From Fervidobacterium nodosum Rt17-B1 (GTDB lineage Bacteria; Thermotogota; Thermotogae; Thermotogales; Fervidobacteriaceae), in NCBI RefSeq assembly GCF_000017545.1, contig NC_009718.1, positions 930,001-994,000 of the forward strand: a stretch of 64,000 nt of DNA, written 5' to 3'. Made by a program: the position numbers and the translations under genes. The notes under the pieces were generated by a model. It was not told where the DNA came from. It made no database searches and saw only the letters and a list, made by a program, of their open reading frames with translations. This document shows positions 1-64,000 of this stretch, piece after piece (within the stretch, counting starts at the first letter, position 1; each line of letters begins with the position of its first letter).

Positions 1-519
1 ATGAGACTCATCGCAAGCACTGTCTCCTCCACCAACGACAACAACATCTTTGTCTTTAAATAGATATCCATCACAAGCCGCGCAGTATGTAACCCCTCTG
101 CCTCTAAACTCTGCTTCACCTGGCACTCCAAGCTTTCTTGGCTCCGTTCCTGTAGCTATAATAAGTACTCTACCTTTTACCTTATTGCCATCATCTAACT
201 CAACAACCTTGTAATCACCATCTACGTAAACTTTTTGTGCGAACGCGTAGTGAATCTCTGCACCAAAATGTTTTGCATGGTCGGCAAACTTTTGCCCTAA
301 AGCTTGACCTTCTATACTTATCTCACCTGGCCAATTCTCTACAACATGGGTTTGTGTAACTGCTCCACCTTCGATAGCTTTTTCAATAACGAGAGCCGTT
401 AAGCCTGCTCTTCTTGCGTAAATTGCTGCGGTCAAACCTGCTGGTCCTGCACCAATTATAATCACATCGTAATATTCTTTAAGTTCACTTCCAGCTGAGC
501 CAATATCAAATAAACCCAT
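1..519 (-). CDS. trxB: Thioredoxin reductase, N-terminal part (runs off the window)
   Basis: NADPH- or ferredoxin-linked flavoenzyme that reduces thioredoxin-like proteins in the cytoplasm. The frame is open to the first base of the window, so 173 codons are present and the C-terminal part is missing. Visible: FAD-binding GAGPAG at residues 23-28, the redox-active disulfide CAAC at 146-149 followed by DGY, and the start of the second nucleotide-binding site (VVVGGGDSA). The ATG at 517-519 has an AGGAGG ribosome site. It lies downstream of the protein disulfide oxidoreductase gene on the same strand, and the pair probably forms an electron relay (inference). A terminator-like hairpin separates them, so trxB may also have its own promoter in the remaining 55 bases. 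Confidence 0.93.
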
Positions 520-570
520 ACAAATACCTCCTTTCGTTATTTTTTCTATAATTTTTGATAAAATTTCCTA

Positions 571-603
571 AAAATTCAGGGCACATAGAGTGCCCTGAAA
601 TGT
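571..603 (-). terminator. Intrinsic terminator after the protein disulfide oxidoreductase gene
   Basis: Perfect 10-bp stem (575-584 with 590-599, GC-rich core, 5-nt loop). On the minus strand it is followed by a short U-rich tail (ATTTTTAGG). It sits between the stop of the disulfide oxidoreductase gene and trxB. The U-run is short, so read-through into trxB is plausible. Confidence 0.65.
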
Positions 604-675
604 TTGGGGGATGGCTGGCCAATTAGCAACAGCTATCGGCTCATTAATTTAAATTGAGAAAATTACTAAGCCAAA

Positions 676-1326
676 TTATTCAGCCAAATCAAGAACTTGT
701 TGTAAAAATTGTGGTTCTGGATAAGCACCTATAAAGAACCTATCAGGATTTCTGTTGATAGCAATATGCGGAACTGAAGAAACTCCAAATTGTTCACTAA
801 GGTCGAAGAATTCATTCGCTTCAACAACTTCTGCCGTTACCTTGTCACTTGCAAGGGCCATATTATGTGCTGTTAAAGCCGCTCTTGGACAATATGGACA
901 CGTTGGTGTAACGAAAACACTGATTTTAACTGGTTTATCCAAGTTCTTCAACTTTTCAATAGTTTCAGGCGAAAGTTGTGGCTTTGCGCCTTTACCGAAT
1001 GTGATAATGTCTTGAATAAGGGTGCTAAATTCATGACCTGAAGGGATACCGTAAAACCTTACACCTCTATCTACTCCATCTGAAAGCGTAAGTATAAGGG
1101 CAGGTGCGTATTCAACATTGTATTCTTTACCCTTTTCGCTGTCTTTATGATATTTTTCGACAACAATCTTATCTGAAAGCTCTTTTACTTCATCAAGAAG
1201 TTGGCTTTCTAAATCACAGTATTCACAATCTTCTCCGTGGAAGAATAAAAGCTTCACTTCATTTTCTAACTCTTTTGCAAATAAATCAACCAAGTACTTC
1301 CTATCTTTTTCTGATAATAAACCCAT
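676..1326 (-). CDS. Protein disulfide oxidoreductase with two thioredoxin folds (PDO/glutaredoxin-like)
   Basis: Thermophile-type disulfide oxidoreductase of 216 residues built of two thioredoxin-fold units. Each unit has its own active site: CEYC at residues 34-37 and CPYC at 143-146. The cis-Pro loop SSVPHI is visible in the second unit. The family makes, breaks and shuffles protein disulfides in hyperthermophiles and is typically reduced by a thioredoxin reductase, which here is the next gene. I chose the ATG at 1326 because a GGAGGTG ribosome site precedes it by a few bases; the 28 extra upstream codons have no ribosome site and cover promoter-like sequence. Function is well supported by family; the pairing with trxB is inferred from position. 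Confidence 0.9.
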   Translation of the reverse strand: MGLLSEKDRKYLVDLFAKELENEVKLLFFHGEDCEYCDLESQLLDEVKELSDKIVVEKYHKDSEKGKEYNVEYAPALILTLSDGVDRGVRFYGIPSGHEFSTLIQDIITFGKGAKPQLSPETIEKLKNLDKPVKISVFVTPTCPYCPRAALTAHNMALASDKVTAEVVEANEFFDLSEQFGVSSVPHIAINRNPDRFFIGAYPEPQFLQQVLDLAE

Positions 1327-1403
1327 GTAAAACACCTCCAAATTCATGTTCGTTTTTATTATACACCACTTTTCCAGAATTAGGGTTACCTTAATGTTAA
1401 AAT

Positions 1404-1434
1404 TAGACAAAATTTGTCTATTTTTATTTTACCA
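1404..1434 (-). promoter_or_regulatory. Candidate promoter (-10) and overlapping palindrome upstream of the disulfide oxidoreductase gene
   Basis: On the minus strand an extended -10 (TGGTAAAAT, plus-strand 1426-1434) is followed by a perfect 8-1-8 palindrome, TAGACAAA-A-TTTGTCTA in plus-strand reading (1404-1420), which would cover the start point. A second -10-like TATAAT lies nearer the gene at 1358-1363. The palindrome has no loop, so an operator is more likely than a terminator. No regulator can be named. Confidence 0.4.
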
Positions 1435-1441
1435 TTTTCTC

Positions 1442-2209
1442 CTATGCCTCAATACCCAAGAACCAATTTTTAACAGCTTCCGTAACCGCTTCTTTCTCAA
1501 TATCGTTGCTTAACACATGACCGGAACGTTCAAACACCAAGAGTTTTCTTCTCTCTGATCGAATGTTATTATAAATAAATTCTGCAGCACTTAAGGGAAC
1601 AGTATTATCGTTTCTTGCCGCAACTACCAAGGTATCAGAAATAATTTGTGTAACACTTTTTCTTGAGATTTTCATCAACTTATAAAGCTCTGCGGCTTGT
1701 TTGGGCCAGTTGTAAGACCAGTATTCTTTTCTGAGATATTCCAAATCTGGATCCTCGTACTTTTCGTTATTTTCACGTGGCATTTTTTCTTTAAACAAGG
1801 CTAGCAAAGGTGTAAGTTTTATTCGATTATCAAATACATGCGTAGCGGCAGCTAATGTGACTAATTTTTTTGGTTTTAATTGAGCTGCCATGATGAGGCT
1901 AATTACTCCTCCCATAGATAGACCACAAATATATACTTCTTTACACATCCCTTGCAAATCATAATACGCATCAAAAGCTCTTCTTAGCCAATCGTCTGCG
2001 TTTGTCTTTAAGAAATCTTCTCCACATGTCCCATGACCAGGCAGTCTTGGCACGGAAACTGTAAAACCGGCTTTATTTAACTCGTTTGCCATATAAGAAA
2101 AATCGTGTGGTGAACCTGTATAACCATGGACTAACAATACCCCTATATCCCCACCTTTCAAGAATATAGGTTCTGAAATTTTTACTGTTTTGTAATTTCC
2201 AAAGTCCAA
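1442..2209 (-). CDS. Alpha/beta-hydrolase, carboxylesterase/monoacylglycerol lipase type
   Basis: Cytoplasmic serine hydrolase of about 255 residues, close in size and motifs to the Est30/thermostable carboxylesterase group. Visible: the oxyanion-loop HGYTG near the N-terminus, nucleophile elbow GLSMG, catalytic Asp in AARNDNTVP and catalytic His in SGHVLSND. The open frame extends to a TTG at 2224, but that codon has no ribosome site. GGGGGTGG starts right after it and sits 5 bases before a TTG at 2209, which I take as the start. A perfect extended -10 (TGGTATAAT, minus strand, 2255-2263) lies about 45 bases upstream. Substrate unknown, probably short-chain esters. Confidence 0.85.
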   Translation of the reverse strand: MDFGNYKTVKISEPIFLKGGDIGVLLVHGYTGSPHDFSYMANELNKAGFTVSVPRLPGHGTCGEDFLKTNADDWLRRAFDAYYDLQGMCKEVYICGLSMGGVISLIMAAQLKPKKLVTLAAATHVFDNRIKLTPLLALFKEKMPRENNEKYEDPDLEYLRKEYWSYNWPKQAAELYKLMKISRKSVTQIISDTLVVAARNDNTVPLSAAEFIYNNIRSERRKLLVFERSGHVLSNDIEKEAVTEAVKNWFLGIEA

Positions 2210-2254
2210 AGTAGCCACCCCCAAAATTTAATAAAATATAATATTATTCATTTA

Positions 2255-2263
2255 ATTATACCA
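2255..2263 (-). promoter_or_regulatory. Extended -10 promoter element for the esterase gene
   Basis: Minus-strand TGGTATAAT, an exact TGn-TATAAT extended -10, about 45 bases before the esterase start. No good -35 is visible at 16-18 bases. Confidence 0.5.
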
Positions 2264-2282
2264 CTTTATTCTCTTTTTTCCA

Positions 2283-3086
2283 TTATCTTGAAAGAATCAT
2301 AGAAACCAAAAGAAAAGAAAATGATGTTAAAACTATTGATGGACCTGGTGGAATGTCAAAATAATAAGCTAAAACAAAACCTATGATAGATGTAGAAAAA
2401 TTAAATATCGACGCTCTAAAAATCGCATTTTTTATGGATTTTGCGCGAAGTTTTGAGAATACTCCAGGTAAGACCAAAAAAGCCCCCATTACTATTACAC
2501 CAGCTAATTTTAACGATGCAACAACAACAAGTGATATACTAAGCAAAACAACAAATTTAATAATCTTAGTATTTATTCCATAAAACTGTGCCATCGCTTC
2601 GTCACTTATCCAATAAGATATTTCGTATAATTTCGATAGTATAACAATTACGGTAATAATTCCTATAACAGAAAGAAAGTAAATATCACCTTTTGAGATG
2701 AGTAAAAGATTACCAAAAAGATAAGACATAACATCTGTAGTATATTTATTTGTTTTAGAAAAAAGTATAATACCTACAGACATAAATACTGGCAAAAGCA
2801 TACCTATTATAGTACTCTCCGCCAATTGAGACGTTTGGTTAATCTGATATATCAAAAATGCAAAGAGCAACGTTGCAAACATGGCACCTACGAAGATGTT
2901 AAAATTCAAAATGAAAGCCAAAGCCACACCCGCGAAAATCGCATGCGCCAAACCATCGCCAACAAATTCCATCTTCTTGTAAACTATTATTGGTGAGACA
3001 AATCCGGTTAGTACAGATATAAGAACTGTTGATAAAAGCGAATATCTTAAAAATTCGTAAGTTAAAATATCTTTAATTAATTCCAT
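2283..3086 (-). CDS. Metal ABC transporter permease (ABC-3 family, zinc/manganese type)
   Basis: Integral-membrane channel subunit of 267 residues with about seven to eight hydrophobic segments. Conserved ABC-3 landmarks are present: FVGDGLAHAIFAG near residue 42 (contact with the ATPase) and the late DIPPGPSIVL loop. It is the last gene of a four-gene run (repressor, binding protein, ATPase, permease) with a 29-base gap after the ATPase gene. Zinc is the likeliest substrate given the histidine-rich partners and the Fur/Zur regulator; manganese is the alternative. The symbol znuB would be reasonable but metal specificity is inferred. Confidence 0.9.
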   Translation of the reverse strand: MELIKDILTYEFLRYSLLSTVLISVLTGFVSPIIVYKKMEFVGDGLAHAIFAGVALAFILNFNIFVGAMFATLLFAFLIYQINQTSQLAESTIIGMLLPVFMSVGIILFSKTNKYTTDVMSYLFGNLLLISKGDIYFLSVIGIITVIVILSKLYEISYWISDEAMAQFYGINTKIIKFVVLLSISLVVVASLKLAGVIVMGAFLVLPGVFSKLRAKSIKNAIFRASIFNFSTSIIGFVLAYYFDIPPGPSIVLTSFSFLLVSMILSR

Positions 3087-3115
3087 TTTTTATACACCTC
3101 TGGTTTTATTCTTTT

Positions 3116-3871
3116 TTACCCTTGATGTTCATTGTGTTCATGATAGTTATAATTTTTATCATGCCCACCATGTTCTTTTTCAAAGTGATTATCAGATCTT
3201 ATCCACAAGTCAAATTCGCCAAAGATTTTCTTAACTTCAGTTATATCAATTTCGGTTGTGGGACCGTGACAATGTAAAGTTTTATTCAAGCACATAACAT
3301 TTGTGCACTTTTCGAATATCATACCTATATCATGGCTCACCATTAATATCGTTATATTTTGTTCGGAAATAAGTTCACTTAGTAATTCGTAAAATCGTGC
3401 CTTCCCCATCTCGTCTACACCAGACTCTGGTTCATCTAAGATAAGAATATCTGGTTTCGCAACAAGCGCTCTTGCGAGCGCAGCACGCTGGTATTCTCCG
3501 CCTGAAAGTACACCAACCAATTTCTTACCGTAACCTTTTAAACCAACTCTTTCAAGAACTTTATCAACTTCTGATTTCCAATTTTCAGATTTTCTGATTG
3601 GTACCCTAACAAAATCATAAACAGAAATTGGAAATTCCCTATTAAATGAAGCTAACTGTGGTACGTAACCTACTTTGCCATTTATAACCACGCGTCCTTT
3701 GTAGGGTATAAGACCAATTAAAGCTTTAATAAGTGTCGATTTACCAGCCCCATTTGGACCTATTATGCCTACAAAATCTCCTTTTTTAACCTTAAAAGAC
3801 ACATTTTTCAAAATTTCAATATCTCCAAACTTTACCTCAAGTTTCTCAACTTCGATAGAATAATTTTTCAT
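3116..3871 (-). CDS. Metal ABC transporter ATP-binding protein with histidine-rich tail
   Basis: Cytoplasmic ATPase of the metal importer (251 residues). Visible: Walker A GPNGAGKST, signature LSGGEYQR, Walker B ILILDEP, and the switch His in MVSHD. The last 23 residues are a histidine-rich tail with six His, as seen in several zinc importers, which supports zinc as substrate. I use the ATG at 3871 (AAGGTGAT 5-10 bases upstream), about 10 bases after the stop of the binding-protein gene; the longer open frame would overlap that gene without a ribosome site. Confidence 0.92.
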   Translation of the reverse strand: MKNYSIEVEKLEVKFGDIEILKNVSFKVKKGDFVGIIGPNGAGKSTLIKALIGLIPYKGRVVINGKVGYVPQLASFNREFPISVYDFVRVPIRKSENWKSEVDKVLERVGLKGYGKKLVGVLSGGEYQRAALARALVAKPDILILDEPESGVDEMGKARFYELLSELISEQNITILMVSHDIGMIFEKCTNVMCLNKTLHCHGPTTEIDITEVKKIFGEFDLWIRSDNHFEKEHGGHDKNYNYHEHNEHQG

Positions 3872-3881
3872 AAATATCACC

Positions 3882-4778
3882 TTATTTACCGCTCTTTTTA
3901 CTAATAGCTGACTGCAAGACACGATATACTTCGTTAAACAATTCACTTATTTTCTGCGCTTTTATTTTAAAACCAAGCGGATCTAAAATCATGTATTCAG
4001 TTTTCAGTTCATTCGCGACAGTTTTTATAGAAGACTCATTAAATTGAGGCCCGACAAAAATCCCAAGTAATTTTTTTGACTTAGCTTTTTTTATTATCTC
4101 TTTTATATGAGAAGTGGAAGGTTCTTTACCATGTCCTTCCTCAACCGAAAGAACTTCTATACCATATTTATTAAATAAATACATAAAAGACGGATGCTCT
4201 AGAATAACAACAGAACCTTTTTGATTAGCTAAGAGTTTATCTAAATTCTTTGAAACAATCTTTAGAGAGGTTATAACTTTTTTAGCGTTATTTTCATAGT
4301 AAATTTTGTTTTTTGAATCAAGCTTGCTTATCTCTTGAACGATTTTGGGAATAATATAGTCAATAAGAAAATCTGGAGCCAACCAAACATGTGGGTTATA
4401 TCCAACTTCATGACTATTACCAATATCAGATCCATCCCCTTCCGAACCTTCTAATAATTTATCCTTAGGTATAAATTCGCCTAAATAAACAACATTTTTG
4501 TAATTCTTCAAATAAGAGTTATCAAGACATAAACCATTTGCAATTATTAAAGAAGCATTTGAAAGCACTTTTACGTCACTTATAGAAGGACTAAAAGTAT
4601 GCGGGTCACTCCCTGGTTTGATAAGTAACTGAATATTCAATCTATTTCCTGCAATTTCTTTTGCTATGAGATAATATGGGTTTATGGAAGTAACAACGGT
4701 AGGGACTTTATCCAAAGCAAATATTAAACCAGCTGTTAATATAAAAAGAAGAAATAAATATTTTATATCTTTTCTCAT
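3882..4778 (-). CDS. Metal ABC transporter substrate-binding protein (ZnuA/TroA cluster A-I)
   Basis: Exported metal-binding receptor of 298 residues with an N-terminal hydrophobic signal segment (residues 7-22). Family landmarks are visible: DPHTFSPS (first His ligand), NPHVWLAPDF (second His), LEHPSFMYLFNKYGIE, the VEEGHGKEPS region and a late ILDPLG segment. A short His/Asp/Gly-containing loop (DGSDIGNSHE) lies where zinc-binding members carry a metal-collecting loop. It is the second gene in the repressor-led operon, 20 bases after the repressor. Confidence 0.92.
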   Translation of the reverse strand: MRKDIKYLFLLFILTAGLIFALDKVPTVVTSINPYYLIAKEIAGNRLNIQLLIKPGSDPHTFSPSISDVKVLSNASLIIANGLCLDNSYLKNYKNVVYLGEFIPKDKLLEGSEGDGSDIGNSHEVGYNPHVWLAPDFLIDYIIPKIVQEISKLDSKNKIYYENNAKKVITSLKIVSKNLDKLLANQKGSVVILEHPSFMYLFNKYGIEVLSVEEGHGKEPSTSHIKEIIKKAKSKKLLGIFVGPQFNESSIKTVANELKTEYMILDPLGFKIKAQKISELFNEVYRVLQSAISKKSGK

Positions 4779-4798
4779 ATCTAAGACCTCCTTTTAAA

Positions 4799-5158
4799 TT
4801 ATTTTTGGCATTCTTTGCACAAGCCAGTAAAAAATACGAAGTGTTCTGAGATTTTGAATCCAAACTCTTTCTCAATATGTTCTTCGTACTCTTTCATATA
4901 GCATTCATCGAGAGGAAAGAATTTTCCACACTTTGTACATTGGAAAAAATGCTTATGTTCAGAATTTAAATAATAGTATTTAAAATCGTTTAAAACAAAG
5001 TATCTTACAACATTACTTGCGACCAAATAATCCAATGCTCTATAAACCGTTGTTAAACTTACTCCTTCCAAATTCCTTGACATCTCATAAGCCGTCATTG
5101 GCACATTTGATTTACTGAGCAATTCATATACCAATTGCCGATTCTTAGTCATTTTCAA
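4799..5158 (-). CDS. Fur-family metal-responsive repressor (Fur/Zur)
   Basis: DNA-binding repressor that uses a metal cofactor. The N-terminal winged helix carries SLTTVYRALDYL, the classic Fur recognition helix. The C-terminal dimerisation part has two CxxC pairs (CTKC and CKEC) forming a structural zinc site, and a His-rich HKHFFQC metal site. A TTG at 5158 and an ATG at 5152 are both possible starts; the GGGGGTGA at 5164-5171 best serves the TTG. It heads the metal-importer operon, whose promoter carries a Fur-type box, so it is probably autoregulated and most likely a Zur (inference from the genes it controls). Confidence 0.9.
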   Translation of the reverse strand: MKMTKNRQLVYELLSKSNVPMTAYEMSRNLEGVSLTTVYRALDYLVASNVVRYFVLNDFKYYYLNSEHKHFFQCTKCGKFFPLDECYMKEYEEHIEKEFGFKISEHFVFFTGLCKECQK

Positions 5159-5218
5159 TCTTTTCACCCCCATTAAATTTACTATGTTTATGATTGCTGA
5201 CACAATTATGTGTTGTTG

Positions 5219-5241
5219 AAAATGAAAATCATTTTCATTTT
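5219..5241. promoter_or_regulatory. Fur/Zur-type operator box
   Basis: Perfect 11-1-11 inverted repeat (AAAATGAAAAT-C-ATTTTCATTTT) that closely resembles the classical Fur box. It begins one base after the -10 of the repressor/importer promoter and covers the expected start point, so bound repressor would block transcription. Confidence 0.85.
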
Positions 5242-5270
5242 AATATACCATAATGAAATAATTAAGTCAA
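5242..5270 (-). promoter_or_regulatory. Promoter of the Fur/Zur-ABC importer operon
   Basis: Minus strand: -35 TTGACT (5265-5270), 17-bp spacer, -10 TATATT (5242-5247) preceded by TGG (extended -10). The Fur-type box follows immediately. Confidence 0.8.
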
Positions 5271-5299
5271 GAAAATCAGAAAAATTTTTTTGAACCTCT

Positions 5300-5328
5300 T
5301 GACACTTTTTACAGTGTATGGTATTATT
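5300..5328 (+). promoter_or_regulatory. Promoter of the tRNA cluster
   Basis: Consensus -35 TTGACA (5300-5305), 17-bp spacer, -10 TATTAT (5323-5328) preceded by TGG. It lies 38 bases before tRNA-Lys and is divergent from the metal-operon promoter 30 bases away. Confidence 0.85.
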
Positions 5329-5366
5329 CTTATCGGCACGTGTGAAAACGCGTTGTTCATAAAGGT

Positions 5367-5442
5367 GACCTGGTAGCTCAGCAGGTAGAGCACCTGACTT
5401 TTAATCAGGGGGTCGCGGGTTCGAATCCCGCCCGGGTCACCA
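5367..5442 (+). tRNA. tRNA-Lys (anticodon TTT)
   Basis: 76-nt cloverleaf with encoded CCA. The acceptor stem GACCTGG pairs with CCGGGTC, the anticodon loop CTTTTAA reads TTT, and the T-loop TTCGAAT is present. First gene of a four-tRNA cluster. Confidence 0.96.
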
Positions 5443-5451
5443 GAAATAGGT

Positions 5452-5541
<90 letters not shown>

Positions 5542-5567
5542 AAGGAAAGATAAAGCAACCAAACAGA

Positions 5568-5642
5568 GCGGGTGTAGCTCAGCGGTAGAGCACTTGCTTG
5601 CCAAGCAAGGGGTCGCGGGTTCGAAACCCGTCACCCGCTCCA
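5568..5642 (+). tRNA. tRNA-Gly (anticodon GCC)
   Basis: 75-nt tRNA with encoded CCA. Acceptor GCGGGTG pairs with CACCCGC and the anticodon loop contains GCC. Confidence 0.96.
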
Positions 5643-5682
5643 AAAAAGGGAAAAACTAAACTACCAAACTTTGCATTAGCTT

Positions 5683-5770
5683 GCCGAGGTGGCGGAATTG
5701 GCAGACGCACATGGTTGAGGGCCATGCGGTCATTGGGACCGTGCGGGTTCAAGTCCCGCCCTCGGCACCA
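5683..5770 (+). tRNA. tRNA-Leu (anticodon GAG)
   Basis: 88-nt class II tRNA with encoded CCA. Anticodon stem CATGG/CCATG encloses TTGAGGG, giving GAG. Confidence 0.96.
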
Positions 5771-5790
5771 GCTCAAATAATAAATCAAAA

Positions 5791-5824
5791 AATAGCGATG
5801 GTTTTCCCATCGCTATTATTTTCT
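5791..5824 (+). terminator. Terminator of the tRNA cluster
   Basis: Perfect 11-bp stem (5791-5801 with 5807-5817) followed by ATTTTCT. It lies 20 bases after tRNA-Leu(GAG) and before tmRNA. Confidence 0.85.
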
Positions 5825-5844
5825 AAGGCTTGGGATAAAATTTT

Positions 5845-6206
5845 GGGGGCGAACGGTTTCGACGGGGGTAGGCCTTCGCAGGAAGCGAGCCGAGGTTGCC
5901 CACCGTCCTCGTAAAAAAACGGTGGGGAAAAGATAAGTGCCAACGAATACGTTCCTCTTGCTGCTTAATTAGAATTGGCAGCCGTCCACTATGAGAGTTG
6001 GCTGGTCTCTCATAGTCGGGCGTGACCCTACCAGCCAGGTGTTCAGAACGCGCCTCGGGTTCTGAAACACCTTAACCACTGAGGCTAGCCAAACTAAAGC
6101 CTGTCTGTGGGCGTTAGTTTGGCGAAATTCAAAACACAGACTGCGCTCGGAGATGCTTGCGGTGGCTTACTTTCGGACGCGGGTTCGATTCCCGCCGCCT
6201 CCACCA
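5845..6206 (+). ncRNA. ssrA: tmRNA (ssrA)
   Basis: Transfer-messenger RNA that frees stalled ribosomes and tags the unfinished protein for degradation. The 5' end GGGGGCGAACGGTTTCGACGG and the 3' end GGTTCGATTCCCGCCGCCTC-CACCA form the tRNA-like part. The tag frame, starting with GCC near 5939, encodes ANEYVPLAA and a stop. Length is about 362 nt. A GATAAA -10-like element lies just upstream (about 5834-5839), but no good -35 is seen. Confidence 0.97.
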
Positions 6207-6342
6207 ATATTAGTAGATACTTAATTCAAAATAAAAATTGGAAATTAATTTTTAAAATTTTTGGGGTAAGTGGGAAGTATATCTATTTTTGCGACCTATC
6301 AGTCTCCTAGATTACCAGTTGTTCAAGTAAATGTAAAAAAAT
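6207..6342. other. AT-rich spacer after tmRNA
   Basis: No convincing gene. Short open frames here have no ribosome site and run out of the tmRNA. Confidence 0.5.
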
Positions 6343-6378
6343 AAAATTCCAGTAAAATAAAATTTTAACTGGAATTTT
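6343..6378. terminator. AT-rich hairpin, possible weak terminator
   Basis: Perfect 11-bp inverted repeat (6343-6353 with 6368-6378; AAAATTCCAGT/ACTGGAATTTT) with a 14-nt AT loop. It may end tmRNA transcription 137 bases downstream, but the stem is AT-rich and the U-run belongs to the stem itself. Confidence 0.4.
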
Positions 6379-6386
6379 GATGCTAA

Positions 6387-6530
6387 ATCTCTGGGAAATT
6401 TGCTGTTATCTTGACTACGATTACAATTACATTAATAGGAAGCCTCGCTGGGCTTTCGATTGAAGGGAACGTTCTAAACAATGTTGAGATTTATGGAAAA
6501 ACTTTCTTCGACTTATTTGATTATCTGGCT
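6387..6530 (+). pseudogene. Remnant of a sodium-dependent (NSS/SNF-type) symporter
   Basis: An open frame of 48 codons with no start translates to a hydrophobic helix (VILTTITITLIGSLAGLS) followed by NNVEIYGKTFFDLFDYLA. The pattern of a late helix, then a short loop and (I/F)-x-G-K-x-F-F-D-x-F-D-x-L recalls the middle of neurotransmitter:sodium symporter family proteins. A TAA closes the frame upstream, and the match ends exactly where a putative IS end (GGCTCTATAAT) begins at 6527. I read it as a fragment of a symporter gene split by the insertion; the rest is not found beyond the element. The family call rests on memory of the motif and needs a search. Confidence 0.4.
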
Positions 6531-7272
6531 CTATAATAAATATTGGGGTGGGTAAAAAGGAAAAAATATAGCACTTATTCTGAATGCCTGCTATAATAAA
6601 AACTGTTTTATGACAAAAAACACCCAAAAAGAAAGGAGGCATCCAGAATAAGTGCTCAAATCTAATTATATCACTGAACTTTTAAAATCGAAAGATATTA
6701 TTCTTCACCAAATGAATGAGAATGAAAGTGAAATAGAACTTCACATAAGTCAGGTACAAAAGCCCCACAAATGTCCTAAATGTGGTAATATTACAAGTAA
6801 GGTACATGATTATCACACACAGAAGGTAAAAGATGTACCTATAATGGGCAAGAAAACATATTTGATTATAAGAAAGAGAAGATATGTCTGCAAAGCATGT
6901 GGGAAGAAGTTTTTTGAACACATAAGTTTTTTAGGCAAATCTCAAAGGATGACAAATAGACTTGCAGCATATATTATAAGTCAACTTGGAAGTTTAACAA
7001 GTATGAAAGAGATAGCAAAACACACAAATGTTTCAGTGACAACAGTTATGAGATTGTTTGATAAAGTAAATCCAGGTCAAACTGTAGATGAGTTTTCTTC
7101 TGAAGCAATATGTGTAGACGAGTTTAAAGGCAATGCAGGTGGAGCAAAATATCAATGTATATTTGTAGATCCTGTAAAAGGGCAAATAATCGAGATTTTG
7201 AAAGATAGAAAGCAAAATATTTTAATTGAGTATTTTAAGAGGCTGAAAGGTAGAGATAAAGTAAAATATTTT
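6527..7272 (+). mobile_element. Truncated ISL3-family insertion sequence
   Basis: Probable left end at 6527 (GGCTCTATAATAAATATTGG..., resembling ISL3-type ends), a leader with a long inverted repeat, and a transposase gene that stops matching the family at about 7272. The right half of the transposase and the right terminal repeat are missing, so the copy cannot move on its own. Confidence 0.65.
6570..6656 (+). promoter_or_regulatory. Transposase leader: long inverted repeat over the ribosome site, with an internal extended -10
   Basis: Arms 6570-6589 and 6637-6656 are inverted repeats matching at 19 of 20 positions. The right arm covers part of the ribosome site (GGAGG, 6635-6639) and the GTG start (6652). 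The loop contains TG-C-TATAAT (6589-6597), an exact extended -10. A transcript started here would lack the left arm and be translatable, whereas read-through transcripts from outside would fold the start into a hairpin. Confidence 0.6.
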
Positions 7273-7344
7273 GGTTCTTTGTCAATAGTTGGGGCGGGTA
7301 TTCGATTAGAATGTCTGTCTTTTCTAGTAACTATAAAAAATTAA
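6652..7344 (+). pseudogene. ISL3-family transposase, C-terminally truncated
   Basis: The family has a zinc finger, a helix-turn-helix and a DDE catalytic domain, usually totalling about 400 residues. Here the zinc finger (CPKCG near 42 and CKACG near 83), the HTH and the first catalytic Asp (ICVDEF, near 160) are present. Similarity stops after KGRDKVKYF, and the remaining 24 residues are out-of-family sequence read into a second IS-like end at 7273. The later catalytic residues are therefore lost. The start is GTG at 6652, as a TAA immediately precedes it in frame; GGAGG lies 12 bases upstream. Not functional as a transposase. Confidence 0.85.
7273..7300 (+). repeat. Second ISL3-like terminal sequence, same orientation as the first
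   Basis: 28 bases beginning GGTTCTTTGTCAATAGTTGG align without gaps to 6527-6554 with 19 of 28 identities, including the shared GGGG-n-GGGTA at the end. Because it is in direct, not inverted, orientation, it cannot be the right end of the same element; it looks like the end of another element that landed in the transposase gene and then decayed. Confidence 0.45.
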
Positions 7345-7404
7345 ACTTTGTATCAACATCATCGTCCAAAGACAAAAGTTTACCAAAATTCAATTATTTG
7401 CATT

Positions 7405-7432
7405 AAAACCCCCTAATCGGGGTTTTTATTTT
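7405..7432 (+). terminator. Intrinsic terminator upstream of the radical SAM gene
   Basis: AAAACCCC/GGGGTTTT stem (7405-7412 with 7419-7426) followed by a long T-rich tail. It closes the decayed IS patch. No intact gene upstream obviously owns it. Confidence 0.8.
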
Positions 7433-7487
7433 ATTTATTATTTTTACTCCCTTCTGACACTCAAAAAATTTTTCAGGAGGTATGGTG

Positions 7488-8441
7488 ATGAACACCACTC
7501 TTAGACCCAAACCGCATAATATTGAATTCGAGATAACAACTGCCTGTAATTATGGCTGCTTTCATTGTTACTGCAATGCTGGTAAAAAATCCGTTGTTGA
7601 ACTTACAACCGAAGAAATAAAGAGTGTTATAGATCAATTAATCGAGGCGGAGGCAGAGTTGCTCGATATTGTTGGTGGTGAGCCACTGTTAAGGGAAGAT
7701 ATCTTAGAAATACTTTCCTACGGTCGTTCCAGAGGTTTAAAAATGCTAATGAACACAAATGCTTCACTTGCAACAAAAGAATTAGTTAAAAATTTAAAGG
7801 AAGTTGTTCCCGACTTGCTTGTAGGTGTTTCCCTTGATGGCCCAACTCCAGAAGTTCATGAATTTGTGCGTGGTAAAGGTACTTTTGAAAAAACAATGAA
7901 TGGCATAAATAATTTTCTCAATGCAGGATTTGACGTAACTTTGCTGTTTGTTGTTAATAGAGAAAATTACAAATACATAGATGATATGCTGATTTTGTCT
8001 GAAAAATTAGGCGCTAACCTTTACGTTGACCGATTTGTACCAGTTGGAAGAGGTAAAATATTTAAGGATAGATTACTCCCAACACGTGAAATGGTTGAAT
8101 ATGTTGCAGAAAAATTAAAAGCTTACAAAGGCAATGTAGAATTGTATATCGAAGAAAATATTTTAGGAGAAGAGTGTACCGCGGGCAGAACCCATGCATC
8201 GATATTAGTTGATGGTAATGTTGTTCCATGTGGACATTTTAGGTATAATCCGGAATTTTACATGGGAAATGTCAGAAATGAACGTTTCAAAGTAATTTGG
8301 GAAAAATACAATAATCAGATATTGTTACCAAATGTGTGTGCAAAATGCAGTTTAAGAAATGTATCTTGTAAATCTGGATGTCTTGCCTATGCTTATCTAA
8401 ACGAAAGCAAAGTTGATGATATTCACTGTAAATTATTATAA
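7488..8441 (+). CDS. Radical SAM protein with SPASM-type C-terminus
   Basis: Fe-S enzyme of 317 residues that uses S-adenosylmethionine to make a radical. The N-terminal CNYGCFHC motif (CxxxCxxC) near residue 20 binds the SAM cluster, and VGGEPLLR follows. The C-terminal third has a cysteine series (EECTAG, VPCGHF, CAKCSLRNVSCKSGC) typical of SPASM domains holding auxiliary clusters. Such proteins modify peptides or cofactors (PqqE, anSME, NirJ types), but no substrate peptide or partner gene is visible next to it, so the reaction is unknown. AGGAGG at 7475-7480 fits the ATG at 7488 better than the ATG at 7482. It stands alone between two terminators. Confidence 0.85.
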   Translation: MNTTLRPKPHNIEFEITTACNYGCFHCYCNAGKKSVVELTTEEIKSVIDQLIEAEAELLDIVGGEPLLREDILEILSYGRSRGLKMLMNTNASLATKELVKNLKEVVPDLLVGVSLDGPTPEVHEFVRGKGTFEKTMNGINNFLNAGFDVTLLFVVNRENYKYIDDMLILSEKLGANLYVDRFVPVGRGKIFKDRLLPTREMVEYVAEKLKAYKGNVELYIEENILGEECTAGRTHASILVDGNVVPCGHFRYNPEFYMGNVRNERFKVIWEKYNNQILLPNVCAKCSLRNVSCKSGCLAYAYLNESKVDDIHCKLL

Positions 8442-8480
8442 AAAACTGAGCCGCTTCTAAAAAAGCGGCTCAGTTTTTTT
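8441..8480. terminator. Bidirectional terminator between the radical SAM gene and porB
   Basis: Perfect 16-bp stem (8441-8456 with 8463-8478) with A-runs and T-runs on both sides, serving two convergent genes. Confidence 0.93.
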
Positions 8481-8488
8481 ATGTTTTA

Positions 8489-9463
8489 TTATCTTATTGG
8501 CTTATCTTTTGTTGCTTCTTCCAAAGCAAGTAATCTTTCGTATCTTCTGTTAACGTATTCTTGGATTTCATCAATAACTTCTTGTGCATCAGGTCTTGAG
8601 AGAAGTGGTTTAAACCTTCCTTGTGATTTTATGTAATCTGCAACTGGCCTTGGGTTTGTAACTTTCTTTGTTACTCTATAAACGCCTCTTTCAACTTCGT
8701 AAAGTGGCCAGTAGAGTGTTTCTACTGCCAATTTACTTGTCTCTACGGCTTTATCGTCGGTAACTCTCCAAAATCTCACACAAGCTGAATGTGCTGCAAT
8801 GAAAGATGGACCATCAAATTCAAGGGCTTTTTCTATCTTTTTCATGAAGTCCATTGGTTCTGATAAAGCGACCGTTGCAACGTAAACATTTTCATGAGCT
8901 GCCATTATTTCAACAATATTTTTCTTAAGCTGAGCTTTTCCAGGTAATTTCTTTCCAACTGGCGCTGTTGTTGTATCAGAACCTGGAGGTGTTGAACCTG
9001 ACCTCTGGTTACCTGTATTCATGTAACCTTCGTTATCGTATACTATATAAATGAACTTGTGTCCTCTTTCGACTGCGCCAGACAATGATTGCAATCCTAT
9101 ATCATATGTTCCACCATCACCGGCAAATGCAAAGAACGCAAGTTTTTTATCTGCAGGTATTTCTCCTCTTTTCTTAGCTGCTCTAAATGCTGTTTCAACA
9201 CCACTTATTGTTGCTGCAACATTTTCAAATGCGTTGTGAATGTATGGAATGTTCCATGCAGTGTATGGATAAATTGTTGTTGAAACTTCAAGACAACCTG
9301 TTGCAAGGCCAACCACTGGTTCGTAACCTTTTGCAATAGCTGTCATGAGTGCGAATTTTACTACGTTTGGTGCTGCACAACCCGGACACATTCTGTGACC
9401 TTGTGTTATTCCAGGGTTTTTATCGTGAAAAAGTTTAGCAAGTTCTATAGCGTTTAATGGCAT
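8489..9463 (-). CDS. porB: Pyruvate:ferredoxin oxidoreductase, beta subunit
   Basis: Thiamine pyrophosphate-binding subunit (324 residues) of the enzyme that splits pyruvate to acetyl-CoA and CO2 and reduces ferredoxin, the main exit of glycolysis in Thermotogales. Visible: MCPGCAAPN near the N-terminus and the TPP motif GDG (FAFAGDGGTYDIG) followed by VYDNEGYMNTG. The ATG at 9463 has GGAGGTG upstream. Last of four por genes, 20 bases after porA. Keto-acid specificity is inferred from the gene set and the high resemblance to Thermotoga PorB. Confidence 0.94.
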   Translation of the reverse strand: MPLNAIELAKLFHDKNPGITQGHRMCPGCAAPNVVKFALMTAIAKGYEPVVGLATGCLEVSTTIYPYTAWNIPYIHNAFENVAATISGVETAFRAAKKRGEIPADKKLAFFAFAGDGGTYDIGLQSLSGAVERGHKFIYIVYDNEGYMNTGNQRSGSTPPGSDTTTAPVGKKLPGKAQLKKNIVEIMAAHENVYVATVALSEPMDFMKKIEKALEFDGPSFIAAHSACVRFWRVTDDKAVETSKLAVETLYWPLYEVERGVYRVTKKVTNPRPVADYIKSQGRFKPLLSRPDAQEVIDEIQEYVNRRYERLLALEEATKDKPIR

Positions 9464-9483
9464 CAATTACACCTCCTTATTTG

Positions 9484-10653
9484 TCACTCTCTAAGCCCAA
9501 GATATCTTTCTTCGTCGACAATTAAATTGCCGTTGAATGCATCTTCGAATGCCTGTCTAATGTGAGCAGGTGTTATATCCCTTCCACCAAGACCGTAGAC
9601 ATAGCTTCCCATTTGTGGTCTAACAGCAACTTCATAAAGTGCGGATTTTACCGTTTCATAAAGTGGAGCTTCTGCACCAAATGAAGCTGACCTGTCAAGA
9701 ACTACAACAGCTTTTCTTCCATTTAATATTCTTTGATATTCCGCTTTTGGGAATGGTCTAAATACCCATGGTTTAACAAGTCCAACTTTTTTACCTTCTT
9801 TTCTTAACTCGTTAATTGTATGTTTTATTGTTCCGGCGGTTGAACCTAATGCTACCATGACATATTGAGCATCATCAACCATGTACTCATCAACCAAATC
9901 ATATTTTCTTCCTGAAATCTTTGCGAATTCTTCTGCGACTTCTTTAAAAACTCTTGGGACATGTTTCATCGCTTCAATTTGACTTCTCTTGTGTTCAAAG
10001 TAATAATCGTACAAATCAAGAGCACCATATGTAACAGGTTTAGATGTATCAAGTAATGAATTCATTCTTATTGGTTTTCCAACAAATTGCTTAACAACTT
10101 CATCATCAAGTGTTTCTACTACTTCAACACCATGCGAAATAATAAATCCATCAAAGTTCACCATAACTGGGAGTCTTATATCTGGATGTTCTGCGATTCT
10201 GTAAGCCATGACTGTAAAGTCGTAAGCTTCTTGAGCATTTTCTGCCCAAAGTTGTATCCATCCACTATCTCTTTCAGCCATCGCGTCACTATGGTCACAG
10301 TGAATATTGATTGGTCCTGAGAGCGCCCTATTCGCAACTGCCATTACTATTGGAAGTCTTAAAGAAGCTGCTATGAAAACAACCTCGTGCATAAGAGCAA
10401 GACCAACGGAAGCTGTTGCCGTAAACGCCCTTGCACCAGCAGCTGCTGCGCCAACAACAGCACTCATTGCAGAGTGTTCGCTTTCAACAGGTATCATTTC
10501 AGTGTCAACAACACCATCTGCAACATATTTCGCGAAGTATTCAACAACTGGCGTTTGTGGTGTAATAGGATACGCTGCAACAACGTCTGGATTTATTTGT
10601 TTCATTGCATAGGCTATCGCCTCTGCACCTGTAATTGCTTGTTTTAAAGGCAT
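9484..10653 (-). CDS. porA: Pyruvate:ferredoxin oxidoreductase, alpha subunit
   Basis: 389-residue subunit that forms the active site with PorB. The N-terminal half carries the family stretch AYPITPQTP and VESEHSAMSAVVGAAAAGAR with the pyrimidine-domain Glu. The C-terminal half contains VALGSTAGTIKHTI and LDRSASFGAEAPLYE. An AGGAGGTG ribosome site precedes the ATG. It lies 12 bases after porD and 20 before porB, so it is translated from the same message. Confidence 0.95.
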   Translation of the reverse strand: MPLKQAITGAEAIAYAMKQINPDVVAAYPITPQTPVVEYFAKYVADGVVDTEMIPVESEHSAMSAVVGAAAAGARAFTATASVGLALMHEVVFIAASLRLPIVMAVANRALSGPINIHCDHSDAMAERDSGWIQLWAENAQEAYDFTVMAYRIAEHPDIRLPVMVNFDGFIISHGVEVVETLDDEVVKQFVGKPIRMNSLLDTSKPVTYGALDLYDYYFEHKRSQIEAMKHVPRVFKEVAEEFAKISGRKYDLVDEYMVDDAQYVMVALGSTAGTIKHTINELRKEGKKVGLVKPWVFRPFPKAEYQRILNGRKAVVVLDRSASFGAEAPLYETVKSALYEVAVRPQMGSYVYGLGGRDITPAHIRQAFEDAFNGNLIVDEERYLGLRE

Positions 10654-10665
10654 TTTCGCACCTCC

Positions 10666-11016
10666 TTACTCATCCGCAAAATCTGTTTCTGGTTTCATTA
10701 CTATAGCACGTTTTTCTTCAGGAGCCGGTTGTTTCGTTTTCGGGTCTATACTCTTTGGACATACATTTGCACAAAGTCCGCAACCTTTACAGTAATAGTA
10801 ATTATAGCCTCTCATCTTCGGTTTTCCATCAACGATCTCAACTACGATTGCTTGATCTGGACAATACAACCAGCATTGCATACAGTGAATACAATTTTCC
10901 GCTTGGTAAATTGGTCTCATTACCCTCCATGTTCCTGTTTTGTACTGCTTAGCGTTTCCTGGTTCAACTATTAATCCACCAATTGGAAGTTCCTTCCATC
11001 CTTTGAGTTCAGGCAC
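10666..11016 (-). CDS. porD: Pyruvate:ferredoxin oxidoreductase, delta (ferredoxin-like) subunit
   Basis: 116-residue subunit with two 4Fe-4S clusters: CIHCMQCWLYCP near residue 43 and CKGCGLCANVCP near 76. It passes electrons from the TPP site to ferredoxin. The start is GTG at 11016 with GGAGGTGA upstream, overlapping the end of porC by 8 bases, which suggests coupled translation. Confidence 0.95.
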   Translation of the reverse strand: MPELKGWKELPIGGLIVEPGNAKQYKTGTWRVMRPIYQAENCIHCMQCWLYCPDQAIVVEIVDGKPKMRGYNYYYCKGCGLCANVCPKSIDPKTKQPAPEEKRAIVMKPETDFADE

Positions 11017-11584
11017 TGCAAGTCACCTCCTCATAACCTCTGTGAAGTGCCCTAATGTTTTTGTTAACAACCTCTTCACCAAATTTCTTTAAGAACATAT
11101 CTCTAATCTTATCTTCAACGTATTTAAGTTCTATAACTCCTGTTACTCTTGCAATTGCACCAAGCATTACGGTATTTGGCGTACCTCTTCCGAGTTCTTC
11201 AAGTGCTATGTCTGTTGCCTTAACAACACAAATCTTGCCTTTGAAGCCAGATTTTTGTCTAACCCATTCGATAGATCTGACTGTGTTAACAATTAATACT
11301 GTCTCTTCGTTTGTCCCTGCAAGGATATCTGGGTTACTAAGAAGCGTGTCATCGATAACAACGACAAGATTCGGGGTTTCAACTGAGGAGTGTAATAGTA
11401 TCGGCTCATCAGAAATTCTGTTGAACGCCTTCATAGGTGCACCTGTTCTCTCAGCACCATATTCTGGGAAGGCCTGTACATACTTACCCATGTCAAGGGC
11501 TGCCTCAGCAAGCATTTGAGAAGCACTCTTTGCACCCTGACCTGCACGACCATGCCATCTGATTTCAAAAATATTTGCAGGCAC
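11009..11584 (-). CDS. porC: Pyruvate:ferredoxin oxidoreductase, gamma subunit
   Basis: 191-residue subunit beginning PANIFEIRWHGRAGQGAKSA, the conserved start of the gamma family, with AFPEYGAERTGAP following. The GTG at 11584 is chosen: AAAGGAGG lies just upstream and the length agrees with the family. The open frame upstream of it to 11662 lacks a ribosome site. First gene of porCDAB; a hairpin-rich leader precedes it. Confidence 0.94.
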   Translation of the reverse strand: MPANIFEIRWHGRAGQGAKSASQMLAEAALDMGKYVQAFPEYGAERTGAPMKAFNRISDEPILLHSSVETPNLVVVIDDTLLSNPDILAGTNEETVLIVNTVRSIEWVRQKSGFKGKICVVKATDIALEELGRGTPNTVMLGAIARVTGVIELKYVEDKIRDMFLKKFGEEVVNKNIRALHRGYEEVTCSA

Positions 11585-11666
11585 TGTCCTTACCTCCTTT
11601 TCGTTTTTGTCGATAGAAAAACTAATTTTCACTATTCTCAAGTTTTTCATGCTTTCCAACACAACA

Positions 11667-11748
11667 CCCCGAGATGCGTATTTACATCTCGGGGGAGCTT
11701 CGAATAACCTTTACAGAGGGTTACATAGATAACTATACGTTATTCAAT
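11667..11748 (-). other. Paired hairpins between the GH57 gene and porCDAB
   Basis: Two inverted repeats: a 10-bp GC-rich stem (11667-11676 with 11685-11694, CCCCGAGATG/CATCTCGGGG) and a nested AT-rich one (GAATAAC/GTTATTC outer arms near 11702 and 11739, with an AACC...GGTT inner stem). Neither has a U-run on the minus strand, so they are not classical terminators. They lie after the GH57 stop and about 80 bases before porC, so they may be an attenuator-like leader or a processing/stability structure. Confidence 0.45.
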
Positions 11749-11749
11749 G

Positions 11750-13351
11750 CTATATCTTTAAGTACATTCTGTAATCAGCATCAGGGAAGATATCATCTAA
11801 GTATTCCAACCTCTGTAACTCCCCTGTATCTATATTACCACTCTTTAGCATTTCATACAAGGTTAAAAATCGTTTAATATGCGTTTTGGTTCTGTTAACT
11901 GCATATTCCACGCTTGTTCTAGTAGTCATTATAAACGCCCAGTCGCTTGATTGAGCCAAAAGAAGCTCTCTTACCATTTGATTCAATACTCTTATCTTTA
12001 TTGGATCTGTTTCATTTGTGTGAAGTTTTGCCATCTCTGTCATTTTTTCTACCATTTCATGTAAATGAGGATATATCCAATCGTTTGTACCATTCAACCA
12101 TACTTCATTGTAACCATTCGCACCCCAACTTGACGCTGCCGGTGTAACAATTTGAACTTTTTCAATCCAGTCAACAACATCACAAACCCTTACCGCTCTT
12201 AGTTTTTGACTCTTGGCCGCTTCTCTCATGAAATATTCGATAAAATATGGCCCTTCGAACCACCAATGTCCAAAAAGTTCCGCGTCAAATGGTGCAACAA
12301 TTATTGGTTCTAATCCTTCAAAAAGGTTTAATAGATAATCGACCTGTGCTTCTTTTTTTCTAAGGAAATCTTTTGCATGTTCATAAGCAACTTTTTTTGC
12401 TTCATCGATATCATAAAAATCTTTCTTTTCAAGTGGCGTATCTTTTGAAGTAATTTTATGATACTTTATCCCAACATTCATTCTTACACCACTTGGGTCA
12501 ATGTAAGGCTTTATGTACTCATACTCTCTATCAAAACCAATGTCCCTATAAAATTCACGATATCTTGAATCTCCAGGATAGCCAATCTGCGCGCTCCAAA
12601 CTTGCTCTGAACTCTCCGGATCTCTTGCAAACGCAAAGACATTATTTGGTGTTACCACTGGTCTGTAAACACCGTATCTTGGCCTTTCATCAGCATACCA
12701 GAGTGCGTGTGAATCAACAAAGAAATACTCTATGCCGTACTCAGCAAGATATTTATCAAGCCCAGGAAAATAAGCACACTCTGCGAGCCAAATTCCTCTC
12801 GGTTTAACTCCTATATGCCTTTCATAAGTTTTTACGGCTTGTTCCAATTGTGCTCTTATCGCCTGAGGATACTGTTCCATAAAAGGTAAATAACCGTGAG
12901 TTGCATTACATGTGATTATATCGAGGTTTCCCTTCGAAAAATATTCTCTAAATCCGTTCAAGATATTTCTTTGGTAAACATCCCTGAAAAGAAAGAGAGT
13001 TTCTTCGAAAAAGTTAAGATAAAATTTGGCCATTTTATTTTTTGTAGGATGTTCTGCCTCTGTTCTAACAACTTCTTTCCTAGCTAATTCTATTAGCTTT
13101 TCAATATGTTTTTCATATTTATTTTGCAAATTTGGATTAGCAAACATTTCCATTAAAGGTGGTGTAATTGACATAGTCAATTTTACGGGAACTTTTTCCT
13201 TTTCAAGTTCCCTAAACATTCTGAGTAATGGTATATAAGTTTCAGTTATAGCTTCAAAAAACCAATGCTCTTCCAAGAAAAACGGATAATCTGGATGATG
13301 AACATACGGTAAATGTGCGTGAAGAACGAATGCTATCTGTCCACGTGGCAT
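11750..13351 (-). CDS. GH57 1,4-alpha-glucan branching enzyme
   Basis: 533-residue cytoplasmic glycoside hydrolase family 57 protein (DUF1957 type) that makes alpha-1,6 branches in glycogen-like glucan. GH57 landmarks: HAHLPYVHHPD at the N-terminus, nucleophile Glu in GIWLAECAYFPG near residue 185, and acid/base Asp in APFDAELFGHWWFEGP near 350. The late WGANGYNEVWLNGTNDWIYPHLH block is typical of the branching-enzyme subgroup. It follows the DUF4912 gene by 2 bases. Some family members were first described as amylases, so activity should be read from the subgroup, not GH57 alone. Confidence 0.9.
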   Translation of the reverse strand: MPRGQIAFVLHAHLPYVHHPDYPFFLEEHWFFEAITETYIPLLRMFRELEKEKVPVKLTMSITPPLMEMFANPNLQNKYEKHIEKLIELARKEVVRTEAEHPTKNKMAKFYLNFFEETLFLFRDVYQRNILNGFREYFSKGNLDIITCNATHGYLPFMEQYPQAIRAQLEQAVKTYERHIGVKPRGIWLAECAYFPGLDKYLAEYGIEYFFVDSHALWYADERPRYGVYRPVVTPNNVFAFARDPESSEQVWSAQIGYPGDSRYREFYRDIGFDREYEYIKPYIDPSGVRMNVGIKYHKITSKDTPLEKKDFYDIDEAKKVAYEHAKDFLRKKEAQVDYLLNLFEGLEPIIVAPFDAELFGHWWFEGPYFIEYFMREAAKSQKLRAVRVCDVVDWIEKVQIVTPAASSWGANGYNEVWLNGTNDWIYPHLHEMVEKMTEMAKLHTNETDPIKIRVLNQMVRELLLAQSSDWAFIMTTRTSVEYAVNRTKTHIKRFLTLYEMLKSGNIDTGELQRLEYLDDIFPDADYRMYLKI

Positions 13352-13353
13352 AT

Positions 13354-14145
13354 TTACATCCCCTTCCCACTAAGGCGAATAACACTGATACTTCCGGCCC
13401 CTGATATCCGAAAAAGATGCTCCAAACCCTGAACAGAACCTGCAACTCTTTCAATAATAGGTGTCAACATACCACCTGATGGCATAACAATTCTTCTTCT
13501 CTTCCTTAAATCCATCCAACGTTCCCTCGTCGATTGACTTGGTGAATTAACAGGTATCTTACAGAGATTTGACCTAATCAACGGTTTGTAAGTACCGTTT
13601 ACATCATAATAACCAATTTCACCAAGATAGTGCGCACCGGGCATTGGAACATTAAGATAGTAATTCTTTAAGTTAATCGGGTCAATTGTGACTTCAAATG
13701 TTCGATGAGCGTTTGTACCATCGAACTCGATATAAGTAACATCATAAACTCTCAGAACAACTTTAACTATTTCTCGAGATTTAAAAAATTCTTTATTTTC
13801 TTGGCTGAAATCCCAGTAGAAGTGGAGCCAATGTGGATTGACAGGCATTGCCACCAATTTATCTTTGTTGTATGTTTCAGGAATTGTTAGGTCTTCTTTG
13901 ACAGGTTGGACAACAGGTTTCGAATCAGATGAAGATTTTGAAGGAGAAGTCGCACTTGAAACATTTGCTGTTTTTTCTGAAGTTGCTAATTTTGCCCTTT
14001 CAATAAATCGCTCAAGCATTTTTCTAACATCTGACTTTGTCATCTGTTTTCTGACGGTTAAACCAAGCTGTTTTGCCATAGCCTTGAGTTCTTGTATAGT
14101 TCGTTCTTGCTTTAACCATTCCTCAAGTTCTAACCAATTGGACAT
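13354..14145 (-). CDS. DUF4912 domain protein with N-terminal SAP/Rho-N-like helix pair
   Basis: 263-residue protein of unknown exact role. Residues 1-45 form a helical domain (LKAMAKQLGL...SDVRKMLERF) like SAP or Rho N-terminal domains. A low-complexity Ser/Lys/Thr linker follows to about 85. Residues 90-230 form the DUF4912 beta domain (PHWLHFYWDFSQENK, RVYDVTYIEFDG, GEIGYYD). It is 2 bases from the GH57 branching enzyme, so a glucan-related job such as carbohydrate binding is plausible (inference). The ATG at 14145 has a strong GGGGGGTGAG site; the upstream GTG in the open frame does not. Confidence 0.85.
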   Translation of the reverse strand: MSNWLELEEWLKQERTIQELKAMAKQLGLTVRKQMTKSDVRKMLERFIERAKLATSEKTANVSSATSPSKSSSDSKPVVQPVKEDLTIPETYNKDKLVAMPVNPHWLHFYWDFSQENKEFFKSREIVKVVLRVYDVTYIEFDGTNAHRTFEVTIDPINLKNYYLNVPMPGAHYLGEIGYYDVNGTYKPLIRSNLCKIPVNSPSQSTRERWMDLRKRRRIVMPSGGMLTPIIERVAGSVQGLEHLFRISGAGSISVIRLSGKGM

Positions 14146-14407
14146 ATAACTCACCCCCCGTCAATTGTGTTTTCTACCTTTCCTTTAATGAAATTATATA
14201 CTCGGTTTTTATATTGTAAATTGTTGTAAAGGAAAGAAATAGTATCATATTTGACTATAATTTACTTTAAAAAATTATAATCACCAATAAATGTATAATT
14301 ACAATTGTTACATTTGTTACATTTGGTTTTAATTAAATGCTTTGAATTTTAAAAATGTTTGATTTATTCAGATTTTTTAGGGATGCTTGAATGACAAAGG
14401 TTAGGAA
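14146..14407. other. AT-rich intergenic region holding the DUF4912/GH57 promoter
   Basis: About 260 bases with no credible gene. It holds the promoter at 14193-14220. The rest is simple AT-rich sequence downstream of the kinase-gene run and carries no clear terminator. Confidence 0.5.
14193..14220 (-). promoter_or_regulatory. Promoter of the DUF4912-GH57 operon
   Basis: Minus strand: -35 TTTACA (14215-14220), 16-bp spacer, -10 TATAAT (14193-14198), about 48 bases before the DUF4912 start. Confidence 0.6.
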
Positions 14408-15280
14408 TCACAAAGAGGGTCCTAAAAATGAGTTGATTTGTTGAAGTGTTGGAAATGATTCGGTTGTACCTTTTTTTAAGCAAGTAATAGCACCACAAGC
14501 ATTGGCAAATTTAAGTATTTTTTTGACTAGCATTCTGTTGAGTAAACCATATATAATACCAGCTGTAAATGAATCTCCGGCACCTGTTGTATCTATTGGG
14601 TTTATTTTAAACGATTCGCAAAAAATCTTTTCTTTTTTCGAATAGTAAAAACTCCCTTTACTACCAAGTTTTATGAAAAGTTTCTCTATACCTAAGGATA
14701 TTAACTTGTCTGCAGCATCTTCGACATTTGTTGTGTTAGAAATTCTAAGTGCTTCCGATTCGTTCATTGAGGCGTACGAAATCCCGTTAAGCAACGAAAG
14801 ATCTATGAATTCTGATAACTCTACAAATATGTTTTTGTTTGTTTTTTTCAAATTATTTAGAACCTCTGGTTCAATTCCGCTTTGAAAATAAACAATATCA
14901 GATTTCGATATTATCTCTTCATTTCTCAAAACATCATCACTGCACAGGAATTTGTTTGCTCCAAGATAATTAAACATAGTATTATTAGCTTTTTCATCTA
15001 CTATGATGAATGTTATACCTGTTCTTTCAATTCTATCAGCTATAACATTTACGCCAAATTCTTTGAGTTTTTTTAAAGCAAAATCACCAAATTCATCTTC
15101 CCCTACTTTTGTTATCAACGTGGAATTTACACCCAACTTGGCTAAAGCAACAGAAACGTTGGTGGCTTTACCACCAACGTTTATATAAATTTCTTCAGAA
15201 ACATGGTTTTCGTTTACTTTTATTTCTTTCACAGGATAAAATAAATCAACGTTTAGTTTTCCAATGCACGTAACTGTCAT
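14408..15280 (-). CDS. PfkB-family carbohydrate kinase (ribokinase-like)
   Basis: 290-residue sugar or nucleoside kinase. It has the N-terminal glycine pair region (NVGGKATNVSVALAKLG) and the C-terminal PfkB signature DTTGAGDSFTAG, whose Asp is the catalytic base. The substrate cannot be read from the sequence; ribose, fructose or a nucleoside are possible. Its start overlaps the stop of the TPR protein gene by 4 bases (ATGA), so the two are translationally coupled. Confidence 0.87.
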   Translation of the reverse strand: MTVTCIGKLNVDLFYPVKEIKVNENHVSEEIYINVGGKATNVSVALAKLGVNSTLITKVGEDEFGDFALKKLKEFGVNVIADRIERTGITFIIVDEKANNTMFNYLGANKFLCSDDVLRNEEIISKSDIVYFQSGIEPEVLNNLKKTNKNIFVELSEFIDLSLLNGISYASMNESEALRISNTTNVEDAADKLISLGIEKLFIKLGSKGSFYYSKKEKIFCESFKINPIDTTGAGDSFTAGIIYGLLNRMLVKKILKFANACGAITCLKKGTTESFPTLQQINSFLGPSL

Positions 15281-16029
15281 TTCAGCTTTTTAAGTTCTTC
15301 ATTAGCACTTGCAACAGCTTCTTCATGTGTTTTAACCAACCATGGATGTGCAGGGCTGTTGACAACTTTCTGGAACATTTCCCTTGCTTTGTCTTTGTTT
15401 CCAGTTTTTAGGTATAAATAACCAAGTTCAAGATATATATTTGTATAATTAGGCGTTAATTTAAGCGCGTTATTTAGAAGTTCTTCGGATTTTTTATAAT
15501 TGTAAAGCGGCCATGGAACATCTCTGTAACGCATACCAGAAGCTATGTAGGCAAACGTTTTATAGAGTCTACCTTCCTCATCATTTTCATCGAGTATTTT
15601 AATCGCTGTATCAATATTTTTGTCAAAATCTCCGAGCATAAACAAACTTTGCACGATTCCTTTATATTGTGCAAGTCTACCGATAGCAGCTCCGGCTATA
15701 TAGTATGCTCTCCCATTCTTTTGGTCAATTTTTATTGCTGCTTCTGCGTTTGCTCTGGCTTTTTCTAATGTTTTCTCTTTTTCTTTATCAGGCACACCCC
15801 AATTACCATATTCCAAATAACAATCTGCCAGTATAGTCAAAAGTCTTGAATCTTTTGTGTATCCGTCAAAGCTTTCTATCTCTTTTATTACACGAAGAAT
15901 CTTATCTTTATCATGGTCTCTACGTGCTTCATAAAATAATTTGTTCAAATCATCCGCATTCAAAGCAAATAGGTAACTAAAAATACTAACAAAGTAAACG
16001 ATAGCGAGAACCGAAAATAACCTTTTCAT
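15277..16029 (-). CDS. Secreted or periplasmic TPR-repeat protein
   Basis: 250-residue protein with an N-terminal signal segment (LFSVLAIVYFVSIFSYLFA) and several TPR-like helix pairs, clearest at the C-terminus (YTNIYLELGYLYLKTGNKDKAREMFQKVV). Similar TPR proteins are common in Thermotogales and probably act as scaffolds in the periplasm. The promoter (minus-strand TGGTACAAT, 16065-16073) lies about 36 bases upstream with a GGGGAGGAG ribosome site. The link to the following kinase gene is by 4-base overlap only; function unknown. Confidence 0.75.
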   Translation of the reverse strand: MKRLFSVLAIVYFVSIFSYLFALNADDLNKLFYEARRDHDKDKILRVIKEIESFDGYTKDSRLLTILADCYLEYGNWGVPDKEKEKTLEKARANAEAAIKIDQKNGRAYYIAGAAIGRLAQYKGIVQSLFMLGDFDKNIDTAIKILDENDEEGRLYKTFAYIASGMRYRDVPWPLYNYKKSEELLNNALKLTPNYTNIYLELGYLYLKTGNKDKAREMFQKVVNSPAHPWLVKTHEEAVASANEELKKLK

Positions 16030-16064
16030 CCCTATCTCCTCCCCGAATAGACTTTGGTATTTTT

Positions 16065-16073
16065 ATTGTACCA
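16065..16073 (-). promoter_or_regulatory. Extended -10 element for the TPR protein/PfkB pair
   Basis: Minus-strand TGGTACAAT about 36 bases before the TPR gene start. No clear -35 at standard spacing. Confidence 0.45.
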
Positions 16074-16160
16074 TAAAAATGAAAAGATATACCAAATAAT
16101 ATAACTATACTTATTCACAATACAATGTTAACGTAAAATTAAACATAAAATATGATTTTG

Positions 16161-16169
16161 TGGTATGAT
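16161..16169 (+). promoter_or_regulatory. Extended -10 element for the poly-His DUF1292 gene
   Basis: TGGTATGAT about 80 bases before the start of the histidine-rich protein gene. It implies a leader of about 70 nt. Confidence 0.4.
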
Positions 16170-16248
16170 ATACTCATCAGGTATTTTGTCTATACAGTAC
16201 TTGAAATTTATTAAAGTTAAAATTAGTTGTTTGGAAGGAGCGATAAGT

Positions 16249-16623
16249 ATGTTTGAACACGATCATGAACACCATCACCACCATCATGAACATGAGCACG
16301 AACATAACCATGACCATATTGACGCATTTACATTAGTCGATGAAGAAGGAAACGAACATCACTTTGTATTACTTGGAGAGGTTGAAAACAAAGGAAAAAC
16401 TTACTGGGTTTGCGAAGAAATTTTCGTAGAAAATGAAGAAATATCTGAATTTGGCGACACATTCCTTTTCGTTAAATCAGAAGACGATGATGGTAACGTC
16501 TTGCTTGATTCTATTCAAGACGAAGAAGAATTTAACGAAGTAGTGAAAATCTGGGAAGACATGATGGGTGACGAGGATTTCTTCATAGACGTAGATGAAG
16601 AAGAAGACGAAGAAGAAGAGTAA
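16249..16623 (+). CDS. DUF1292 protein with natural poly-histidine N-terminus
   Basis: 124-residue acidic protein. The first 24 residues are almost purely His, Glu and Asp (FEHDHEHHHHHHEHEHEH...), including six consecutive His. Then comes a DUF1292 domain (AFTLVDEEGNEHHFVLLGEV...YWVCEEI) and a very acidic tail (DVDEEEDEEEE). DUF1292 proteins are small cytoplasmic proteins of unknown function, usually without the His stretch. The His run probably binds Ni2+ or Zn2+, by analogy with other His-rich metal reservoirs (inference). The ATG at 16249 has GGAAGGAG upstream; the open frame before it lacks a ribosome site. Confidence 0.85.
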   Translation: MFEHDHEHHHHHHEHEHEHNHDHIDAFTLVDEEGNEHHFVLLGEVENKGKTYWVCEEIFVENEEISEFGDTFLFVKSEDDDGNVLLDSIQDEEEFNEVVKIWEDMMGDEDFFIDVDEEEDEEEE

Positions 16624-16633
16624 AATACTTCTC

Positions 16634-16663
16634 TTGACAAATCTTGAAGCTCTTTGGTAAAAT
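16634..16663 (+). promoter_or_regulatory. Promoter of tRNA-Thr
   Basis: -35 TTGACA (16634-16639), 18-bp spacer, -10 TAAAAT (16658-16663) preceded by TGG. It lies 36 bases before the tRNA. Confidence 0.8.
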
Positions 16664-16699
16664 ATCATTCGGTTTTCAATGATTGCTATTATAAAAGGT

Positions 16700-16776
16700 G
16701 CAGGCGTAGCTTCAAGCGGTGGAGCGCCTCCTTGGTAAGGAGGAGGGTGTGGGTTCGAGTCCCACCGCCTGCTCCA
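16700..16776 (+). tRNA. tRNA-Thr (anticodon GGT)
   Basis: 77-nt tRNA with encoded CCA. Acceptor GCAGGCG pairs with CGCCTGC; the anticodon stem CCTCC/GGAGG encloses TTGGTAA, giving GGT. Confidence 0.95.
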
Positions 16777-16795
16777 ATATATTAAAAAGTTTTAT

Positions 16796-16828
16796 AAAGA
16801 GGGTTTAAAACCCTCTTTTTATTTTTTA
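16796..16828 (+). terminator. Terminator of tRNA-Thr
   Basis: AAAGAGGGTTT/AAACCCTCTTT stem (16796-16806 with 16808-16818) followed by TTATTTTTT. Confidence 0.88.
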
Positions 16829-16907
16829 TCATACAAATTATGGCAATTTTGTTGTATAATTGTAAGCTATTAAGGAATAAATTAAATTCTTCTTAGGGGG
16901 AGAAATT

Positions 16908-17846
16908 GTGGGAGCAGCTTTTGTATTCTTCTTACTAAGCTTTCTTTTGGGAATAGTAATGGGCAGTAATGACGCTGGTAATATACTCGGACCAACAGTA
17001 GCAAATGGTGTTTTTAAACAAAGAAAAGCGCTTATTGTGTCATCAATTTTTGTGATTGCTGGTGCTATGCTTGGTGGATTACCCGGGATGAGGGTTGCTT
17101 CAAGCCTTGTAAAAACAAGTATAGCTGAGGCAATAATAATAAATTTATCGGTAATCTCTGTAACAATATACTTTTTACTAAATAAATTGCCAATCTCTAT
17201 GACCCAGGTGATAGTGGGCGCAAATGTAGGAATTGGAATTGTAACAAAAGAATTAGAGCCAAAAATTCTCTTGGGGATCGTTTTTGCTTGGTTCCTTACA
17301 CCAGTAATATCTTATACAGTAAGTTTGGCTTTTTTTAAAACCTTTTCTATTATATTCAAACGCATTAAAAATCTGCAAGTTCGAAACATCTTGCTAAAGA
17401 TAATGTTATGGGGATTTACTATTTATGGTTCTTACTCTTTAGGCGCCAACAATGCTGGAAAGATTACTGGAATACTTTATAACAAAGGAATAAATGTCTA
17501 TTTCCTTCTATTTTTTAGTGGAATAACATTAGCCTTAGGCATTTTTCTTTTTGGAAAAAGAACTATATACACCGTAGGTAGAGAATTGATACCTCTTGAT
17601 AGTTTTTCTTCAATGGTTTGTATTTTTTCTTCCTCTTTCTCAATTTGGTTCTTTTCTCAATTTGGTCTTCCAGTATCTTCAGCTCATGCCATTGTCGGAA
17701 GTATTCTTGGTTCGGGAACAGCACGTGGAACGAAAATAGTTAACAAAAATATATTCCAAAAAATAGTTTTTTCTTGGATCGAAGCGCCTATACTAAGTGG
17801 TCTTTTTTCAGCTTTACTACTTTTAATTTATAGACTTTTGTGGTAA
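16908..17846 (+). CDS. Inorganic phosphate transporter, PiT family
   Basis: 312-residue membrane permease with about ten hydrophobic segments. The duplicated PiT signatures are present: GSNDAGNILGPTVANG at residues 19-34 and SLGANNAGKITG near 180, plus PVSSAHAIVGSILGSG near 263. It is expected to move phosphate (or a related oxyanion) with a cation. The start is a GTG with AGGGGGAG upstream. A member without the long central cytoplasmic loop, so compact. The apt promoter overlaps its stop codon. Confidence 0.9.
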   Translation: MGAAFVFFLLSFLLGIVMGSNDAGNILGPTVANGVFKQRKALIVSSIFVIAGAMLGGLPGMRVASSLVKTSIAEAIIINLSVISVTIYFLLNKLPISMTQVIVGANVGIGIVTKELEPKILLGIVFAWFLTPVISYTVSLAFFKTFSIIFKRIKNLQVRNILLKIMLWGFTIYGSYSLGANNAGKITGILYNKGINVYFLLFFSGITLALGIFLFGKRTIYTVGRELIPLDSFSSMVCIFSSSFSIWFFSQFGLPVSSAHAIVGSILGSGTARGTKIVNKNIFQKIVFSWIEAPILSGLFSALLLLIYRLLW

Positions 17847-17849
17847 AAT
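17841..17849 (+). promoter_or_regulatory. Extended -10 element for apt/pgi
   Basis: TGGTAAAAT straddles the phosphate-transporter stop, about 42 bases before apt. A weak TTTTAA lies at 17-bp spacing upstream. Confidence 0.45.
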
Positions 17850-17890
17850 ACATTTGTAAATAAATAAAATACTTTGGAGGTGTTTAGTTA

Positions 17891-18403
17891 ATGGAGCTGA
17901 AGAACTTTATAAGAGATATACCCGATTTCCCACAAAAGGGGGTTATGTTCAGAGATATAACACCACTTGTGAAAAACCCAGAAGCTTTTAAGTACGCTAT
18001 TGATACTATAGCGGAAGAATTAGGAAAGTATGATTTTGATCTTATCGTATGCCCAGAAGCGCGTGGATTCATAATCGCAGCCCCACTGGCTTACAAATTA
18101 GATAAAGGACTAGTACCTGTAAGAAAGCCTGGAAAACTTCCATATAAAACAATAAGTGATGTTTATGAATTAGAATATGGTAAAGCCGAACTACATATGC
18201 ACGAGGATGCAATTCAACCAAATCAAAAAGTAGTAATAATTGATGATGTGCTTGCAACAGGTGGAACGGCAATGGCACTTAAGAGATTAGTTGAAAAAGC
18301 TGGTGGAATTGTCGTCGCGTCTGCTTTTCTTATAGAATTAACTTATCTTAACCCAAGGAATATAATCAAAGACTTACCAATAATCGCACCTATTAAATAC
18401 TAA
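17891..18403 (+). CDS. apt: Adenine phosphoribosyltransferase
   Basis: Purine-salvage enzyme making AMP from adenine and PRPP. 170 residues, the normal bacterial length. Visible: N-terminal [20 protein letters not shown], the hood region [18 protein letters not shown], and the PRPP-binding motif [21 protein letters not shown] precedes the ATG. It is followed by pgi after 37 bases. Confidence 0.96.
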
Positions 18404-18440
18404 AGCATGTCTTCTATCGAAATATTTAGGAGGTGTTCAA

Positions 18441-19802
18441 ATGATAAAATTCGACTTTACATACACTCTCTCAGACAATGTAGCAAATGGTCTTACTTAT
18501 GACGAAATTAATTCCTTTGAGCAACAAATTACAAATTTTTTGACGAGGTTTGATGAAAACAAACCTGGTTTTGTTAATGCTGTACTTACGAGAAAATGGG
18601 TTGATTCAGTTAACGAATTAAGTGATTTCATTTTTACTTTTGACAATATAGTTGTACTTGGTATAGGAGGTTCTGCTTTAGGAAATATAGCAATCCAAAA
18701 TGCTTTAAGGCCATTCAATTGGAATTCTTTAAGTTCTGAAGAGAGAAATGGTTATTTAAGAGTATTCATAGTAGACAATGTAGATCCAGATTACTTATCA
18801 TCTGTTCTGGATTGTATAAATCCAAAAACAACATTATTCAACATCATATCTAAATCCGGAACAACAGCAGAGCCAATGGCAAATTACTTAATCGTAAGAA
18901 GTATACTTGAAACTCACGGTTTAGACCCAAAGGAACACTTGATTTTTACAACTGATTCTGAAAAAGGAGTACTAAGAAGGATAGGGCGTGAAGAAGGTAT
19001 AAGGATGTTAGAAATTCCACCGGATGTTGGTGGACGTTTTAGCGTCTTAACACCTGTTGGCCTTTTATCGGCAAAAGCTGCGGGTTTAGATATTGAAGAG
19101 CTCATAATAGGCGCGAGAGAGGCTTATGAAAGAACGATAAAAAGCTCATTATGGGAAAACCCCGCTGCACTTCTTGCTACAATTCATTACTTACATTACA
19201 AAAAAGGTAGAAATATCTCCGTAATGATGGCTTATTCAAATAAACTTTATTATCTTGCTGATTGGTACAGACAATTGTGGGCAGAAAGCTTGGGAAAAAT
19301 GTACGACAACGAAGGAAATAGAGTTAACGTAGGTCAAACGCCTGTGAAAGCTTTAGGTGCTGTTGACCAACACTCTCAAGTTCAATTATACAACGAGGGT
19401 CCAGATGACAAGATAATAACATTCCTAAGAACGGAAAAATTTGATAGAGAGATAACCATACCAAAATTGCACGAAAATGAACCGGAACTCGCATATCTTG
19501 GTGGAAAGAAGCTTTCAACGTTGCTTAATAGTGAACAGATAGGTACGCAACTTGCACTTGCAAAGCATGGTCGTCCATCTTTGACCGTTTCTTTCCCACA
19601 AATTGATGAATATCATATCGGTCAATTCTTCATGTATTATGAACTTGCAACTGCAATAACTGGCGAATTGTTCAATATCAATCCTTACGATCAACCGGGC
19701 GTTGAACTAGGAAAGAAGATAACTTACGCGCTCATGGGGAGAGCAGGCTTTGAAGAGTTCAACTACACCCAAAACGTTCAAAAGCGAGTTGAAATAGAAT
19801 GA
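18441..19802 (+). CDS. pgi: Glucose-6-phosphate isomerase
   Basis: Glycolytic enzyme interconverting glucose-6-phosphate and fructose-6-phosphate; 453 residues, as in Thermotoga and Bacillus. Visible: GIGGSALGN near residue 75, the phosphate loop SKSGTTAEP near 138, the catalytic-Glu segment QLWAESLGK and the late catalytic Lys region. AGGAGGTG precedes the ATG. Its TGA overlaps the start of a small hypothetical gene by 4 bases. Confidence 0.97.
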
Positions 19803-20020
19803 TGCAAGAATATATTGACATACTAAAAAAAATTTTTGATCCAGTTGCTATATTCCTTAAAGATGAAGAATTCATTGTAGTTGTAAAAGATGAGATAGAT
19901 ATAAATAAAAAAGTCAAAGAACTCTATGAAGCTTTTGATGATGAGTTGAGCATCATGTTACTCACCAGGCAAGAATACGAAAGCATGGAAAATAAAGACT
20001 TAGGAACGAAGATAATTTAA
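19799..20020 (+). CDS. Small acidic hypothetical protein
   Basis: 73-residue protein, family not recognised. It reads as a mixed alpha/beta mini-domain ([15 protein letters not shown]...[21 protein letters not shown]), possibly a nucleotidyltransferase-like remnant or toxin/antitoxin-like domain, but no motif decides. Two adjacent ATGs (19799 and 19802) could start it; the first overlaps the pgi stop. It is followed 4 bases later by coaE, so the three genes are co-transcribed. Confidence 0.6.
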
Positions 20021-20024
20021 CCGT

Positions 20025-20567
20025 ATGATAATCTGTGTTACTGGGAAGATCGGTACTGGAAAGAGTACGGTATCAAGGTTTTTTGAAAACCGTGGTTTTG
20101 TCCACATCAATGTGGATAAATTAGGGCATAGAGCTTTTGAAGAAATGAAAGAAGATATTTTGAATGCATTTGGAACAACCGATAGAAAAAAAGTAGGAGA
20201 AATAGTATTTAGGGATAAAAGCAAATTATCATTGCTAGAATCTATATTACATCCAAAAATGAAAGAATTGTTAATGGAAGAAATAAAAAAATATAATGGC
20301 AGAAATATAGTAATCGAAGCGGCTATAAAAAGAAGGTTGAAGATAAACTGTTGCGATATAGTTATAACAGTTGTCTCAACACCAAATAAGATAAAAGAAA
20401 GATTACGTGAAAGATACTCAGATGACTTAATAAACGAAATTTTGAAAAATCAAGAAGACATAATAGAAGAGGGAATAATAATTGAAAATATAGGAACGAT
20501 TGAAGAATTGGAAACAAAACTAAATAAAGTATGGGAAGAATATATAAAAGATAAAGTGGGAATTTAA
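20025..20567 (+). CDS. coaE: Dephospho-CoA kinase
   Basis: Last step of coenzyme A synthesis. The 180-residue P-loop kinase has Walker A GKIGTGKST at residues 7-15, then INVDKLGHRAFE and the LHPKM segment and VIEAA strand typical of CoaE. Slightly shorter than the usual 195-205. The stop codon lies inside the hairpin terminator shared with the convergent membrane-protein gene. Confidence 0.9.
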   Translation: MIICVTGKIGTGKSTVSRFFENRGFVHINVDKLGHRAFEEMKEDILNAFGTTDRKKVGEIVFRDKSKLSLLESILHPKMKELLMEEIKKYNGRNIVIEAAIKRRLKINCCDIVITVVSTPNKIKERLRERYSDDLINEILKNQEDIIEEGIIIENIGTIEELETKLNKVWEEYIKDKVGI

Positions 20568-20587
20568 TTCCCACTTTATCTTTTTGT
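20546..20587. terminator. Bidirectional terminator containing both stop codons of convergent genes
   Basis: Near-perfect 19-base inverted repeat (20546-20564 with 20566-20584; the central AATT bases form the loop) with T-rich flanks on both strands. The coaE TAA (20565-20567) lies in its loop and the opposite gene's TAA (20576-20578) in its stem. Confidence 0.9.
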
Positions 20588-20989
20588 ATCTATTGAATTA
20601 ACTTTAGAAAATATTACATTCGCTAAAACACCAAATGATATAGATATAAGCATACTAAATAATCCAAAAAGCGCACTTCCCTTTGCTACAACAGTGGACA
20701 ATATTTGAAATGTTTGGAAGTTTCTAAAAACAGCAAAAACAATCACTTGAAGTAGGAAAAAAGAAAAAACAGGAGATATAACTGAGATTATAAGAAAGTC
20801 TCTTAATCTAAATGAAAAGCCCAAGAGAAAAGAAAAAATGGCAAGAAGAATTTCAGGTGGAAAACCTACTGAAAAATTCTCAAAAATTCGATAAAAACTT
20901 CCATAAGATATTACAAATCCCATTAAAATTACTATAATTGCCTCTCGGATACCTCTTAATACTTTCTCTGATAACTGCTTTTTTACCAT
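20576..20989 (-). CDS. Small hypothetical membrane protein
   Basis: 137 residues with about four hydrophobic segments (IVILMGFVISYGSFY, ILLAIFSFLLGFSF, FLIISVISPVFSFFLLQVIVFAVF, LFGLFSMLISISFGVLANVIF) and a basic N-terminus. Family not recognised. It stands alone, convergent to coaE and divergent from nadE. Confidence 0.7.
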   Translation of the reverse strand: MVKKQLSEKVLRGIREAIIVILMGFVISYGSFYRIFENFSVGFPPEILLAIFSFLLGFSFRLRDFLIISVISPVFSFFLLQVIVFAVFRNFQTFQILSTVVAKGSALFGLFSMLISISFGVLANVIFSKVNSIDTKR

Positions 20990-21043
20990 TTTCCCCTCAC
21001 CTCATATTAAAAACTCATCTATAACTATTTTAACATGAATTTA

Positions 21044-21052
21044 TGGTAAAAT
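21044..21052 (+). promoter_or_regulatory. Extended -10 element for nadE
   Basis: TGGTAAAAT, 46 bases before the nadE ATG. Confidence 0.45.
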
Positions 21053-21098
21053 AGTAAAAATGAAGATTTGTTTTCAGAAAATAAGCGGAGGCGATAAC

Positions 21099-21983
21099 AT
21101 GATTTTCAATCCGAAAGACGAAATTATCCGCATAGAGAAATTTATTAAACGTACAATGGAGACTTATAATTTTAAAGGAGCTGTAATTGGTATAAGCGGT
21201 GGAGTTGATTCAGCGGTAGTTTTGGCTTTACTTACACGAACAATTGAAAAAGAAAATATACTTGCACTCATATTACCAGAAAGGGACAGTTCTAAAGAGA
21301 GTGTAAGAGACGCCAAGTTAGTTTGTAACTATTTTGGAGTAAATTACAAAATATTTCCGATAACAGGTGCCTTAAGAAAATTAGGCGCTTATTCACTTTT
21401 TCCACCAGCTTTATTCATACCTGAAAGTATAAAGATAAGTTATTCCAAAAAAAGATGGGAAAGATATCAAGACCCATATATAATGGATCTAAAAAATGAG
21501 GGTGATGAACTTTTTCTAAAAGGCTTGGCATACTATAGAATCAAACACAGAGTAAGGATGTGTAAATTATATATGGAAGCTGAGAAACGTGGTTATTGTG
21601 TAGTTGGCACAACAAATAAAACAGAATTAGCACTCGGACTTTACGTCAAATGGGGCGATGATGCGGTTGATATCGAACCAATAAAACACTTGTATAAAAC
21701 GCAAGTTTTTGAACTTGCTAAACATCTTGGAGTACCAGAAAAAATAATCAACAAAAAACCAACTCCCGACCTGATACCTGGCATAAATGATGAAGATGCA
21801 TTCGGAATAGAGTATTCTAAACTTGACAAAATATTGTTTAGTATAGAAAGTAACGAAGGAAAAGTTGAAGATATAGACGAAAAACTTTTATCAAAAGTAA
21901 AGGAAATTATGAGGTTCACAAAGATAAGAGAATTAAAAGGCTTAGGAATTGATGATATTTCAAATCAAAAAGATCGGTGGTGA
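21099..21983 (+). CDS. nadE: NAD synthetase (ammonia-dependent type)
   Basis: Amidates nicotinic acid adenine dinucleotide to NAD. 294 residues without a glutaminase domain. Visible: PP-loop GISGGVDSAVVLALL near residue 30, ILPERDSSKES, and VGTTNKTELALGLYVKWGDDAVDIEP with the family's C-terminal TPDLIPG segment. The ATG at 21099 has GGAGG upstream. It ends 4 bases before the GTG of the following histidine kinase, hence one message. Confidence 0.93.
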   Translation: MIFNPKDEIIRIEKFIKRTMETYNFKGAVIGISGGVDSAVVLALLTRTIEKENILALILPERDSSKESVRDAKLVCNYFGVNYKIFPITGALRKLGAYSLFPPALFIPESIKISYSKKRWERYQDPYIMDLKNEGDELFLKGLAYYRIKHRVRMCKLYMEAEKRGYCVVGTTNKTELALGLYVKWGDDAVDIEPIKHLYKTQVFELAKHLGVPEKIINKKPTPDLIPGINDEDAFGIEYSKLDKILFSIESNEGKVEDIDEKLLSKVKEIMRFTKIRELKGLGIDDISNQKDRW

Positions 21984-21987
21984 GAGT

Positions 21988-24699
21988 GTGATTACAAGAA
22001 AAATATGCGAATCATTAGTAAAAATTTTCGAAGTAGATAAGAATATCCCAGAGATAAATGAAATCGCAGATGAAATCGCACAATTTGTAGGTGTAAACAA
22101 AATATCGATTGCCATATACGAAGAGAATAAATCACTTTTTAGAGTACTTTTCACAAATCTTCTTCCAGCCTATTCAAAAATCCCCTACAGTCTTGTTGAC
22201 GAAAGAGATTCATTTTCTAAAACATCCATAATGGATCTCGACAACCTATACCTTTACAAATTGAAAAATACGAATTCAGGAAAAATCATTGGCCTTGTTT
22301 TAACTGATAGCATCCCATCGAAAATGCCAAATTTTAATGAACTTAGTGACTTTTTATCGTTTGTCCTAAACTTTATACCAGGATACGAGAAATCGAAAAA
22401 ATATCTTGAAAAATACAGGTCACTATGGATGTTAACAAATATATTTGAAGGCAGCGAATCAGTTGATGAATTAATTGAAAGTTTTTTGAAGGTGATGACC
22501 CAAATATTAGACGCCGAAGTATCATATATAATTAATTTTCCTAAGGATAGAAACACGAACAGTAAAATAAATGTTAAAAAGTTCCAATACTCTAATGATA
22601 TTATCGAAAAATTTGAATTGGATTTTTCTGATTTAGATGAGAATGTCTACAGATATTTTAAGGGTTCAGAAAAAATTATCTACAAACCTATCGGTTTGGA
22701 GCATATACTTAAAATTGACAACGTTCTCTCTGTTCTTATATTTAACTCTCAAATTGGTTTATTTATCTTTGCAAATAAGAAAGAACCAAAATCTTATGCG
22801 CTTTATAAAGCTTTTGACTCAATGGATCTTGAAATAGCTAAAGATTCTATAAACAGATTATTCCTTGCTAAAGGGAGAATAGAATTTGAAAAGAGGTTAA
22901 AAGAGGAATTAGATAAACTTCGCCAATTACAGGCAAATTATGAAACACTTATAGAAGAACAGAAAGAGCAAATAAGAAAGATGAATGCCGTTCACTATAT
23001 AAGTCAGGCAATTAGAACAATGTACAGCGTAAAAAATGTATATAAGACTCTACTGCTCGGTTTAACTTCTGGCAGACTTCTTGGATATAACCGTGCTTTA
23101 TTTCTGGCTTACGATGAAAAAAAAGACATACTCGTAGGAAAAATGTGGCTTGGTCCTGAAAGCGAAAGTGTAGAAGACGATTGGCGGAAGGCTAATCAAC
23201 GTGCTATGAGGTATTCTGATGTAGTACAGTACCTTAGAGAAGAATCAATGCTTTTAGAATTTGATAACAAATTAACTAAAATGATAGAAGGTAAAGTTTT
23301 TCCATATAAAGCCCACCCAATCCTTGAAAAAAGCGTGTTAAGGAAGAAAATATTTGTTGCAAATGAAAAAATAATAAACACAATGGGGATGGAAGCAATA
23401 GATCTTGTAAATTTACTTGGAACAAAAGAATTTGCGGTTATACCTCTTGCTGGAAGAGAAGAAACATTTGGTGTAATAATCGTAGATAATTATCACACGA
23501 AAAAGCCCATAAAAGAAAATGATGTAGAAATATTAAAAATACTCTCTGACAGTGCAAGCTTGGCTGTAGAAACAGCTATAAACTATGAAGATCTGAGAAA
23601 CAAAACTTTATCCCTTGAACGCCAAAAAAGTTTAATAGAGTACTTACGAGAATTTTCAGATTCAGTGCTTCAAAACATGTCATCTGCGATAATCGTACTA
23701 GACCGGGAAGGAAAAATAACAGAGTGGAACAAAAAAGCGGAAATTTACTTTGGAAGGCCAAAAGAACAAATGACCGGAATTGATCTAAAATTACTCGGAA
23801 CAGAATTTGAAGACATCGAAGAAATGGCATTCCAAAGCATGAAAATAAAAGAAGAAATAACCCTAAGTAATTATTTAATACAAATAGGTGGTATGGAGAG
23901 ATTTTACGATATAAGAATAACTCCATTTTGGGATACCGAAAAAATCATGTTAAGAGGTGTAATAATTACTCTTGATGACGTTACAGATAGAGTGAATCTC
24001 GAGAAGGAAAGGAAGAAACAAGAAAAGCTTGCCGCACTTGGTGAAATGGCAGCACGTGTTGCCCATGAACTTAGAAATCCAATCTCTGTGCTTGGTGGAT
24101 TTATAAAAAGACTTGAAAAAAACATTGATAATCCAGAGTCAGGTAAGAAATATGTTAATATAATTAAAGAAGAAATATTGAGACTTGAGCAGATAGTAAA
24201 TGAAATATTAGATTTTAGTCGTGAACCTAGAGCTTTGGAGTTTACAACATTCAATATAAACAAACTTATCAACGATGTATACATATTGCATGAAGACAAA
24301 ATACGCGAAAAGAACATATTGTTTTCACTCGAAACTGAATCGGAAGAAATCATCGTTTACGCCGAATATTCCAGAATAAAGCAGGTAATTATTAACCTTC
24401 TTCAAAATGCAATTGAAGCTACGCCAAATAATGGTAAAATATTAGTGGAAACAAAAACAAAATTTGATAGAGTTGTTGTGTCTGTATGGAACGAGGGTAC
24501 ACCTATCGATAAGGATACCGCCGATAAACTTTTTACACCTTTCTTTACAACCAAGGTTCACGGAACGGGTTTAGGATTGGCAATATGCAAAAAAATAGTT
24601 GAAGATGAGCATAAAGGTAAAATTTATCATGAAGCTACAGAAGATGGTAATAGATTTACGATAGAAATCCCAAAAGAAATGCCTAAAGAAATTTCTTAA
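21988..24699 (+). CDS. Sensor histidine kinase with GAF and PAS domains, no membrane segment
   Basis: 903-residue soluble two-component kinase. Order: an N-terminal GAF-like sensor (about 1-150), a second GAF-like region, a short coiled coil (about 295-335, KLRQLQANYETLIEEQKEQIRK), a third GAF domain (about 340-520), PAS (about 560-670, ENMSSAIIVLDREGKITEWN), HisKA with AARVAHELRNPISVLGG (phospho-acceptor His), then HATPase with N-box INLLQNAIEATPN, F-box LFTPFFTTK and G2 GTGLGLAICKKIV. No receiver domain and no adjacent response regulator. I chose the GTG at 21988, which has GGTGGTGAGA upstream. Confidence 0.9.
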   Translation: MITRKICESLVKIFEVDKNIPEINEIADEIAQFVGVNKISIAIYEENKSLFRVLFTNLLPAYSKIPYSLVDERDSFSKTSIMDLDNLYLYKLKNTNSGKIIGLVLTDSIPSKMPNFNELSDFLSFVLNFIPGYEKSKKYLEKYRSLWMLTNIFEGSESVDELIESFLKVMTQILDAEVSYIINFPKDRNTNSKINVKKFQYSNDIIEKFELDFSDLDENVYRYFKGSEKIIYKPIGLEHILKIDNVLSVLIFNSQIGLFIFANKKEPKSYALYKAFDSMDLEIAKDSINRLFLAKGRIEFEKRLKEELDKLRQLQANYETLIEEQKEQIRKMNAVHYISQAIRTMYSVKNVYKTLLLGLTSGRLLGYNRALFLAYDEKKDILVGKMWLGPESESVEDDWRKANQRAMRYSDVVQYLREESMLLEFDNKLTKMIEGKVFPYKAHPILEKSVLRKKIFVANEKIINTMGMEAIDLVNLLGTKEFAVIPLAGREETFGVIIVDNYHTKKPIKENDVEILKILSDSASLAVETAINYEDLRNKTLSLERQKSLIEYLREFSDSVLQNMSSAIIVLDREGKITEWNKKAEIYFGRPKEQMTGIDLKLLGTEFEDIEEMAFQSMKIKEEITLSNYLIQIGGMERFYDIRITPFWDTEKIMLRGVIITLDDVTDRVNLEKERKKQEKLAALGEMAARVAHELRNPISVLGGFIKRLEKNIDNPESGKKYVNIIKEEILRLEQIVNEILDFSREPRALEFTTFNINKLINDVYILHEDKIREKNILFSLETESEEIIVYAEYSRIKQVIINLLQNAIEATPNNGKILVETKTKFDRVVVSVWNEGTPIDKDTADKLFTPFFTTKVHGTGLGLAICKKIVEDEHKGKIYHEATEDGNRFTIEIPKEMPKEIS

Positions 24700-24725
24700 A
24701 ATAATAAAGATAGGAGGAAATAAGT

Positions 24726-25076
24726 ATGATGGAAATAATGTTAAAAGCAAAGATTCACATGGCAACGGTAACTGAAAAAGAGATAGAATACGAAGGAAGT
24801 ATAGGAATAGATGAAGAATTATTAGAACTGAGTGGCATAAAAATTAACGAGATGGTTCTTATCTCAGATGTTAACAACGGTAACAGATTTATTACATATG
24901 TCATTCCAGAACCACGTGGGAGTAGAAAGATTTCTTTGAATGGTGCTGCCGCGAGACTCGTTGAAAAAGGTGATAAAATAATAATTATGGCATTTGGATT
25001 GTATTCCAAAGATGAGTACAAAAGCCCCAAAATTTTGATTATGAATTCCGATAACACGGTTAAAGAAATAAGATAA
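24726..25076 (+). CDS. panD: Aspartate 1-decarboxylase
   Basis: Makes beta-alanine for pantothenate and CoA. The 116-residue pro-enzyme cleaves itself between Gly24 and Ser25 (seen as YEGSI) to form the pyruvoyl group. Lys9 (KAKIH) and the GSRKISLNGAAARLV block are conserved. GGAGGAAATAAGT precedes the ATG. It lies 26 bases after the histidine kinase gene, in the same window as coaE, the last CoA step. Confidence 0.95.
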   Translation: MMEIMLKAKIHMATVTEKEIEYEGSIGIDEELLELSGIKINEMVLISDVNNGNRFITYVIPEPRGSRKISLNGAAARLVEKGDKIIIMAFGLYSKDEYKSPKILIMNSDNTVKEIR

Positions 25077-25141
25077 ACAAATAAATTAAATCCAATAATC
25101 TGAAAAGAAATTTGAGGGATATTCTTTCAAGGGGGATAAAA

Positions 25142-26530
25142 ATGGACATAAATATTACCGTTTCCTCTGATAAAATGGAAGCTTATCTTACTGTTAATAG
25201 TGTTTTCCCAGACGAAACAATAACATTGGAATCACTAATCGAAGAAATACGAAATGCAAAAATTGTCCACGGCATCGATTATGATGCATTAAGGTCTTTT
25301 TGCCAAAACCCTACTATTGGTGTACAACTGTTATTTGCACACGGGGATAAACCAAAAGATGGTGAAGATGGTAGAGTTGTCTTTGAATTTAAAGAAACGA
25401 GCTCAGCTCAAACAATTTTGTCTGGAAATAAAGTTGATTTTAGAGAATTTCCTGTTCAAAAAAGAATAATTGTAAAAAAAGGACAAAAAATAGCATCAAT
25501 TTTCCCACCTACGGAAGGAATCCCAGGAAGGAATGTATATGGCGAACCTGTTCCAGCAAAGAAAGGAAATGAAGCGAAGATTGTACTTGGAAAGAACGTT
25601 TCATTAAGTGAAGATGGTAGGCATATCATCTCAACAACAGACGGAATATTAAAAGTTGACCCAGAAAAAAACATAATAGAAGTTAGTGAATATTTAGAAA
25701 TTGAAGGTGATGTTGATTATAGTACAGGAAACATAGATTTCCCTGGATCTGTATTTGTTAAAGGAGATGTTAAACCAGGATTCGTGATAAGGGCAAAGGG
25801 TGATATAGAAATTAACGGTGTTGTTGAGGCATCAAGTATAATATCATTAGAAGGTAACGTTAAAATCAGTGGGGCAAAAGGTAAAGATAAAGGTTTGATA
25901 AAAGCAAAAAAAGATGTCTATTTAAAATATGCGGAGTCAACAACTATCGAATGTGAAAACTTATTTTTTGAGCACGAATTATTAAACTGTACTGTCAGGG
26001 TCACTAACTCAATTATAGGAAAAGGTAGAAATTCATCAATAATCGGTGGTGAATACATCGCATCAAACCTTATAGAAGCAGACGAGATAGGTTCTGATAT
26101 AGGCGTAAAAACTTATTTAGAAGTTGGTGTTAATCCATATGTTAGAGAAGAAATAAAGTTGTTAAAAGCTCAAATTGAAATAGACAAAAGCAGCATCCAA
26201 AAATTGTTGAATACATTAAAACAATATAAAGAACTTAAAGATAAAAAAGTGCAAATTCCACCCGAAAGAGAAAAACAATTTTCAAAAGCCGCAAAAACAC
26301 TCATCAACTTAAGAGAGCAACTTGAAAAAAATATAGTGAAACTTCACGAATTGGAAGACACAATTTCAAAAATCACTTTCGACTCAAAGATAATTGCTAG
26401 GAAATTATTGCATGCTGGTGTAGAGGTATTAATACATAATGCAAGGTTTTATCCAACAGTTGATTTACCAAAAGCTGTCCTTAAATTTGAAAATGGTCAA
26501 ATTGTAGCTGGTGGGTATAGTGAAAAATGA
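25142..26530 (+). CDS. FapA-like DUF342 protein
   Basis: 462-residue cytoplasmic protein. The N-terminal two thirds is the flagellar-assembly-protein-A beta-helix type (DUF342; repeated GDVDYSTGNIDFPGSVFVKG, GDIEINGVVEAS, GNVKISGAKGK). Residues about 340-425 form a coiled coil (RLKAQIEIDKSSIQKLLN... EQLEKNIVKLHELEDTI), then a short beta domain follows. Family function is poorly known; members occur near motility or polymer-export genes, but no such gene is adjacent here. The ATG at 25142 has AAGGGGGAT upstream; the longer frame has none. Confidence 0.85.
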   Translation: MDINITVSSDKMEAYLTVNSVFPDETITLESLIEEIRNAKIVHGIDYDALRSFCQNPTIGVQLLFAHGDKPKDGEDGRVVFEFKETSSAQTILSGNKVDFREFPVQKRIIVKKGQKIASIFPPTEGIPGRNVYGEPVPAKKGNEAKIVLGKNVSLSEDGRHIISTTDGILKVDPEKNIIEVSEYLEIEGDVDYSTGNIDFPGSVFVKGDVKPGFVIRAKGDIEINGVVEASSIISLEGNVKISGAKGKDKGLIKAKKDVYLKYAESTTIECENLFFEHELLNCTVRVTNSIIGKGRNSSIIGGEYIASNLIEADEIGSDIGVKTYLEVGVNPYVREEIKLLKAQIEIDKSSIQKLLNTLKQYKELKDKKVQIPPEREKQFSKAAKTLINLREQLEKNIVKLHELEDTISKITFDSKIIARKLLHAGVEVLIHNARFYPTVDLPKAVLKFENGQIVAGGYSEK

Positions 26531-26557
26531 TTTCAAAAGAATCGGAGGTATTATTAG

Positions 26558-27379
26558 ATGAGCAAAATAAAGATTTTACCCGAATTTCGAGCTATGGTTT
26601 GGGGAAACCAAGAACTAAATAGTATTTTCAATATAAATTCAAAAGAACCAATTGGGGAAATATGGCTACTATCCGGTCATCATTTGTACGAGAATAAGCT
26701 TGACACAGGTGAGACGGTAAATGAATTTGGAAAAAAGATTTACAATGGAAAATACAAAAGATTTCCAATACTTATAAAACTTGTTTCAACAAGTAAATGG
26801 TTAAGCGTTCAAGTTCATCCAGATGACGAATTTGCTCAAAAAATAGAAAATGAACCATGGGGCAAGAGTGAAGCTTGGTACTTTCTTACCGATGGAGAAT
26901 TCGCAATATGTGAAAATGTAGACGCATTAGAAAAATTAGCTAAGAAAAATGAACTTGAGAAATTACCTGAAATACTTAAATTTGTAAAAGTTAAGCAAGG
27001 TACCTTTGTAAATATACCAGCAGGTACCGTTCACGCACTTGGGCCGAATAGCACAGTAATAGAAGTTCAGCAAAGTTCGGACTTAACGTACAGAATTTAC
27101 GATTGGGGAAGACCAAGAGAAACTCACCTTGAAAAAGCTTTGAAAGTTTCAAAAAATATAAAAGTTGATGATATCGTTTTTGAAAATGTCACAAATCTTT
27201 CTTCAAAATACTTCACTATGGAAATTTTCGAAACAAAAGAATCGTTCGTTAATAGCTCTTCAAGTCTTTCTTTACCTATCATTAAAATACCAACAAAAAT
27301 AGATAAAAATTTCTGTGCGTCTATTTCATATGAAAAAGAATTTGAGCAGGGGCAAATATACGTCTACAATTTTTTATAA
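26558..27379 (+). CDS. manA: Class I mannose-6-phosphate isomerase
   Basis: Zinc enzyme interconverting mannose-6-phosphate and fructose-6-phosphate. 273 residues, the compact Bacillus/Thermotoga type. Visible: MVWGNQEL near the N-terminus, the zinc-ligand block VQVHPDDEFA near residue 88, GKSEAWYFL, and IPAGTVHALG with the later His. ATCGGAGG precedes the ATG. Ends at a bidirectional terminator shared with acpP. Confidence 0.92.
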   Translation: MSKIKILPEFRAMVWGNQELNSIFNINSKEPIGEIWLLSGHHLYENKLDTGETVNEFGKKIYNGKYKRFPILIKLVSTSKWLSVQVHPDDEFAQKIENEPWGKSEAWYFLTDGEFAICENVDALEKLAKKNELEKLPEILKFVKVKQGTFVNIPAGTVHALGPNSTVIEVQQSSDLTYRIYDWGRPRETHLEKALKVSKNIKVDDIVFENVTNLSSKYFTMEIFETKESFVNSSSSLSLPIIKIPTKIDKNFCASISYEKEFEQGQIYVYNFL

Positions 27380-27380
27380 A

Positions 27381-27413
27381 ACAAAAAGCAGGCTTAAAAG
27401 CCTGCTTTTTTGT
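27381..27413. terminator. Bidirectional terminator between manA and acpP
   Basis: 13-bp stem AAAAAGCAGGCTT/AAGCCTGCTTTTT (27383-27395 with 27398-27410) with T-runs on both strands. Confidence 0.93.
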
Positions 27414-27424
27414 TAATTTAACTT

Positions 27425-27673
27425 TTATTCTTCTTTTAGTTTTTTAGATAGTAAATCAACGATATTTCTCACTGTAAGAATCTTTTCAACCTCTTCATCT
27501 TCAATCTTAACTCCAAACTCGTCTTCAAAAACCATCACAAGATCGAAAGCATCAAGTGAATCAGCGCCAAGATCCTCAATAAGATGACTATCTTCATCAA
27601 TGTCTTCAATAGGTACGTTCAGTTTTTCTGAAATAATTTCCGCAACTTTTTTAAAGAGTTCTTCTCTATCCAC
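27425..27673 (-). CDS. acpP: Acyl carrier protein
   Basis: 82-residue acidic four-helix carrier of fatty-acid synthesis. Ser39 in GADSLDAFD takes the phosphopantetheine. I start it at the GTG at 27673, 9 bases after GGAGG; the TTG at 27682 is too close to that site. It has its own strong promoter upstream and a terminator downstream. Confidence 0.95.
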   Translation of the reverse strand: MDREELFKKVAEIISEKLNVPIEDIDEDSHLIEDLGADSLDAFDLVMVFEDEFGVKIEDEEVEKILTVRNIVDLLSKKLKEE

Positions 27674-27763
27674 AACTGTCAACCTCCTTACAGTTAAATC
27701 TTATTAAGTTCAAAACAATAATGCTGATAATAAGATTAAAATTAAAATTACTTACTTTGAATT

Positions 27764-27792
27764 ATTCTAAACACCTTTAACCGATTTGTCAA
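27764..27792 (-). promoter_or_regulatory. Promoter of acpP
   Basis: Minus strand: -35 TTGACA (27787-27792), 17-bp spacer, -10 TAGAAT (27764-27769), leaving a leader of about 80 nt. It sits right after the pepF stop. Confidence 0.8.
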
Positions 27793-27803
27793 TATATAAA
27801 ATA

Positions 27804-29540
27804 TCACTTATTATAATTTATTTTAATCTCTTTAACAAGACTATCAATAAAATCAAAAGCTTTCTCCCAAAAATCACTCCTTGATATATCTATTCCCACC
27901 TTTGATAACAACTCATTTGGTGAAAGACTTCCTCCACTTTCGAGCAAGCTAAGATATTTTTTCGTAAATGACTTTCCTTCTTCCAAGTATTTCTGGTACA
28001 ACGCAATAACTAAACAATGAGCAAAGTTATAAGAATAAACATAAAACGGCGTCTCAAAGAAGTGTGAAATCATTGCCCATTCATTTTTGTACCACTGCGG
28101 TATTTCAACAACCTCTCCGAAAGTTTTTCTCAACTCTTCGTAATATATATCGTTCAGCTCTTCCCAATCTGCGTATCCTGAGTTGCTTATCAAATCATGA
28201 GAGCGAATTTCAAAATTTGTAAAGAAATTTTGCCTAAACGTAGTAGCAAACGTATCTTCTATTTTTGACGAAATAAGAGCCAACCTTTCTTCTTTATCTA
28301 ATTTTCCTTTTAAATAATCAAACACTAAAAATTCGCCAAAAACAGATGCTAATTCTGCTAAAGTAAGCGGCGTATCGTAGTTAAAATATGTTTGTTTCTT
28401 TGATAACGTACCATGTAAACCATGTCCCAATTCGTGTGCAAGTGTCATTATATCATACATATCACCGTTAAAATTCGTCAATACGTATGCTGGTAACTTC
28501 GTTGTAGAGTATATACAATAAGCTCCTCCAATTTTCCCTTCTCTTGGGTATAAATCTATCCTGGAATTTTCAAAAAATGATTTTACAATATCACCTGCTT
28601 TATTGCTAAACGAATAATACGCATCAAGTATAATTTCCTTTGCTTCGTCAAATGAAAATTTCCTTGCTTTTGTTGTTATTGGAGCGTATATATCAGCAAG
28701 TGTTAGTTTCTCGTTCATAACTTCGGATTTCCATTTGTAATATTCTCTAAGTATATTAACATTTTCATTTGTTGTTTCAATTAAAGAATCAACAACATCG
28801 TCACTTACTTCATTCTCAAAATTTCTCATCGAAATTGGTCGAGCAAATTTTCTTATCTTGCTCTCTAAATCGTAATCTTTAACCACGAGATTATATACTT
28901 CCGTTATAACCAATGAATCCTCTTGAAACCTTTTTAAGAATGTCTTCATCGCTTTTTTTCTCAAATCACTATTTGTTGAACGTCTCAAAGCCTTTACTTC
29001 TTCCGGTGTAAGAACCTTTATTTCACCATCTATTTCTATTTTAAACTTGTAAGAACTTTCTAATTTATTGTGTATCTTCGATATCGCTTCCCTTCTTGAA
29101 ATAGATGTAAGAGCTAGCACTTGCTCAGCTTCTTTTGAAAGTAAGTGTTTTTTCCTCTTTTCAATAACCTCTATAAAATGTGTATAATTGGGCGCTATCT
29201 TTTTCAATTCTTGAATATCTTTTTTGCTCAATTTTGAAAGACGCACTTCGAGTTTCGCAAAATATTCACCAACGTTAGATTCCAAGCTTTGAATGGTACC
29301 AAGTAATTTTTGACTCTCTTTTTCCTTAGTGTTTACAGAATACCGCATCCATGCGTATTGAATTGATTTTGAGAAATTATCAGTGGAATCTTCTATTTCT
29401 TTAATTAATTTAATTATTTTATTTAACTCTTTCTCCTTTTCAAGTTCATCAACAAGTGAGCCTATGAGTTTAGAGTATCTCTTAGCGTTTTCTATAGCTT
29501 CTTCGTCTGATTGGAATACAGTTTTAAAATCCCACTGCAA
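27804..29540 (-). CDS. pepF: Oligoendopeptidase F (M3B metallopeptidase)
   Basis: Cytoplasmic zinc oligopeptidase of about 578 residues. The zinc site HELGHGLHG lies in the C-terminal half (LAHELGHGLHGTLSKKQTYFN), with the third ligand Glu about 25 residues later (TLAELASVFGEF). The N-terminal half is helical, as in the family. The open frame reaches 29588, inside lepA, but GGGAGGGG sits 5 bases before a TTG at 29540, which I take as the start; either way the gene closely follows or overlaps lepA. Confidence 0.9.
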   Translation of the reverse strand: MQWDFKTVFQSDEEAIENAKRYSKLIGSLVDELEKEKELNKIIKLIKEIEDSTDNFSKSIQYAWMRYSVNTKEKESQKLLGTIQSLESNVGEYFAKLEVRLSKLSKKDIQELKKIAPNYTHFIEVIEKRKKHLLSKEAEQVLALTSISRREAISKIHNKLESSYKFKIEIDGEIKVLTPEEVKALRRSTNSDLRKKAMKTFLKRFQEDSLVITEVYNLVVKDYDLESKIRKFARPISMRNFENEVSDDVVDSLIETTNENVNILREYYKWKSEVMNEKLTLADIYAPITTKARKFSFDEAKEIILDAYYSFSNKAGDIVKSFFENSRIDLYPREGKIGGAYCIYSTTKLPAYVLTNFNGDMYDIMTLAHELGHGLHGTLSKKQTYFNYDTPLTLAELASVFGEFLVFDYLKGKLDKEERLALISSKIEDTFATTFRQNFFTNFEIRSHDLISNSGYADWEELNDIYYEELRKTFGEVVEIPQWYKNEWAMISHFFETPFYVYSYNFAHCLVIALYQKYLEEGKSFTKKYLSLLESGGSLSPNELLSKVGIDISRSDFWEKAFDFIDSLVKEIKINYNK

Positions 29541-29571
29541 GTCGACCCCTCCCGGCCAAAGAAATATAGTT

Positions 29572-31386
29572 TTATTCTTCCTCTTCACCTATCCTAAGCA
29601 TTGCCAAAAATGCTTCTTGTGGTATTGTGACGTTTCCAATCTCTCTCAACTTCTTCTTACCTTCCTTTTGTTTTTCGAGTAATTTCATCTTTCTTGTAAC
29701 GTCTCCTCCATAACACTTGGCAAGGACATCTTTTCTAAGTGCTTTTACAGTTGATCTTGCTATAAACCTTCCACCAGCTTTAGCCTGAATTGGAATTTCA
29801 AATTGATGCTGTGGAATAAGTTCGGCAAGTTTATCGACAAGTTTCCTTGCAATTGTGTAAGCTTTATCCCTATGCGCGACAAAAGAAAGAGCGTCAACAG
29901 GTTCTTTGTTTACGTATATCGTTATTTTCACCAAATCACTCTTTCTGTATTCAAGAAATTCATAATCCATCGACGCATAACCACGACTTACAGCTTTCAT
30001 CCTGTCGAAGAAATCAAATATTATCTCTGCCAATGGTACTTCGAAATGCATCACAACACGTTCATGCCCAGCATTCTCAGTTGAAACTAACGTACCACGT
30101 TTTTCATTCTGAACAAGGTTCATGAGTTTACCTATGTAATCCGGTGGCGTAATGATTGAAAGCTTGACGTAAGGTTCGTATATTTCTAAAACCTCACCTT
30201 CTTCTGGAAATTTTGCTGGGTCGTTAATCATCAATTCTTTATAATCATGAGTAATAACTTTGTACTCAACGTTTGGAGCCGTCAATATTACCGCAATATC
30301 AAATTCTCTCTCTAACCTTTCTCTCACAACATCCATGTGCAAAAGTCCAAGAAAGCCACATCTAAAACCAAAGCCAAGTGCTGGCGAGTGATCAGGCTTA
30401 TAAACGAGAGCTGCGTCGTTAAGTTTGTACTTATCAAGAGCCTTTCGCAATTCTTCATAATATTCCGGTAATCCAGGATACATACCCGCAAAGACCATAG
30501 GTTTGACCTCTTTGTATCCAGGTAACGGTTCAGGTGACGGATTTTCTGGTTTTGTAATTGTATCACCAATTTTTGCCTTCGAAACATCTTTCAATCCAGC
30601 GATAATATAACCAATATCACCCGCTTTTAAACTTTCAACAGGCGTCATATCGGGCGTAAACGTACCAACTTCATCAATTTCGTACACTTCATTACTTGAC
30701 ATCATCATTATTTTTTCGCCAGGTTTAATCTCACCATCAAATACTCGAACGTAAGTGACAACTCCTCTATACTTGTCGTACTTTGCATCGAAAATCAAAG
30801 CCCTCAAATATCCATCTTCTTTTGTGGCAGGAGCTGGTACAAGCTTTATCACCGCTTCTATAAGTTCTTTAACACCTATTCCTTCTTTTGCACTAATTTT
30901 GTAAATATCTTCGCCTGGAATTCCAATTAAATCTTCAATTTCGGCAATTGTTTCTTCTATATTAGCAGTTGGGACATCGATCTTATTTATCGCAGGAACA
31001 ATCTCAAGGTTGTGCTCTAATGCCTTGTAAGTATTCGCAACTGTCTGAGCTTGTACACCTTGAGTAGCGTCAACTAGTAATATCGCTCCTTCAACAGCCG
31101 CCATACTTCTGTCAACTTCGTAAGAAAAATCAACGTGACCTGGTGTATCAACTATGTTTATCTCATACTCATTACCATCTTCTGCTTTGTAATACACTCT
31201 AAGCGGGTGTGACTTAATAGTTATGCCTCTCTCACGTTCGATATCCATACTATCAAGATACTGCTCTCTCATCTTCCTTTTTTCAATAGCATTTGTCATC
31301 TCTAAAATTCTATCTGTGAGTGTTGTCTTACCATGATCTATATGCGCAATGATACAGATATTTCTAACATTTTCTATTTTCTTCAT
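29572..31386 (-). CDS. lepA: Elongation factor 4 (back-translocase)
   Basis: Ribosomal GTPase of 604 residues. GTPase motifs: AHIDHGKTTL (G1), the RGITIK switch I, DTPGHVDF (G3), NKID (G4) and SAKEG (G5). The lepA-specific C-terminal domain ends with GGDVTRKMKLLEKQKEGKK. The ATG at 31386 has AGGAA upstream; a second ATG 18 bases earlier is less well placed. Fourth gene in the minus-strand run after trpS and mscS. Confidence 0.97.
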   Translation of the reverse strand: MKKIENVRNICIIAHIDHGKTTLTDRILEMTNAIEKRKMREQYLDSMDIERERGITIKSHPLRVYYKAEDGNEYEINIVDTPGHVDFSYEVDRSMAAVEGAILLVDATQGVQAQTVANTYKALEHNLEIVPAINKIDVPTANIEETIAEIEDLIGIPGEDIYKISAKEGIGVKELIEAVIKLVPAPATKEDGYLRALIFDAKYDKYRGVVTYVRVFDGEIKPGEKIMMMSSNEVYEIDEVGTFTPDMTPVESLKAGDIGYIIAGLKDVSKAKIGDTITKPENPSPEPLPGYKEVKPMVFAGMYPGLPEYYEELRKALDKYKLNDAALVYKPDHSPALGFGFRCGFLGLLHMDVVRERLEREFDIAVILTAPNVEYKVITHDYKELMINDPAKFPEEGEVLEIYEPYVKLSIITPPDYIGKLMNLVQNEKRGTLVSTENAGHERVVMHFEVPLAEIIFDFFDRMKAVSRGYASMDYEFLEYRKSDLVKITIYVNKEPVDALSFVAHRDKAYTIARKLVDKLAELIPQHQFEIPIQAKAGGRFIARSTVKALRKDVLAKCYGGDVTRKMKLLEKQKEGKKKLREIGNVTIPQEAFLAMLRIGEEEE

Positions 31387-31428
31387 CGATTCCTTTCCCT
31401 CCATAATTTCTTAGATTACTTACACGTT

Positions 31429-32208
31429 TCAATTTTTATTTCTAACCTCGACAATTGTAAATGGTATAGATATTCCATACTCATCAAAATACTTCTTTAT
31501 CCTTAAGGCAACGGCATTTAATGAGTCTATAAATGTTTCACGTTCTGCCCAAAATTTTACCGTATAAGTAACTCCGCTCGCATTGAACGATTTGAAAACA
31601 ACCATATTCGTTACACTTTCGTCTTTTATAACAAGAGGTTCATCTTCCAAAACTTTCTTTAAAACGCTCTCCACAAGCTTCATATCTGTTGAGTAATCCA
31701 CTGTAACATCAATCTCATTTCTTCTGTATTTTCCGGGCCAGAACTTCGTAACGGTTCCAGACCAGACCTTTCTGTTAGGTATAAGTACAAGTTTACCATC
31801 AAATGTAACCAAATGAGTATGGTTCATCTTTATGATATCCACAGTACCACTTTGCCCATCTATATCCACAACCTCTCCTTCAAACACTTTACGAGTAACA
31901 AGAACAAGTATCCCAGAAAGAAAGTTAGTTAAAGGCTCCTGAAATGCGAGTCCAAGAACAACACCAGATATTCCCAAACCTGTAAGATATGGCGTAAGAT
32001 TAACATCCCATATCGAAAGTACACCAGCTACAGCAAATCCGTAAACTAAAAATGCTATTAAAAGCGATAAAGTCTTTGGAGCCTTAATTTCTCTCCCGAA
32101 AGTTGACATGAATCTATCAATGGATTTCATTATTACTTTGTGAATTACGTAGGCAATTACTAATGCTAAAGCTGAGAAAAAAACTTTAGTTAAGATAACT
32201 ATTGTCAT
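31429..32208 (-). CDS. Small-conductance mechanosensitive channel (MscS family)
   Basis: 259-residue membrane channel that opens on osmotic downshock. Three hydrophobic segments at the N-terminus, then the pore-lining helix GLGISGVVLGLAFQEPLTNFLSGI, and a beta-rich cytoplasmic domain (FEGEVVDIDGQSGTVDIIKMNHTH, VLIPNRKVW). The pore helix keeps the small-residue pattern of MscS. AGAGGTGAT precedes the ATG. Located 28 bases after trpS. Confidence 0.92.
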   Translation of the reverse strand: MTIVILTKVFFSALALVIAYVIHKVIMKSIDRFMSTFGREIKAPKTLSLLIAFLVYGFAVAGVLSIWDVNLTPYLTGLGISGVVLGLAFQEPLTNFLSGILVLVTRKVFEGEVVDIDGQSGTVDIIKMNHTHLVTFDGKLVLIPNRKVWSGTVTKFWPGKYRRNEIDVTVDYSTDMKLVESVLKKVLEDEPLVIKDESVTNMVVFKSFNASGVTYTVKFWAERETFIDSLNAVALRIKKYFDEYGISIPFTIVEVRNKN

Positions 32209-32236
32209 AGTATTATCACCTCTATTTATGCAATTT

Positions 32237-33220
32237 TCAATACATAATCTTAACAGCGTCTCTTACTTCTTCCATTGTTTGCTTTGCTATCTCTCTTGCT
32301 TTTTCGTTACCGTTTTCGATTATTTCTTGAACTTGGCCTTCTGTAATTGAATTGTACCTTTCCCAAATAGGACTTAATTTCTCAGTCATATGTTTCAACA
32401 ACAACTTCTTACAATCAACACACCCGATTTTTGCTTGGGTACAACCTTCAAAAACCCATTGTTTTTCTTCTTCATTATCCGCTGTTCCAAACGCCTTGTG
32501 GTAATCCCAAACAGGACAATTTTCTGGATTACCCGGGTCTGTCCTTCTTTTCCTCGCAGGGTCAGTAACCATTGGAAGTACCATCTTAGAAAGTTCATTT
32601 TCAGTAGTTATCAAAGGTATTGTATTTCCATAGCTTTTACTCATCTTTCTTCCATCGGTTCCAAGCAATTTTGGGACTTTCGAAAGAAGCTCTTTTGGCT
32701 CAGGGAAAATCTCCTTTTTGAATATGTAATTAAATCTTCTTGCAATTTCTCTCGTCAACTCAATATGATAGACTTGGTCTTCACCAACTGGTACACCATC
32801 TGCTTTATAAATAAGAATATCGGCGGCTTGAAGTACAGGATACATTAAAAATCCAGCATTTGAAAGATCTTTATTTGCTAACTGTTGTTTCATTTCTTTA
32901 TAAGTTGGAACCCTTTCAAGCCATGAAAGAGGCGTCACCATAGAAAAAATAAGCATTAATTCTGCGTGTTCTTTAACAGCGGATTGGACAAATAACGTTG
33001 ATTTATCTAGTCCAACCGCTATTAATGTCCTTGCTAAATCTTTTGTGTAGTGTTTTAATTCTGAAGTATCTTCGTAATGAGTTGTAAGGGCATGCCAATC
33101 AGCTATAAAATAAAATGTATCATGACCTTCATTTTGCAATTTAATCCAATTTTCAAATACACCAACATAATGCCCAACATGGACTTTACCAGTTGGCCTT
33201 ATACCACTAAGTATTCGCAA
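32237..33220 (-). CDS. trpS: Tryptophanyl-tRNA synthetase with Fe-S cysteine set
   Basis: Class I synthetase of 327 residues. The HIGH-type motif is HVGHY near residue 14 and KMSKS is present. The cysteine set C-x24-C-x6-C-x2-C (ENCPVW...EGCTQAKIGCVDC) matches the T. maritima enzyme, where it binds a 4Fe-4S cluster near the anticodon; there the first spacing is 22. The TTG at 33220 (MRILSGIRPTG) has AAGGAGG 9 bases before; the TTG at 33229 is too close to that site. Confidence 0.95.
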   Translation of the reverse strand: MRILSGIRPTGKVHVGHYVGVFENWIKLQNEGHDTFYFIADWHALTTHYEDTSELKHYTKDLARTLIAVGLDKSTLFVQSAVKEHAELMLIFSMVTPLSWLERVPTYKEMKQQLANKDLSNAGFLMYPVLQAADILIYKADGVPVGEDQVYHIELTREIARRFNYIFKKEIFPEPKELLSKVPKLLGTDGRKMSKSYGNTIPLITTENELSKMVLPMVTDPARKRRTDPGNPENCPVWDYHKAFGTADNEEEKQWVFEGCTQAKIGCVDCKKLLLKHMTEKLSPIWERYNSITEGQVQEIIENGNEKAREIAKQTMEEVRDAVKIMY

Positions 33221-33281
33221 AACAATCAACCTCCTTGAACTGTGTATCTAAAACTTACCTAAAAGCTAAAAAACTCAGATA

Positions 33282-33779
33282 CTAAAAGAGTGGAGTAAAT
33301 CCCTGTTTATTCCAGTACGCATTTTTCACATCGTTGTAAAGTTCAAAGAGCATATTCTTGTGTCCCAATTCCCATTTTGCAAGAGTATTTAAAATCCTCT
33401 TCATATCGCTATCCTCAACTTTTTCAGCAGTGGTTCTGTAAAAATTTTCAAAATCTTCTTCGATAAGATAAGCCATTCTAAGTATACTCATATCATTTGC
33501 AATATCATCAAGCGTCCCTACTGAAAGCTCTTCTTTTTCTCTTTCCTCGAAAAAGTCACTTCTTGTAAGCACAGAATCAACATCTATTTCTATATCACTT
33601 TGTACCTTTTCCATAAGACTTTTTATAAATTCTACATGCTCTTCTTCCATCTTCCATAAACTTTCAAGCGTATCCCTTACTTCTTTACTTTTAGCACGTG
33701 TAGCTTTCTCTTTGTAAAATTCTCTACCTTCTATTTCTCTCGCCAATGCAAATCTTAAAATCCCTAAAATCTTCTCCAT
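33282..33779 (-). CDS. Ferritin-like/rubrerythrin-type diiron protein
   Basis: 165-residue four-helix protein. The N-terminal helix pair has EIEGREFY and WKMEEEHVEFI (E...ExxH), and the second pair has YLIEEDFENFYRTTAEK and AKWELGHKNML. These match the carboxylate/His ligands of the ferritin-like diiron fold. No rubredoxin domain. Likely involved in oxidative-stress or iron handling; exact role unknown. GGGGGGAGCGC precedes the ATG. Confidence 0.8.
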   Translation of the reverse strand: MEKILGILRFALAREIEGREFYKEKATRAKSKEVRDTLESLWKMEEEHVEFIKSLMEKVQSDIEIDVDSVLTRSDFFEEREKEELSVGTLDDIANDMSILRMAYLIEEDFENFYRTTAEKVEDSDMKRILNTLAKWELGHKNMLFELYNDVKNAYWNKQGFTPLF

Positions 33780-33815
33780 TGCGCTCCCCCCTTTGTAAAG
33801 AGTGATTGCGATTTC

Positions 33816-34091
33816 TTACATTCCAAGTATATCATAAACTCTATCCAAATATTCTCTTATTTCTAACTCTGAAAAACTTCTCGCGAAGCGTTTAATTTCA
33901 TTTCCTTCGCTATCTATAATTAAAATCGTTGGAACTGTAAATACCATATTCTGACCCGCCACTTCTGGCTTTTGAACAACATCAACGACTTCAAGTTCAA
34001 GTTCGTAATCTTTTGAAATTCTCTGAATCTTTGGTAAAAAAGCGGTACACACACCACATTTATCGTTTTTGAAATACATAATCTTTAGCAT
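33816..34091 (-). CDS. Small thioredoxin-fold protein
   Basis: 91-residue thioredoxin-like protein with CGVC near residue 11 (FKNDKCGVCTAFLPK) and the cis-Pro segment VFTVPTILI. It probably acts in thiol exchange in the cytoplasm. I chose the ATG at 34091 with AAAGGAG upstream; the longer frame runs into the PBP gene. It sits between PBP2 and the diiron protein. Confidence 0.85.
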   Translation of the reverse strand: MLKIMYFKNDKCGVCTAFLPKIQRISKDYELELEVVDVVQKPEVAGQNMVFTVPTILIIDSEGNEIKRFARSFSELEIREYLDRVYDILGM

Positions 34092-34110
34092 AACATCGTA
34101 CTCCTTTCTA

Positions 34111-35754
34111 TTAATTATTATTTTTTTCAAAGAATCCATTTTCATACATATAATCGAATATTTTTCTCGCCATCGGCGCAGCTGTCTCTCCGCCGCTTTT
34201 TCCGTGTTCGATAAGTACTAAAACTGTATACATCGGTTCTTCACTCGGCGCAAATCCGATGAACCACGCATGCGGATCACCATCACCAACTTGAGCTGTA
34301 CCAGTTTTTCCAGCAACGCTTATTGGAAATCCCTTAAATGATTTTGATGCAGTACCAGCATTAGCAGCGCTTCCTTGAACGCTTGTAACCTCTTCAAGCC
34401 CATTTATAATTAAATTCCAATCACTATCAGAAATATTAAGTTTTACTTTTTCTTCTACTATCTCCTCATTTATAACAAGTTTTGGCTTTATTATTACTCC
34501 TTTATTAGCGATAGCATTGTACAAATTAATCATTTGAAGAGGCGTGACTGTTAGAAATCCCTGTCCAATTCCGTAAAGTATCGTGTCACCAGGATACCAT
34601 TTTTCTTTGAAGGTTTCATACTTCCACTCTGGCGTCGGCAAAGTACCTGAAACTTCTCCGGGCAAATTAATCTTCGTTTTTTCACCCAATTTGAAAGCTT
34701 TGGCAACTTCAACTATTTTATCAACACCAACATCTAACGCTGCGTTGTAGAAATAAACATTACAAGAAACTCTAATTGCCTTTTTCAAATCAACGATACC
34801 ATGCCCGGAGGTTAACCAGTCTTTATACTTACCTGTTACATTCCCTTTTGAATCTATATAATAGAAAACTCCATTGCATGATACAGTATTTGGTTGACCA
34901 TACAATAATTGCGCAAGCGCAGTTATTACTTTAAAAGTCGAACCGGGTGGATAAACATTGGAAATAGCTCTATTAAGTAGCGGTTTTAGCGGGTCATTTA
35001 TTAGCTTTTCCCAAGTTAATACATCAAGCTCATTCATATCATTCTCCGGAGATGGATAAGATACCATCGCTACAATTTCACCAGTTTTTGGTTTTGAAAC
35101 TATAACAACTGATGGTGTTTCAGATTGTTTTAACATCTCATAGATAAATTTTTGAAGACCAAAGTTTATTGATGTTTGAAGATCCAAGCCATTGTCTGCC
35201 GCATTTTCTAATATCCCTTGCTGATAACCACCACCTGGAGTTCTGATAGTATACGAAACACCAAACTTCCCTTTTAGCACATCATTATAAGCATATTCTA
35301 TGCCTGATGTACCATCACCATCGATATTAACACTCCCAATTAAGTGATAAAGAAAGCCGTAAGAATGCCTCTTTTCAATAGTTTTAACTGTGTATCCAAT
35401 ACTTTTGAGGAGAAACGCTTGTTCCCAGTCTAATTCTGTGACTCCAGTATTTTTTAAAGTTGCAATTTGTTCAATAGATAGATACTTTTTCAATATTTTT
35501 TCATCATCTTGGGTATATTTAGCCAAATTTAGAACTGGTTTCCACTCACTCCAAGCAAGCTTAACACCATCGGAAGAGTAAATAGTACCTCTCAAACCTC
35601 TATTGTAACCACCTTTACCAAGAATCTCCGATAAAAAACTTTTATATTTGTACTGTTCTATTACTTGCACTTTTACAAGACCATAAAAGACATAAAAAAA
35701 CATTGCCAAAAAAAGCATAAATGGTATGTATTTTCTCGCAAACTTATCTGCCAT
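34111..35754 (-). CDS. Penicillin-binding protein 2-type transpeptidase
   Basis: 547-residue class B PBP that cross-links peptidoglycan. One N-terminal membrane segment (FMLFLAMFFYVFYGLV), a dimerisation/pedestal region, then the transpeptidase domain with PPGSTFKVI (active Ser in STFK), SCNVYF (SxN) and AGKTGTAQ (KTG). mrdA/PBP2 and ftsI-type are both possible; no rodA or mreC gene is adjacent to decide. Confidence 0.9.
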   Translation of the reverse strand: MADKFARKYIPFMLFLAMFFYVFYGLVKVQVIEQYKYKSFLSEILGKGGYNRGLRGTIYSSDGVKLAWSEWKPVLNLAKYTQDDEKILKKYLSIEQIATLKNTGVTELDWEQAFLLKSIGYTVKTIEKRHSYGFLYHLIGSVNIDGDGTSGIEYAYNDVLKGKFGVSYTIRTPGGGYQQGILENAADNGLDLQTSINFGLQKFIYEMLKQSETPSVVIVSKPKTGEIVAMVSYPSPENDMNELDVLTWEKLINDPLKPLLNRAISNVYPPGSTFKVITALAQLLYGQPNTVSCNGVFYYIDSKGNVTGKYKDWLTSGHGIVDLKKAIRVSCNVYFYNAALDVGVDKIVEVAKAFKLGEKTKINLPGEVSGTLPTPEWKYETFKEKWYPGDTILYGIGQGFLTVTPLQMINLYNAIANKGVIIKPKLVINEEIVEEKVKLNISDSDWNLIINGLEEVTSVQGSAANAGTASKSFKGFPISVAGKTGTAQVGDGDPHAWFIGFAPSEEPMYTVLVLIEHGKSGGETAAPMARKIFDYMYENGFFEKNNN

Positions 35755-35795
35755 TTAATCACCACTCATGTTTAAAATGCCCAAAGTATAATAAA

Positions 35796-38447
35796 CTATA
35801 ATTTACTTGAATCTTCAATTTTTTCAATATGCTTTTTCACAATACTTTCTATTGCAATTTCTTCACTTAAATTACTATTATCAAGCTTTAAGCAGAACAA
35901 TTCTTCAAGTATATTATTCAAAATCGGTCCAGCCTTCAATTGATACCTTTCCATCAAATACTTACCAGTTACCTTCTCAATTCTTGTGTTAAGAACAGTA
36001 TCTATGTAACTGAGCAAATAATTTTGTTCATCTTCATCAAGATAAGCGGAGATATGTGAATAAATATAAGGATTTGACTTTCCACAAACCTTATAAATAT
36101 CGGAAAAAGGATAACGATTTTCGATAAGCGATTTAACAGGGATAATTATATTTTCAGTGAATTTTAAAGTTTCTATAAATTTCTTAGGATAACCGTATTT
36201 TGCCCTCATCTCTTCAAGGGTAGATTTATCGTAATACTCAAGGAAAATTGTAGATACAGCGTAGAAATCATTAAAGTTTTCAAATCTTTCCTTCAAGTAT
36301 GGAATAAATTTAAACAACCTTACAAATTTTTCTTCCATAGTTGCAGTGTAATAAGTCTTTGGAAATATATGCTTTATCATGTCAAGCTCTGCCATTCTTT
36401 TAATTGCTTTAATTGGATTTTTTTCTTCCAATATCTTTTCTATTTCCTGCCTAATCCTGGAGCCTGAAACCCTTTCTAAATATCTTTCGGAGAGATTTTT
36501 TTTCAACAAATCAAGCGTATAGTTTTCCATCTTGAACCCGTACCTCTGCTCAAATCTCACAGCTCTAATCATCCTTGTCGGATCTTCAACAAAGCTCAAA
36601 TTGTGGAGTACTCTAATTACACCTTCCTCAAGATCTTTTTGACAATTGAAAAAATCATACAACGTTCCAAAATCTTGTGGATTTAACTTTATCGCCATAG
36701 CATTAATAGTGAAATCCCTTCTATACAAATCCTTCTTTATTGTACTTATATCCACTTGTGGCAATTCTCCAGGACTTTCGTAATATTCAGTCCTAGCTGT
36801 CGCTACATCGATTTTAAATCCATCTTTGAATATAACATTAGCGGTAAAAAATTTCTCATATGGTACAACAATGGCATTAAGTTGTTGAGCCATATACTTA
36901 GCGAATTCTATACCATTCCCCTCAACAACGATATCAATATCGTAATTTTCAATATTCAAAATCAAATCTCTAACAAATCCTCCAACAACATATACAGGAG
37001 AATTCATTTCGTTACCGAAAAAGCCAATTAATCTGAGAAGATTTACAATTCTTCTTGATAGTCTTTCGTTTATTAAATGAGATATATTATTGAACGTAGT
37101 TTTAATTTCCTCTCTTTTTTCTAAATAAGACTTTTTTGGGCTACTTTCAGCCCTAATAATATCAGACCTAGTAACTATTCCAACTAAAATATTATTTTCA
37201 TCTAAAATTGGAATTCGGCCAATATCATTCTCAATCATTAACTTTCGAAGGACACTTACAGGTGTATCTAACTTCGCAGTTATCAACTTAGAGCTCATTA
37301 TAGACTTGATAGGTCTCTTGCCAAGTCCATGATTGAGTGCCTTATCAACAGTTTTTTTAGTCACAATCCCCACCAATTTATTTCCTTCAACAACAGGCAT
37401 ACCGCTGTGCCCTGTTATTTCCATTATTTTATTAACTTCCTCTATACTTTCGGTTGCGAGAGCCGTTCTAACCGGTGAGGACATAATATCTTTCGCCTTA
37501 AGTCCAGTATTTATGTAATTTGGCAAAACCTGAAGTATTTTATGCTCAACTTCCTCCACAGAGGCTATATTCACTTTAGCCGATGCCGCTTGCTTGTGTC
37601 CTCCGCCGCCAAACACACTCATTAATCCAGCAAGGTCAATATCTGGTGATTTGGTTCTAGCTGTAATAAAAACTTTCTTAGCCATCCTAACGATAACTAT
37701 AAGCGTATCAACATTTTGAGCATACCAAAATTTCGCAACTATGGCCGCAAGCCCACCAATAAATTTTTCAGTTTCCGCTGTAGCTATCGTAATTTGATAA
37801 TTATTTACATTATAAGTCTTAACATTCTGTAATAGATTATTTAAAACAATCTTTTGATCTATCGTGAGGTCAAATTTTATGTATTCCGAAACAGTATTCA
37901 AAGAAAGACCATTTTGAAACAGATAAATCACAGCCTCTAAATCTTCAAGTGTTGTACTCGAAAACAAAAGACTTCCGGTATCTTCGTAAATACCTATACC
38001 AAGTAAAGAAGCTTCCTCATTTGAAAGCTTAATCCCTTTTTCTTTTAGCATATTAGCAACAATAGTAGTCGCTGCGCCAGTTTGCTTAATAATTTTATTT
38101 AAATTCTTATTTTCTATATTCAACTCACGGATATCTGGATGGTGATCTATTACTGTAATTTTTGTATCAGAAGACAACTTACTCTTTATTTCCTCGCCTA
38201 TTCTTTCTATATCCGGCGTATCAACAATAATTAATTCTTCGATATCGCCATTGAAACCCTTGAGTTCATTTTCGTATATAAAAGGGAAAAAATCGCCATA
38301 AAATCTTAAAAATTCGCTAAGATTTTGAAATGGGTTACCAGATATAACAATTTGAAAATCTGGATAAATCTTTTTAAGCCCTACGCAACTAGCAAAACCA
38401 TCAAAATCAGGATTAGAATGAGTTGTAATAACTTTTAATCTATTCAA
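35796..38447 (-). CDS. DHH phosphoesterase - CBS pair - tRNA nucleotidyltransferase fusion
   Basis: 883-residue multidomain protein. Residues 1-150: DHH phosphoesterase (NPDFDGFAS, VDTPD, DHHPD). About 215-310: DHHA1 with GGGGHKQAA. About 320-440: two CBS repeats (KDIMSSPVRTALA, KSIMSSKLITAKL). About 470-620: poly(A) polymerase/CCA-adding head (YVVGGFVRDLIL...YDIDIVVEG, then RRDFTINAMA). The rest is the tRNA-binding helical part. This arrangement occurs in Thermotogales, Aquificales and some others. The C-terminal part probably adds or repairs tRNA CCA ends and the DHH part may be a nanoRNase-like hydrolase; the CBS pair could sense adenosine nucleotides (inference). Confidence 0.92.
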   Translation of the reverse strand: MNRLKVITTHSNPDFDGFASCVGLKKIYPDFQIVISGNPFQNLSEFLRFYGDFFPFIYENELKGFNGDIEELIIVDTPDIERIGEEIKSKLSSDTKITVIDHHPDIRELNIENKNLNKIIKQTGAATTIVANMLKEKGIKLSNEEASLLGIGIYEDTGSLLFSSTTLEDLEAVIYLFQNGLSLNTVSEYIKFDLTIDQKIVLNNLLQNVKTYNVNNYQITIATAETEKFIGGLAAIVAKFWYAQNVDTLIVIVRMAKKVFITARTKSPDIDLAGLMSVFGGGGHKQAASAKVNIASVEEVEHKILQVLPNYINTGLKAKDIMSSPVRTALATESIEEVNKIMEITGHSGMPVVEGNKLVGIVTKKTVDKALNHGLGKRPIKSIMSSKLITAKLDTPVSVLRKLMIENDIGRIPILDENNILVGIVTRSDIIRAESSPKKSYLEKREEIKTTFNNISHLINERLSRRIVNLLRLIGFFGNEMNSPVYVVGGFVRDLILNIENYDIDIVVEGNGIEFAKYMAQQLNAIVVPYEKFFTANVIFKDGFKIDVATARTEYYESPGELPQVDISTIKKDLYRRDFTINAMAIKLNPQDFGTLYDFFNCQKDLEEGVIRVLHNLSFVEDPTRMIRAVRFEQRYGFKMENYTLDLLKKNLSERYLERVSGSRIRQEIEKILEEKNPIKAIKRMAELDMIKHIFPKTYYTATMEEKFVRLFKFIPYLKERFENFNDFYAVSTIFLEYYDKSTLEEMRAKYGYPKKFIETLKFTENIIIPVKSLIENRYPFSDIYKVCGKSNPYIYSHISAYLDEDEQNYLLSYIDTVLNTRIEKVTGKYLMERYQLKAGPILNNILEELFCLKLDNSNLSEEIAIESIVKKHIEKIEDSSKL

Positions 38448-39628
38448 TCTATCACTTCCCGTTTTTTTAGCTTATTAATTGTTCCTGTGACTATTTCCAA
38501 ATCCCTTTTGTCAACTTTAGCTATTCCATAGAATATCTCAAAATACCTTTGGAATATACCTGATGAGCGTCTTTCAACAACGGGTTTCCAAGAACCGCAG
38601 TTCATATAAAATTTAATATCATCTTTAACTTTCAGAACTTCAAAATTAGGTCGATGGCTGTGACCAGTTATTATACCATCTATATTTCCAATTAACTTTA
38701 AGTTTGATTTATCATCAACGTATCCATCCATATTATTTATCAAAAAAGATGGATCTTTGAAAATTCTCACCGCAGCTTTTTTTAAATAATCCGTCTTTTT
38801 AAGCTTTCTAAAATTCATTACCATCCTAACAATCAATTCGCCTAATTTAATTCCACCAACTTTATTTAAAAAAACTATTGAAAGCTTACTCATAAATGGA
38901 TAATTTTTCTTCATCCAAGTTTTTGCTTCATCTTGTCTCATCATTTCTATAAAATTATCTATCCACATTTTCAAAAGGTCAACGCTATTCTCATATACCT
39001 CAGTTATTTTCTCAAGCCAGAGAAACACATCTAATGTAGGCCTAACATTATCGTAATCACGTATTACTTCATCCGGTAAATGCTTTCTCAATTCATTATC
39101 GAAGTTACTCATCATGTACCTTGCTATAAAATCACCCAGTGGTGGGATAATTTCACCGTTGACTTCCTTAAATTTATTAACAGAATCAAATTGATTCCCA
39201 TGGATAGCCAATATATTTGTTTCCTCATCGTAGAAATATGGAACTATGTTTAGGTTACTTATTCTTTCTTTTAAAGCTTGTTGAAGCCTTTGATTTTTTA
39301 ATATATAGTAATCATGATTACCAACGACATACCATATATTTCCTTTGAAATTTTGTAATGCTTTAAAAATTTTGGGATGCCTTCTTTCTATATCCTCAAT
39401 CACATTTTCGTCAATTTTATCCATAATTTCCCAAAAACCAATGAGCCCAAGACTTTGAACAGCGCTTGATTCAAGAATTTCGAATCCATCACCAACAATA
39501 ACAATTTCGGGGTTCTCCAGATTATTCCAATCTAAAAGCATACTTTCGAACAAATCATCTTGTTCGAAATCATCTTTGCTATTTCCATCACCGATATGAA
39601 GGTCACTGATAAATATAAGATTTCTCAT
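38444..39628 (-). CDS. Calcineurin-like metallophosphoesterase
   Basis: 394-residue phosphoesterase. Metal-site motifs in order: ISDLHIGDG at 8-16, VIVGDGFEI near 45, VVGNHDYYI near 103, AIHGNQFD near 140 and GHSHRP near 335. The layout (D-x-H, GD, GNHD, H, GHxH) resembles LpxH-like enzymes, but with a long helical insertion of about 170 residues between the fourth and last motifs. Overlaps the start of the DHH-CCA gene by 4 bases. Substrate unknown. Confidence 0.88.
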   Translation of the reverse strand: MRNLIFISDLHIGDGNSKDDFEQDDLFESMLLDWNNLENPEIVIVGDGFEILESSAVQSLGLIGFWEIMDKIDENVIEDIERRHPKIFKALQNFKGNIWYVVGNHDYYILKNQRLQQALKERISNLNIVPYFYDEETNILAIHGNQFDSVNKFKEVNGEIIPPLGDFIARYMMSNFDNELRKHLPDEVIRDYDNVRPTLDVFLWLEKITEVYENSVDLLKMWIDNFIEMMRQDEAKTWMKKNYPFMSKLSIVFLNKVGGIKLGELIVRMVMNFRKLKKTDYLKKAAVRIFKDPSFLINNMDGYVDDKSNLKLIGNIDGIITGHSHRPNFEVLKVKDDIKFYMNCGSWKPVVERRSSGIFQRYFEIFYGIAKVDKRDLEIVTGTINKLKKREVID

Positions 39629-39674
39629 AAAGAACCCCTCTATTCAAAATAATTATTCAATTTTAAGCAAAAAA

Positions 39675-40511
39675 TTAAAATTCAAAAATCCTCTCAGGAT
39701 GTACATAAAATATTTTCGTACCTGGTATATTTATCTTTTTTATAGCCTTCTCAAGTCCTCTAACGTATCGTGATGAAATATGGTACAAAACTAAATTCTT
39801 TACATTTGAATCTTTTACAAGTTCAACTATATCGTCCAAAGACGCATGATTATTAAATTTTCTGTCCTCTCTATTTAAAAAAGTACATTCATGAAAAAGT
39901 ATCTCCGTATCCATTATATCTTCTTTTTTCAACAAAACAGTATCACCAGAAATTGTAAGCACCTTTTTCTCATAAGCTTCCGTTATCTCTTCACTTCCAA
40001 GTTTTTTAGCAAGATTTGAAATCTCCTCTTTCGGCAAATCCCTGTATTCTTCTTTCAATCTCCTACGTACGTCTATTACGTGATAACCAAAAGCTACTTC
40101 ACTATATGTATGGTTAACTTGAAATGGCTGAACGTATCTAATGAAAGAACCTGATTTTCTTAAAAATACATTTTCACCTTTTTTTACAGGCACAAAAATA
40201 AGCTCAAATCTTAGATCGTTATTTGCTCTCTTCAAAAATTCCGCGTAAAATTCTATTCCCTTATTACCTTCAGGATAATAAACTGTGAGAGGCTTCTCTC
40301 TATCTCCCATAGCGTTATTTCTGGTATTTATTATCGACCAAAGTCCCGCTATATGGTCAACATGCCCATGAGTAAGAAAAATATGCCTAACAGCATAAAT
40401 TTTATTACTAAGCATAGTAGCAACACCTTCACCAGCGTCGAACAAAATCCTCTCCGGTGAATAATAAATCCATGTTGAGTACAGTGCTTTACTAAACGCT
40501 ATAAAATTCAA
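39675..40511 (-). CDS. rnz: Ribonuclease Z (short T. maritima type)
   Basis: 278-residue metallo-beta-lactamase-fold nuclease for tRNA 3' ends. Zinc motif THGHVDHIAG near residue 48, later ISGDTV, FHECTF and NHAS ligands. The sequence follows the T. maritima RNase Z closely (MNFIAFSKALYSTWIYYSPE...). The T. maritima enzyme is known to cut after an encoded CCA, which fits the CCA-encoding tRNA genes here. Confidence 0.9.
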   Translation of the reverse strand: MNFIAFSKALYSTWIYYSPERILFDAGEGVATMLSNKIYAVRHIFLTHGHVDHIAGLWSIINTRNNAMGDREKPLTVYYPEGNKGIEFYAEFLKRANNDLRFELIFVPVKKGENVFLRKSGSFIRYVQPFQVNHTYSEVAFGYHVIDVRRRLKEEYRDLPKEEISNLAKKLGSEEITEAYEKKVLTISGDTVLLKKEDIMDTEILFHECTFLNREDRKFNNHASLDDIVELVKDSNVKNLVLYHISSRYVRGLEKAIKKINIPGTKIFYVHPERIFEF

Positions 40512-40572
40512 AAAAAACGCACCTCCAAAAATATTCTAATATTCTATTGGATATTCTCCTATTTAAATTAAT

Positions 40573-41022
40573 TTATTCCTCGCGTAATACCTCAACCTTT
40601 ATCTTTCCACTAACTCCTCCTGGTAATTTAACGGTTACATCATACGTTCCAAGGGCTTTTATTGGATTATCTAACACTATCCATTTTTTGTCAAATTCCT
40701 TAGATAATGTTTTTGAAATTACATCTGATATATTGGCACTTGTAAGTGAACCGAAGAGTTTCCCACCATCACCAGCTTTTGCTTTTATCTTAAAAACATG
40801 TTTGTGTAGTTCAGAAAGCAAATTTTCACTTTCTCTTTTCAACGCCTCAAGCCTTTTCTTTTCTTCTTCTTTCTCTTTTTCAAGTTGCTTAAGAACCTCT
40901 GGCGTTGCCTCTCTTGCAAGACCTCTTGGAATTAAAAAATTCCTTGCGTATCCATCAGACGCGTTAATTACTTCACCTTTCTTTCCAAGTTTCGGAACAT
41001 CTTGAATAAGTACTACCTTCAT
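40573..41022 (-). CDS. rplI: 50S ribosomal protein L9
   Basis: 149-residue ribosomal protein: N-terminal rRNA-binding domain ([32 protein letters not shown] signature), a long Lys/Glu-rich connecting helix and a C-terminal domain ([14 protein letters not shown]). AGGGAGG precedes the ATG. It follows prmC after 40 bases; the usual rpsR/ssb neighbours are absent. Confidence 0.97.
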
Positions 41023-41062
41023 TTACAATTCCTCCCTTTCATATTTCAGTTAAATTCAAACA

Positions 41063-41839
41063 TTAATTGCCTATAACTACCAAATACCTATCTTTACCGG
41101 CTAAATCCTTCAGTATTTCTCCACCTGTAAGTTTTCTCAACGCCTCTCCTTGATCTTCTCCTATCTCCATTACAACTATTTTACCTTGAATATTGTAACG
41201 TTCAAAGAACTTTTTGTAAAAATCAAGACCATCTTTTCCCGCGAATAACGCATCAGGTGGCTCATATTGAACTTCTATAGGCAAAACAGCATCCGCTCTC
41301 ACATAAGGCGGATTTGAAACAATCAATTCAAATTCATCGAACTTCTCAATAAACGGCTCGGCGTATTCGCCAAGTTTCAACTCACAACTAACATCGTACA
41401 TTTGAGAATTTTTTCTTGTAACTTCAATTGCCTTTGGATTAATATCTGTTCCGTAACACTCCACGCCTGTTTCCAAAGCAAGGGTAATTAATATCACCCC
41501 ACTTCCAACTCCTATTTCCAATACTTTCTTTATACCATTTTTTCTAATCAAATCAATAGCTATTTCAACAAGCCCTTCCGTTTCCCAACGAGGTATAAGG
41601 ACCCCTTCTTCTATGTAAAACTTCCTCCCGAAAAATTCAACTTCACCTAATATGTATTGGAGTGGGTAACCTGTCAGACGTTTCTCCAAAAGCTCTATTG
41701 CCTGTTCAGGGCATTCCAACTCATCATGTGAAATGACAAATTCTTTTGACCTTTCAAGCACCTTACTAATCAAAATCAGAGCTTCCCTCTCGGGAAGCCC
41801 TTTCTCTTTGTAAAGCTTCAAAACTTCAGAGATTTTCAT
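41063..41839 (-). CDS. prmC: Release-factor glutamine methyltransferase
   Basis: 258-residue SAM-dependent N5-glutamine methyltransferase acting on RF1/RF2. Visible: N-terminal helical domain, IPRWETEGLVEIA, SAM site VLEIGVGSGVI, DINPKAIEV and the catalytic SNPPYVRADA. It lies 14 bases after the MIP18-type gene. prfA is not next to it. Confidence 0.93.
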   Translation of the reverse strand: MKISEVLKLYKEKGLPEREALILISKVLERSKEFVISHDELECPEQAIELLEKRLTGYPLQYILGEVEFFGRKFYIEEGVLIPRWETEGLVEIAIDLIRKNGIKKVLEIGVGSGVILITLALETGVECYGTDINPKAIEVTRKNSQMYDVSCELKLGEYAEPFIEKFDEFELIVSNPPYVRADAVLPIEVQYEPPDALFAGKDGLDFYKKFFERYNIQGKIVVMEIGEDQGEALRKLTGGEILKDLAGKDRYLVVIGN

Positions 41840-41853
41840 CTGCTTAATTCTGC

Positions 41854-42162
41854 TTATATCCCGAGTTGTTTTCTTACAACTGGGTCTATCCTATCTGGTG
41901 TCCATGGTGGGTCAAATGTGAGTTCAATCTCGACATTACCGACACCTTCTATAGACCTTATTTTCATCTCAGCATCGCCCATAATCCCACCTGCTAATGG
42001 GCACATGGGTGTTGTCATCGTCATTAAAACTTTAACATTATTTTGCTCATCGACCTGTATATCATAAACTAAGCCAAGTGTAACAACATCGAGACCTATT
42101 TCCCAATCAATTACTTCTTTCAATTTATTCAAAACGGCTGTACGAAGCTCTTCTCTTCCCAC
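41854..42162 (-). CDS. MIP18/DUF59-family iron-sulfur assembly protein
   Basis: 102-residue protein of the PaaD/SufT-like family thought to help mature Fe-S proteins. Family features: DVVTLGLVYDIQVDE, MTMTTPMCPLAG with the conserved Cys, and the C-terminal FDPPWTPDRI. GGAGAGG precedes the ATG, right after the glmM stop (1 base between). Plausible role in loading the many Fe-S enzymes seen here (inference). Confidence 0.88.
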   Translation of the reverse strand: MGREELRTAVLNKLKEVIDWEIGLDVVTLGLVYDIQVDEQNNVKVLMTMTTPMCPLAGGIMGDAEMKIRSIEGVGNVEIELTFDPPWTPDRIDPVVRKQLGI

Positions 42163-42163
42163 A

Positions 42164-43462
42164 TTAATCCTCTCCTTTCGATAATTCCTCTATCTTACCA
42201 GCTATATCGTAAGCGGCATTTGAAATATACTCTTCATTAGGCCCTTGCACGAAAACTCTAACAAGAGGTTCTGTACCGGATGGTCTTACGACGATATCAA
42301 CATCTTCTCTCTTATATTTCTCTATCAACTTCTTCACTTCTTCATGCTCGACAACCAATTTGTTTTTCGTCTTAACATTTATCATTATCTGCGGATAATC
42401 TGGTATCTCATCTGCAAGTTCAGAAAGTTTTTTACCAGATTTTATCATAACACTGATAGTTTCAAGAGCTGTTATAATACCATCACCGGTTGTAGATTTA
42501 TCTAAAAAGATTACATGACCACTTCTCTCTCCACCGACACTTGCGTTAAGTTCAAGCATTTTCTCAAGGACATACCTATCTCCAACTTTCACTCTAACAA
42601 GTTTTATGCCATTGTTTTTAAGAAAAACCTCCAATCCTATATTGGAAAGCACTGTACCAACAGCAACATCGTTTTTCAATCGACCTTCCAATTTCATGTG
42701 TTTCGCGCACAAACCAATTATCTTGTCACCGTGTACCTCTTGTTTTTTCTCATCTAAAAGAATACACCTATCGGCATCACCATCGTGAAGTATCGCAAGA
42801 TTGTGATTCGTCATTTTTTCAAGAGCTTTCTTAGGGTTTGTTGAGCCACAATCTACATTTATATTGTAACCATCAGGGGTATTATATATCACATCAACTT
42901 TTGCTCCTAATTCCCTTAATATATATGGTGTTGTCTCGTATGCTGCACCATTTCCTGCATCTACAAGAATTTTTAAACCAGTTAAATCCAAACCTTCAAA
43001 TTGCTGAACAATGTAATTTGTATATTCCTCAAACGCAAGCTTATAGTCCACCACACAGCCAATCTCATTGTAAGGGGAATAATGAATTTCATTCATACGC
43101 TTTTCGAGAGTTTCTTCAACTTCATCTGGAAGCTTGAAACCACGTGATAATACTTTTAAACCGTTGAACTCAGGAGGATTGTGAGAGGCTGAAATCATGA
43201 CACCTATAGCATCCTCCAATTTTGTTATAACCGCAAGCGCGGGGGTCGGTAAAACTCCACATCTATAAACAGTTGCACCCGCGGATGTCGCTCCTGCAAC
43301 TAAAGCGGCTTCAAGCATATCGCCACTTGCCCGTGTGTCCTTTGCAATGAATATCCTCTTATCAACATATTTTGCTAAAGCATTCCCGAGCTTGAAGGCT
43401 ATCTCTGGTGTTAATTCTTCATTTACAACACCTCTGATTCCATCTGTTCCAAAAAGGCGCAT
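42164..43462 (-). CDS. glmM: Phosphoglucosamine mutase
   Basis: 432-residue enzyme for glucosamine-1-phosphate, the UDP-GlcNAc precursor. Begins MRLFGTDGIRGVVNEELTPE. The active-site phospho-Ser is in MISASHNPPEFNG near residue 91, the metal loop is HDGDADRCIL near 225, then GGERSGHV and the phosphate site VRPSGTEPLVRVF near 390. GGGAGG precedes the ATG. Confidence 0.96.
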   Translation of the reverse strand: MRLFGTDGIRGVVNEELTPEIAFKLGNALAKYVDKRIFIAKDTRASGDMLEAALVAGATSAGATVYRCGVLPTPALAVITKLEDAIGVMISASHNPPEFNGLKVLSRGFKLPDEVEETLEKRMNEIHYSPYNEIGCVVDYKLAFEEYTNYIVQQFEGLDLTGLKILVDAGNGAAYETTPYILRELGAKVDVIYNTPDGYNINVDCGSTNPKKALEKMTNHNLAILHDGDADRCILLDEKKQEVHGDKIIGLCAKHMKLEGRLKNDVAVGTVLSNIGLEVFLKNNGIKLVRVKVGDRYVLEKMLELNASVGGERSGHVIFLDKSTTGDGIITALETISVMIKSGKKLSELADEIPDYPQIMINVKTKNKLVVEHEEVKKLIEKYKREDVDIVVRPSGTEPLVRVFVQGPNEEYISNAAYDIAGKIEELSKGED

Positions 43463-43517
43463 GGAAATTCCTCCCTGTTTAAATTATTTATCTCGTCTCC
43501 ATATTATCTTCTCTATA

Positions 43518-44192
43518 TTATCTACTACCAGTTTCACGTGGGACAAGTGATTTAATCCATTCTACAAAAGCTGGATAATTCCTCGTTTGTATATACACCC
43601 TACCAGGTCCTGTAAAGGTACACACAAGCCCTTCTCCACCGAAAATAGTCGACTTTAATCCACCAAACGTACGAACACTGTAATTCACACTGCCATCAAA
43701 AGCGACAACATGACCTGTATCTATTGTCATCTGTTCCCCTGGCTGAAGCTCAATAAGCTTTATACCTCCGAAAGATGATATAGCCACATCACCGTAACCT
43801 TGAAGCTTTAGCAAGAAAATACCTTCACCAGAAAAGAAAGATTTAAAACCACCAAATGACACATCAATGTCTACCGAAGTATCACTCGCGAGAAAAGAAG
43901 TTGATTGAACAAATAAAGTTTGATTTAATGGCACAACATCTATATCACCAGGTAACTCAGGCGCAACTCCAACTTCACCATTACCGTGAGAAACATAAGT
44001 ATTCATAAAGAAACTCTCGCCACCTAAAATAGCACGTTTCAAAGCTTTCCAAACGCCACCTGTTGAAGTTTGAACTTCCACAGGACCTTTCATATAAACC
44101 ATAGCTCCCGGTTCCACTTTCGCACTTTCCCCAGGACCTATAAAAATTTTCAAAAGAGCATAACTTCCCCTGAATTCAATATCATATTTCAT
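43518..44192 (-). CDS. AIM24/TIGR00266-family protein
   Basis: 224-residue beta-rich protein of the AIM24 family ([61 protein letters not shown]). Family function is not established in bacteria. The ATG at 44192 has GGAGG upstream and overlaps the 3' end of pyrR by 11 bases, so it is co-translated with it. Confidence 0.88.
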
Positions 44193-44745
44193 ATTCTTCG
44201 TCCTCCATCTTGAATATGTAAACACCATCTTCGTTATCAACTTCTTTGAGCCTTAATTTTACTATTTCCTTCTCTTTGGAGCTTGGTATATTTTTACCAA
44301 CGTAATCAGGTCTAATTGGAAACTCTCTATGTCCTCTGTCAATTAAGACTGCAAGTTGTATGCTCTTTGGTCTACCACGTGAGATAATCGCGTCCATAGC
44401 AGCCCTAACTGTTCTTCCAGTGAAGAGCACATCATCAACAAGAATAACTTTCTTATCGTTAATCGGAAAATTAATATCGCTCTTGTCATCTTCTTTTGAC
44501 GTTCTTTTTTCATCATCTCTGAATGGCGAAACATCCAGAGCGCCAACAGGCACATCAACACCTTCGATAATTGATATATTCTTACCTATCCTCTTTGCGA
44601 GAAATGCTCCTCGTGTTATTATTCCAATAAGGACAATATCTTTGGCACCCTTATTCTTTTCTAAAATCTCATGGGCTATCCTCATCAACGACCTTCTTAT
44701 ATCATCTTCATTCAAAATCTTTATAGCTTTATTAATAGCGCTCAT
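44182..44745 (-). CDS. pyrR: PyrR bifunctional regulator/uracil phosphoribosyltransferase
   Basis: 187-residue phosphoribosyltransferase-fold RNA-binding attenuator of pyrimidine genes. Visible: [22 protein letters not shown] and the PRPP motif [19 protein letters not shown]. The ATG at 44745 has GGAGTGGGG upstream, overlapping the end of the barrel-like gene. No pyr biosynthesis genes lie next to it, so it would act in trans. Confidence 0.93.
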
Positions 44746-44746
44746 C

Positions 44747-45508
44747 TTACAACCCCACTCCAAATAAAATTTTTAGATTGTATAGATCTTTTAAATAGTT
44801 ATCATTAACATCCGGTTCAGAGAGTAAGTAAGAACCTGAAATTCCTAACCTGAAATTTGAAAAACCAAATTCAACCGCTCCGCTAAAAATATTGAAAAAC
44901 TGGTTGTCTGAAAAACGGAAAACGGGCAAATATGTCAAAGACAACTTATTAATAAATTGCCATTTTGGAAAATTAACATTAAAACCCAACTGCACTTTAT
45001 TATCTCCAACATTATTCAAACCAGCGGAAATATTCCAACCATTTTCAGTAAAAAACGTCACTCCACCAAATGCCACAGGTAAATAAATTGTCTGAGTCGC
45101 ATCCATATTTATAAGCGTAACATCAAAAACTCCAAAGTCTATGACTAAGTTCTTATCGACAATTATCTTTCCGCCAATGTCCACCTTCAAATAAAATTTA
45201 TCTATAGGTAAAACATTAGCTTTTATATTTAAACCATAAAATCCTGTTAAATTTGAAAGTTTGTAATTAACAACCCCATAAGAAAATTGAGAATCAGTCG
45301 TGTAACCAAGTTCACCACATAAATTTGTTACCCTTTGTTGCCAAGCAACTCTGACAAAAGATGAGCCAGACTCAGAAATATAGTTTTCAAGAAAAACAAA
45401 ATTGCTACTTACAAAAAGATTAGCAGGACTTTCAAAAACTGCGAATGTAAAAGCAAAAAATTCCACAACTAACAAAAGCAAAACACTAATCGTTAGCAGT
45501 CTTTTCAT
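44747..45508 (-). CDS. Exported protein, possible outer-membrane beta-barrel
   Basis: 253 residues with a signal peptide ([20 protein letters not shown]). The rest alternates polar and hydrophobic residues in strand-like blocks rich in aromatic residues ([42 protein letters not shown]), and ends in a hydrophobic residue. This suggests a small beta-barrel in the toga/outer envelope, but no family is recognised. It overlaps tgt by 23 bases and pyrR's start follows at once. Confidence 0.7.
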
Positions 45509-46607
45509 AAGCTTTTTTTATCCCCTTTCGGAATTCTTCAAAAGTACCATTTTCCAAACTCTCGCGCATCTTCTCGCCAAATTCCATCATGAAATGGATA
45601 TCATGAATTGTCAACAATATCTGCCCCAACACTTCTTGTCTATCAAACAAATGCCTTATATACCCTTTGGAAAAGTTCCTACAGGTATAGCAAGTACAAT
45701 TTTCATCGATAGGTGTCTTATCGTACTTATACCTTGCCGACCTTATGTTAAATTTACCATTCCATGTAACGGCAAGCCCGTGCCTTGCCACTCTTGTTGG
45801 GAAAACACTATCGAACATATCCACACCATTGGCAACTAAATCGACCAACAAATCTGGAGAACCGCCACCCATAAAATAGCGTGGTTTATCTTGCGGCATT
45901 TTAGGACCTATGAATTCAACCATCTTAATTGTTACCTCGCGTGGTTCACCAACACTCAACCCACCGATCGCAAAACCGTCGAAATCAAACTGGGTAATCT
46001 CATGGAGGCTCAATTCTCTCAAATCTTCATACGTTGCACCTTGAATTATACCAAACGTTGCCTGATTGGATATTCTTCTCAAATGTTCAAGACTTCTTTT
46101 TGCCCACTTTGTGGTTAACTTAACCGCTCTCTTAGCTTCATCATATCCATCTTTAGGGTCTGCGCAATAATCGAACGCCATAACGATATCTGAACCAAGA
46201 GTAGCTTGTATTTCCATGGAAAGCTCCGGGGTAATATAATGCTTCGAACCATCTATAGGTGACATTATCCATACGCCATCATCTGTTATTTTCTGGCCTT
46301 TCTTTAAGCTGAAAACTTGAAAACCACCACTATCGGTTAGTATTGGTTTATTCCAACGCATAAAATTATGAAGCCCACCGAACTCTCTGATAACATCAAG
46401 TCCGGGTTTTAAGTACAAATGAAACGCATTTGAAAGAATTATCTGAACATTGTTCTCTTCAAGTATATGCGGTGTAACAAGCTTCACATTAGCATTTGTT
46501 CCAACAGGCATAAAAGTAGGTGTTTCAACAACACCATGTGGTAAGTGAATCCTACCTCGTCTGGCATGTCCTTGTGTGTTGATTATCTCAAATCTTAGTG
46601 AACCCAT
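45486..46607 (-). CDS. tgt: tRNA-guanine transglycosylase
   Basis: 373-residue enzyme exchanging guanine-34 of queuosine tRNAs for preQ1. Visible: [27 protein letters not shown] (catalytic Asp), [23 protein letters not shown] (nucleophile Asp; Ser replaces the more usual Cys/Tyr after it) and the zinc site CTCYTC...H. Overlaps the cyclodeaminase gene by 20 bases. Confidence 0.96.
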
Positions 46608-47214
46608 TTTCCTTTACTAACTCCTGTATTCTATCATAATAAACCTTTGCTTCATGCATTACTTCGTACATTTCGTCAAGAATTTTATTTTTATAGTTTT
46701 CATCTGTAATTGACTTCAAATTAATCATGACATTGTACTCACCAATTTTACAAGCTGCTCTCGCAAGCTCTGCGGCGCTGAAAGCGTCTGATACCGCGTT
46801 CTTATTTCCCCACTTCGCCACAATCTCACTGTACTTCAAAATATCTCTTGCGCACTCAATAAGCTCAAAAGGAGTTTCGATGGCTTTCTTTAAAGCCTCT
46901 TGAATCTTTTCTTCACGGTTTGGTTCTTCCTTTGGAAGCTTATAAGCTGCCATAACTGCATCAAAAGCCTTAACATCTTCTTCGGCAAGCTTCAAAGACT
47001 TTTCAACAACCAATTCCATATTTTCCAACACTTCCTGCATTAAACCCTCAAATTCCTCATACTTTTTCTTTCCAAATGTTAAATTCGCAACCATAGAATT
47101 TAACGAACCGGCAAGCGCAGCTGCAACAGCGCCAACAGCCCCACCACCAGGAACGGGCGTCTTCTCTTTAACTTTATTACACAATTCCTCAACAGTAATT
47201 TTCCTAACCTCCAC
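46588..47214 (-). CDS. Cyclodeaminase/methenyl-THF cyclohydrolase family protein
   Basis: 208-residue helical protein of the FTCD C-terminal/FchA family. Its [19 protein letters not shown] segment and [16 protein letters not shown] are diagnostic. In Thermotogales it probably serves one-carbon metabolism. The GTG at 47214 has GAAGGAGGGG upstream, 7 bases away. Its promoter side is occupied by a transposase gene facing the other way. Confidence 0.88.
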
Positions 47215-47227
47215 TAATACCCCTCCT

Positions 47228-48300
47228 TCTTTTTTTATGATTTTGTTAACCAAAGGTATTGATAAATTTCAAAAACCATATTATCTTCTTAAAGAGGGGA
47301 CACCCCCCAATATACTCTCAATAAGGAGGTATCCCGACATGACTAATATCCAACTCAAATGCCCTCATTGCGGCTCTTCTAACTTCATCAAAAATGGTCA
47401 TGATAAGTTCAAAAACCAAATCTTCTTTTGCAAAGACTGCAAGCGTTACTTTAAACTTTCTTTCACCAAAAAACACAAACTTTTCTCTTTCCCTTACCCT
47501 CGTTGTGTTCATTGTAACCATGTCATGGAAATTTACAAAATCCGCCGTTATTTCGTTCGTTTCAGATGCAGAAAGTGCAACTTCAAAACTTCTGTTCCAC
47601 TTTCTCTTCCTCAGCCTGTGCCTTTCAACTTTCATCCTTTCAAATTCTTCCGTTTCCCTATCTATATCATTCTCAAAGCTTTCATATTGTACTTCAAATA
47701 CAACCTTTCTCTTCGTGCTATTAAAGCTTGCTTGAATATCAATGTCTCTCATGTCGCTATTTACAAATGGATTATCAAGTTATCTTCTGTTATTTCGCTT
47801 TTTGAGTTTGAGAATGTATTTAAAGTTCATGGTGATGAAACAGTTATTGTATTTCGAGACAAAAAGTACTATGTGTGGCTATTAGTTGAGCATGGTACGA
47901 ATTTAATAGTAGCTTGGCATGTATCAAGATATCGTGATATGTCACAAGTTAAGATATTGTTAGATAAATACTTTAGTCAAAGAAAACAAAACACACAAAT
48001 AGAGTTAATAACCGATGGACTAAAAGCGTACGAGATAGCAGTAAAACTAAATTTTGATAATGTTGAGCACAGAGAAGTAAGACTAGGTAAAAACAACGAA
48101 TGTGAATCGAAATTTTCGTTATTTAAGATGTTTGTTAGAGCGAAAAGGAGCTTCAAGAAATTTAGCAACATACGGTACTATGTAAATGGTTTTTGTGTAG
48201 TAAGGAACCTATGCAAGTTATATGAGAACGAAAATGAGATGATTACAGCTTTAGCTTCCATCATCACTACTAGTTAACAGCATCTTTTTTATTCTTAATT
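47228..48300 (+). mobile_element. IS-like insertion carrying a DDE transposase (ends not resolved)
   Basis: A transposase gene lies between the cyclodeaminase ribosome site (47219-47227) and the decayed chemoreceptor gene. The true ends are not clear: GTTAAC occurs on both sides (47245-47250 and 48273-48278), but it is palindromic and too short to trust. Boundaries given are approximate. Confidence 0.55.
47339..48277 (+). CDS. DDE transposase with double zinc ribbon (IS6-like)
   Basis: 312-residue transposase, seemingly complete. The N-terminus has two CxxC zinc ribbons (CPHCGSSNF...FCKDC and CVHCNHV...RCRKC), then an HTH region (LSLRAIKACLNINVSHVAIYKWI). The catalytic domain has HGDETVI (Asp), LITDGLKAYE (Asp) and NNECESKF (Glu). 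AAGGAGG precedes the ATG at 47339; the longer frame to 47237 has no ribosome site. The family call is by architecture; IS6-related or an unclassified relative are both possible. Confidence 0.8.
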   Translation: MTNIQLKCPHCGSSNFIKNGHDKFKNQIFFCKDCKRYFKLSFTKKHKLFSFPYPRCVHCNHVMEIYKIRRYFVRFRCRKCNFKTSVPLSLPQPVPFNFHPFKFFRFPIYIILKAFILYFKYNLSLRAIKACLNINVSHVAIYKWIIKLSSVISLFEFENVFKVHGDETVIVFRDKKYYVWLLVEHGTNLIVAWHVSRYRDMSQVKILLDKYFSQRKQNTQIELITDGLKAYEIAVKLNFDNVEHREVRLGKNNECESKFSLFKMFVRAKRSFKKFSNIRYYVNGFCVVRNLCKLYENENEMITALASIITTS

Positions 48301-48512
48301 TTTCCCACGTTGAGTTAAAAATCTAATTTTAAGCAAATCCAAAGAGGAAGACAAAAAACTTCTATTTAATTATACCACACTCGAACGGATTATACCACAT
48401 GTACTTTTATCCTAGATTTTTCCTTGACAAACGTATATAATTTTTTGTAAAATGTTAAGATAGAATATCAAAAAACCCGCAAACATAAAAATTTCTATTG
48501 GAGGTGAAATTA
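48278..48512. other. Spacer between transposase and chemoreceptor remnant, with promoters in both directions
   Basis: 235 bases without a gene. Two minus-strand extended -10 motifs (TGGTATAAT at 48369-48377 and 48389-48397, 20 bases apart) point towards the transposase and the cyclodeaminase operon beyond it. A plus-strand promoter for the chemoreceptor lies at 48424-48453. Confidence 0.5.
48424..48453 (+). promoter_or_regulatory. Promoter of the chemoreceptor gene
   Basis: -35 TTGACA (48424-48429), 18-bp spacer, -10 TAAAAT (48448-48453), about 60 bases before the ATG at 48513. Confidence 0.75.
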
Positions 48513-50988
48513 ATGAGTATTAAAATGGTGAATTACATTTTATTACCTGTGTTAGTTGCTTTGGGAATTATTTTAACTGTTTTCTTAGGATACCATTTAA
48601 CTATCGATATTAGCCACCTTTGAATGAATAAGATTGAAGAAACATTTGTAAAAAATTTGGACAACAAATTTGAAGATATTCATAAAAACCTTCAACTTGC
48701 ATCCGATTATATTCTATCCAAACAACAGATATTAGAAGCATTTGCTAACAAGGATAGAGATACGCTAATACAATACGTGATGCCAATTTACGAGAATTTA
48801 TCAAAAAACTACAGAGTCAACCAAATACATTTTCATACTCCTGATTTGAAATCGTTTCTCAGAACTAATGATTTAAATAAATACGGAGATAGTTTAGACT
48901 TTAGAAATGACATAAAATATGCTCATACAATACGTGATGCCAATCCATGAGAATTTATCAAAAAACTATGAAACCAACCTAATACACTTCCATACTCCTG
49001 ATTTGAAATCGTTCCTCAGAACTAATGATTTAAATAAATACGGAGATAGTTTAGACTATAGAAATGACATAAAAGTTGTGCTCCAGAAAAAAGAACCCAT
49101 ATTTGTATCATCTCCAGGCAAAAGTGGTGTTGGCTTTAGATACGTAAGACCTGTATACTATAACAACGAATTTGTGGGTACAATGGAAGTTGGATTTTTA
49201 TTAAGTAAAGAAACGCTTAAGCAAATGGGAGAAGCTATTGTCTATCAATTCTTAGATGAATATGGTAAACCTGCAGAAATAATTACAAAACCTGACGAAG
49301 TTGAAGATTTTCTGCAAAAGTACAACATTGAAAACCTAAAAGCTGGAAAAGAATCTTCTTTTAGGGATGATAAATACTTTTACATAAATTATCCATTAAA
49401 AAATGTCGACGGTCAAACATTTGCAACCATTCTTCAAAGAATAGACGCAAGAAATATTTTTAGTATGCAGAAGAAAGGTATAACTTCACAGATTATAGTA
49501 GGTTTACTCGTAGCTTTAATAACAATAGCTGTTGTTATATTCTTCTCCTCACTCACGGTGAAAAAGATCTCAACTCTTGTGATAGAAATAGAAAAATTAC
49601 AAAAAGAAAGGAACTTAGCAAAAGGAATCTCATTCAAATCAGGTAAAGATGAAATATCAAGCGTTTTTCAAAAATTATCTGAGTTGCTCGCTAATTTAAG
49701 AAATATAATAAAAGAATTTGTCCTCTCATCAAAAGATTCTAACATTAGATTAGGTACACTTATCTCAAAAATCGATGATTCTTACTTCTCGCTTAAAGCG
49801 TTCAAGGAAAGCTTTGAATATGGAGTTCAAATGGCACAAACAGTATCTTCTTCAGTAGAGGAAACAACAGCAACAATAGAAGAAATATCTGCCACCACAT
49901 CAAACATATCAAAAGCTGCTCAAAGCGTTGCCACAGCAGTTGAAAAAATAACTAATGATGTTCAGCTAAGCAACGATTCGATTGTTCAAATGAAAGGTTC
50001 TGTTGATGAAACAATTCAAGGTTCTCAAGAAATAGTTGGGTTCGCAAATCAATTGAAAGAAAAATCCGAAAGGATAGGAGATATATTAAAGACTATAACG
50101 GATATAGCAGAGCAAACGAATTTATTAGCGTTGAACGCGGCAATAGAAGCGGCGCGCGCTGGAGAAGCTGGAAGGGGATTCGCGGTTGTCGCGGATGAAA
50201 TTAGAAAACTGGCTGAAAGCACAAGGATATCGGCTACAGAGATAGGTAAAATTCTAACAGAACTAAGAGACGGAGTTGGTGGAATAAGCGAAAGACTTGA
50301 AAGTTTTGATGAAAAGATTAGGAATATAGAATACGCAACTAAGTTGGTGAGTCAGAAACTTGAAGATATACAATCTGAAGTAACAACGCTAGAAAAAGAA
50401 GCATCAAACCTCGCGGCTGTAACGGAGGAACAAAGCGCATCTATAGAAGAAATATCCGCAGCAATGGCAACATTGTCAAAAACAGCAACCGACATGAGTG
50501 AACAGATGGAAATGAACAAAGAAGGGGCAGAAGAAATGGAAAATAGCTTTAAACTTATGAAACAATCCTCTTTTGAAGTATCTGAGTCATTTAAGAAAAT
50601 CGCATCAATTATATCAAGTGAAATAACCATTTTCAGCGAAAGCGAATTAAAAGACTTAATTAATAGTGCGATAGAAGCCCATGAAAAATGGGTGAAAGAT
50701 GTGGAAAGTGCTATAAACAGAATGGATGAAAAATTGAATGTCGTATTAGATGGCTCATTCTGCAAGTTTGGATCTATTTATCATTTCATTAGGCCACCAG
50801 AAAAAGTAGCGGACAAATGGAGAGAAATAGATGCACCACACATGAAAATCCATGCGCTCGGAAAAGAAATAGACGAGGCTTTAAGGAAAAAAGATTACGA
50901 AAAGGCAAAGCGTTTATTCAAAGAAGTTGAGAATACAAGAGACGAAGTAATCCGACTTACGAAGGAAATAGCCAATAACCTAAGTTAA
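48513..50988 (+). pseudogene. Methyl-accepting chemotaxis protein with CZB domain, broken by stop and frameshift
   Basis: GGAGGTGAAATTA-ATG begins a reading frame with a first membrane helix (residues about 8-27), stopped by an in-frame TGA at 48621-48623. The frame continues at once (MNKIEETFVKNL...) into a dCache_3-like sensor ([12 protein letters not shown]...NKYGDSLD), then a 157-bp tandem duplication shifts it by one base. The remaining frame from 48919 (689 codons) encodes the rest of the sensor, a second helix, the MCP coiled coil with a canonical tip ([16 protein letters not shown]) and a C-terminal CZB zinc-binding domain ([19 protein letters not shown]). The C-terminal frame has no ribosome site, so I call the gene broken; partial expression remains possible. 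Confidence 0.8.
48764..49077 (+). repeat. Tandem duplication, 157-bp unit, inside the chemoreceptor gene
   Basis: Unit 1 is 48764-48920 and unit 2 is 48921-49077. I count about 14 differences over the first 154 bases, roughly 91% identity. The unit length is not a multiple of three, so it breaks the frame. It covers the ligand-facing part of the dCache sensor (YVMPI...NLSKNY...[12 protein letters not shown]). Confidence 0.85.
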
Positions 50989-50994
50989 TAAATC

Positions 50995-51033
50995 AAAAAC
51001 CTCTCCTCACAAATTTGTGAGGAGAGGTTTTTT
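50995..51033 (+). terminator. Terminator of the chemoreceptor gene
   Basis: Perfect 19-bp inverted repeat (50995-51013 with 51014-51032) ending in a T-run. The central bases AAATTT form the loop. Confidence 0.92.
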
Positions 51034-51081
51034 ATAAGGCATCAGCATTTATCAAAAATTCCCAGATAATTAAAATTTCTC

Positions 51082-51109
51082 TTGAAAAATACAAAATAAA
51101 TGATAAAAT
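51082..51109 (+). promoter_or_regulatory. Promoter of the SRP RNA gene
   Basis: -35 TTGAAA (51082-51087), 16-bp spacer, -10 TAAAAT (51104-51109) with TGA before it. The start is expected within a base or two of the RNA's 5' end at 51117. Confidence 0.75.
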
Positions 51110-51116
51110 GGTGTAT

Positions 51117-51389
51117 GGTGCCGTACTAAGCGGGGGGTTGGTGGTCCCCTGTAACCCGAAACCCACCTTAGCGGGGCTGAATTCCCCGTCTGAGGCTACC
51201 TGGGTTCGGAAACGGCGTACCTGATGGCGTTGAAGGTTGGGTCCTACGCAACAACTACCTGCGAACCGGGTCAGGTCCGGAAGGAAGCAGCCCTAAGTAG
51301 GCAAGTGTGTGCCGTAGGGGTGCCCGGCCGGAGCCACAACGGGTACGTACGACCGGGTTCAGGCGTGTCGAAGCGGGGTGTACGGCACC
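51117..51389 (+). ncRNA. ffs: Signal recognition particle RNA, long form with Alu domain
   Basis: About 273 nt. The termini GGTGCCGTAC and GTGTACGGCACC pair. The S-domain tip GGTCAGGTCCGGAAGGAAGC near 51269 is the universal SRP motif. The long 5' and 3' arms make it the Bacillus/Thermotoga type with an Alu-like domain rather than the short 4.5S form. A T-run (ATTTTTTATT) follows directly. Confidence 0.95.
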
Positions 51390-51426
51390 ATTTTTTATTG
51401 TATGAATTTTATAGACCAAAATAAAA
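51390..51426. terminator. Shared terminator region of two convergent RNA genes
   Basis: Only 37 bases separate the SRP RNA and RNase P RNA 3' ends. The plus strand has ATTTTTTATT just after SRP RNA and the minus strand has GCTTTTTTAT just after RNase P RNA. Each RNA's closing helix serves as the terminator stem. Confidence 0.7.
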
Positions 51427-51763
51427 AAGCTCAAGAGGGGCTGTAAGCCGGATTCTGTCTTGAGCAAGCATCTGTCTAAGCGGTCTACCCGGGGGATTTA
51501 GAGTGGGGCCGCCCAACCCCCTGTTTGACCTTGCTCCGGATGTGGGTTGCCAAGCCAGTGCATTACTGCACTGCTGGTGAGCTCTTACCTCACCTTTCCA
51601 CCCTTGCCTTACTCGGAATAACCTTTCAGGCGGTTTCCGTTTCTATGGCCCTATCCGTGGCTCACGCCACCTAGCCGTTAGCTAGCATCCTGCCCACGGA
51701 GTCCGGACTTTCCTCAGGACAGCCTTGTGCGGCTGCCTGCGCTTGCTCGCCCCTCTTGAGCTT
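51427..51763 (-). ncRNA. rnpB: RNase P RNA (class A)
   Basis: About 337 nt on the minus strand. The closing helix P1 pairs AAGCTCAAGAGGGGC with GCCCCTCTTGAGCTT. Conserved core elements in minus-strand reading: GAGGAAAGTCCGGAC near the 5' end, GGGTGGAAAGGTGAGGTAAGAGCTCACC in the middle (P10/11), and the 3' ACAGAATCCGGCTTACA. No clear promoter was found for it in the 170 bases upstream. Confidence 0.96.
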
Positions 51764-51933
51764 TTAAAATTTTTAAAGCAATGATTTGCGTAGATTATTC
51801 TACTACACTTTCAAAATATTTCAATTTCTGATTGTTGCTCTTATGCAAAATTTATGATAAAATACATTTAGTTCGTAGTACGAATTTTTCACATTAAAAT
51901 TCTCAGAGAAAAAGCAAAAGGTAGGGAGAAAAT

Positions 51934-53280
51934 GTGGCGAAAGTAAACGTGCTTAATGAAAGAATAGAATATTCGTTATTTCACTTAGCATGGCCTCTCA
52001 TAGTTTCAAACGCGCTTCAAACAATTTACAATATCGTTGATTCTTATTTTCTAGGTAAGCTTGGGCCTGTACAATTCTCAGCTTCCACAATTACTTGGCC
52101 CGTTATATTCACATTTATCTCACTTGCCATGGGTTTTTCAAACGCTGGGATAGCTATTGTCTCACAAAGTTACGGAAAAATGGATATACAAAAGGTTAAA
52201 AAATCAATGGGGCAGTTATACCTTGTTACGATATCCGTTGGTTTGCTGGCTACCGTACTAGGAATCGCTTTTGCAAAACCTATATTGAACTCTATCGCGG
52301 GTTCTGAAAGTAGAGATGTTGTCCCGTATGCTTTAAAATACTACATAGTAGATATGTTAGGTCTTCCACTTGTATTTATAATCAACAGCACAACTTCCGC
52401 AATACGCGCCGTCGGTGATTCTCAATTTGGCATGAGAATAACCCTTTACATGAATCTTGTAAATATGTTTTTCGATCCACTATTGATATTCGGTATTGGA
52501 CCATTTCCTAAGCTTGGTGTTGCTGGTGCGGCTTGGGCTACTAATATTGGTCGGTTTATAGCAGCTGGAATTTCTTTATACCATGTTGCTTCTAAACAAG
52601 CTCATGTGAAAATATCGAAAAGCGATTTTAAACCAGATTGGAAGATTATAGGCTTGATTTTTAAGCTTGGACTTCCAAGCGCGCTTGGAATGTCAATAAC
52701 ATCGGCTGGTTTCGCTGTTATTATGAAATATGTGGCTATGTTTGGTCCCGCCGTAATAAGTGCTTACGGGATAGGTAATAGGGTTACCAATTTGGTTTCT
52801 ATGATATCTTTCGGGCTTGCCGGCGCTGTTTCCACAATGGTTGGACAGTTTATCGGTGCAAAGAGATATAAAGATGCTGAATATACAGTTTTAAAAGCGT
52901 TTTACTGGAATATAACCATTATCGGCGTGTTATCTTTATTGACATTTATATATGGTAAGCAAGTGACTCAATTCTTTATAAACGATCCAAAAGTTATACA
53001 AATGGGAGAAATCTATTTCAAATACATATCTTTCTCAATGCCCATCTTTACGGCTTATATGATTTATAACAACGCGCTGATTGGAGCTGGGAAGACGATA
53101 CTAACCATGGTTGGCGATATACTCCGTTTATGGGGAATTAGAATCCCTATCATCGCAACATTATCTCTCACCTTTGGTTTTAAAGGTATCTTCGTTGGAA
53201 TGATAATAAGTAACCTAATTGTTTTTGTTATAACTTATCTTTTCTTTAGGCTTTCCAATTGGAAAAAAAGCGTGGTATAA
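51934..53280 (+). CDS. MATE-family multidrug efflux transporter
   Basis: 448-residue membrane protein with about twelve hydrophobic segments in two similar halves. It begins with the MATE-type PLIVSNALQTIYNIVDSYFLGKLG segment; the matching segment in the second half is GLPSALGMSITSAGF. It exchanges a cation (Na+ or H+) for organic cations. The start is GTG with GTAGGGAG upstream. Confidence 0.93.
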   Translation: MAKVNVLNERIEYSLFHLAWPLIVSNALQTIYNIVDSYFLGKLGPVQFSASTITWPVIFTFISLAMGFSNAGIAIVSQSYGKMDIQKVKKSMGQLYLVTISVGLLATVLGIAFAKPILNSIAGSESRDVVPYALKYYIVDMLGLPLVFIINSTTSAIRAVGDSQFGMRITLYMNLVNMFFDPLLIFGIGPFPKLGVAGAAWATNIGRFIAAGISLYHVASKQAHVKISKSDFKPDWKIIGLIFKLGLPSALGMSITSAGFAVIMKYVAMFGPAVISAYGIGNRVTNLVSMISFGLAGAVSTMVGQFIGAKRYKDAEYTVLKAFYWNITIIGVLSLLTFIYGKQVTQFFINDPKVIQMGEIYFKYISFSMPIFTAYMIYNNALIGAGKTILTMVGDILRLWGIRIPIIATLSLTFGFKGIFVGMIISNLIVFVITYLFFRLSNWKKSVV

Positions 53281-53336
53281 TCTTCTGTGTGAAAATAAAA
53301 ATTCTACACCTAGATTTATTGATTTGGAGGTATTTT

Positions 53337-54269
53337 ATGCGCATTTTGTTTATGGGCACTCCTGAATTTGCCGCGAGTTATTTAGATTTTCTTATTCAAA
53401 AAAAATTTAACGTCGTTGCTGTTATTTCACAAAAAGACAAGCCACGAGGCAGGGGGCAGAAATTATTGCCTACCCCGGTTAAAGAGGTGGCTCAAAAGTA
53501 CGGTATTCCCGTTTTCCAACCTTCAAAACTAAATGAAGAAGGGTTAGAAATTATTGAGAACTACAGACCAGATATTGGTATAGTCGTCGCCTATGGTAGA
53601 TTGTTAAGAAAACCATTTTTAGATGCTATTCCACTTTACAATGTTCACACATCGCTCTTACCGAAATACAGGGGCCCTGCCCCGATGCAGAGAGCTATCG
53701 AAAATGGCGAAAGAGTTACAGGCGTTACTATATTCAAAATAAGCGAAGGTATGGACGAGGGCGATATTGCTTTGCAAAGAGCTTTTGAATTAGAAGAATG
53801 TGAACCATTTGGAAGTGTTTACGAAAAGTTTATAAAATATGGCACAGAACTTCTTCAAGAATTTCTAAGAAATTATCCAGTCACATTAACCCCGCAAGAC
53901 CACTCAAAAGCGACATACGCGCCTAAAATAGAGAAAAAAGATTTATACGTTGATTTCTCAAAACCAGCGGTGGAGGTAAGAAATAAGATTAGAGCTTACG
54001 ATCCAACTCCTGGCGTGCGAACGTTTTTAAATGATATAGAAGTTAAATTGTATGGTGCATGCGAAATAGAAAGCAATTCCCAAGAGAATATTGAACCAGG
54101 TACTGTTGTAAGGATTGAAAAGCAATCTGGTGATGGTGTTATAAAGACTATCGATGGTCTCTTACATATAAAATACATCCAATTTCCGGGGAAAAATAAA
54201 ATAACATTCCTTTCGGCAAAAAACGGTGGGCTCATAAAGGAAGGAATGGTATTTAGAAATTTAGATTAA
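53337..54269 (+). CDS. fmt: Methionyl-tRNA formyltransferase
   Basis: 310-residue enzyme that formylates initiator tRNA. Visible: MRILFMGTPEFAA, then VAYGRLL, the catalytic-site HTSLLPKYRGPAPMQRAI, GVTIFKISEGMDEGDI and a C-terminal OB-like domain. TTGGAGG lies 6 bases before the ATG at 53337; the longer frame overlaps the MATE gene. def is not adjacent. Confidence 0.95.
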   Translation: MRILFMGTPEFAASYLDFLIQKKFNVVAVISQKDKPRGRGQKLLPTPVKEVAQKYGIPVFQPSKLNEEGLEIIENYRPDIGIVVAYGRLLRKPFLDAIPLYNVHTSLLPKYRGPAPMQRAIENGERVTGVTIFKISEGMDEGDIALQRAFELEECEPFGSVYEKFIKYGTELLQEFLRNYPVTLTPQDHSKATYAPKIEKKDLYVDFSKPAVEVRNKIRAYDPTPGVRTFLNDIEVKLYGACEIESNSQENIEPGTVVRIEKQSGDGVIKTIDGLLHIKYIQFPGKNKITFLSAKNGGLIKEGMVFRNLD

Positions 54270-54315
54270 AAAAACAAAAAATCCCCGCGATGCGCGGGGA
54301 TAATGTTTTTTATTT
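54270..54315. terminator. Terminator after fmt
   Basis: GC-rich stem ATCCCCGCG/CGCGGGGAT (54282-54290 with 54294-54302) with A-runs upstream and TTTTTTATTT downstream. May serve both strands. Confidence 0.9.
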
Positions 54316-54349
54316 ACCTTCCTATCAGGGGGATGGGGAGGGGGAGAAA

Positions 54350-54721
54350 TTACTTTTTCGTATTATTTAACCTAAAGTAATCGATATTCTCATCGTGCTC
54401 AATTTTTTTGTATCTATGCATTGCCGTTTCATACATTCTGTTTATTATAGCTTTTAAGTCACTTTCTTTACCAATCTCGTTAACTAGGTTTTCAAGTTCA
54501 CCCATAAATTCGTATTTAAATTCTTTTTCGTCGAACCTTATATTTTCCATCAAAGATAATGGCAAACTCGGTTCAATTTTTTTAAGAAGTTTTATTATGA
54601 ATTCTACAAAAACATTCTTCACATCACTTTTTCTCTTTGCTTCCGCTAATTTCTCTCTGTATTCAGTTTCCAACTCGTGTTCATACTTAACATAACTGAC
54701 CATCTTTTCTGTACCTTCCAT
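54350..54721 (-). CDS. Hypothetical helical protein
   Basis: 123 residues, predicted nearly all alpha-helical and highly charged (ELETEYREKLAEAKRKSDVKN...FIIKLLKKIEPSLPLSLMENIRFDEKEF). Family not recognised. AAGGGGGG precedes the ATG at 54721. It has its own gap of 100 bases from lgt and may be the last gene of that run or separate. Confidence 0.65.
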   Translation of the reverse strand: MEGTEKMVSYVKYEHELETEYREKLAEAKRKSDVKNVFVEFIIKLLKKIEPSLPLSLMENIRFDEKEFKYEFMGELENLVNEIGKESDLKAIINRMYETAMHRYKKIEHDENIDYFRLNNTKK

Positions 54722-54821
54722 ATAATCCCCCCTTGAAATTTATGTGGAAGCAACCAAAAACATATTCATCCTTATAGCATAAATTTAGACTAAGTTAATA
54801 TGGAAATCGTTCGATTAATTT

Positions 54822-55700
54822 TTAATTGTCCCTCTTGCCCGTTTTTCCTATTATGTACGCATACCAAGCAGCACCGATAAAAATTAGAATAATACTAACA
54901 ACCTGAGCTGCTCGAAAGTGACCTGCCATAAGGCTGTCAAGCCTTAGTGATTCGATCCAAAAGCGACCTAATGAATAAAGTATAAGGTACAAAGCTGTTG
55001 TTTCACCATATTCACGTTTTCTTTTTTCAACAAAAAAGTACAGAAAAACAAATATAGTTATATCCCACAAACTTTCGTATAAAAAGGTTGGATGGAAAAA
55101 TCTATCAATATCAAAACCTGGCATTCTTCTTTCAGGTGGAACATACATTTTCCAAGGTAGTGTGGTGGGTCTTCCATAGGCTTCGTAATTGAAGAAATTT
55201 CCCCATCTACCGATGGCTTGAGCCAAAGGAAGCACAGAAGTAAACAAATCGGTTGCGTGGACAAATTTAAAATAACCTTTTATTTTTGAGTATATAAATA
55301 TCATCAGCAGAGCTCCAAATATACCACCATGGATAGCTAATCCACCGTGCCATATCTTATATATCTCCGAAGGATATTTCGAGTAGTAATTCCAATTAAA
55401 AATAACATAGTAAATCCTTGCCCCCAATATTCCGGCAACAATTCCCCAGAATAATCCCTCATCAAGATCTTCTGGTTTAATAGGATACATGCTTAATCTT
55501 CTTCTCGCAAGTACGTAAGCGACTAATATACCACTTGCAATACAAATACTGTACCACCTCAATTGAAATTTGCCAATTTGGAAAATGTAATCCCTAACAA
55601 TAAGCCGTCCAGAAAAAACTTCCCTTAAGAAGAAAAACAATCCAATTCCAACGGCTAAAATAATCACGACTGATAATATAATTCTTTTACTTTTGCTCAA
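54822..55700 (-). CDS. lgt: Prolipoprotein diacylglyceryl transferase with extra N-terminal helix
   Basis: 292-residue membrane enzyme that adds diacylglycerol to lipoprotein cysteines. Core signatures: HGGLAIHGGIFGA (catalytic His region) and AIGRWGNFFNYEAYG, with the late SLGRFWIESLR. An extra hydrophobic helix (IILSVVIILAVGIGLFFFL) precedes the usual first segment. I start at the TTG at 55700, which has GGAGGA 9 bases upstream and overlaps the preceding stop by 4 bases (TTGA). Confidence 0.92.
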   Translation of the reverse strand: MSKSKRIILSVVIILAVGIGLFFFLREVFSGRLIVRDYIFQIGKFQLRWYSICIASGILVAYVLARRRLSMYPIKPEDLDEGLFWGIVAGILGARIYYVIFNWNYYSKYPSEIYKIWHGGLAIHGGIFGALLMIFIYSKIKGYFKFVHATDLFTSVLPLAQAIGRWGNFFNYEAYGRPTTLPWKMYVPPERRMPGFDIDRFFHPTFLYESLWDITIFVFLYFFVEKRKREYGETTALYLILYSLGRFWIESLRLDSLMAGHFRAAQVVSIILIFIGAAWYAYIIGKTGKRDN

Positions 55701-56998
55701 CTTTGGCTCCTCCTTTTTCTTAAATCTTTTTCCCATAGTTGTTGATAAATATAACTTACATTAGCTAATTTCTCCTTTATTGAATCATCGAACGGTATAT
55801 ATCTCCAAAATATCTCACGAACAGGTTTTTCAAGCTTTTGAATACCGGCAACTTCTTTAGTAACCCATAGTAAATAATCTTTTACGAAATATTCCGCCGG
55901 GTTTCCTTTATACTTGTTGTTTTCAAGATACCTGTAATACTCTCCAGTTAAACCTTCCTCCATCCACCTGCCGAAAGAAAGCTCTTTTTCCAACTTCCAT
56001 CTATATTCACCAAAAGCTTGGTAAAATGGTTCAGTGCCTTTGCGTGAGAAAAGTGGTACAACAATTCTACCACGACCGTAAATATTCAATCCTTCAATAG
56101 GTTCCCAACAGAAGCCCATTTCGCCGTAACCCGGGACCAAAATTATATAAGGTGGCATAAATACTTCTGTACCACGTATATTTCTGGTAAGTGAAGTTTT
56201 ATCGATAAGCTTAAAATTTTCAATTAATTCGTTGACAAAAGATTTCGTGAAGACTTGGTTTATTTCTTTAAAGTAATTCGATATCAATGCAGGATATTGA
56301 ATACCAAATTTTCCAATAGCTTTTTTCACCATCTGCCTTACAACTAAGTGTTCTGTCAATTTCTTTTCACTACTTGACTTTAAAGGCAAATTTCTTTGTT
56401 TTTCATGCATCGAATCTAAAACTTCCTTTAAGTTCTTTATATCACTATCCATCTTCTTCAATTTTCCAATAGCTTTTATAACCTCATCAAATATTACGTA
56501 AACGCCTTTTGAATATGGTCCCTTCCCCTGTATTCCTTTCACAAGGTCTTTAAGTTTTTCTTCCTCTATACTTCTTTCAAACAACCTTCGTTCGTACTCC
56601 TTCTCAAACATTGTAGGATCAATTTGTCTTTCTTGCATACTATCTTGAATGACATCTTCGAAAGTTGATGGAGGAACTTTGCTTTTCTTAATAGCAATAA
56701 TCCATTCATCAGCATAAAAAACTGTATCACTCTGCACAAGCTTTACAATTTCTTTTATTCTATCCCAATCTTTTGCTAAGTAACGCGGATCAACAATGCC
56801 AGCCCTAATGAATAATCTTTGCTCCATAGGACTGTTTTCTTCAAGTAATTCCGCAATATTTAAATACACATCCCAAAATATTTCAGTGAAAGAATCTTTG
56901 TACTCGTTGAAATTCTCTTCTTGAAGTTTTTTCCTCTTCAAAAACTCTTCTTTTAACCCATCATCAATTCCTGATAAAAGCTTATCAAGATATTCCAT
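55697..56998 (-). CDS. Uncharacterised 433-residue protein
   Basis: Large soluble protein, no signal or membrane segment, family not recognised. The first 250 residues look helical and charged (YLDKLLSGIDDGLKEEFLKRKKLQEENFNEYKD, SPMEQRLFIRAG). A central block has proline/glycine-rich strands (VFMPPYIILVPGYGEMGFCWEPIEGLNIYGRGRIVVPLFSRKG), and the end is helical again with a basic tail. GGAGAGG precedes the ATG at 56998, one base after the stop of the winged-helix gene. Position in the chemosensory run suggests a shared job, unproven. Confidence 0.75.
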   Translation of the reverse strand: MEYLDKLLSGIDDGLKEEFLKRKKLQEENFNEYKDSFTEIFWDVYLNIAELLEENSPMEQRLFIRAGIVDPRYLAKDWDRIKEIVKLVQSDTVFYADEWIIAIKKSKVPPSTFEDVIQDSMQERQIDPTMFEKEYERRLFERSIEEEKLKDLVKGIQGKGPYSKGVYVIFDEVIKAIGKLKKMDSDIKNLKEVLDSMHEKQRNLPLKSSSEKKLTEHLVVRQMVKKAIGKFGIQYPALISNYFKEINQVFTKSFVNELIENFKLIDKTSLTRNIRGTEVFMPPYIILVPGYGEMGFCWEPIEGLNIYGRGRIVVPLFSRKGTEPFYQAFGEYRWKLEKELSFGRWMEEGLTGEYYRYLENNKYKGNPAEYFVKDYLLWVTKEVAGIQKLEKPVREIFWRYIPFDDSIKEKLANVSYIYQQLWEKDLRKRRSQS

Positions 56999-56999
56999 C

Positions 57000-57611
57000 T
57001 CAGCCTCTCCAAACAAGCTTGAGTTTATCACCTAAGAATTCCACAGAGTAAACATTTCTAAAACCTTTTCTCAACGCTTTCTCGCACATTTTATCAACAT
57101 TTTTAAAAGAAGCGACAATTAAAGCGTCCGCTTGTATATTTGTCTCTAAGCTTAAAACAGGTACTCCTTCTATCTTTGTCCCAACTTTGTTTCTGTCATC
57201 ATCTAAAAACGCTATAACATTGAATTTTTCTTTGTTAGCTATTAATCTAAATAATATCTTACCAACAACGCCGGCGCCGTAAATACAGATGTCTTTTTTT
57301 CCAACAAGCTTTAAAAACACATCCTGAAATTTAACTTCGATGCTTTTATACAATTCTGAAATTTCAGACAAATACGCTAATCTTAAATAATTAAGTTTTA
57401 TTAATCCTTTATTTGTAAGTTTATACTTCCCTTCGACTTTTTCCACAAGCTCATCTGAAAGAAAGGATTTAAGGTATTTATTAACCAACGAAGGTACAAT
57501 ACCTGCCTTCAAAGATATTTCGGAATGAGACGTAATTCCTTCGGAAAGAGCTTGTAAAATCATCATTTGTTTGTATAAGGGAGAATATTCAAAAAAATCA
57601 AATTTTTCCAT
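57000..57611 (-). CDS. Winged-helix plus Rossmann-fold protein
   Basis: 203 residues. Residues 1-65 read as a winged helix (MMILQALSEGITSHSEISLKAGIVPSLVNKYLKSFLSDELVEK...YKLTNKG). Residues about 105-200 form a small Rossmann fold starting CIYGAGVVGKILFRLI and AFLDDDRNKVGTKIEGVPVL, like the CoA/NAD-binding N-domain of sugar acetyltransferases or Rex. It could be a nucleotide-sensing regulator (inference); it is not Rex by sequence. GAGGAGG precedes the ATG at 57611. Confidence 0.75.
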   Translation of the reverse strand: MEKFDFFEYSPLYKQMMILQALSEGITSHSEISLKAGIVPSLVNKYLKSFLSDELVEKVEGKYKLTNKGLIKLNYLRLAYLSEISELYKSIEVKFQDVFLKLVGKKDICIYGAGVVGKILFRLIANKEKFNVIAFLDDDRNKVGTKIEGVPVLSLETNIQADALIVASFKNVDKMCEKALRKGFRNVYSVEFLGDKLKLVWRG

Positions 57612-57630
57612 CCAAATCCTCCTCATAATC

Positions 57631-58896
57631 TCACAATTTTATATCTCTAAACATTTGACCGAATTTTTCTACCTCAGATTTTATTTGACTAATTGCTTCT
57701 TCAAGTTGTTCAACACCTGCATACAACTGTTCCACAGCTTCATGAGTATTTCGAGAAATTCGAGAGAGTTTGTCTGTATTCTGTGTCGACGCAAATACAA
57801 CTTGGCTTATTAGATTCAATGATTCTCTGACATTGTTTAATTCTTTGGATATTTTTTCAGTAATCAAGACAGTCGAAGTAACTACTTTATCAACGTCTTT
57901 AAGTGAATTTTTTGACTCCTTGGCAAGAGAACGAGTTGAATTAGAAAGTTCCATTATCATTTCCGCTATTCGAGAAAGTCCGTCACGGTCTATTGTTTCT
58001 TTACTCGTCTCAATCGATGCGTTTATAGCTAATACAGTTATATTATCTGATATTTCAGTTATTTTTTCAACAAACCCGCCAACAGATTCTATCATATTCG
58101 TTAATTCCGTAACAGCATTCGTTATTTCTTCTATTGTTTTCGTAAAGTCTTTTATTCTATCTAATGTCGTTTCCACTTCCGCTCGGCTTTCTTCAAAATA
58201 AGCTGCAAATTCTTCAACTGATTTATCAAGCTCCATAGAGGCTTCTTCGGTATTTTGTGCCATAGATTTTATCTCAGCGGTTGAAGTAGATGTTGATATG
58301 ATATTGTCTGAAATCTTCTCCAACAATTCATTTGTCGCATAATATTGTTTCTTCGTAGGAGCAATAAGAATACCTCCAAAAATATAACCAATAATTATGG
58401 AAATTATAACCATTACTGGAATTAGAAACTTAAATATGTTAGATTGCAATCTTTTCAAATCTTTGAAAAGCTCATCTTCCCTTGCTGCATGAGCAAAGTA
58501 CTTTTCACCATCGTAAGAAAAAGCAACGTATCTTTTTACTCCTTGGTATAAATAAGAATATACTCCCGATTTTTCTTGTTTCATATATTCCAATAACCCT
58601 GGAACTTGGGTTTTTACGTCAATTCCTATTTTTGTCGGATCTGTATGGTAAAGCGTTATACCTTCAGTTGAAAGAACATAGTAATATCCAAATTCTGGTT
58701 TGAAATTAAGTAAAAAATCGTATTGTTTTATTTCGGAAAACACTTTTGTCTCATTTAAAAAATTCTTAAGTGTAATATTTTCGATAATTTTTGAAACTTG
58801 AGAAATCAATATCGAAAAGAAAACCAAAGTCGTTGCAAAAATTAATAACGCAATTATTAAAGCATACTTAGTTCTAAGTTTCATCCTTAATTTCAT
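57631..58896 (-). CDS. Divergent chemoreceptor-like membrane protein
   Basis: 421 residues. Helix 1 at 12-33, a small Cache-like sensor (34-155, YYYVLSTEGITLYHTDPTKIG...GVYSYLYQGVKRYVAFSY), helix 2 at 156-180, then a coiled-coil signalling domain. The segment at 279-322 aligns without gaps to the canonical MCP hairpin of the 50-kb receptor (16 of 44 identical), but the tip residues EAARAGE..GRGF are replaced by ETSKETIDRDGL. The cytoplasmic rod is also short. It probably couples to the CheA/CheW encoded upstream rather than to the general chemotaxis array (inference). GGGGGTGG precedes the ATG. Confidence 0.85.
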   Translation of the reverse strand: MKLRMKLRTKYALIIALLIFATTLVFFSILISQVSKIIENITLKNFLNETKVFSEIKQYDFLLNFKPEFGYYYVLSTEGITLYHTDPTKIGIDVKTQVPGLLEYMKQEKSGVYSYLYQGVKRYVAFSYDGEKYFAHAAREDELFKDLKRLQSNIFKFLIPVMVIISIIIGYIFGGILIAPTKKQYYATNELLEKISDNIISTSTSTAEIKSMAQNTEEASMELDKSVEEFAAYFEESRAEVETTLDRIKDFTKTIEEITNAVTELTNMIESVGGFVEKITEISDNITVLAINASIETSKETIDRDGLSRIAEMIMELSNSTRSLAKESKNSLKDVDKVVTSTVLITEKISKELNNVRESLNLISQVVFASTQNTDKLSRISRNTHEAVEQLYAGVEQLEEAISQIKSEVEKFGQMFRDIKL

Positions 58897-58920
58897 ATTT
58901 ATCCACCCCCAATTAAGATT

Positions 58921-60228
58921 TTATGTTAATTTTTCAATTAGCTCTCCAATCGTTTCACCGTGCCACTCGACAACTTTACAATCAAAATCAATTTTAATAT
59001 TTTCACTTTGTGCAATTTTTTGTACATTTTTTTTGCACTCTTCAATCTCTAATTTAGCTCGTTCTATATCTTCGCCAATAAATATACAAACGAACTCATT
59101 AGCAGAAAACCTTGCAGAAAACTCCTGAAATTTCTCAAGAAAAACGTTTCCAATCTTTTTCAATAAATTATTTGTCGCATCTTCACCATGTTTAGTACTT
59201 ATCTCTCTAAGATTTTTGATTGTTAATTTTCCAAGTGATGCTGGCAAGTTATTCCTTTGAACAAAATCCAAAGCGTTCAATAATCTCGTTCTAAAATATG
59301 TTTTATTGTATAACCCGGTGACTTCATCTATCTCTTTTCCTGATGAAAGATTGTTGTAATCGTTAATTAAACCTATTAAAGCACCAATTGGTTCGTTAAC
59401 AATCGAAAGCACATGTTGAACAACTTCATGTGAAGAAGGCTCTTCCACAACTAAAAACCCTACAGGTTCACCCTTTTGGTAGATAATCTCTATTACAAAA
59501 TTATCTTTTATTTTTCTATTTCCATCAAAATATGCTTTTACACTGGAATAATATCTTATGCCCGTAAAATTTTCTATAAACGAATGTAATTCTTCTGGCG
59601 AGGCTAAATTCTCACCAAACCCATAGAGCCTCATTTCAGACAATGAACAAATGCTCATATACATCGCTTTAAAGTTCAGTACTTCACTAAAAAGTTCAAA
59701 AAGCTTATTTACAACAAGCCTTTCATCGTAAATAAATTCGGAATAGCTCATTATTTCTCTCACCAGAGTCGATTCTTTTAAGCTCTCTTCAATTATATCC
59801 ACAAGTTCTCCATATGGTTCTATATGGATTTTGTAAATTTCCCTTGACCATTCCATAGCGAACGGTTTATTGACAAATTCAAGTACTTCTTTCTCTAATT
59901 CATCTTGAGGAAGTGTTTTCTTTAAAAAATAATTCACACCACTTTTTTTAGCCCAAAATTTATTGACTGTTTCATCAGCACCTGTAAGCATGATTATTCC
60001 AACATTTTTCGAAAAACTAAAACTCCTAATGAAGCGTGTGAAATGTATACCATTAAGCTTTGGCATTACGTAATCAACAATAACAACATCTGGGAGGAAA
60101 GTAAAAAACTTGTTTATACCATCCAAACCATCTTTGGCGGTTTCAACATTGTAACCCTTAATTTCCAAAAGATTCTGCAAAAAATTTCTCCAAACTGTCG
60201 AATCATCAATCGCGAGCACTTTTTTCAC
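58921..60228 (-). CDS. Response regulator with degenerate GGDEF domain
   Basis: 435 residues. Receiver domain 1-120 with the phospho-Asp in VVIVDYVMPKLNG and DDS near the start. A middle GAF-like region (about 140-280) follows. The C-terminal 150 residues follow the GGDEF fold (EVTGLYNKTYF), but the active loop reads SANEF instead of GGDEF, so cyclase activity is not expected. It may bind a partner or nucleotide instead. The GTG at 60228 has GGGGTGA upstream. 29 bases after cheB. Confidence 0.88.
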   Translation of the reverse strand: MKKVLAIDDSTVWRNFLQNLLEIKGYNVETAKDGLDGINKFFTFLPDVVIVDYVMPKLNGIHFTRFIRSFSFSKNVGIIMLTGADETVNKFWAKKSGVNYFLKKTLPQDELEKEVLEFVNKPFAMEWSREIYKIHIEPYGELVDIIEESLKESTLVREIMSYSEFIYDERLVVNKLFELFSEVLNFKAMYMSICSLSEMRLYGFGENLASPEELHSFIENFTGIRYYSSVKAYFDGNRKIKDNFVIEIIYQKGEPVGFLVVEEPSSHEVVQHVLSIVNEPIGALIGLINDYNNLSSGKEIDEVTGLYNKTYFRTRLLNALDFVQRNNLPASLGKLTIKNLREISTKHGEDATNNLLKKIGNVFLEKFQEFSARFSANEFVCIFIGEDIERAKLEIEECKKNVQKIAQSENIKIDFDCKVVEWHGETIGELIEKLT

Positions 60229-60257
60229 ATTTATCACCCCGCTTAAATTATTTATAA

Positions 60258-60851
60258 TCAATAATCTTGCAAAGCTTGTCTGTTAATTCTTATTATTATA
60301 TCTTTTATTCTACTCTGTTCCGCTTGTTCATACCTCATTTCTAATTCTTTCGCGATGTTGTTTGGCAGATAAGGAAACCTTGGACTTTTCTCAATAACAA
60401 ATTTAACTCCCTTATTTCTGAGTATTTTGGCATAGTCTTTTCCATCGTCGCCAAGTCCGCCGAGTACTATAATAGTTGTTTTATCGTCTGCGTATTTGAC
60501 AAGCGATTCAAATAACTTTGATATCGAAGGATGTACCTTATATTCACTCTCAACAGAATTCAAAGTATTTTCCGAAATGAAAATTATATCTTTACCGCCT
60601 TTTGGTAAGTATATTTCATTTTTTATAGGAGTTGGTTGATCAACGATTTTTACTATATGTCCTGTCTCAATTTCGATGTGATTTGCAAACGTTTCCATAG
60701 CACTACTTGTAAAATGGATACATATAATTACTGGAATATTAAGCTTTTCGTTTATTTTCAAAAGGTTTACTGCAACATTAGGGCTTCCCGCGGAACCAAC
60801 AATTATAACTTTGTAATTAGCTTTATTAATCATATCTTTTGAACTTTCCAT
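60258..60851 (-). CDS. Stand-alone CheB-type methylesterase domain
   Basis: 197 residues matching only the catalytic domain of CheB. The triad is visible as Ser in VGSAGSP near residue 20, His in CIHFTSS near 45 and Asp in LGGLGDDGKDY near 135. The usual N-terminal receiver is absent; receivers are supplied by the neighbouring proteins. It would demethylate or deamidate receptors. No cheR is visible in the window. Confidence 0.88.
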   Translation of the reverse strand: MESSKDMINKANYKVIIVGSAGSPNVAVNLLKINEKLNIPVIICIHFTSSAMETFANHIEIETGHIVKIVDQPTPIKNEIYLPKGGKDIIFISENTLNSVESEYKVHPSISKLFESLVKYADDKTTIIVLGGLGDDGKDYAKILRNKGVKFVIEKSPRFPYLPNNIAKELEMRYEQAEQSRIKDIIIRINRQALQDY

Positions 60852-60875
60852 TTTTTCACATCCATATACATAAAA

Positions 60876-62630
60876 TTATCCTACCAATTTTTCGATTAAT
60901 CTCAGCAATCTCTCTGGTGATTCTTCTTTTGATAAATAAGCATCCGCACCAACTTCGAGTCCTTTTGCTAATTGTTCTTTAGAAAGTGTGCTAAACAATA
61001 TCACCGGTAAGTCTTTTTTTATTTGTTTTATTCTCCTTGTGGTTTCAAAACCATCTATATCTGGCATTTCCACATCGCAAACAACAACATCGCAATTTGA
61101 ACTCTCAACATAACTTATCGCTTCTGAACCATTTTTGGCTTCTATTACCTCGTAACCAAAAGCTTCCAAGAACTTAGATACAACACTTCTTGTAACGACA
61201 GAATCGTCAACGAGTAAAACATTGATTTTCTTTGTTTTTTTAACTTCTCCTTCTCTAAATGAATCTATATCGATTATAGGTAATGGATAAACATAAACAT
61301 TTTTGACAAAACCCTTTACAGATGGATAGCTTTCACTACTTACTTGCCCATCGAAAATGCCAACTATATTATCTACGAAAATAGCTCTATAATTTCGGGT
61401 TATTATTCCAAATCTTGGATTCGAGGATTTGTACACTACATCGCATACCTTATCTTTGTATTTAACTTTACCATCAATTGCTTTTAACTTCGTAACTATC
61501 TCAAGCACGTCTTGTGTACTTATACAAAATTGTTGCCCATCAGCTTCAAGAACGAGTACTTTAATAAGGAATGATTTCACTGGAAAGTGGATTATAAACC
61601 GTGTTCCTATTCCCGGTGTAGTAACAAACTCCACATCACCACCACGTGCCATAGCAAAATTCTTGACAGCGTCAAGTCCAACACCTCTACCAGCTGTACC
61701 ATCAGCTTCTTCTTTTGTTGAAAATCCGGGCACAAATATAACATCCTCTGGTCTTAAGTGTCCAAGGTTTCTCTCCATGGCTTTCTTTCTTACTTTTTCA
61801 AAGTCTATCCCTTGACCATCGTCTTCTACCTCTAAATAGAGTTCATTATTCAGCACATAACTTCTAATAGTTATTACGCCTATTTCGTCTTTTCCAATTT
61901 TTTTCCTTTCATCAGGCGATTCTATACCATGAGATATCGAATTTCTAACTAAGTGAACAAGTATATCAATTAAAGCTTTCGAATCTTTCTTCTCAACCAT
62001 TTCATCACCAATCTCAAGGTTTAATCTTACTTTCTTTTTTGCATTCGTTGCCTCCTGAACGATTAATGTATCGAAGTTCGAAAGAATATTTCGAAGCTTA
62101 GTATAGTATAATTCTTGGATAGTGGAAGTTAATTTGGACTTCGCCAAACGAATAATCCTAAGTGCACTATTTATATCTCCACGCATTAAGCTATTTTCCG
62201 TTGTTAGAGCCATCGATAAAAATTCTTGGATATATTCGACAGATAAAGCTCCCTGCTCTTTAGAAAATATAGTTGTTTCAGCCTCTTTCTTTCCTTCTAA
62301 CCTATCGATTAAATCCTGGACTTCTGATTCTGAAAGGTCGCCATCACGCTCCAAAAGAGGTGGTATTATCGATAATAGCCTTGACAAAAATTCATCTGAT
62401 AATTCACCTTGTCCAGCCAAATAACTTTTGAAGTAATCTTCGATTTTATGAAATAAATTTTTGTAACCAACAAGTCCAACAAGACTTGCTGACCCTTTGA
62501 TAGTGTGAAATAATCTGTATATATCATTTATCAACGCTCCATCTCTCGATTCAAGGAAGGATTTTATGTCATTTATTGATTCATTTCCCTTCTCACGAAG
62601 TTCCTCAAAAAACATTTCTAAGAAGTCCAT
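60876..62630 (-). CDS. CheA-type histidine kinase fused to a receiver domain
   Basis: 584 residues. HPt at 1-105 with phospho-His in RLFHTIKGSASLVG; no CheY-binding P2; dimerisation helices about 130-200; ATPase about 200-345 (HLVRNSISHGIESPDERK, DDGQGID, GRGVGLDAVK); CheW-like about 350-450; receiver about 465-584 with phospho-Asp in VVCDVEMPDIDG and Lys in LSKEE. Hybrid CheA-REC proteins are typical of Tfp or alternative-function chemosensory systems. AAAGGAG precedes the ATG. Confidence 0.93.
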   Translation of the reverse strand: MDFLEMFFEELREKGNESINDIKSFLESRDGALINDIYRLFHTIKGSASLVGLVGYKNLFHKIEDYFKSYLAGQGELSDEFLSRLLSIIPPLLERDGDLSESEVQDLIDRLEGKKEAETTIFSKEQGALSVEYIQEFLSMALTTENSLMRGDINSALRIIRLAKSKLTSTIQELYYTKLRNILSNFDTLIVQEATNAKKKVRLNLEIGDEMVEKKDSKALIDILVHLVRNSISHGIESPDERKKIGKDEIGVITIRSYVLNNELYLEVEDDGQGIDFEKVRKKAMERNLGHLRPEDVIFVPGFSTKEEADGTAGRGVGLDAVKNFAMARGGDVEFVTTPGIGTRFIIHFPVKSFLIKVLVLEADGQQFCISTQDVLEIVTKLKAIDGKVKYKDKVCDVVYKSSNPRFGIITRNYRAIFVDNIVGIFDGQVSSESYPSVKGFVKNVYVYPLPIIDIDSFREGEVKKTKKINVLLVDDSVVTRSVVSKFLEAFGYEVIEAKNGSEAISYVESSNCDVVVCDVEMPDIDGFETTRRIKQIKKDLPVILFSTLSKEQLAKGLEVGADAYLSKEESPERLLRLIEKLVG

Positions 62631-62657
62631 AAAATCAGCTCCTTTGGTAATTTTAAA

Positions 62658-63410
62658 TTATTCGATAATCTCATATGTTCCCTCGTCTGTCTCAAGCATT
62701 TTCTTACCTGATTCGTGATAAAGTTCGTTTCCAGAAACGAGCGTTATCTTTCCGGTTCTATAAGCAATATTATCGAGAACCACAATAAATTTTCCCTCAT
62801 CAATATTTTTGACTGGTATTATTTTCTTATAATCTATAAAACCATCATAGCCGTGGAATTTGTAAGGAGTGACTAAATCGAAAGATACAATAGTTTTCAC
62901 ATTACTTTTTCTCACCGCATACTTTCCACCGATAACTACGAAATCCGCTTTTTGAGAATCAATCTTAGTCTTTTTTTCTTCTTTTTCCTCTGACGAAATC
63001 ACTCTTGCTTCAATAGGTAACTCCACGTTATGAATATTGTATACGTAATAAAACTCTCTGTCTTTTTGCACAACACCTATGTATTCAGATATCGATTCAA
63101 ATTTAGACCCCTTTTGTATCGGTAAGTTAGGTGATATAGGAATGATTTCTCCTTCTATTTCCTCAATCACTCTTGTAACTCCAAAAGCATACTTTTGGAG
63201 AATAATAAAGTACTTTAAAACAGGAGAAGACAACTTTGAATGAGTAACGATGGGGTACAGGAAATTACCATGTTCCGCAAAACCAAAAATAATATCCTTT
63301 TCAGGGCCCGAAATAAATTTTTCACTTATACCACTGACAAGAGATTTTTCTATCGCTATCTTTATGGAACCTTTATCATACTCAATTTCACATGCGTAGA
63401 ACTTTGCCAT
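62658..63410 (-). CDS. CheW-like protein, apparently with two CheW-type halves
   Basis: 250 residues. Each half has a strand pattern and loops like CheW (first half: AIEKSLVSGISEKFISGPEKDIIFGFAEHGNFLYPIV; second half: FVVIGGKYAVRKSNVKTIVSFDLVTPYKFHGYDGFIDYKKIIPVKNI), joined by a Lys/Glu linker near 145-155. Probably the coupling protein between the divergent receptor and the CheA-REC kinase. The ATG at 63410 follows GGTGATA. The CheW assignment is by pattern plus neighbours; similarity is weak. Confidence 0.7.
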   Translation of the reverse strand: MAKFYACEIEYDKGSIKIAIEKSLVSGISEKFISGPEKDIIFGFAEHGNFLYPIVTHSKLSSPVLKYFIILQKYAFGVTRVIEEIEGEIIPISPNLPIQKGSKFESISEYIGVVQKDREFYYVYNIHNVELPIEARVISSEEKEEKKTKIDSQKADFVVIGGKYAVRKSNVKTIVSFDLVTPYKFHGYDGFIDYKKIIPVKNIDEGKFIVVLDNIAYRTGKITLVSGNELYHESGKKMLETDEGTYEIIE

Positions 63411-63451
63411 TATCACCACGCTCCATTTTAAAACATCTTAAATTATTCAAA

Positions 63452-64000
63452 TTATTTTTTTCGTCCTAGCCTTTCCAAAAGATGTTTCAACTGCCAAACT
63501 TCTTCATCGTAGTGATTTAAAAACATCGCTTTTTTAATTGAATCAAAAGCTTTCTCAAACATTGAAAGCTCATACTCAATAAGTGATTTGTATTTCCAAA
63601 CAAGATGTTCTGTTGGATATTTTTTAGCAAGTGATTCGATTTTCTTATAGGATTCATCATAGAGCTTGTTTTCAATCATATGTTCGATTAATCTTAATTC
63701 CTCTTCAAAATTTTGTGACTTAACAATATTTGTAATTTTTTCTGAAATTTTTGGAATCTTTTGTGGTTCGCTTGAAATTATTTTAGAACTATTTTTATCA
63801 ACATCTTTGAGAATCTTCTCTGGTTTTTTGATGCTTTCTGGAGGCAAATTTCCTTTCTTTTCTTTTGTTTTCACATGTTTGATTTTTCTCAGAATCGCGC
63901 TAGTGTCGTCAAAAACTTGCTCAAAGTAATTGTAAATTTCAGGAAAGTATTCGCCGCTACCTATTACCGAATACCCATCATCGTTAAGAAGATTCAATAT
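63452..64000 (-). CDS. TPR-like protein, N-terminus outside the window
   Basis: 183 codons present; the frame is open to the end of the window and the first residues visible (NLLNDDGYSVIGSGEYFPEIYNYF) look like the inside of a receiver-like or other domain. A Lys/Pro-rich linker follows, then helix pairs of TPR type (IEHMIENKLYDESYKKIESLAKKYPTEHLVWKYKSLIEYELSMFEKAFDSIKKAMFLN). It precedes the CheW-like gene by 41 bases and is probably part of the same operon. Confidence 0.65.
   Translation of the reverse strand: MLNLLNDDGYSVIGSGEYFPEIYNYFEQVFDDTSAILRKIKHVKTKEKKGNLPPESIKKPEKILKDVDKNSSKIISSEPQKIPKISEKITNIVKSQNFEEELRLIEHMIENKLYDESYKKIESLAKKYPTEHLVWKYKSLIEYELSMFEKAFDSIKKAMFLNHYDEEVWQLKHLLERLGRKK

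Follow-up and report, generated by a model that had tools for sequence, protein, structure and literature searches.

The window analyzed here, a 64,000-nucleotide stretch of Fervidobacterium nodosum Rt17-B1 DNA, comes from a genome of 1,948,941 bases in a single contig and carries at 48513..50988 (plus strand, as are all features of this gene given below) a disrupted chemoreceptor gene, delimited by Pfam matches and by an orthologue in a congener. Leaving the breaks aside, its architecture is a transmembrane segment, a dCache_3 sensor, a second transmembrane segment, an MCP signalling domain and a CZB domain. A candidate promoter, TTGACA-18-TAAAAT (48424..48453), matches 11 of 12 consensus positions; the Shine-Dalgarno-like sequence GGAGGTGA (48500..48507) lies ahead of the ATG at 48513. 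The frame that starts there is interrupted by a TGA (48621..48623, located by homologue alignment) and by a frameshift, whereas its homologues are open. A middle frame of 108 aa (48624..48950 in the ORF list), whose ATG adjoins the TGA directly, matches dCache_3 with an E value of 1.4e-8 and contains the first of two 157-bp repeat units. It is followed by a 689-aa frame (48919..50988; ORF list, Pfam) with no stop inside it, which holds the remainder of the sensor, the signalling domain at ∼50023-50481 (PF00015, E 3e-39, 135.1 bits) and the CZB domain at ∼50680-50871 (PF13682, E 3.4e-8, 34.2 bits against a cut-off of 29.4), together with, on our reading, the second transmembrane segment. The dCache_3 profile (PF14827) gives two partial matches that flank the junction, covering positions 19-93 and 57-155 of 239.

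Across nine genomes of the genus, F. nodosum included, the closest relative is one intact receptor of another genome (G008; L042:2704-5043, minus strand; open frame 795), which has the same dCache_3-MCP-CZB order and 49% amino acid identity over the 689-aa ORF. Its match to PF14827 is partial as well (12-152 of 239). Unlike the window gene, it has the 157-bp stretch in single copy and a frame that is open throughout.

Upstream of the gene lies an insertion element with a transposase ORF (47237-48277; DDE_Tnp_IS240, with a zinc ribbon), one of 14 near-full copies of this IS240-type element in the genome. The element was considered as a cause of the break and rejected, because it ends ∼225 bp short of the ATG and leaves the gene itself untouched. 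Just 3' of the receptor gene, at 51121-51758, a large SRP RNA (plus strand) stands beside an RNase P RNA (minus strand), and near the start of the window (5367-6206) a run of tRNAs is followed by tmRNA. A run of chemosensory-looking genes occupies 55697-62630 on the minus strand; it contains an MCP-like ORF (57631-58896) with a weak PF00015 match and ORFs that we read as response regulator-like, CheB-like and CheA-like. Elsewhere in the genome, a flagellin pair (L085, G000:C1:1604484-1604894) has a TAG near the N-terminus of one member at a position where its neighbor has Trp, with the rest of the frame open.

A reading made from the sequence alone had described the receptor as broken twice, and both lesions, the TGA at 48621-48623 and the frame-shifting tandem units, were confirmed; both are known from one strain. 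The TGA is codon 37 of the frame from ATG 48513, and it probably lies where the first transmembrane segment reaches its outer end. Among 15 aligned homologues this column holds Trp in 11, Ile in three and Met in one, and the second dCache_3 receptor of the same genome (G000:C1:829 kb), when translated in its own frame, shares the Trp. That the TGA is recoded as Trp is unlikely, as other broken relatives have TAA at non-Trp columns and also frameshifts.

Tandem Repeats Finder reports one array at 48760-49074 with a period of 157, 2.0 copies, 90% matches, no indels and a score of 525, far above chance. Direct comparison of unit 1 (48760..48916, in the first frame) with unit 2 (48917..49073, in the frame of the downstream ORF) gives 142 identical and 15 differing positions of 157, in agreement with the earlier view that such divergence is too great for slippage in the very recent past. 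Because 157 is not divisible by 3, the initial frame runs into a stop at 48948-48950, and the receptor frame is taken up again in unit 2. The 51 codons complete in both units contain 14 differences, 11 of them transitions. Compared codon by codon, they comprise six synonymous and five amino acid-changing codons and no stops. Neutral simulation predicts 9.4 changing codons (P 0.006-0.007 for the five seen), a shortfall that arises partly because neighboring changes share a codon; the synonymous excess by itself is weak (P 0.10).

The differences are indeed clustered, with 12 of 14 in the first 69 nt and two in the last 84 (Fisher P 0.0016; scan test P 0.0045). The sequence-only reading took this clustering as a sign of gene conversion or of recombination with a paralogue. 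Across the family, however, the sensor varies most in this same part (mean entropy 2.16 versus 1.33 bits); selection could therefore account for the cluster, and conversion need not be invoked. The differing residues do not fall significantly at more variable columns (P 0.28). Synonymous changes lean toward the 5' part as well (5 of 23 versus 1 of 28 codons, P 0.08), which leaves some weak room for conversion. The junction combines traits of the start of the unit with traits of the sequence 3' of unit 2; the first event was perhaps an in-frame duplication that was later altered.

It had also been proposed that the repeat reflects sensor shuffling between paralogous receptors, or that the receptor is phase-switchable through loss of a unit. 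Searched as DNA against the 1.95-Mb genome, the region returned only itself (the next best match is 26 nt, E 0.003), and a paralogue as the donor of a unit was therefore rejected; plasmid records gave no match either. Unit 1 has more identities to eight of 15 homologues and unit 2 to four, with ties in three; the margins are mostly small (1 to 4 residues of 51), and the nearest orthologue is closer to unit 2 (31 versus 28 identities). As neither unit is consistently closer to the 15 homologues, neither carries the mark of another receptor type, and shuffling from a donor within the genome, which called for the units to match different paralogues, fails. The units do have stretches of perfect identity as long as 43 bp, enough for recombination to drop one. 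However, the TGA at 48621 lies upstream of the repeat and outside it, so a change in the repeat would not restore an open gene and a switch by unit loss is unlikely. We regard paralogue-driven shuffling or phase switching as very improbable.

The best overall explanation, in which we place reasonable confidence, is that the locus is a pseudogene of a membrane chemoreceptor whose units had partly diverged before the gene broke, in the course of dCache_3 turnover; the TGA and the frameshift 5' of an intact 689-aa ORF support the pseudogene. The repeat would have originated by local tandem duplication or as the junction of two diverged alleles of the same receptor gene. The units would have diverged in part while the coding sequence was still under constraint, and the frame break and TGA may have come later than part of that divergence; late lesions would leave the rest of the gene free of accumulated stops. 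In simulations of the downstream 1911 nt, ∼2.5 stops are expected at 5% neutral drift (P of none 0.08) and ∼4.9 at 10% (P of none 0.0025), and the 689-aa ORF contains none. Either the divergence of the units is older than the break or the ORF is still used, and modest support leads us to prefer the former.

A promoter-like site and ribosome-binding site that look intact, and a long downstream frame that may still be in use, count against a pseudogene. On this alternative, which we consider doubtful, the 689-aa ORF would still yield a shortened receptor, translated from a start within unit 2 or through reinitiation once the short frames have ended. The lack of stops, the intact signalling and CZB domains and the promoter-like and Shine-Dalgarno-like sequences upstream are all consistent with it, drift as large as that between the units should have left stops downstream, and reinitiation could draw on the ATG right after the TGA and on the 32-nt overlap of the middle and downstream frames. 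However, by eye no ribosome-binding site is seen close 5' of the ATG at 48919, a receptor without its first transmembrane segment probably could not place its sensor half outside as its relatives do, and recent inactivation accounts equally well for the open frame. The import of one unit by recombination from another strain carrying a diverged allele of this gene, through an unequal join, is a sub-case of the pseudogene reading that concerns how the repeat arose. The ∼10% divergence, largely within one stretch, and the 5' lean of the synonymous changes speak for it, but the local copy is single in the genome, the plasmid records offer no donor, a first scan of species genomes gave no relative, and the best match outside the genome is the 49% identical receptor among the nine of the genus; such an import is improbable. 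Sequencing or assembly error is highly unlikely: the single-contig genome is known from one assembly and the TGA is just one codon, but the 15 differences in 157 positions mean that the second unit is no misassembled copy, and related receptors carry independent lesions.

The second dCache_3 receptor of F. nodosum (L041:1472-3286) likewise has a sensor with a broken frame: within the corresponding region the frame changes twice, near L041:1655 and at an exact 11-bp tandem repeat (L041:1865-1886). A search for PF14827 in 20 genomes of the family gave 23 rows, 20 of them over the cut-off; these represent 19 genes, because the window gene is matched twice. Of the 19, five are broken: two in F. 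nodosum (G000) and one each in G001, G008 and G009. The three outside F. nodosum (L059, L070 and L062, respectively) have in-frame stops in the sensor (two stops in G001, a TGA in G008 and a TAA in G009) followed by long open frames, and the three dCache_3 genes under the cut-off have no stop inside the match. The corresponding search for dCache_1 (PF02743) in the same genomes gave 50 rows, 42 over the cut-off, and no stop inside the sensor match in any of the 50; one dCache_1 gene of G001 has a stop in the signalling half, outside the sensor. The contrast of 5/19 with 0/42 within the scanned sensor match gives a Fisher P of 0.002, and 5/19 with 1/42, when the G001 gene is counted and the other 41 are scanned in the sensor only, a P of 0.009; both values are optimistic, because the comparison was chosen once the data had been seen, the set includes draft genomes and the genes share common ancestry.

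Among the matches listed of 188 for the signalling domain, at least one row has stops (G012, eight stops), and among those listed of 286 for a solute-binding protein comparison none does. A second scan of species genomes gave 30 distant loci with shorter matches, of which none has a stop in the match and just one shows the MCP motif searched for. Two proteins of 335-338 aa (L055, L060) have a dCache_3 sensor and no other Pfam domain. We considered them as truncated receptors and dropped the idea: L087, from another genome, is a dCache_3 frame of matching length (335 codons) that lacks the MCP motif searched for, which points to a real short form, and L055 and L060 were therefore left out of the broken count. 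The three are possibly a sensor-only form.

The genome encodes a CheA domain within an open frame of 673 aa and contains five flagellin-type matches, and the organism thus retains chemotaxis genes. Loss of the sensor may accompany a turnover of dCache_3 genes in the family, with the chemotaxis genes staying in this genome. A further possibility is an on-off cycle of dCache_3 receptors in this thermophile family, in which sensors are repeatedly broken by stops and short tandem repeats and signalling halves stay intact, as a standing pool that recombination could revive or as shortened signalling receptors; we think this quite improbable.

Chemoreceptor pseudogenes are already known in Campylobacter and Pseudomonas. 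In the part of the Campylobacter study considered here (PMC6433261), small lesions have inactivated Tlp genes time and again; certain types are broken in all of the strains covered, while others are intact, and the window gene resembles these pseudogenes in that respect. The lesions described in that part, from another lineage, are point changes, small deletions and a large internal deletion, and no tandem-repeat case appears among them. The Pseudomonas receptors PctA, PctB and PctC, according to the portion of that report used here (PMC6974571), undergo fast duplication, pseudogene formation and loss, and their sensory domains change faster than the signalling domains. This rapid turnover, with its quicker change in the sensory domains, is the likeness to the present case; as described there, these are dCache amino acid receptors of a different lineage, and they arose by whole-gene duplication, in contrast to the partial tandem repeat within the sensor seen here. 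No publication naming this locus was found in the literature on Fervidobacterium chemotaxis and pseudogenes, on chemoreceptor pseudogenes or on tandem duplication and phase variation of chemotaxis receptors, as judged from the openings of abstracts.

The evidence supports a pseudogene and does not support paralogue shuffling or switching. Most likely the locus is simply a gene in ordinary decay, like several other broken receptors of its type in related species, and as it stands it adds one more decaying chemoreceptor, of value chiefly to annotation. Should the surplus of broken dCache_3 genes in this family hold up in a planned test, it would show which sensory input these thermophiles are giving up and that receptor loss begins in the sensor, not in the signalling half.

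Follow-up and report, generated by a model that had tools for sequence, protein, structure and literature searches.

An altered chemosensory receptor tip in Thermotogota and changes in its likely CheA and CheW-like partners

A Wsp-like gene cluster and its receptor

The stretch of DNA analyzed here, referred to as the window, comprises 64,000 nucleotides of Fervidobacterium nodosum (positions 930001-994000 of a single-contig genome of 1,948,941 bases). It contains a chemosensory gene cluster with a Wsp-like composition: a receptor, CheR-TPR, a tandem CheW-like protein, CheA-REC, CheB without a receiver, and REC-GGDEF. The features considered below are as follows.

57631-58896, minus strand: receptor (MCP), 421 aa, with two membrane helices, a short extracytoplasmic sensor, and a signaling domain
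57931-58062, minus strand: altered hairpin tip of this receptor, residues 279-322 (Tsr 368-411)
50095-50226, plus strand: canonical tip used for comparison, in the receptor at 48919-50988
58921-60261, minus strand: REC-GGDEF response regulator, 446 aa, with the receiver Asp retained and a degenerate GGDEF motif (SANEF)
60258-60851, minus strand: CheB methylesterase domain alone, without a receiver, 197 aa
60876-62630, minus strand: CheA, 584 aa, with Hpt, P3, HATPase, a diverged P5, and a C-terminal receiver
61230-61577, minus strand: CheA P5 region, residues 352-467, without a Pfam CheW match and of low confidence in AlphaFold
62658-63419, minus strand: CheW-like coupling protein, 253 aa, with two repeats, each related to the cluster P5
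63452-64000, minus strand: 3' part of the CheR-TPR methyltransferase gene (384 aa overall), which extends beyond the window (L011 7453-8607)
57000-57626, minus strand: winged-helix and Rossmann-like protein, 208 aa, adjoining the cluster in two genera (g1 and g2) only
55697-57031, minus strand: conserved 444-aa protein with no assigned function, adjoining the cluster in the same two genera (g1 and g2)

As in class ACF (Wsp), CheR-TPR, a hybrid CheA, and a multidomain response regulator are encoded in one cluster. Clusters with CheR-TPR have been tied to ACF, and CheR-TPR genes typically belong to pathways that serve alternative cellular functions (PMC3447774). The same gene order is found in Fervidobacterium-related genomes and in families f5 and f10, with one genus lacking some of the regulators. 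In family f3, the cluster has no receptor, and the altered-tip receptor gene occupies a separate locus. The proteins encoded at 57000-57626 and 55697-57031 are candidate outputs, or chance neighbors.

CheB (60258-60851) consists of the methylesterase domain only and is therefore not controlled by phosphorylation of a receiver of its own; the CheA receiver may take over this control. In the output regulator, the GG(D/E)EF active-site motif is degenerate in all members of family f1, to which the window belongs (SANEF in the window), and intact as GGEEF in families f3, f5, and f10, that is, in three of the four families. The motif indicates that catalysis is lost in f1 after the split, and because GGEEF is intact in the other three families, the ancestral output was probably c-di-GMP synthesis. 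In the window's family, the regulator may act by binding instead. Loss of the genome's c-di-GMP machinery was ruled out as the cause of the degenerate motif, as 18 GGDEF and 2 PilZ places remain.

The receptor scored 44.7 bits against the Pfam MCP family (PF00015), above the curated cut-off of 34.6. Residues 279-322 (ITEISDNITVLAINASIETSKETIDRDGLSRIAEMIMELSNSTR) align without gaps to the canonical tip at 50095-50226, with 16 of 44 positions identical. The best alignment at any other offset gave 11 of 44 identities, a shuffled tip reached 16 identities in 0.05% of 2,000 trials, and the BLOSUM score was 73 in the tip register compared with 19 in the next register. Realignment thus reproduced exactly the coordinates and the gapless count given in the original prediction, which was made from the window's letters. 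The gapless alignment stands for the tip, where the register is certain; elsewhere the coiled-coil register against that of the canonical receptor carries a heptad ambiguity, and the claim is therefore restricted to the tip. No single register outside the tip was found for assigning the receptor's heptad length class.

Within the tip, the trimer-core residues I377, L380, N381, V384, and E385 (E. coli Tsr numbers) are retained or conservatively changed, in agreement with the earlier statement that the coiled-coil core is kept. The loss of the EAARAGE..GRGF set at the hairpin turn was also borne out: only E385 and G395 of this motif are identical in the receptor, and R388 is conservatively replaced by K. 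In the window receptor, D305 is equivalent to Tsr R394, E316 to Tsr N405 (K in canonical Thermotogota), I302 to E391, and R309 to V398. We infer that the altered tip retains the hairpin fold of a receptor and, because the trimer-core residues are kept, that the receptor probably still forms trimers of dimers. A single methylation consensus site (AAYFEESRA, residue 231) is present in the receptor.

The sensor region of the canonical receptor (48624-50988) looks partly duplicated, a 108-aa open reading frame (ORF) repeating the start of the 689-aa ORF. A transposase-like ORF (47237-48277) lies just upstream.

Conservation and distribution of the altered tip

The receptor's signaling domain has strong matches in 28 of 103 genomes of the phylum. 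Among them, G100 has an ordinary tip, and the other 27 Thermotogota genomes carry the altered tip, whose consensus is INxSIExSKxxIDREGhxKI; D392 and G395 are invariant. Mean pairwise identity among 25 aligned signaling domains is 66% in the tip and 38% in the rest. Homologues with a normal tip would have pointed to decay of this one copy; the altered tip is instead the most conserved stretch of the signaling domain across the family. When 84,980 species genomes were scanned with the family alignment, the best matches listed from outside Thermotogota had ordinary or near-ordinary tips, and no altered tip from a non-Thermotogota genome was among the matches listed.

The window's genome encodes seven MCPs with a full-strength signaling domain, besides two weak altered-tip receptors. 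The second of the latter lies at 830 kb and is 63% identical to the window receptor over the signaling domain; the genome therefore has at least two receptors with the altered tip. This second receptor (830072-830752; L012 3560-4786) is unlinked to the cluster and has a different sensor part. Short receptors of 269-273 aa without an obvious sensor domain carry an altered-tip variant, IDRNAL (L079 6947-7756 and L080 6379-7200).

The cluster CheA was found in 28 genomes at E<=1e-40, a set close to that of the altered-tip receptor. It lacks G049, a frame-broken draft in which CheA fragments are present, and adds G085 and G009, which have partial or more distant CheAs. Every intact-cluster genome with the altered tip has the cluster CheA, and in f3 the two genes are at separate loci. 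A normal CheW system coexists in every cluster-bearing genome tested.

Changes in CheA and the coupling protein

A simulation of the Thermotoga maritima complex, backed by E. coli crosslinking, places CheA-receptor contacts at D333/K390, D345/R379, and E390/R379 (CheA/receptor), which are 304/405, 316/394, and 361/394 in E. coli numbering (PMC6746300). Canonical Thermotogota receptors have ten tip positions with conserved charge, and only 394 and 405 reverse in the altered family: R394 is replaced by D or E in 25 of 25 receptors, and K405 is replaced by D or E in 18 of 25. On the CheA side, our reference was the 19 P3-P4 columns in which all 14 canonical family members and E. coli have an acidic residue. 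The columns with the most acid-to-basic changes were 316 (K or R in 14 of 25 cluster CheAs) and 361 (19 of 25), followed by a column with 5. Positions 316 and 361 are acidic in none of the 25 cluster CheAs, and K or R occurs at one or the other in every cluster CheA. In the window CheA, K166 is equivalent to E. coli D316, M210 to E361, and N154 to I304 (D in canonical Thermotogota). Because P3 is a diverged coiled coil, the placement of columns 304 and 316 depends on the alignment; for the cluster CheAs, three MAFFT modes gave the same placement.

The third contact varies within the family. Receptor 405 and CheA 304 carry opposite charges in 13 genomes and like charges in none. CheA 304 is never acidic where receptor 405 is acidic, and three f3 genomes, with the two genes unlinked, combine a basic receptor 405 (K or R) with an acidic CheA 304 (E or D). 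A similar covariation trend with receptor 405 is seen at 307, 308, and 311, which share a face of the P3 helix with 304. Among 714 charge-varying pairs, 405/304 comes 10th, in a ranking confounded by clade structure.

As a control, we examined CheAs outside the family. R, Q, or M was found at 361 in 4 of 24 of these, together with a basic residue or glycine at tip position 394, and they include hybrid CheAs with ordinary tips from outside the phylum. On this ground, a basic residue in place of E361 was ruled out as a stand-alone signature, and relaxed constraint may account for part of the change at 361. K or R at 316 was found in none of the 26 CheAs examined outside the family.

In a tree of P3-P4, the 25 cluster CheAs form one group (97/90) adjoining a second group of f3 CheAs; deeper joins are unsure, with long branches. 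The change at 394/316/361 is common to all cluster members and the change at 405/304 is absent in f3, which suggests that the rewiring occurred in two steps.

Pfam detected Hpt and HATPase in all 30 related CheAs and the CheW domain in none of the 30 at E<=1. A CheW domain was detected with HMMER in all 13,673 CheAs of a published survey, which may have selected for CheW (PMC10782961). Two of the three domains used for class placement (H-kinase_dim, HATPase_c, and CheW) go undetected by Pfam in the cluster CheAs. P3-P4 of the cluster CheA aligns to CheA structures with an E value of 7e-30, and the match ends at the start of P5. The cluster P5 lacks the (L)RGxxxP segment and matches canonical P5 profiles with an E value of 0.05 alone and 6e-5 with CheW added, a weak profile-profile match.

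The coupling protein has diverged as well. The window protein does not match the Pfam CheW family (PF01584), and 7 of 24 homologues do (best E value 2.3e-8). Within it, one half matches the other (E value 8e-7), and the cluster P5 is matched by the second half (E value 4e-7). On the basis of these matches, the 253-aa protein is probably a tandem CheW-derived coupler. A profile search of the PDB with the coupler alignment gave no match, and AlphaFold models made with two-sequence alignments had pLDDT scores of 32 for the coupler and 23-36 for the CheA P5. In E. coli CheW, Arg62 sets the geometry between the receptor and kinase sites (PMC3828127); by alignment, the matching residue is not kept in the coupler.

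A probable dedicated array and its alternatives

We consider it probable that the receptor belongs to a dedicated, co-evolved array, which would probably also be insulated. The original prediction had the receptor signaling through a CheA and CheW of its own that co-evolved with it. Sequence comparison supports this well: the partners have altered charges at the published receptor-CheA contacts, and the CheW-like protein and P5 are too diverged for the Pfam CheW family. The receptor would provide the input to a second, complete chemosensory system with a Wsp-like set of components. The surface of its tip facing CheA and CheW has been replaced, with acidic residues where normal receptors have R394 and K405, and the cognate CheA is mostly basic or neutral at 316, 361, and 304, where normal CheA has D or E. 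Because the contact charges of receptor and CheA are swapped, cognate pairs would be expected to attract each other, and cross-pairs with the main CheA would bring like charges together. The coupler and P5 have changed in parallel. The proteins would presumably assemble into a physically separate array that repels non-cognate partners and is under methylation control (CheR and CheB are present, with the one consensus site). Insulation from the main array is thus a plausible, and likely, consequence.

It is unlikely, in our assessment, that the receptor has its own CheA and CheW yet also joins the main array, with the charge changes as a by-product of general divergence. The trimer-core positions 377, 380, 381, 384, 385, and 388 are still similar, such that mixed trimers would be possible, but the trimer-stabilizing pair E402/R404 is lost on both sides. 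Although hybrid CheAs from outside the cluster lose E361 and D316 while the tip is unchanged, a basic residue at 316 is found in 14 of 25 cluster CheAs and in 0 of 26 others. In addition, the surface positions of the tip have become fixed for new residues instead of varying.

Somewhat less likely still is a non-canonical geometry, in which the tip would engage the tandem coupler by a novel mode and CheA would be regulated without P5 docking. The charge changes fall exactly at the canonical receptor-P3/P4 contacts, and residues along one side of the P3 helix (304, 307, 308, and 311) vary together with receptor 405, both of which a retained geometry would predict. In favor of the non-canonical geometry, P5 and the coupler have diverged beyond the reach of Pfam and PDB profiles, the coupler is a tandem repeat, and P5 lacks the LRGxxxP segment.

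Loss of function with a drifting tip has almost no probability left: many canonical tip residues are gone, but the receptor sits in an intact six-gene cluster, and decay of a single receptor copy is ruled out because the altered tip is common to 27 genomes, is the most conserved region in 25 homologues, and is 69-78% identical to its closest relatives.

Beyond a dedicated array, the cluster could represent a distinct array class, so far confined to Thermotogota, with a stepwise charge exchange and a tandem-CheW coupler, orthogonal beside a normal array and missed by domain-based surveys of CheA; we regard this broader reading as evenly balanced. As part of it, the distribution of the changes suggests that 394 changed with 316 and 361 first, and 405 with 304 later.

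Several known systems resemble this one in part. The Wsp system of Pseudomonas and Burkholderia (class ACF) likewise has a receptor, CheR-TPR, coupler, CheA-receiver hybrid, CheB, and REC-GGDEF encoded in one cluster. The Thermotogota cluster differs from Wsp in that its CheB has no receiver, in having one tandem coupler in place of two CheWs and, for the window's family, in the degenerate GGDEF motif. The tip is ordinary in a Wsp-like cluster used for comparison (L226), whereas tip, P5, and coupler are all replaced in the Thermotogota cluster. The main array of Thermotoga maritima comes from the same phylum, and contacts 304/405, 316/394, and 361/394 can be placed on both; unlike in that array, the contact charges in the cluster are reversed or neutralized and the Pfam CheW domain is absent. 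Spirochete F2 arrays (Treponema denticola) also have unusual ring components (CheW-CheR-like) and altered ring interfaces, but there it is the ring interfaces that changed, and here the receptor tip itself is replaced (PMC7666581). Enterobacterial receptors that use CheV are similar in that receptor groups are matched to different adaptors through positions in the signaling domain; unlike the Thermotogota tip, their tip core is conserved and few positions differ (PMC4742279).

The standard classification of chemosensory systems depends on the receptor tip and the CheW domain, which are regarded as invariable. In this cluster the two were replaced jointly, and the replacements have persisted for a long time alongside a normal array in the same cells. 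The cluster therefore offers a natural test of the contacts that hold an array together and of how crosstalk between parallel arrays is avoided, and the swapped residues form a set that could be transferred to laboratory E. coli arrays.

Other diverged systems were encountered in the phylum. In G009 (L112 6677-8185, 8202-9623, and 9611-10018), a more distant system has a receptor with the tip EIDPRAFEALSREI, which adjoins its own CheA without a receiver and a 135-aa CheW-like protein and is possibly another independently diverged tip. Family f3 has a second diverged system (L106, L108, L110, and L117), in which a CheA of 445-456 aa with a short P5 lies beside a half-CheW protein of 105-116 aa. 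Separate f3 receptors (L138 and L129) have the tip TIDRQAIKALADEI and could be partners of this second f3 CheA.
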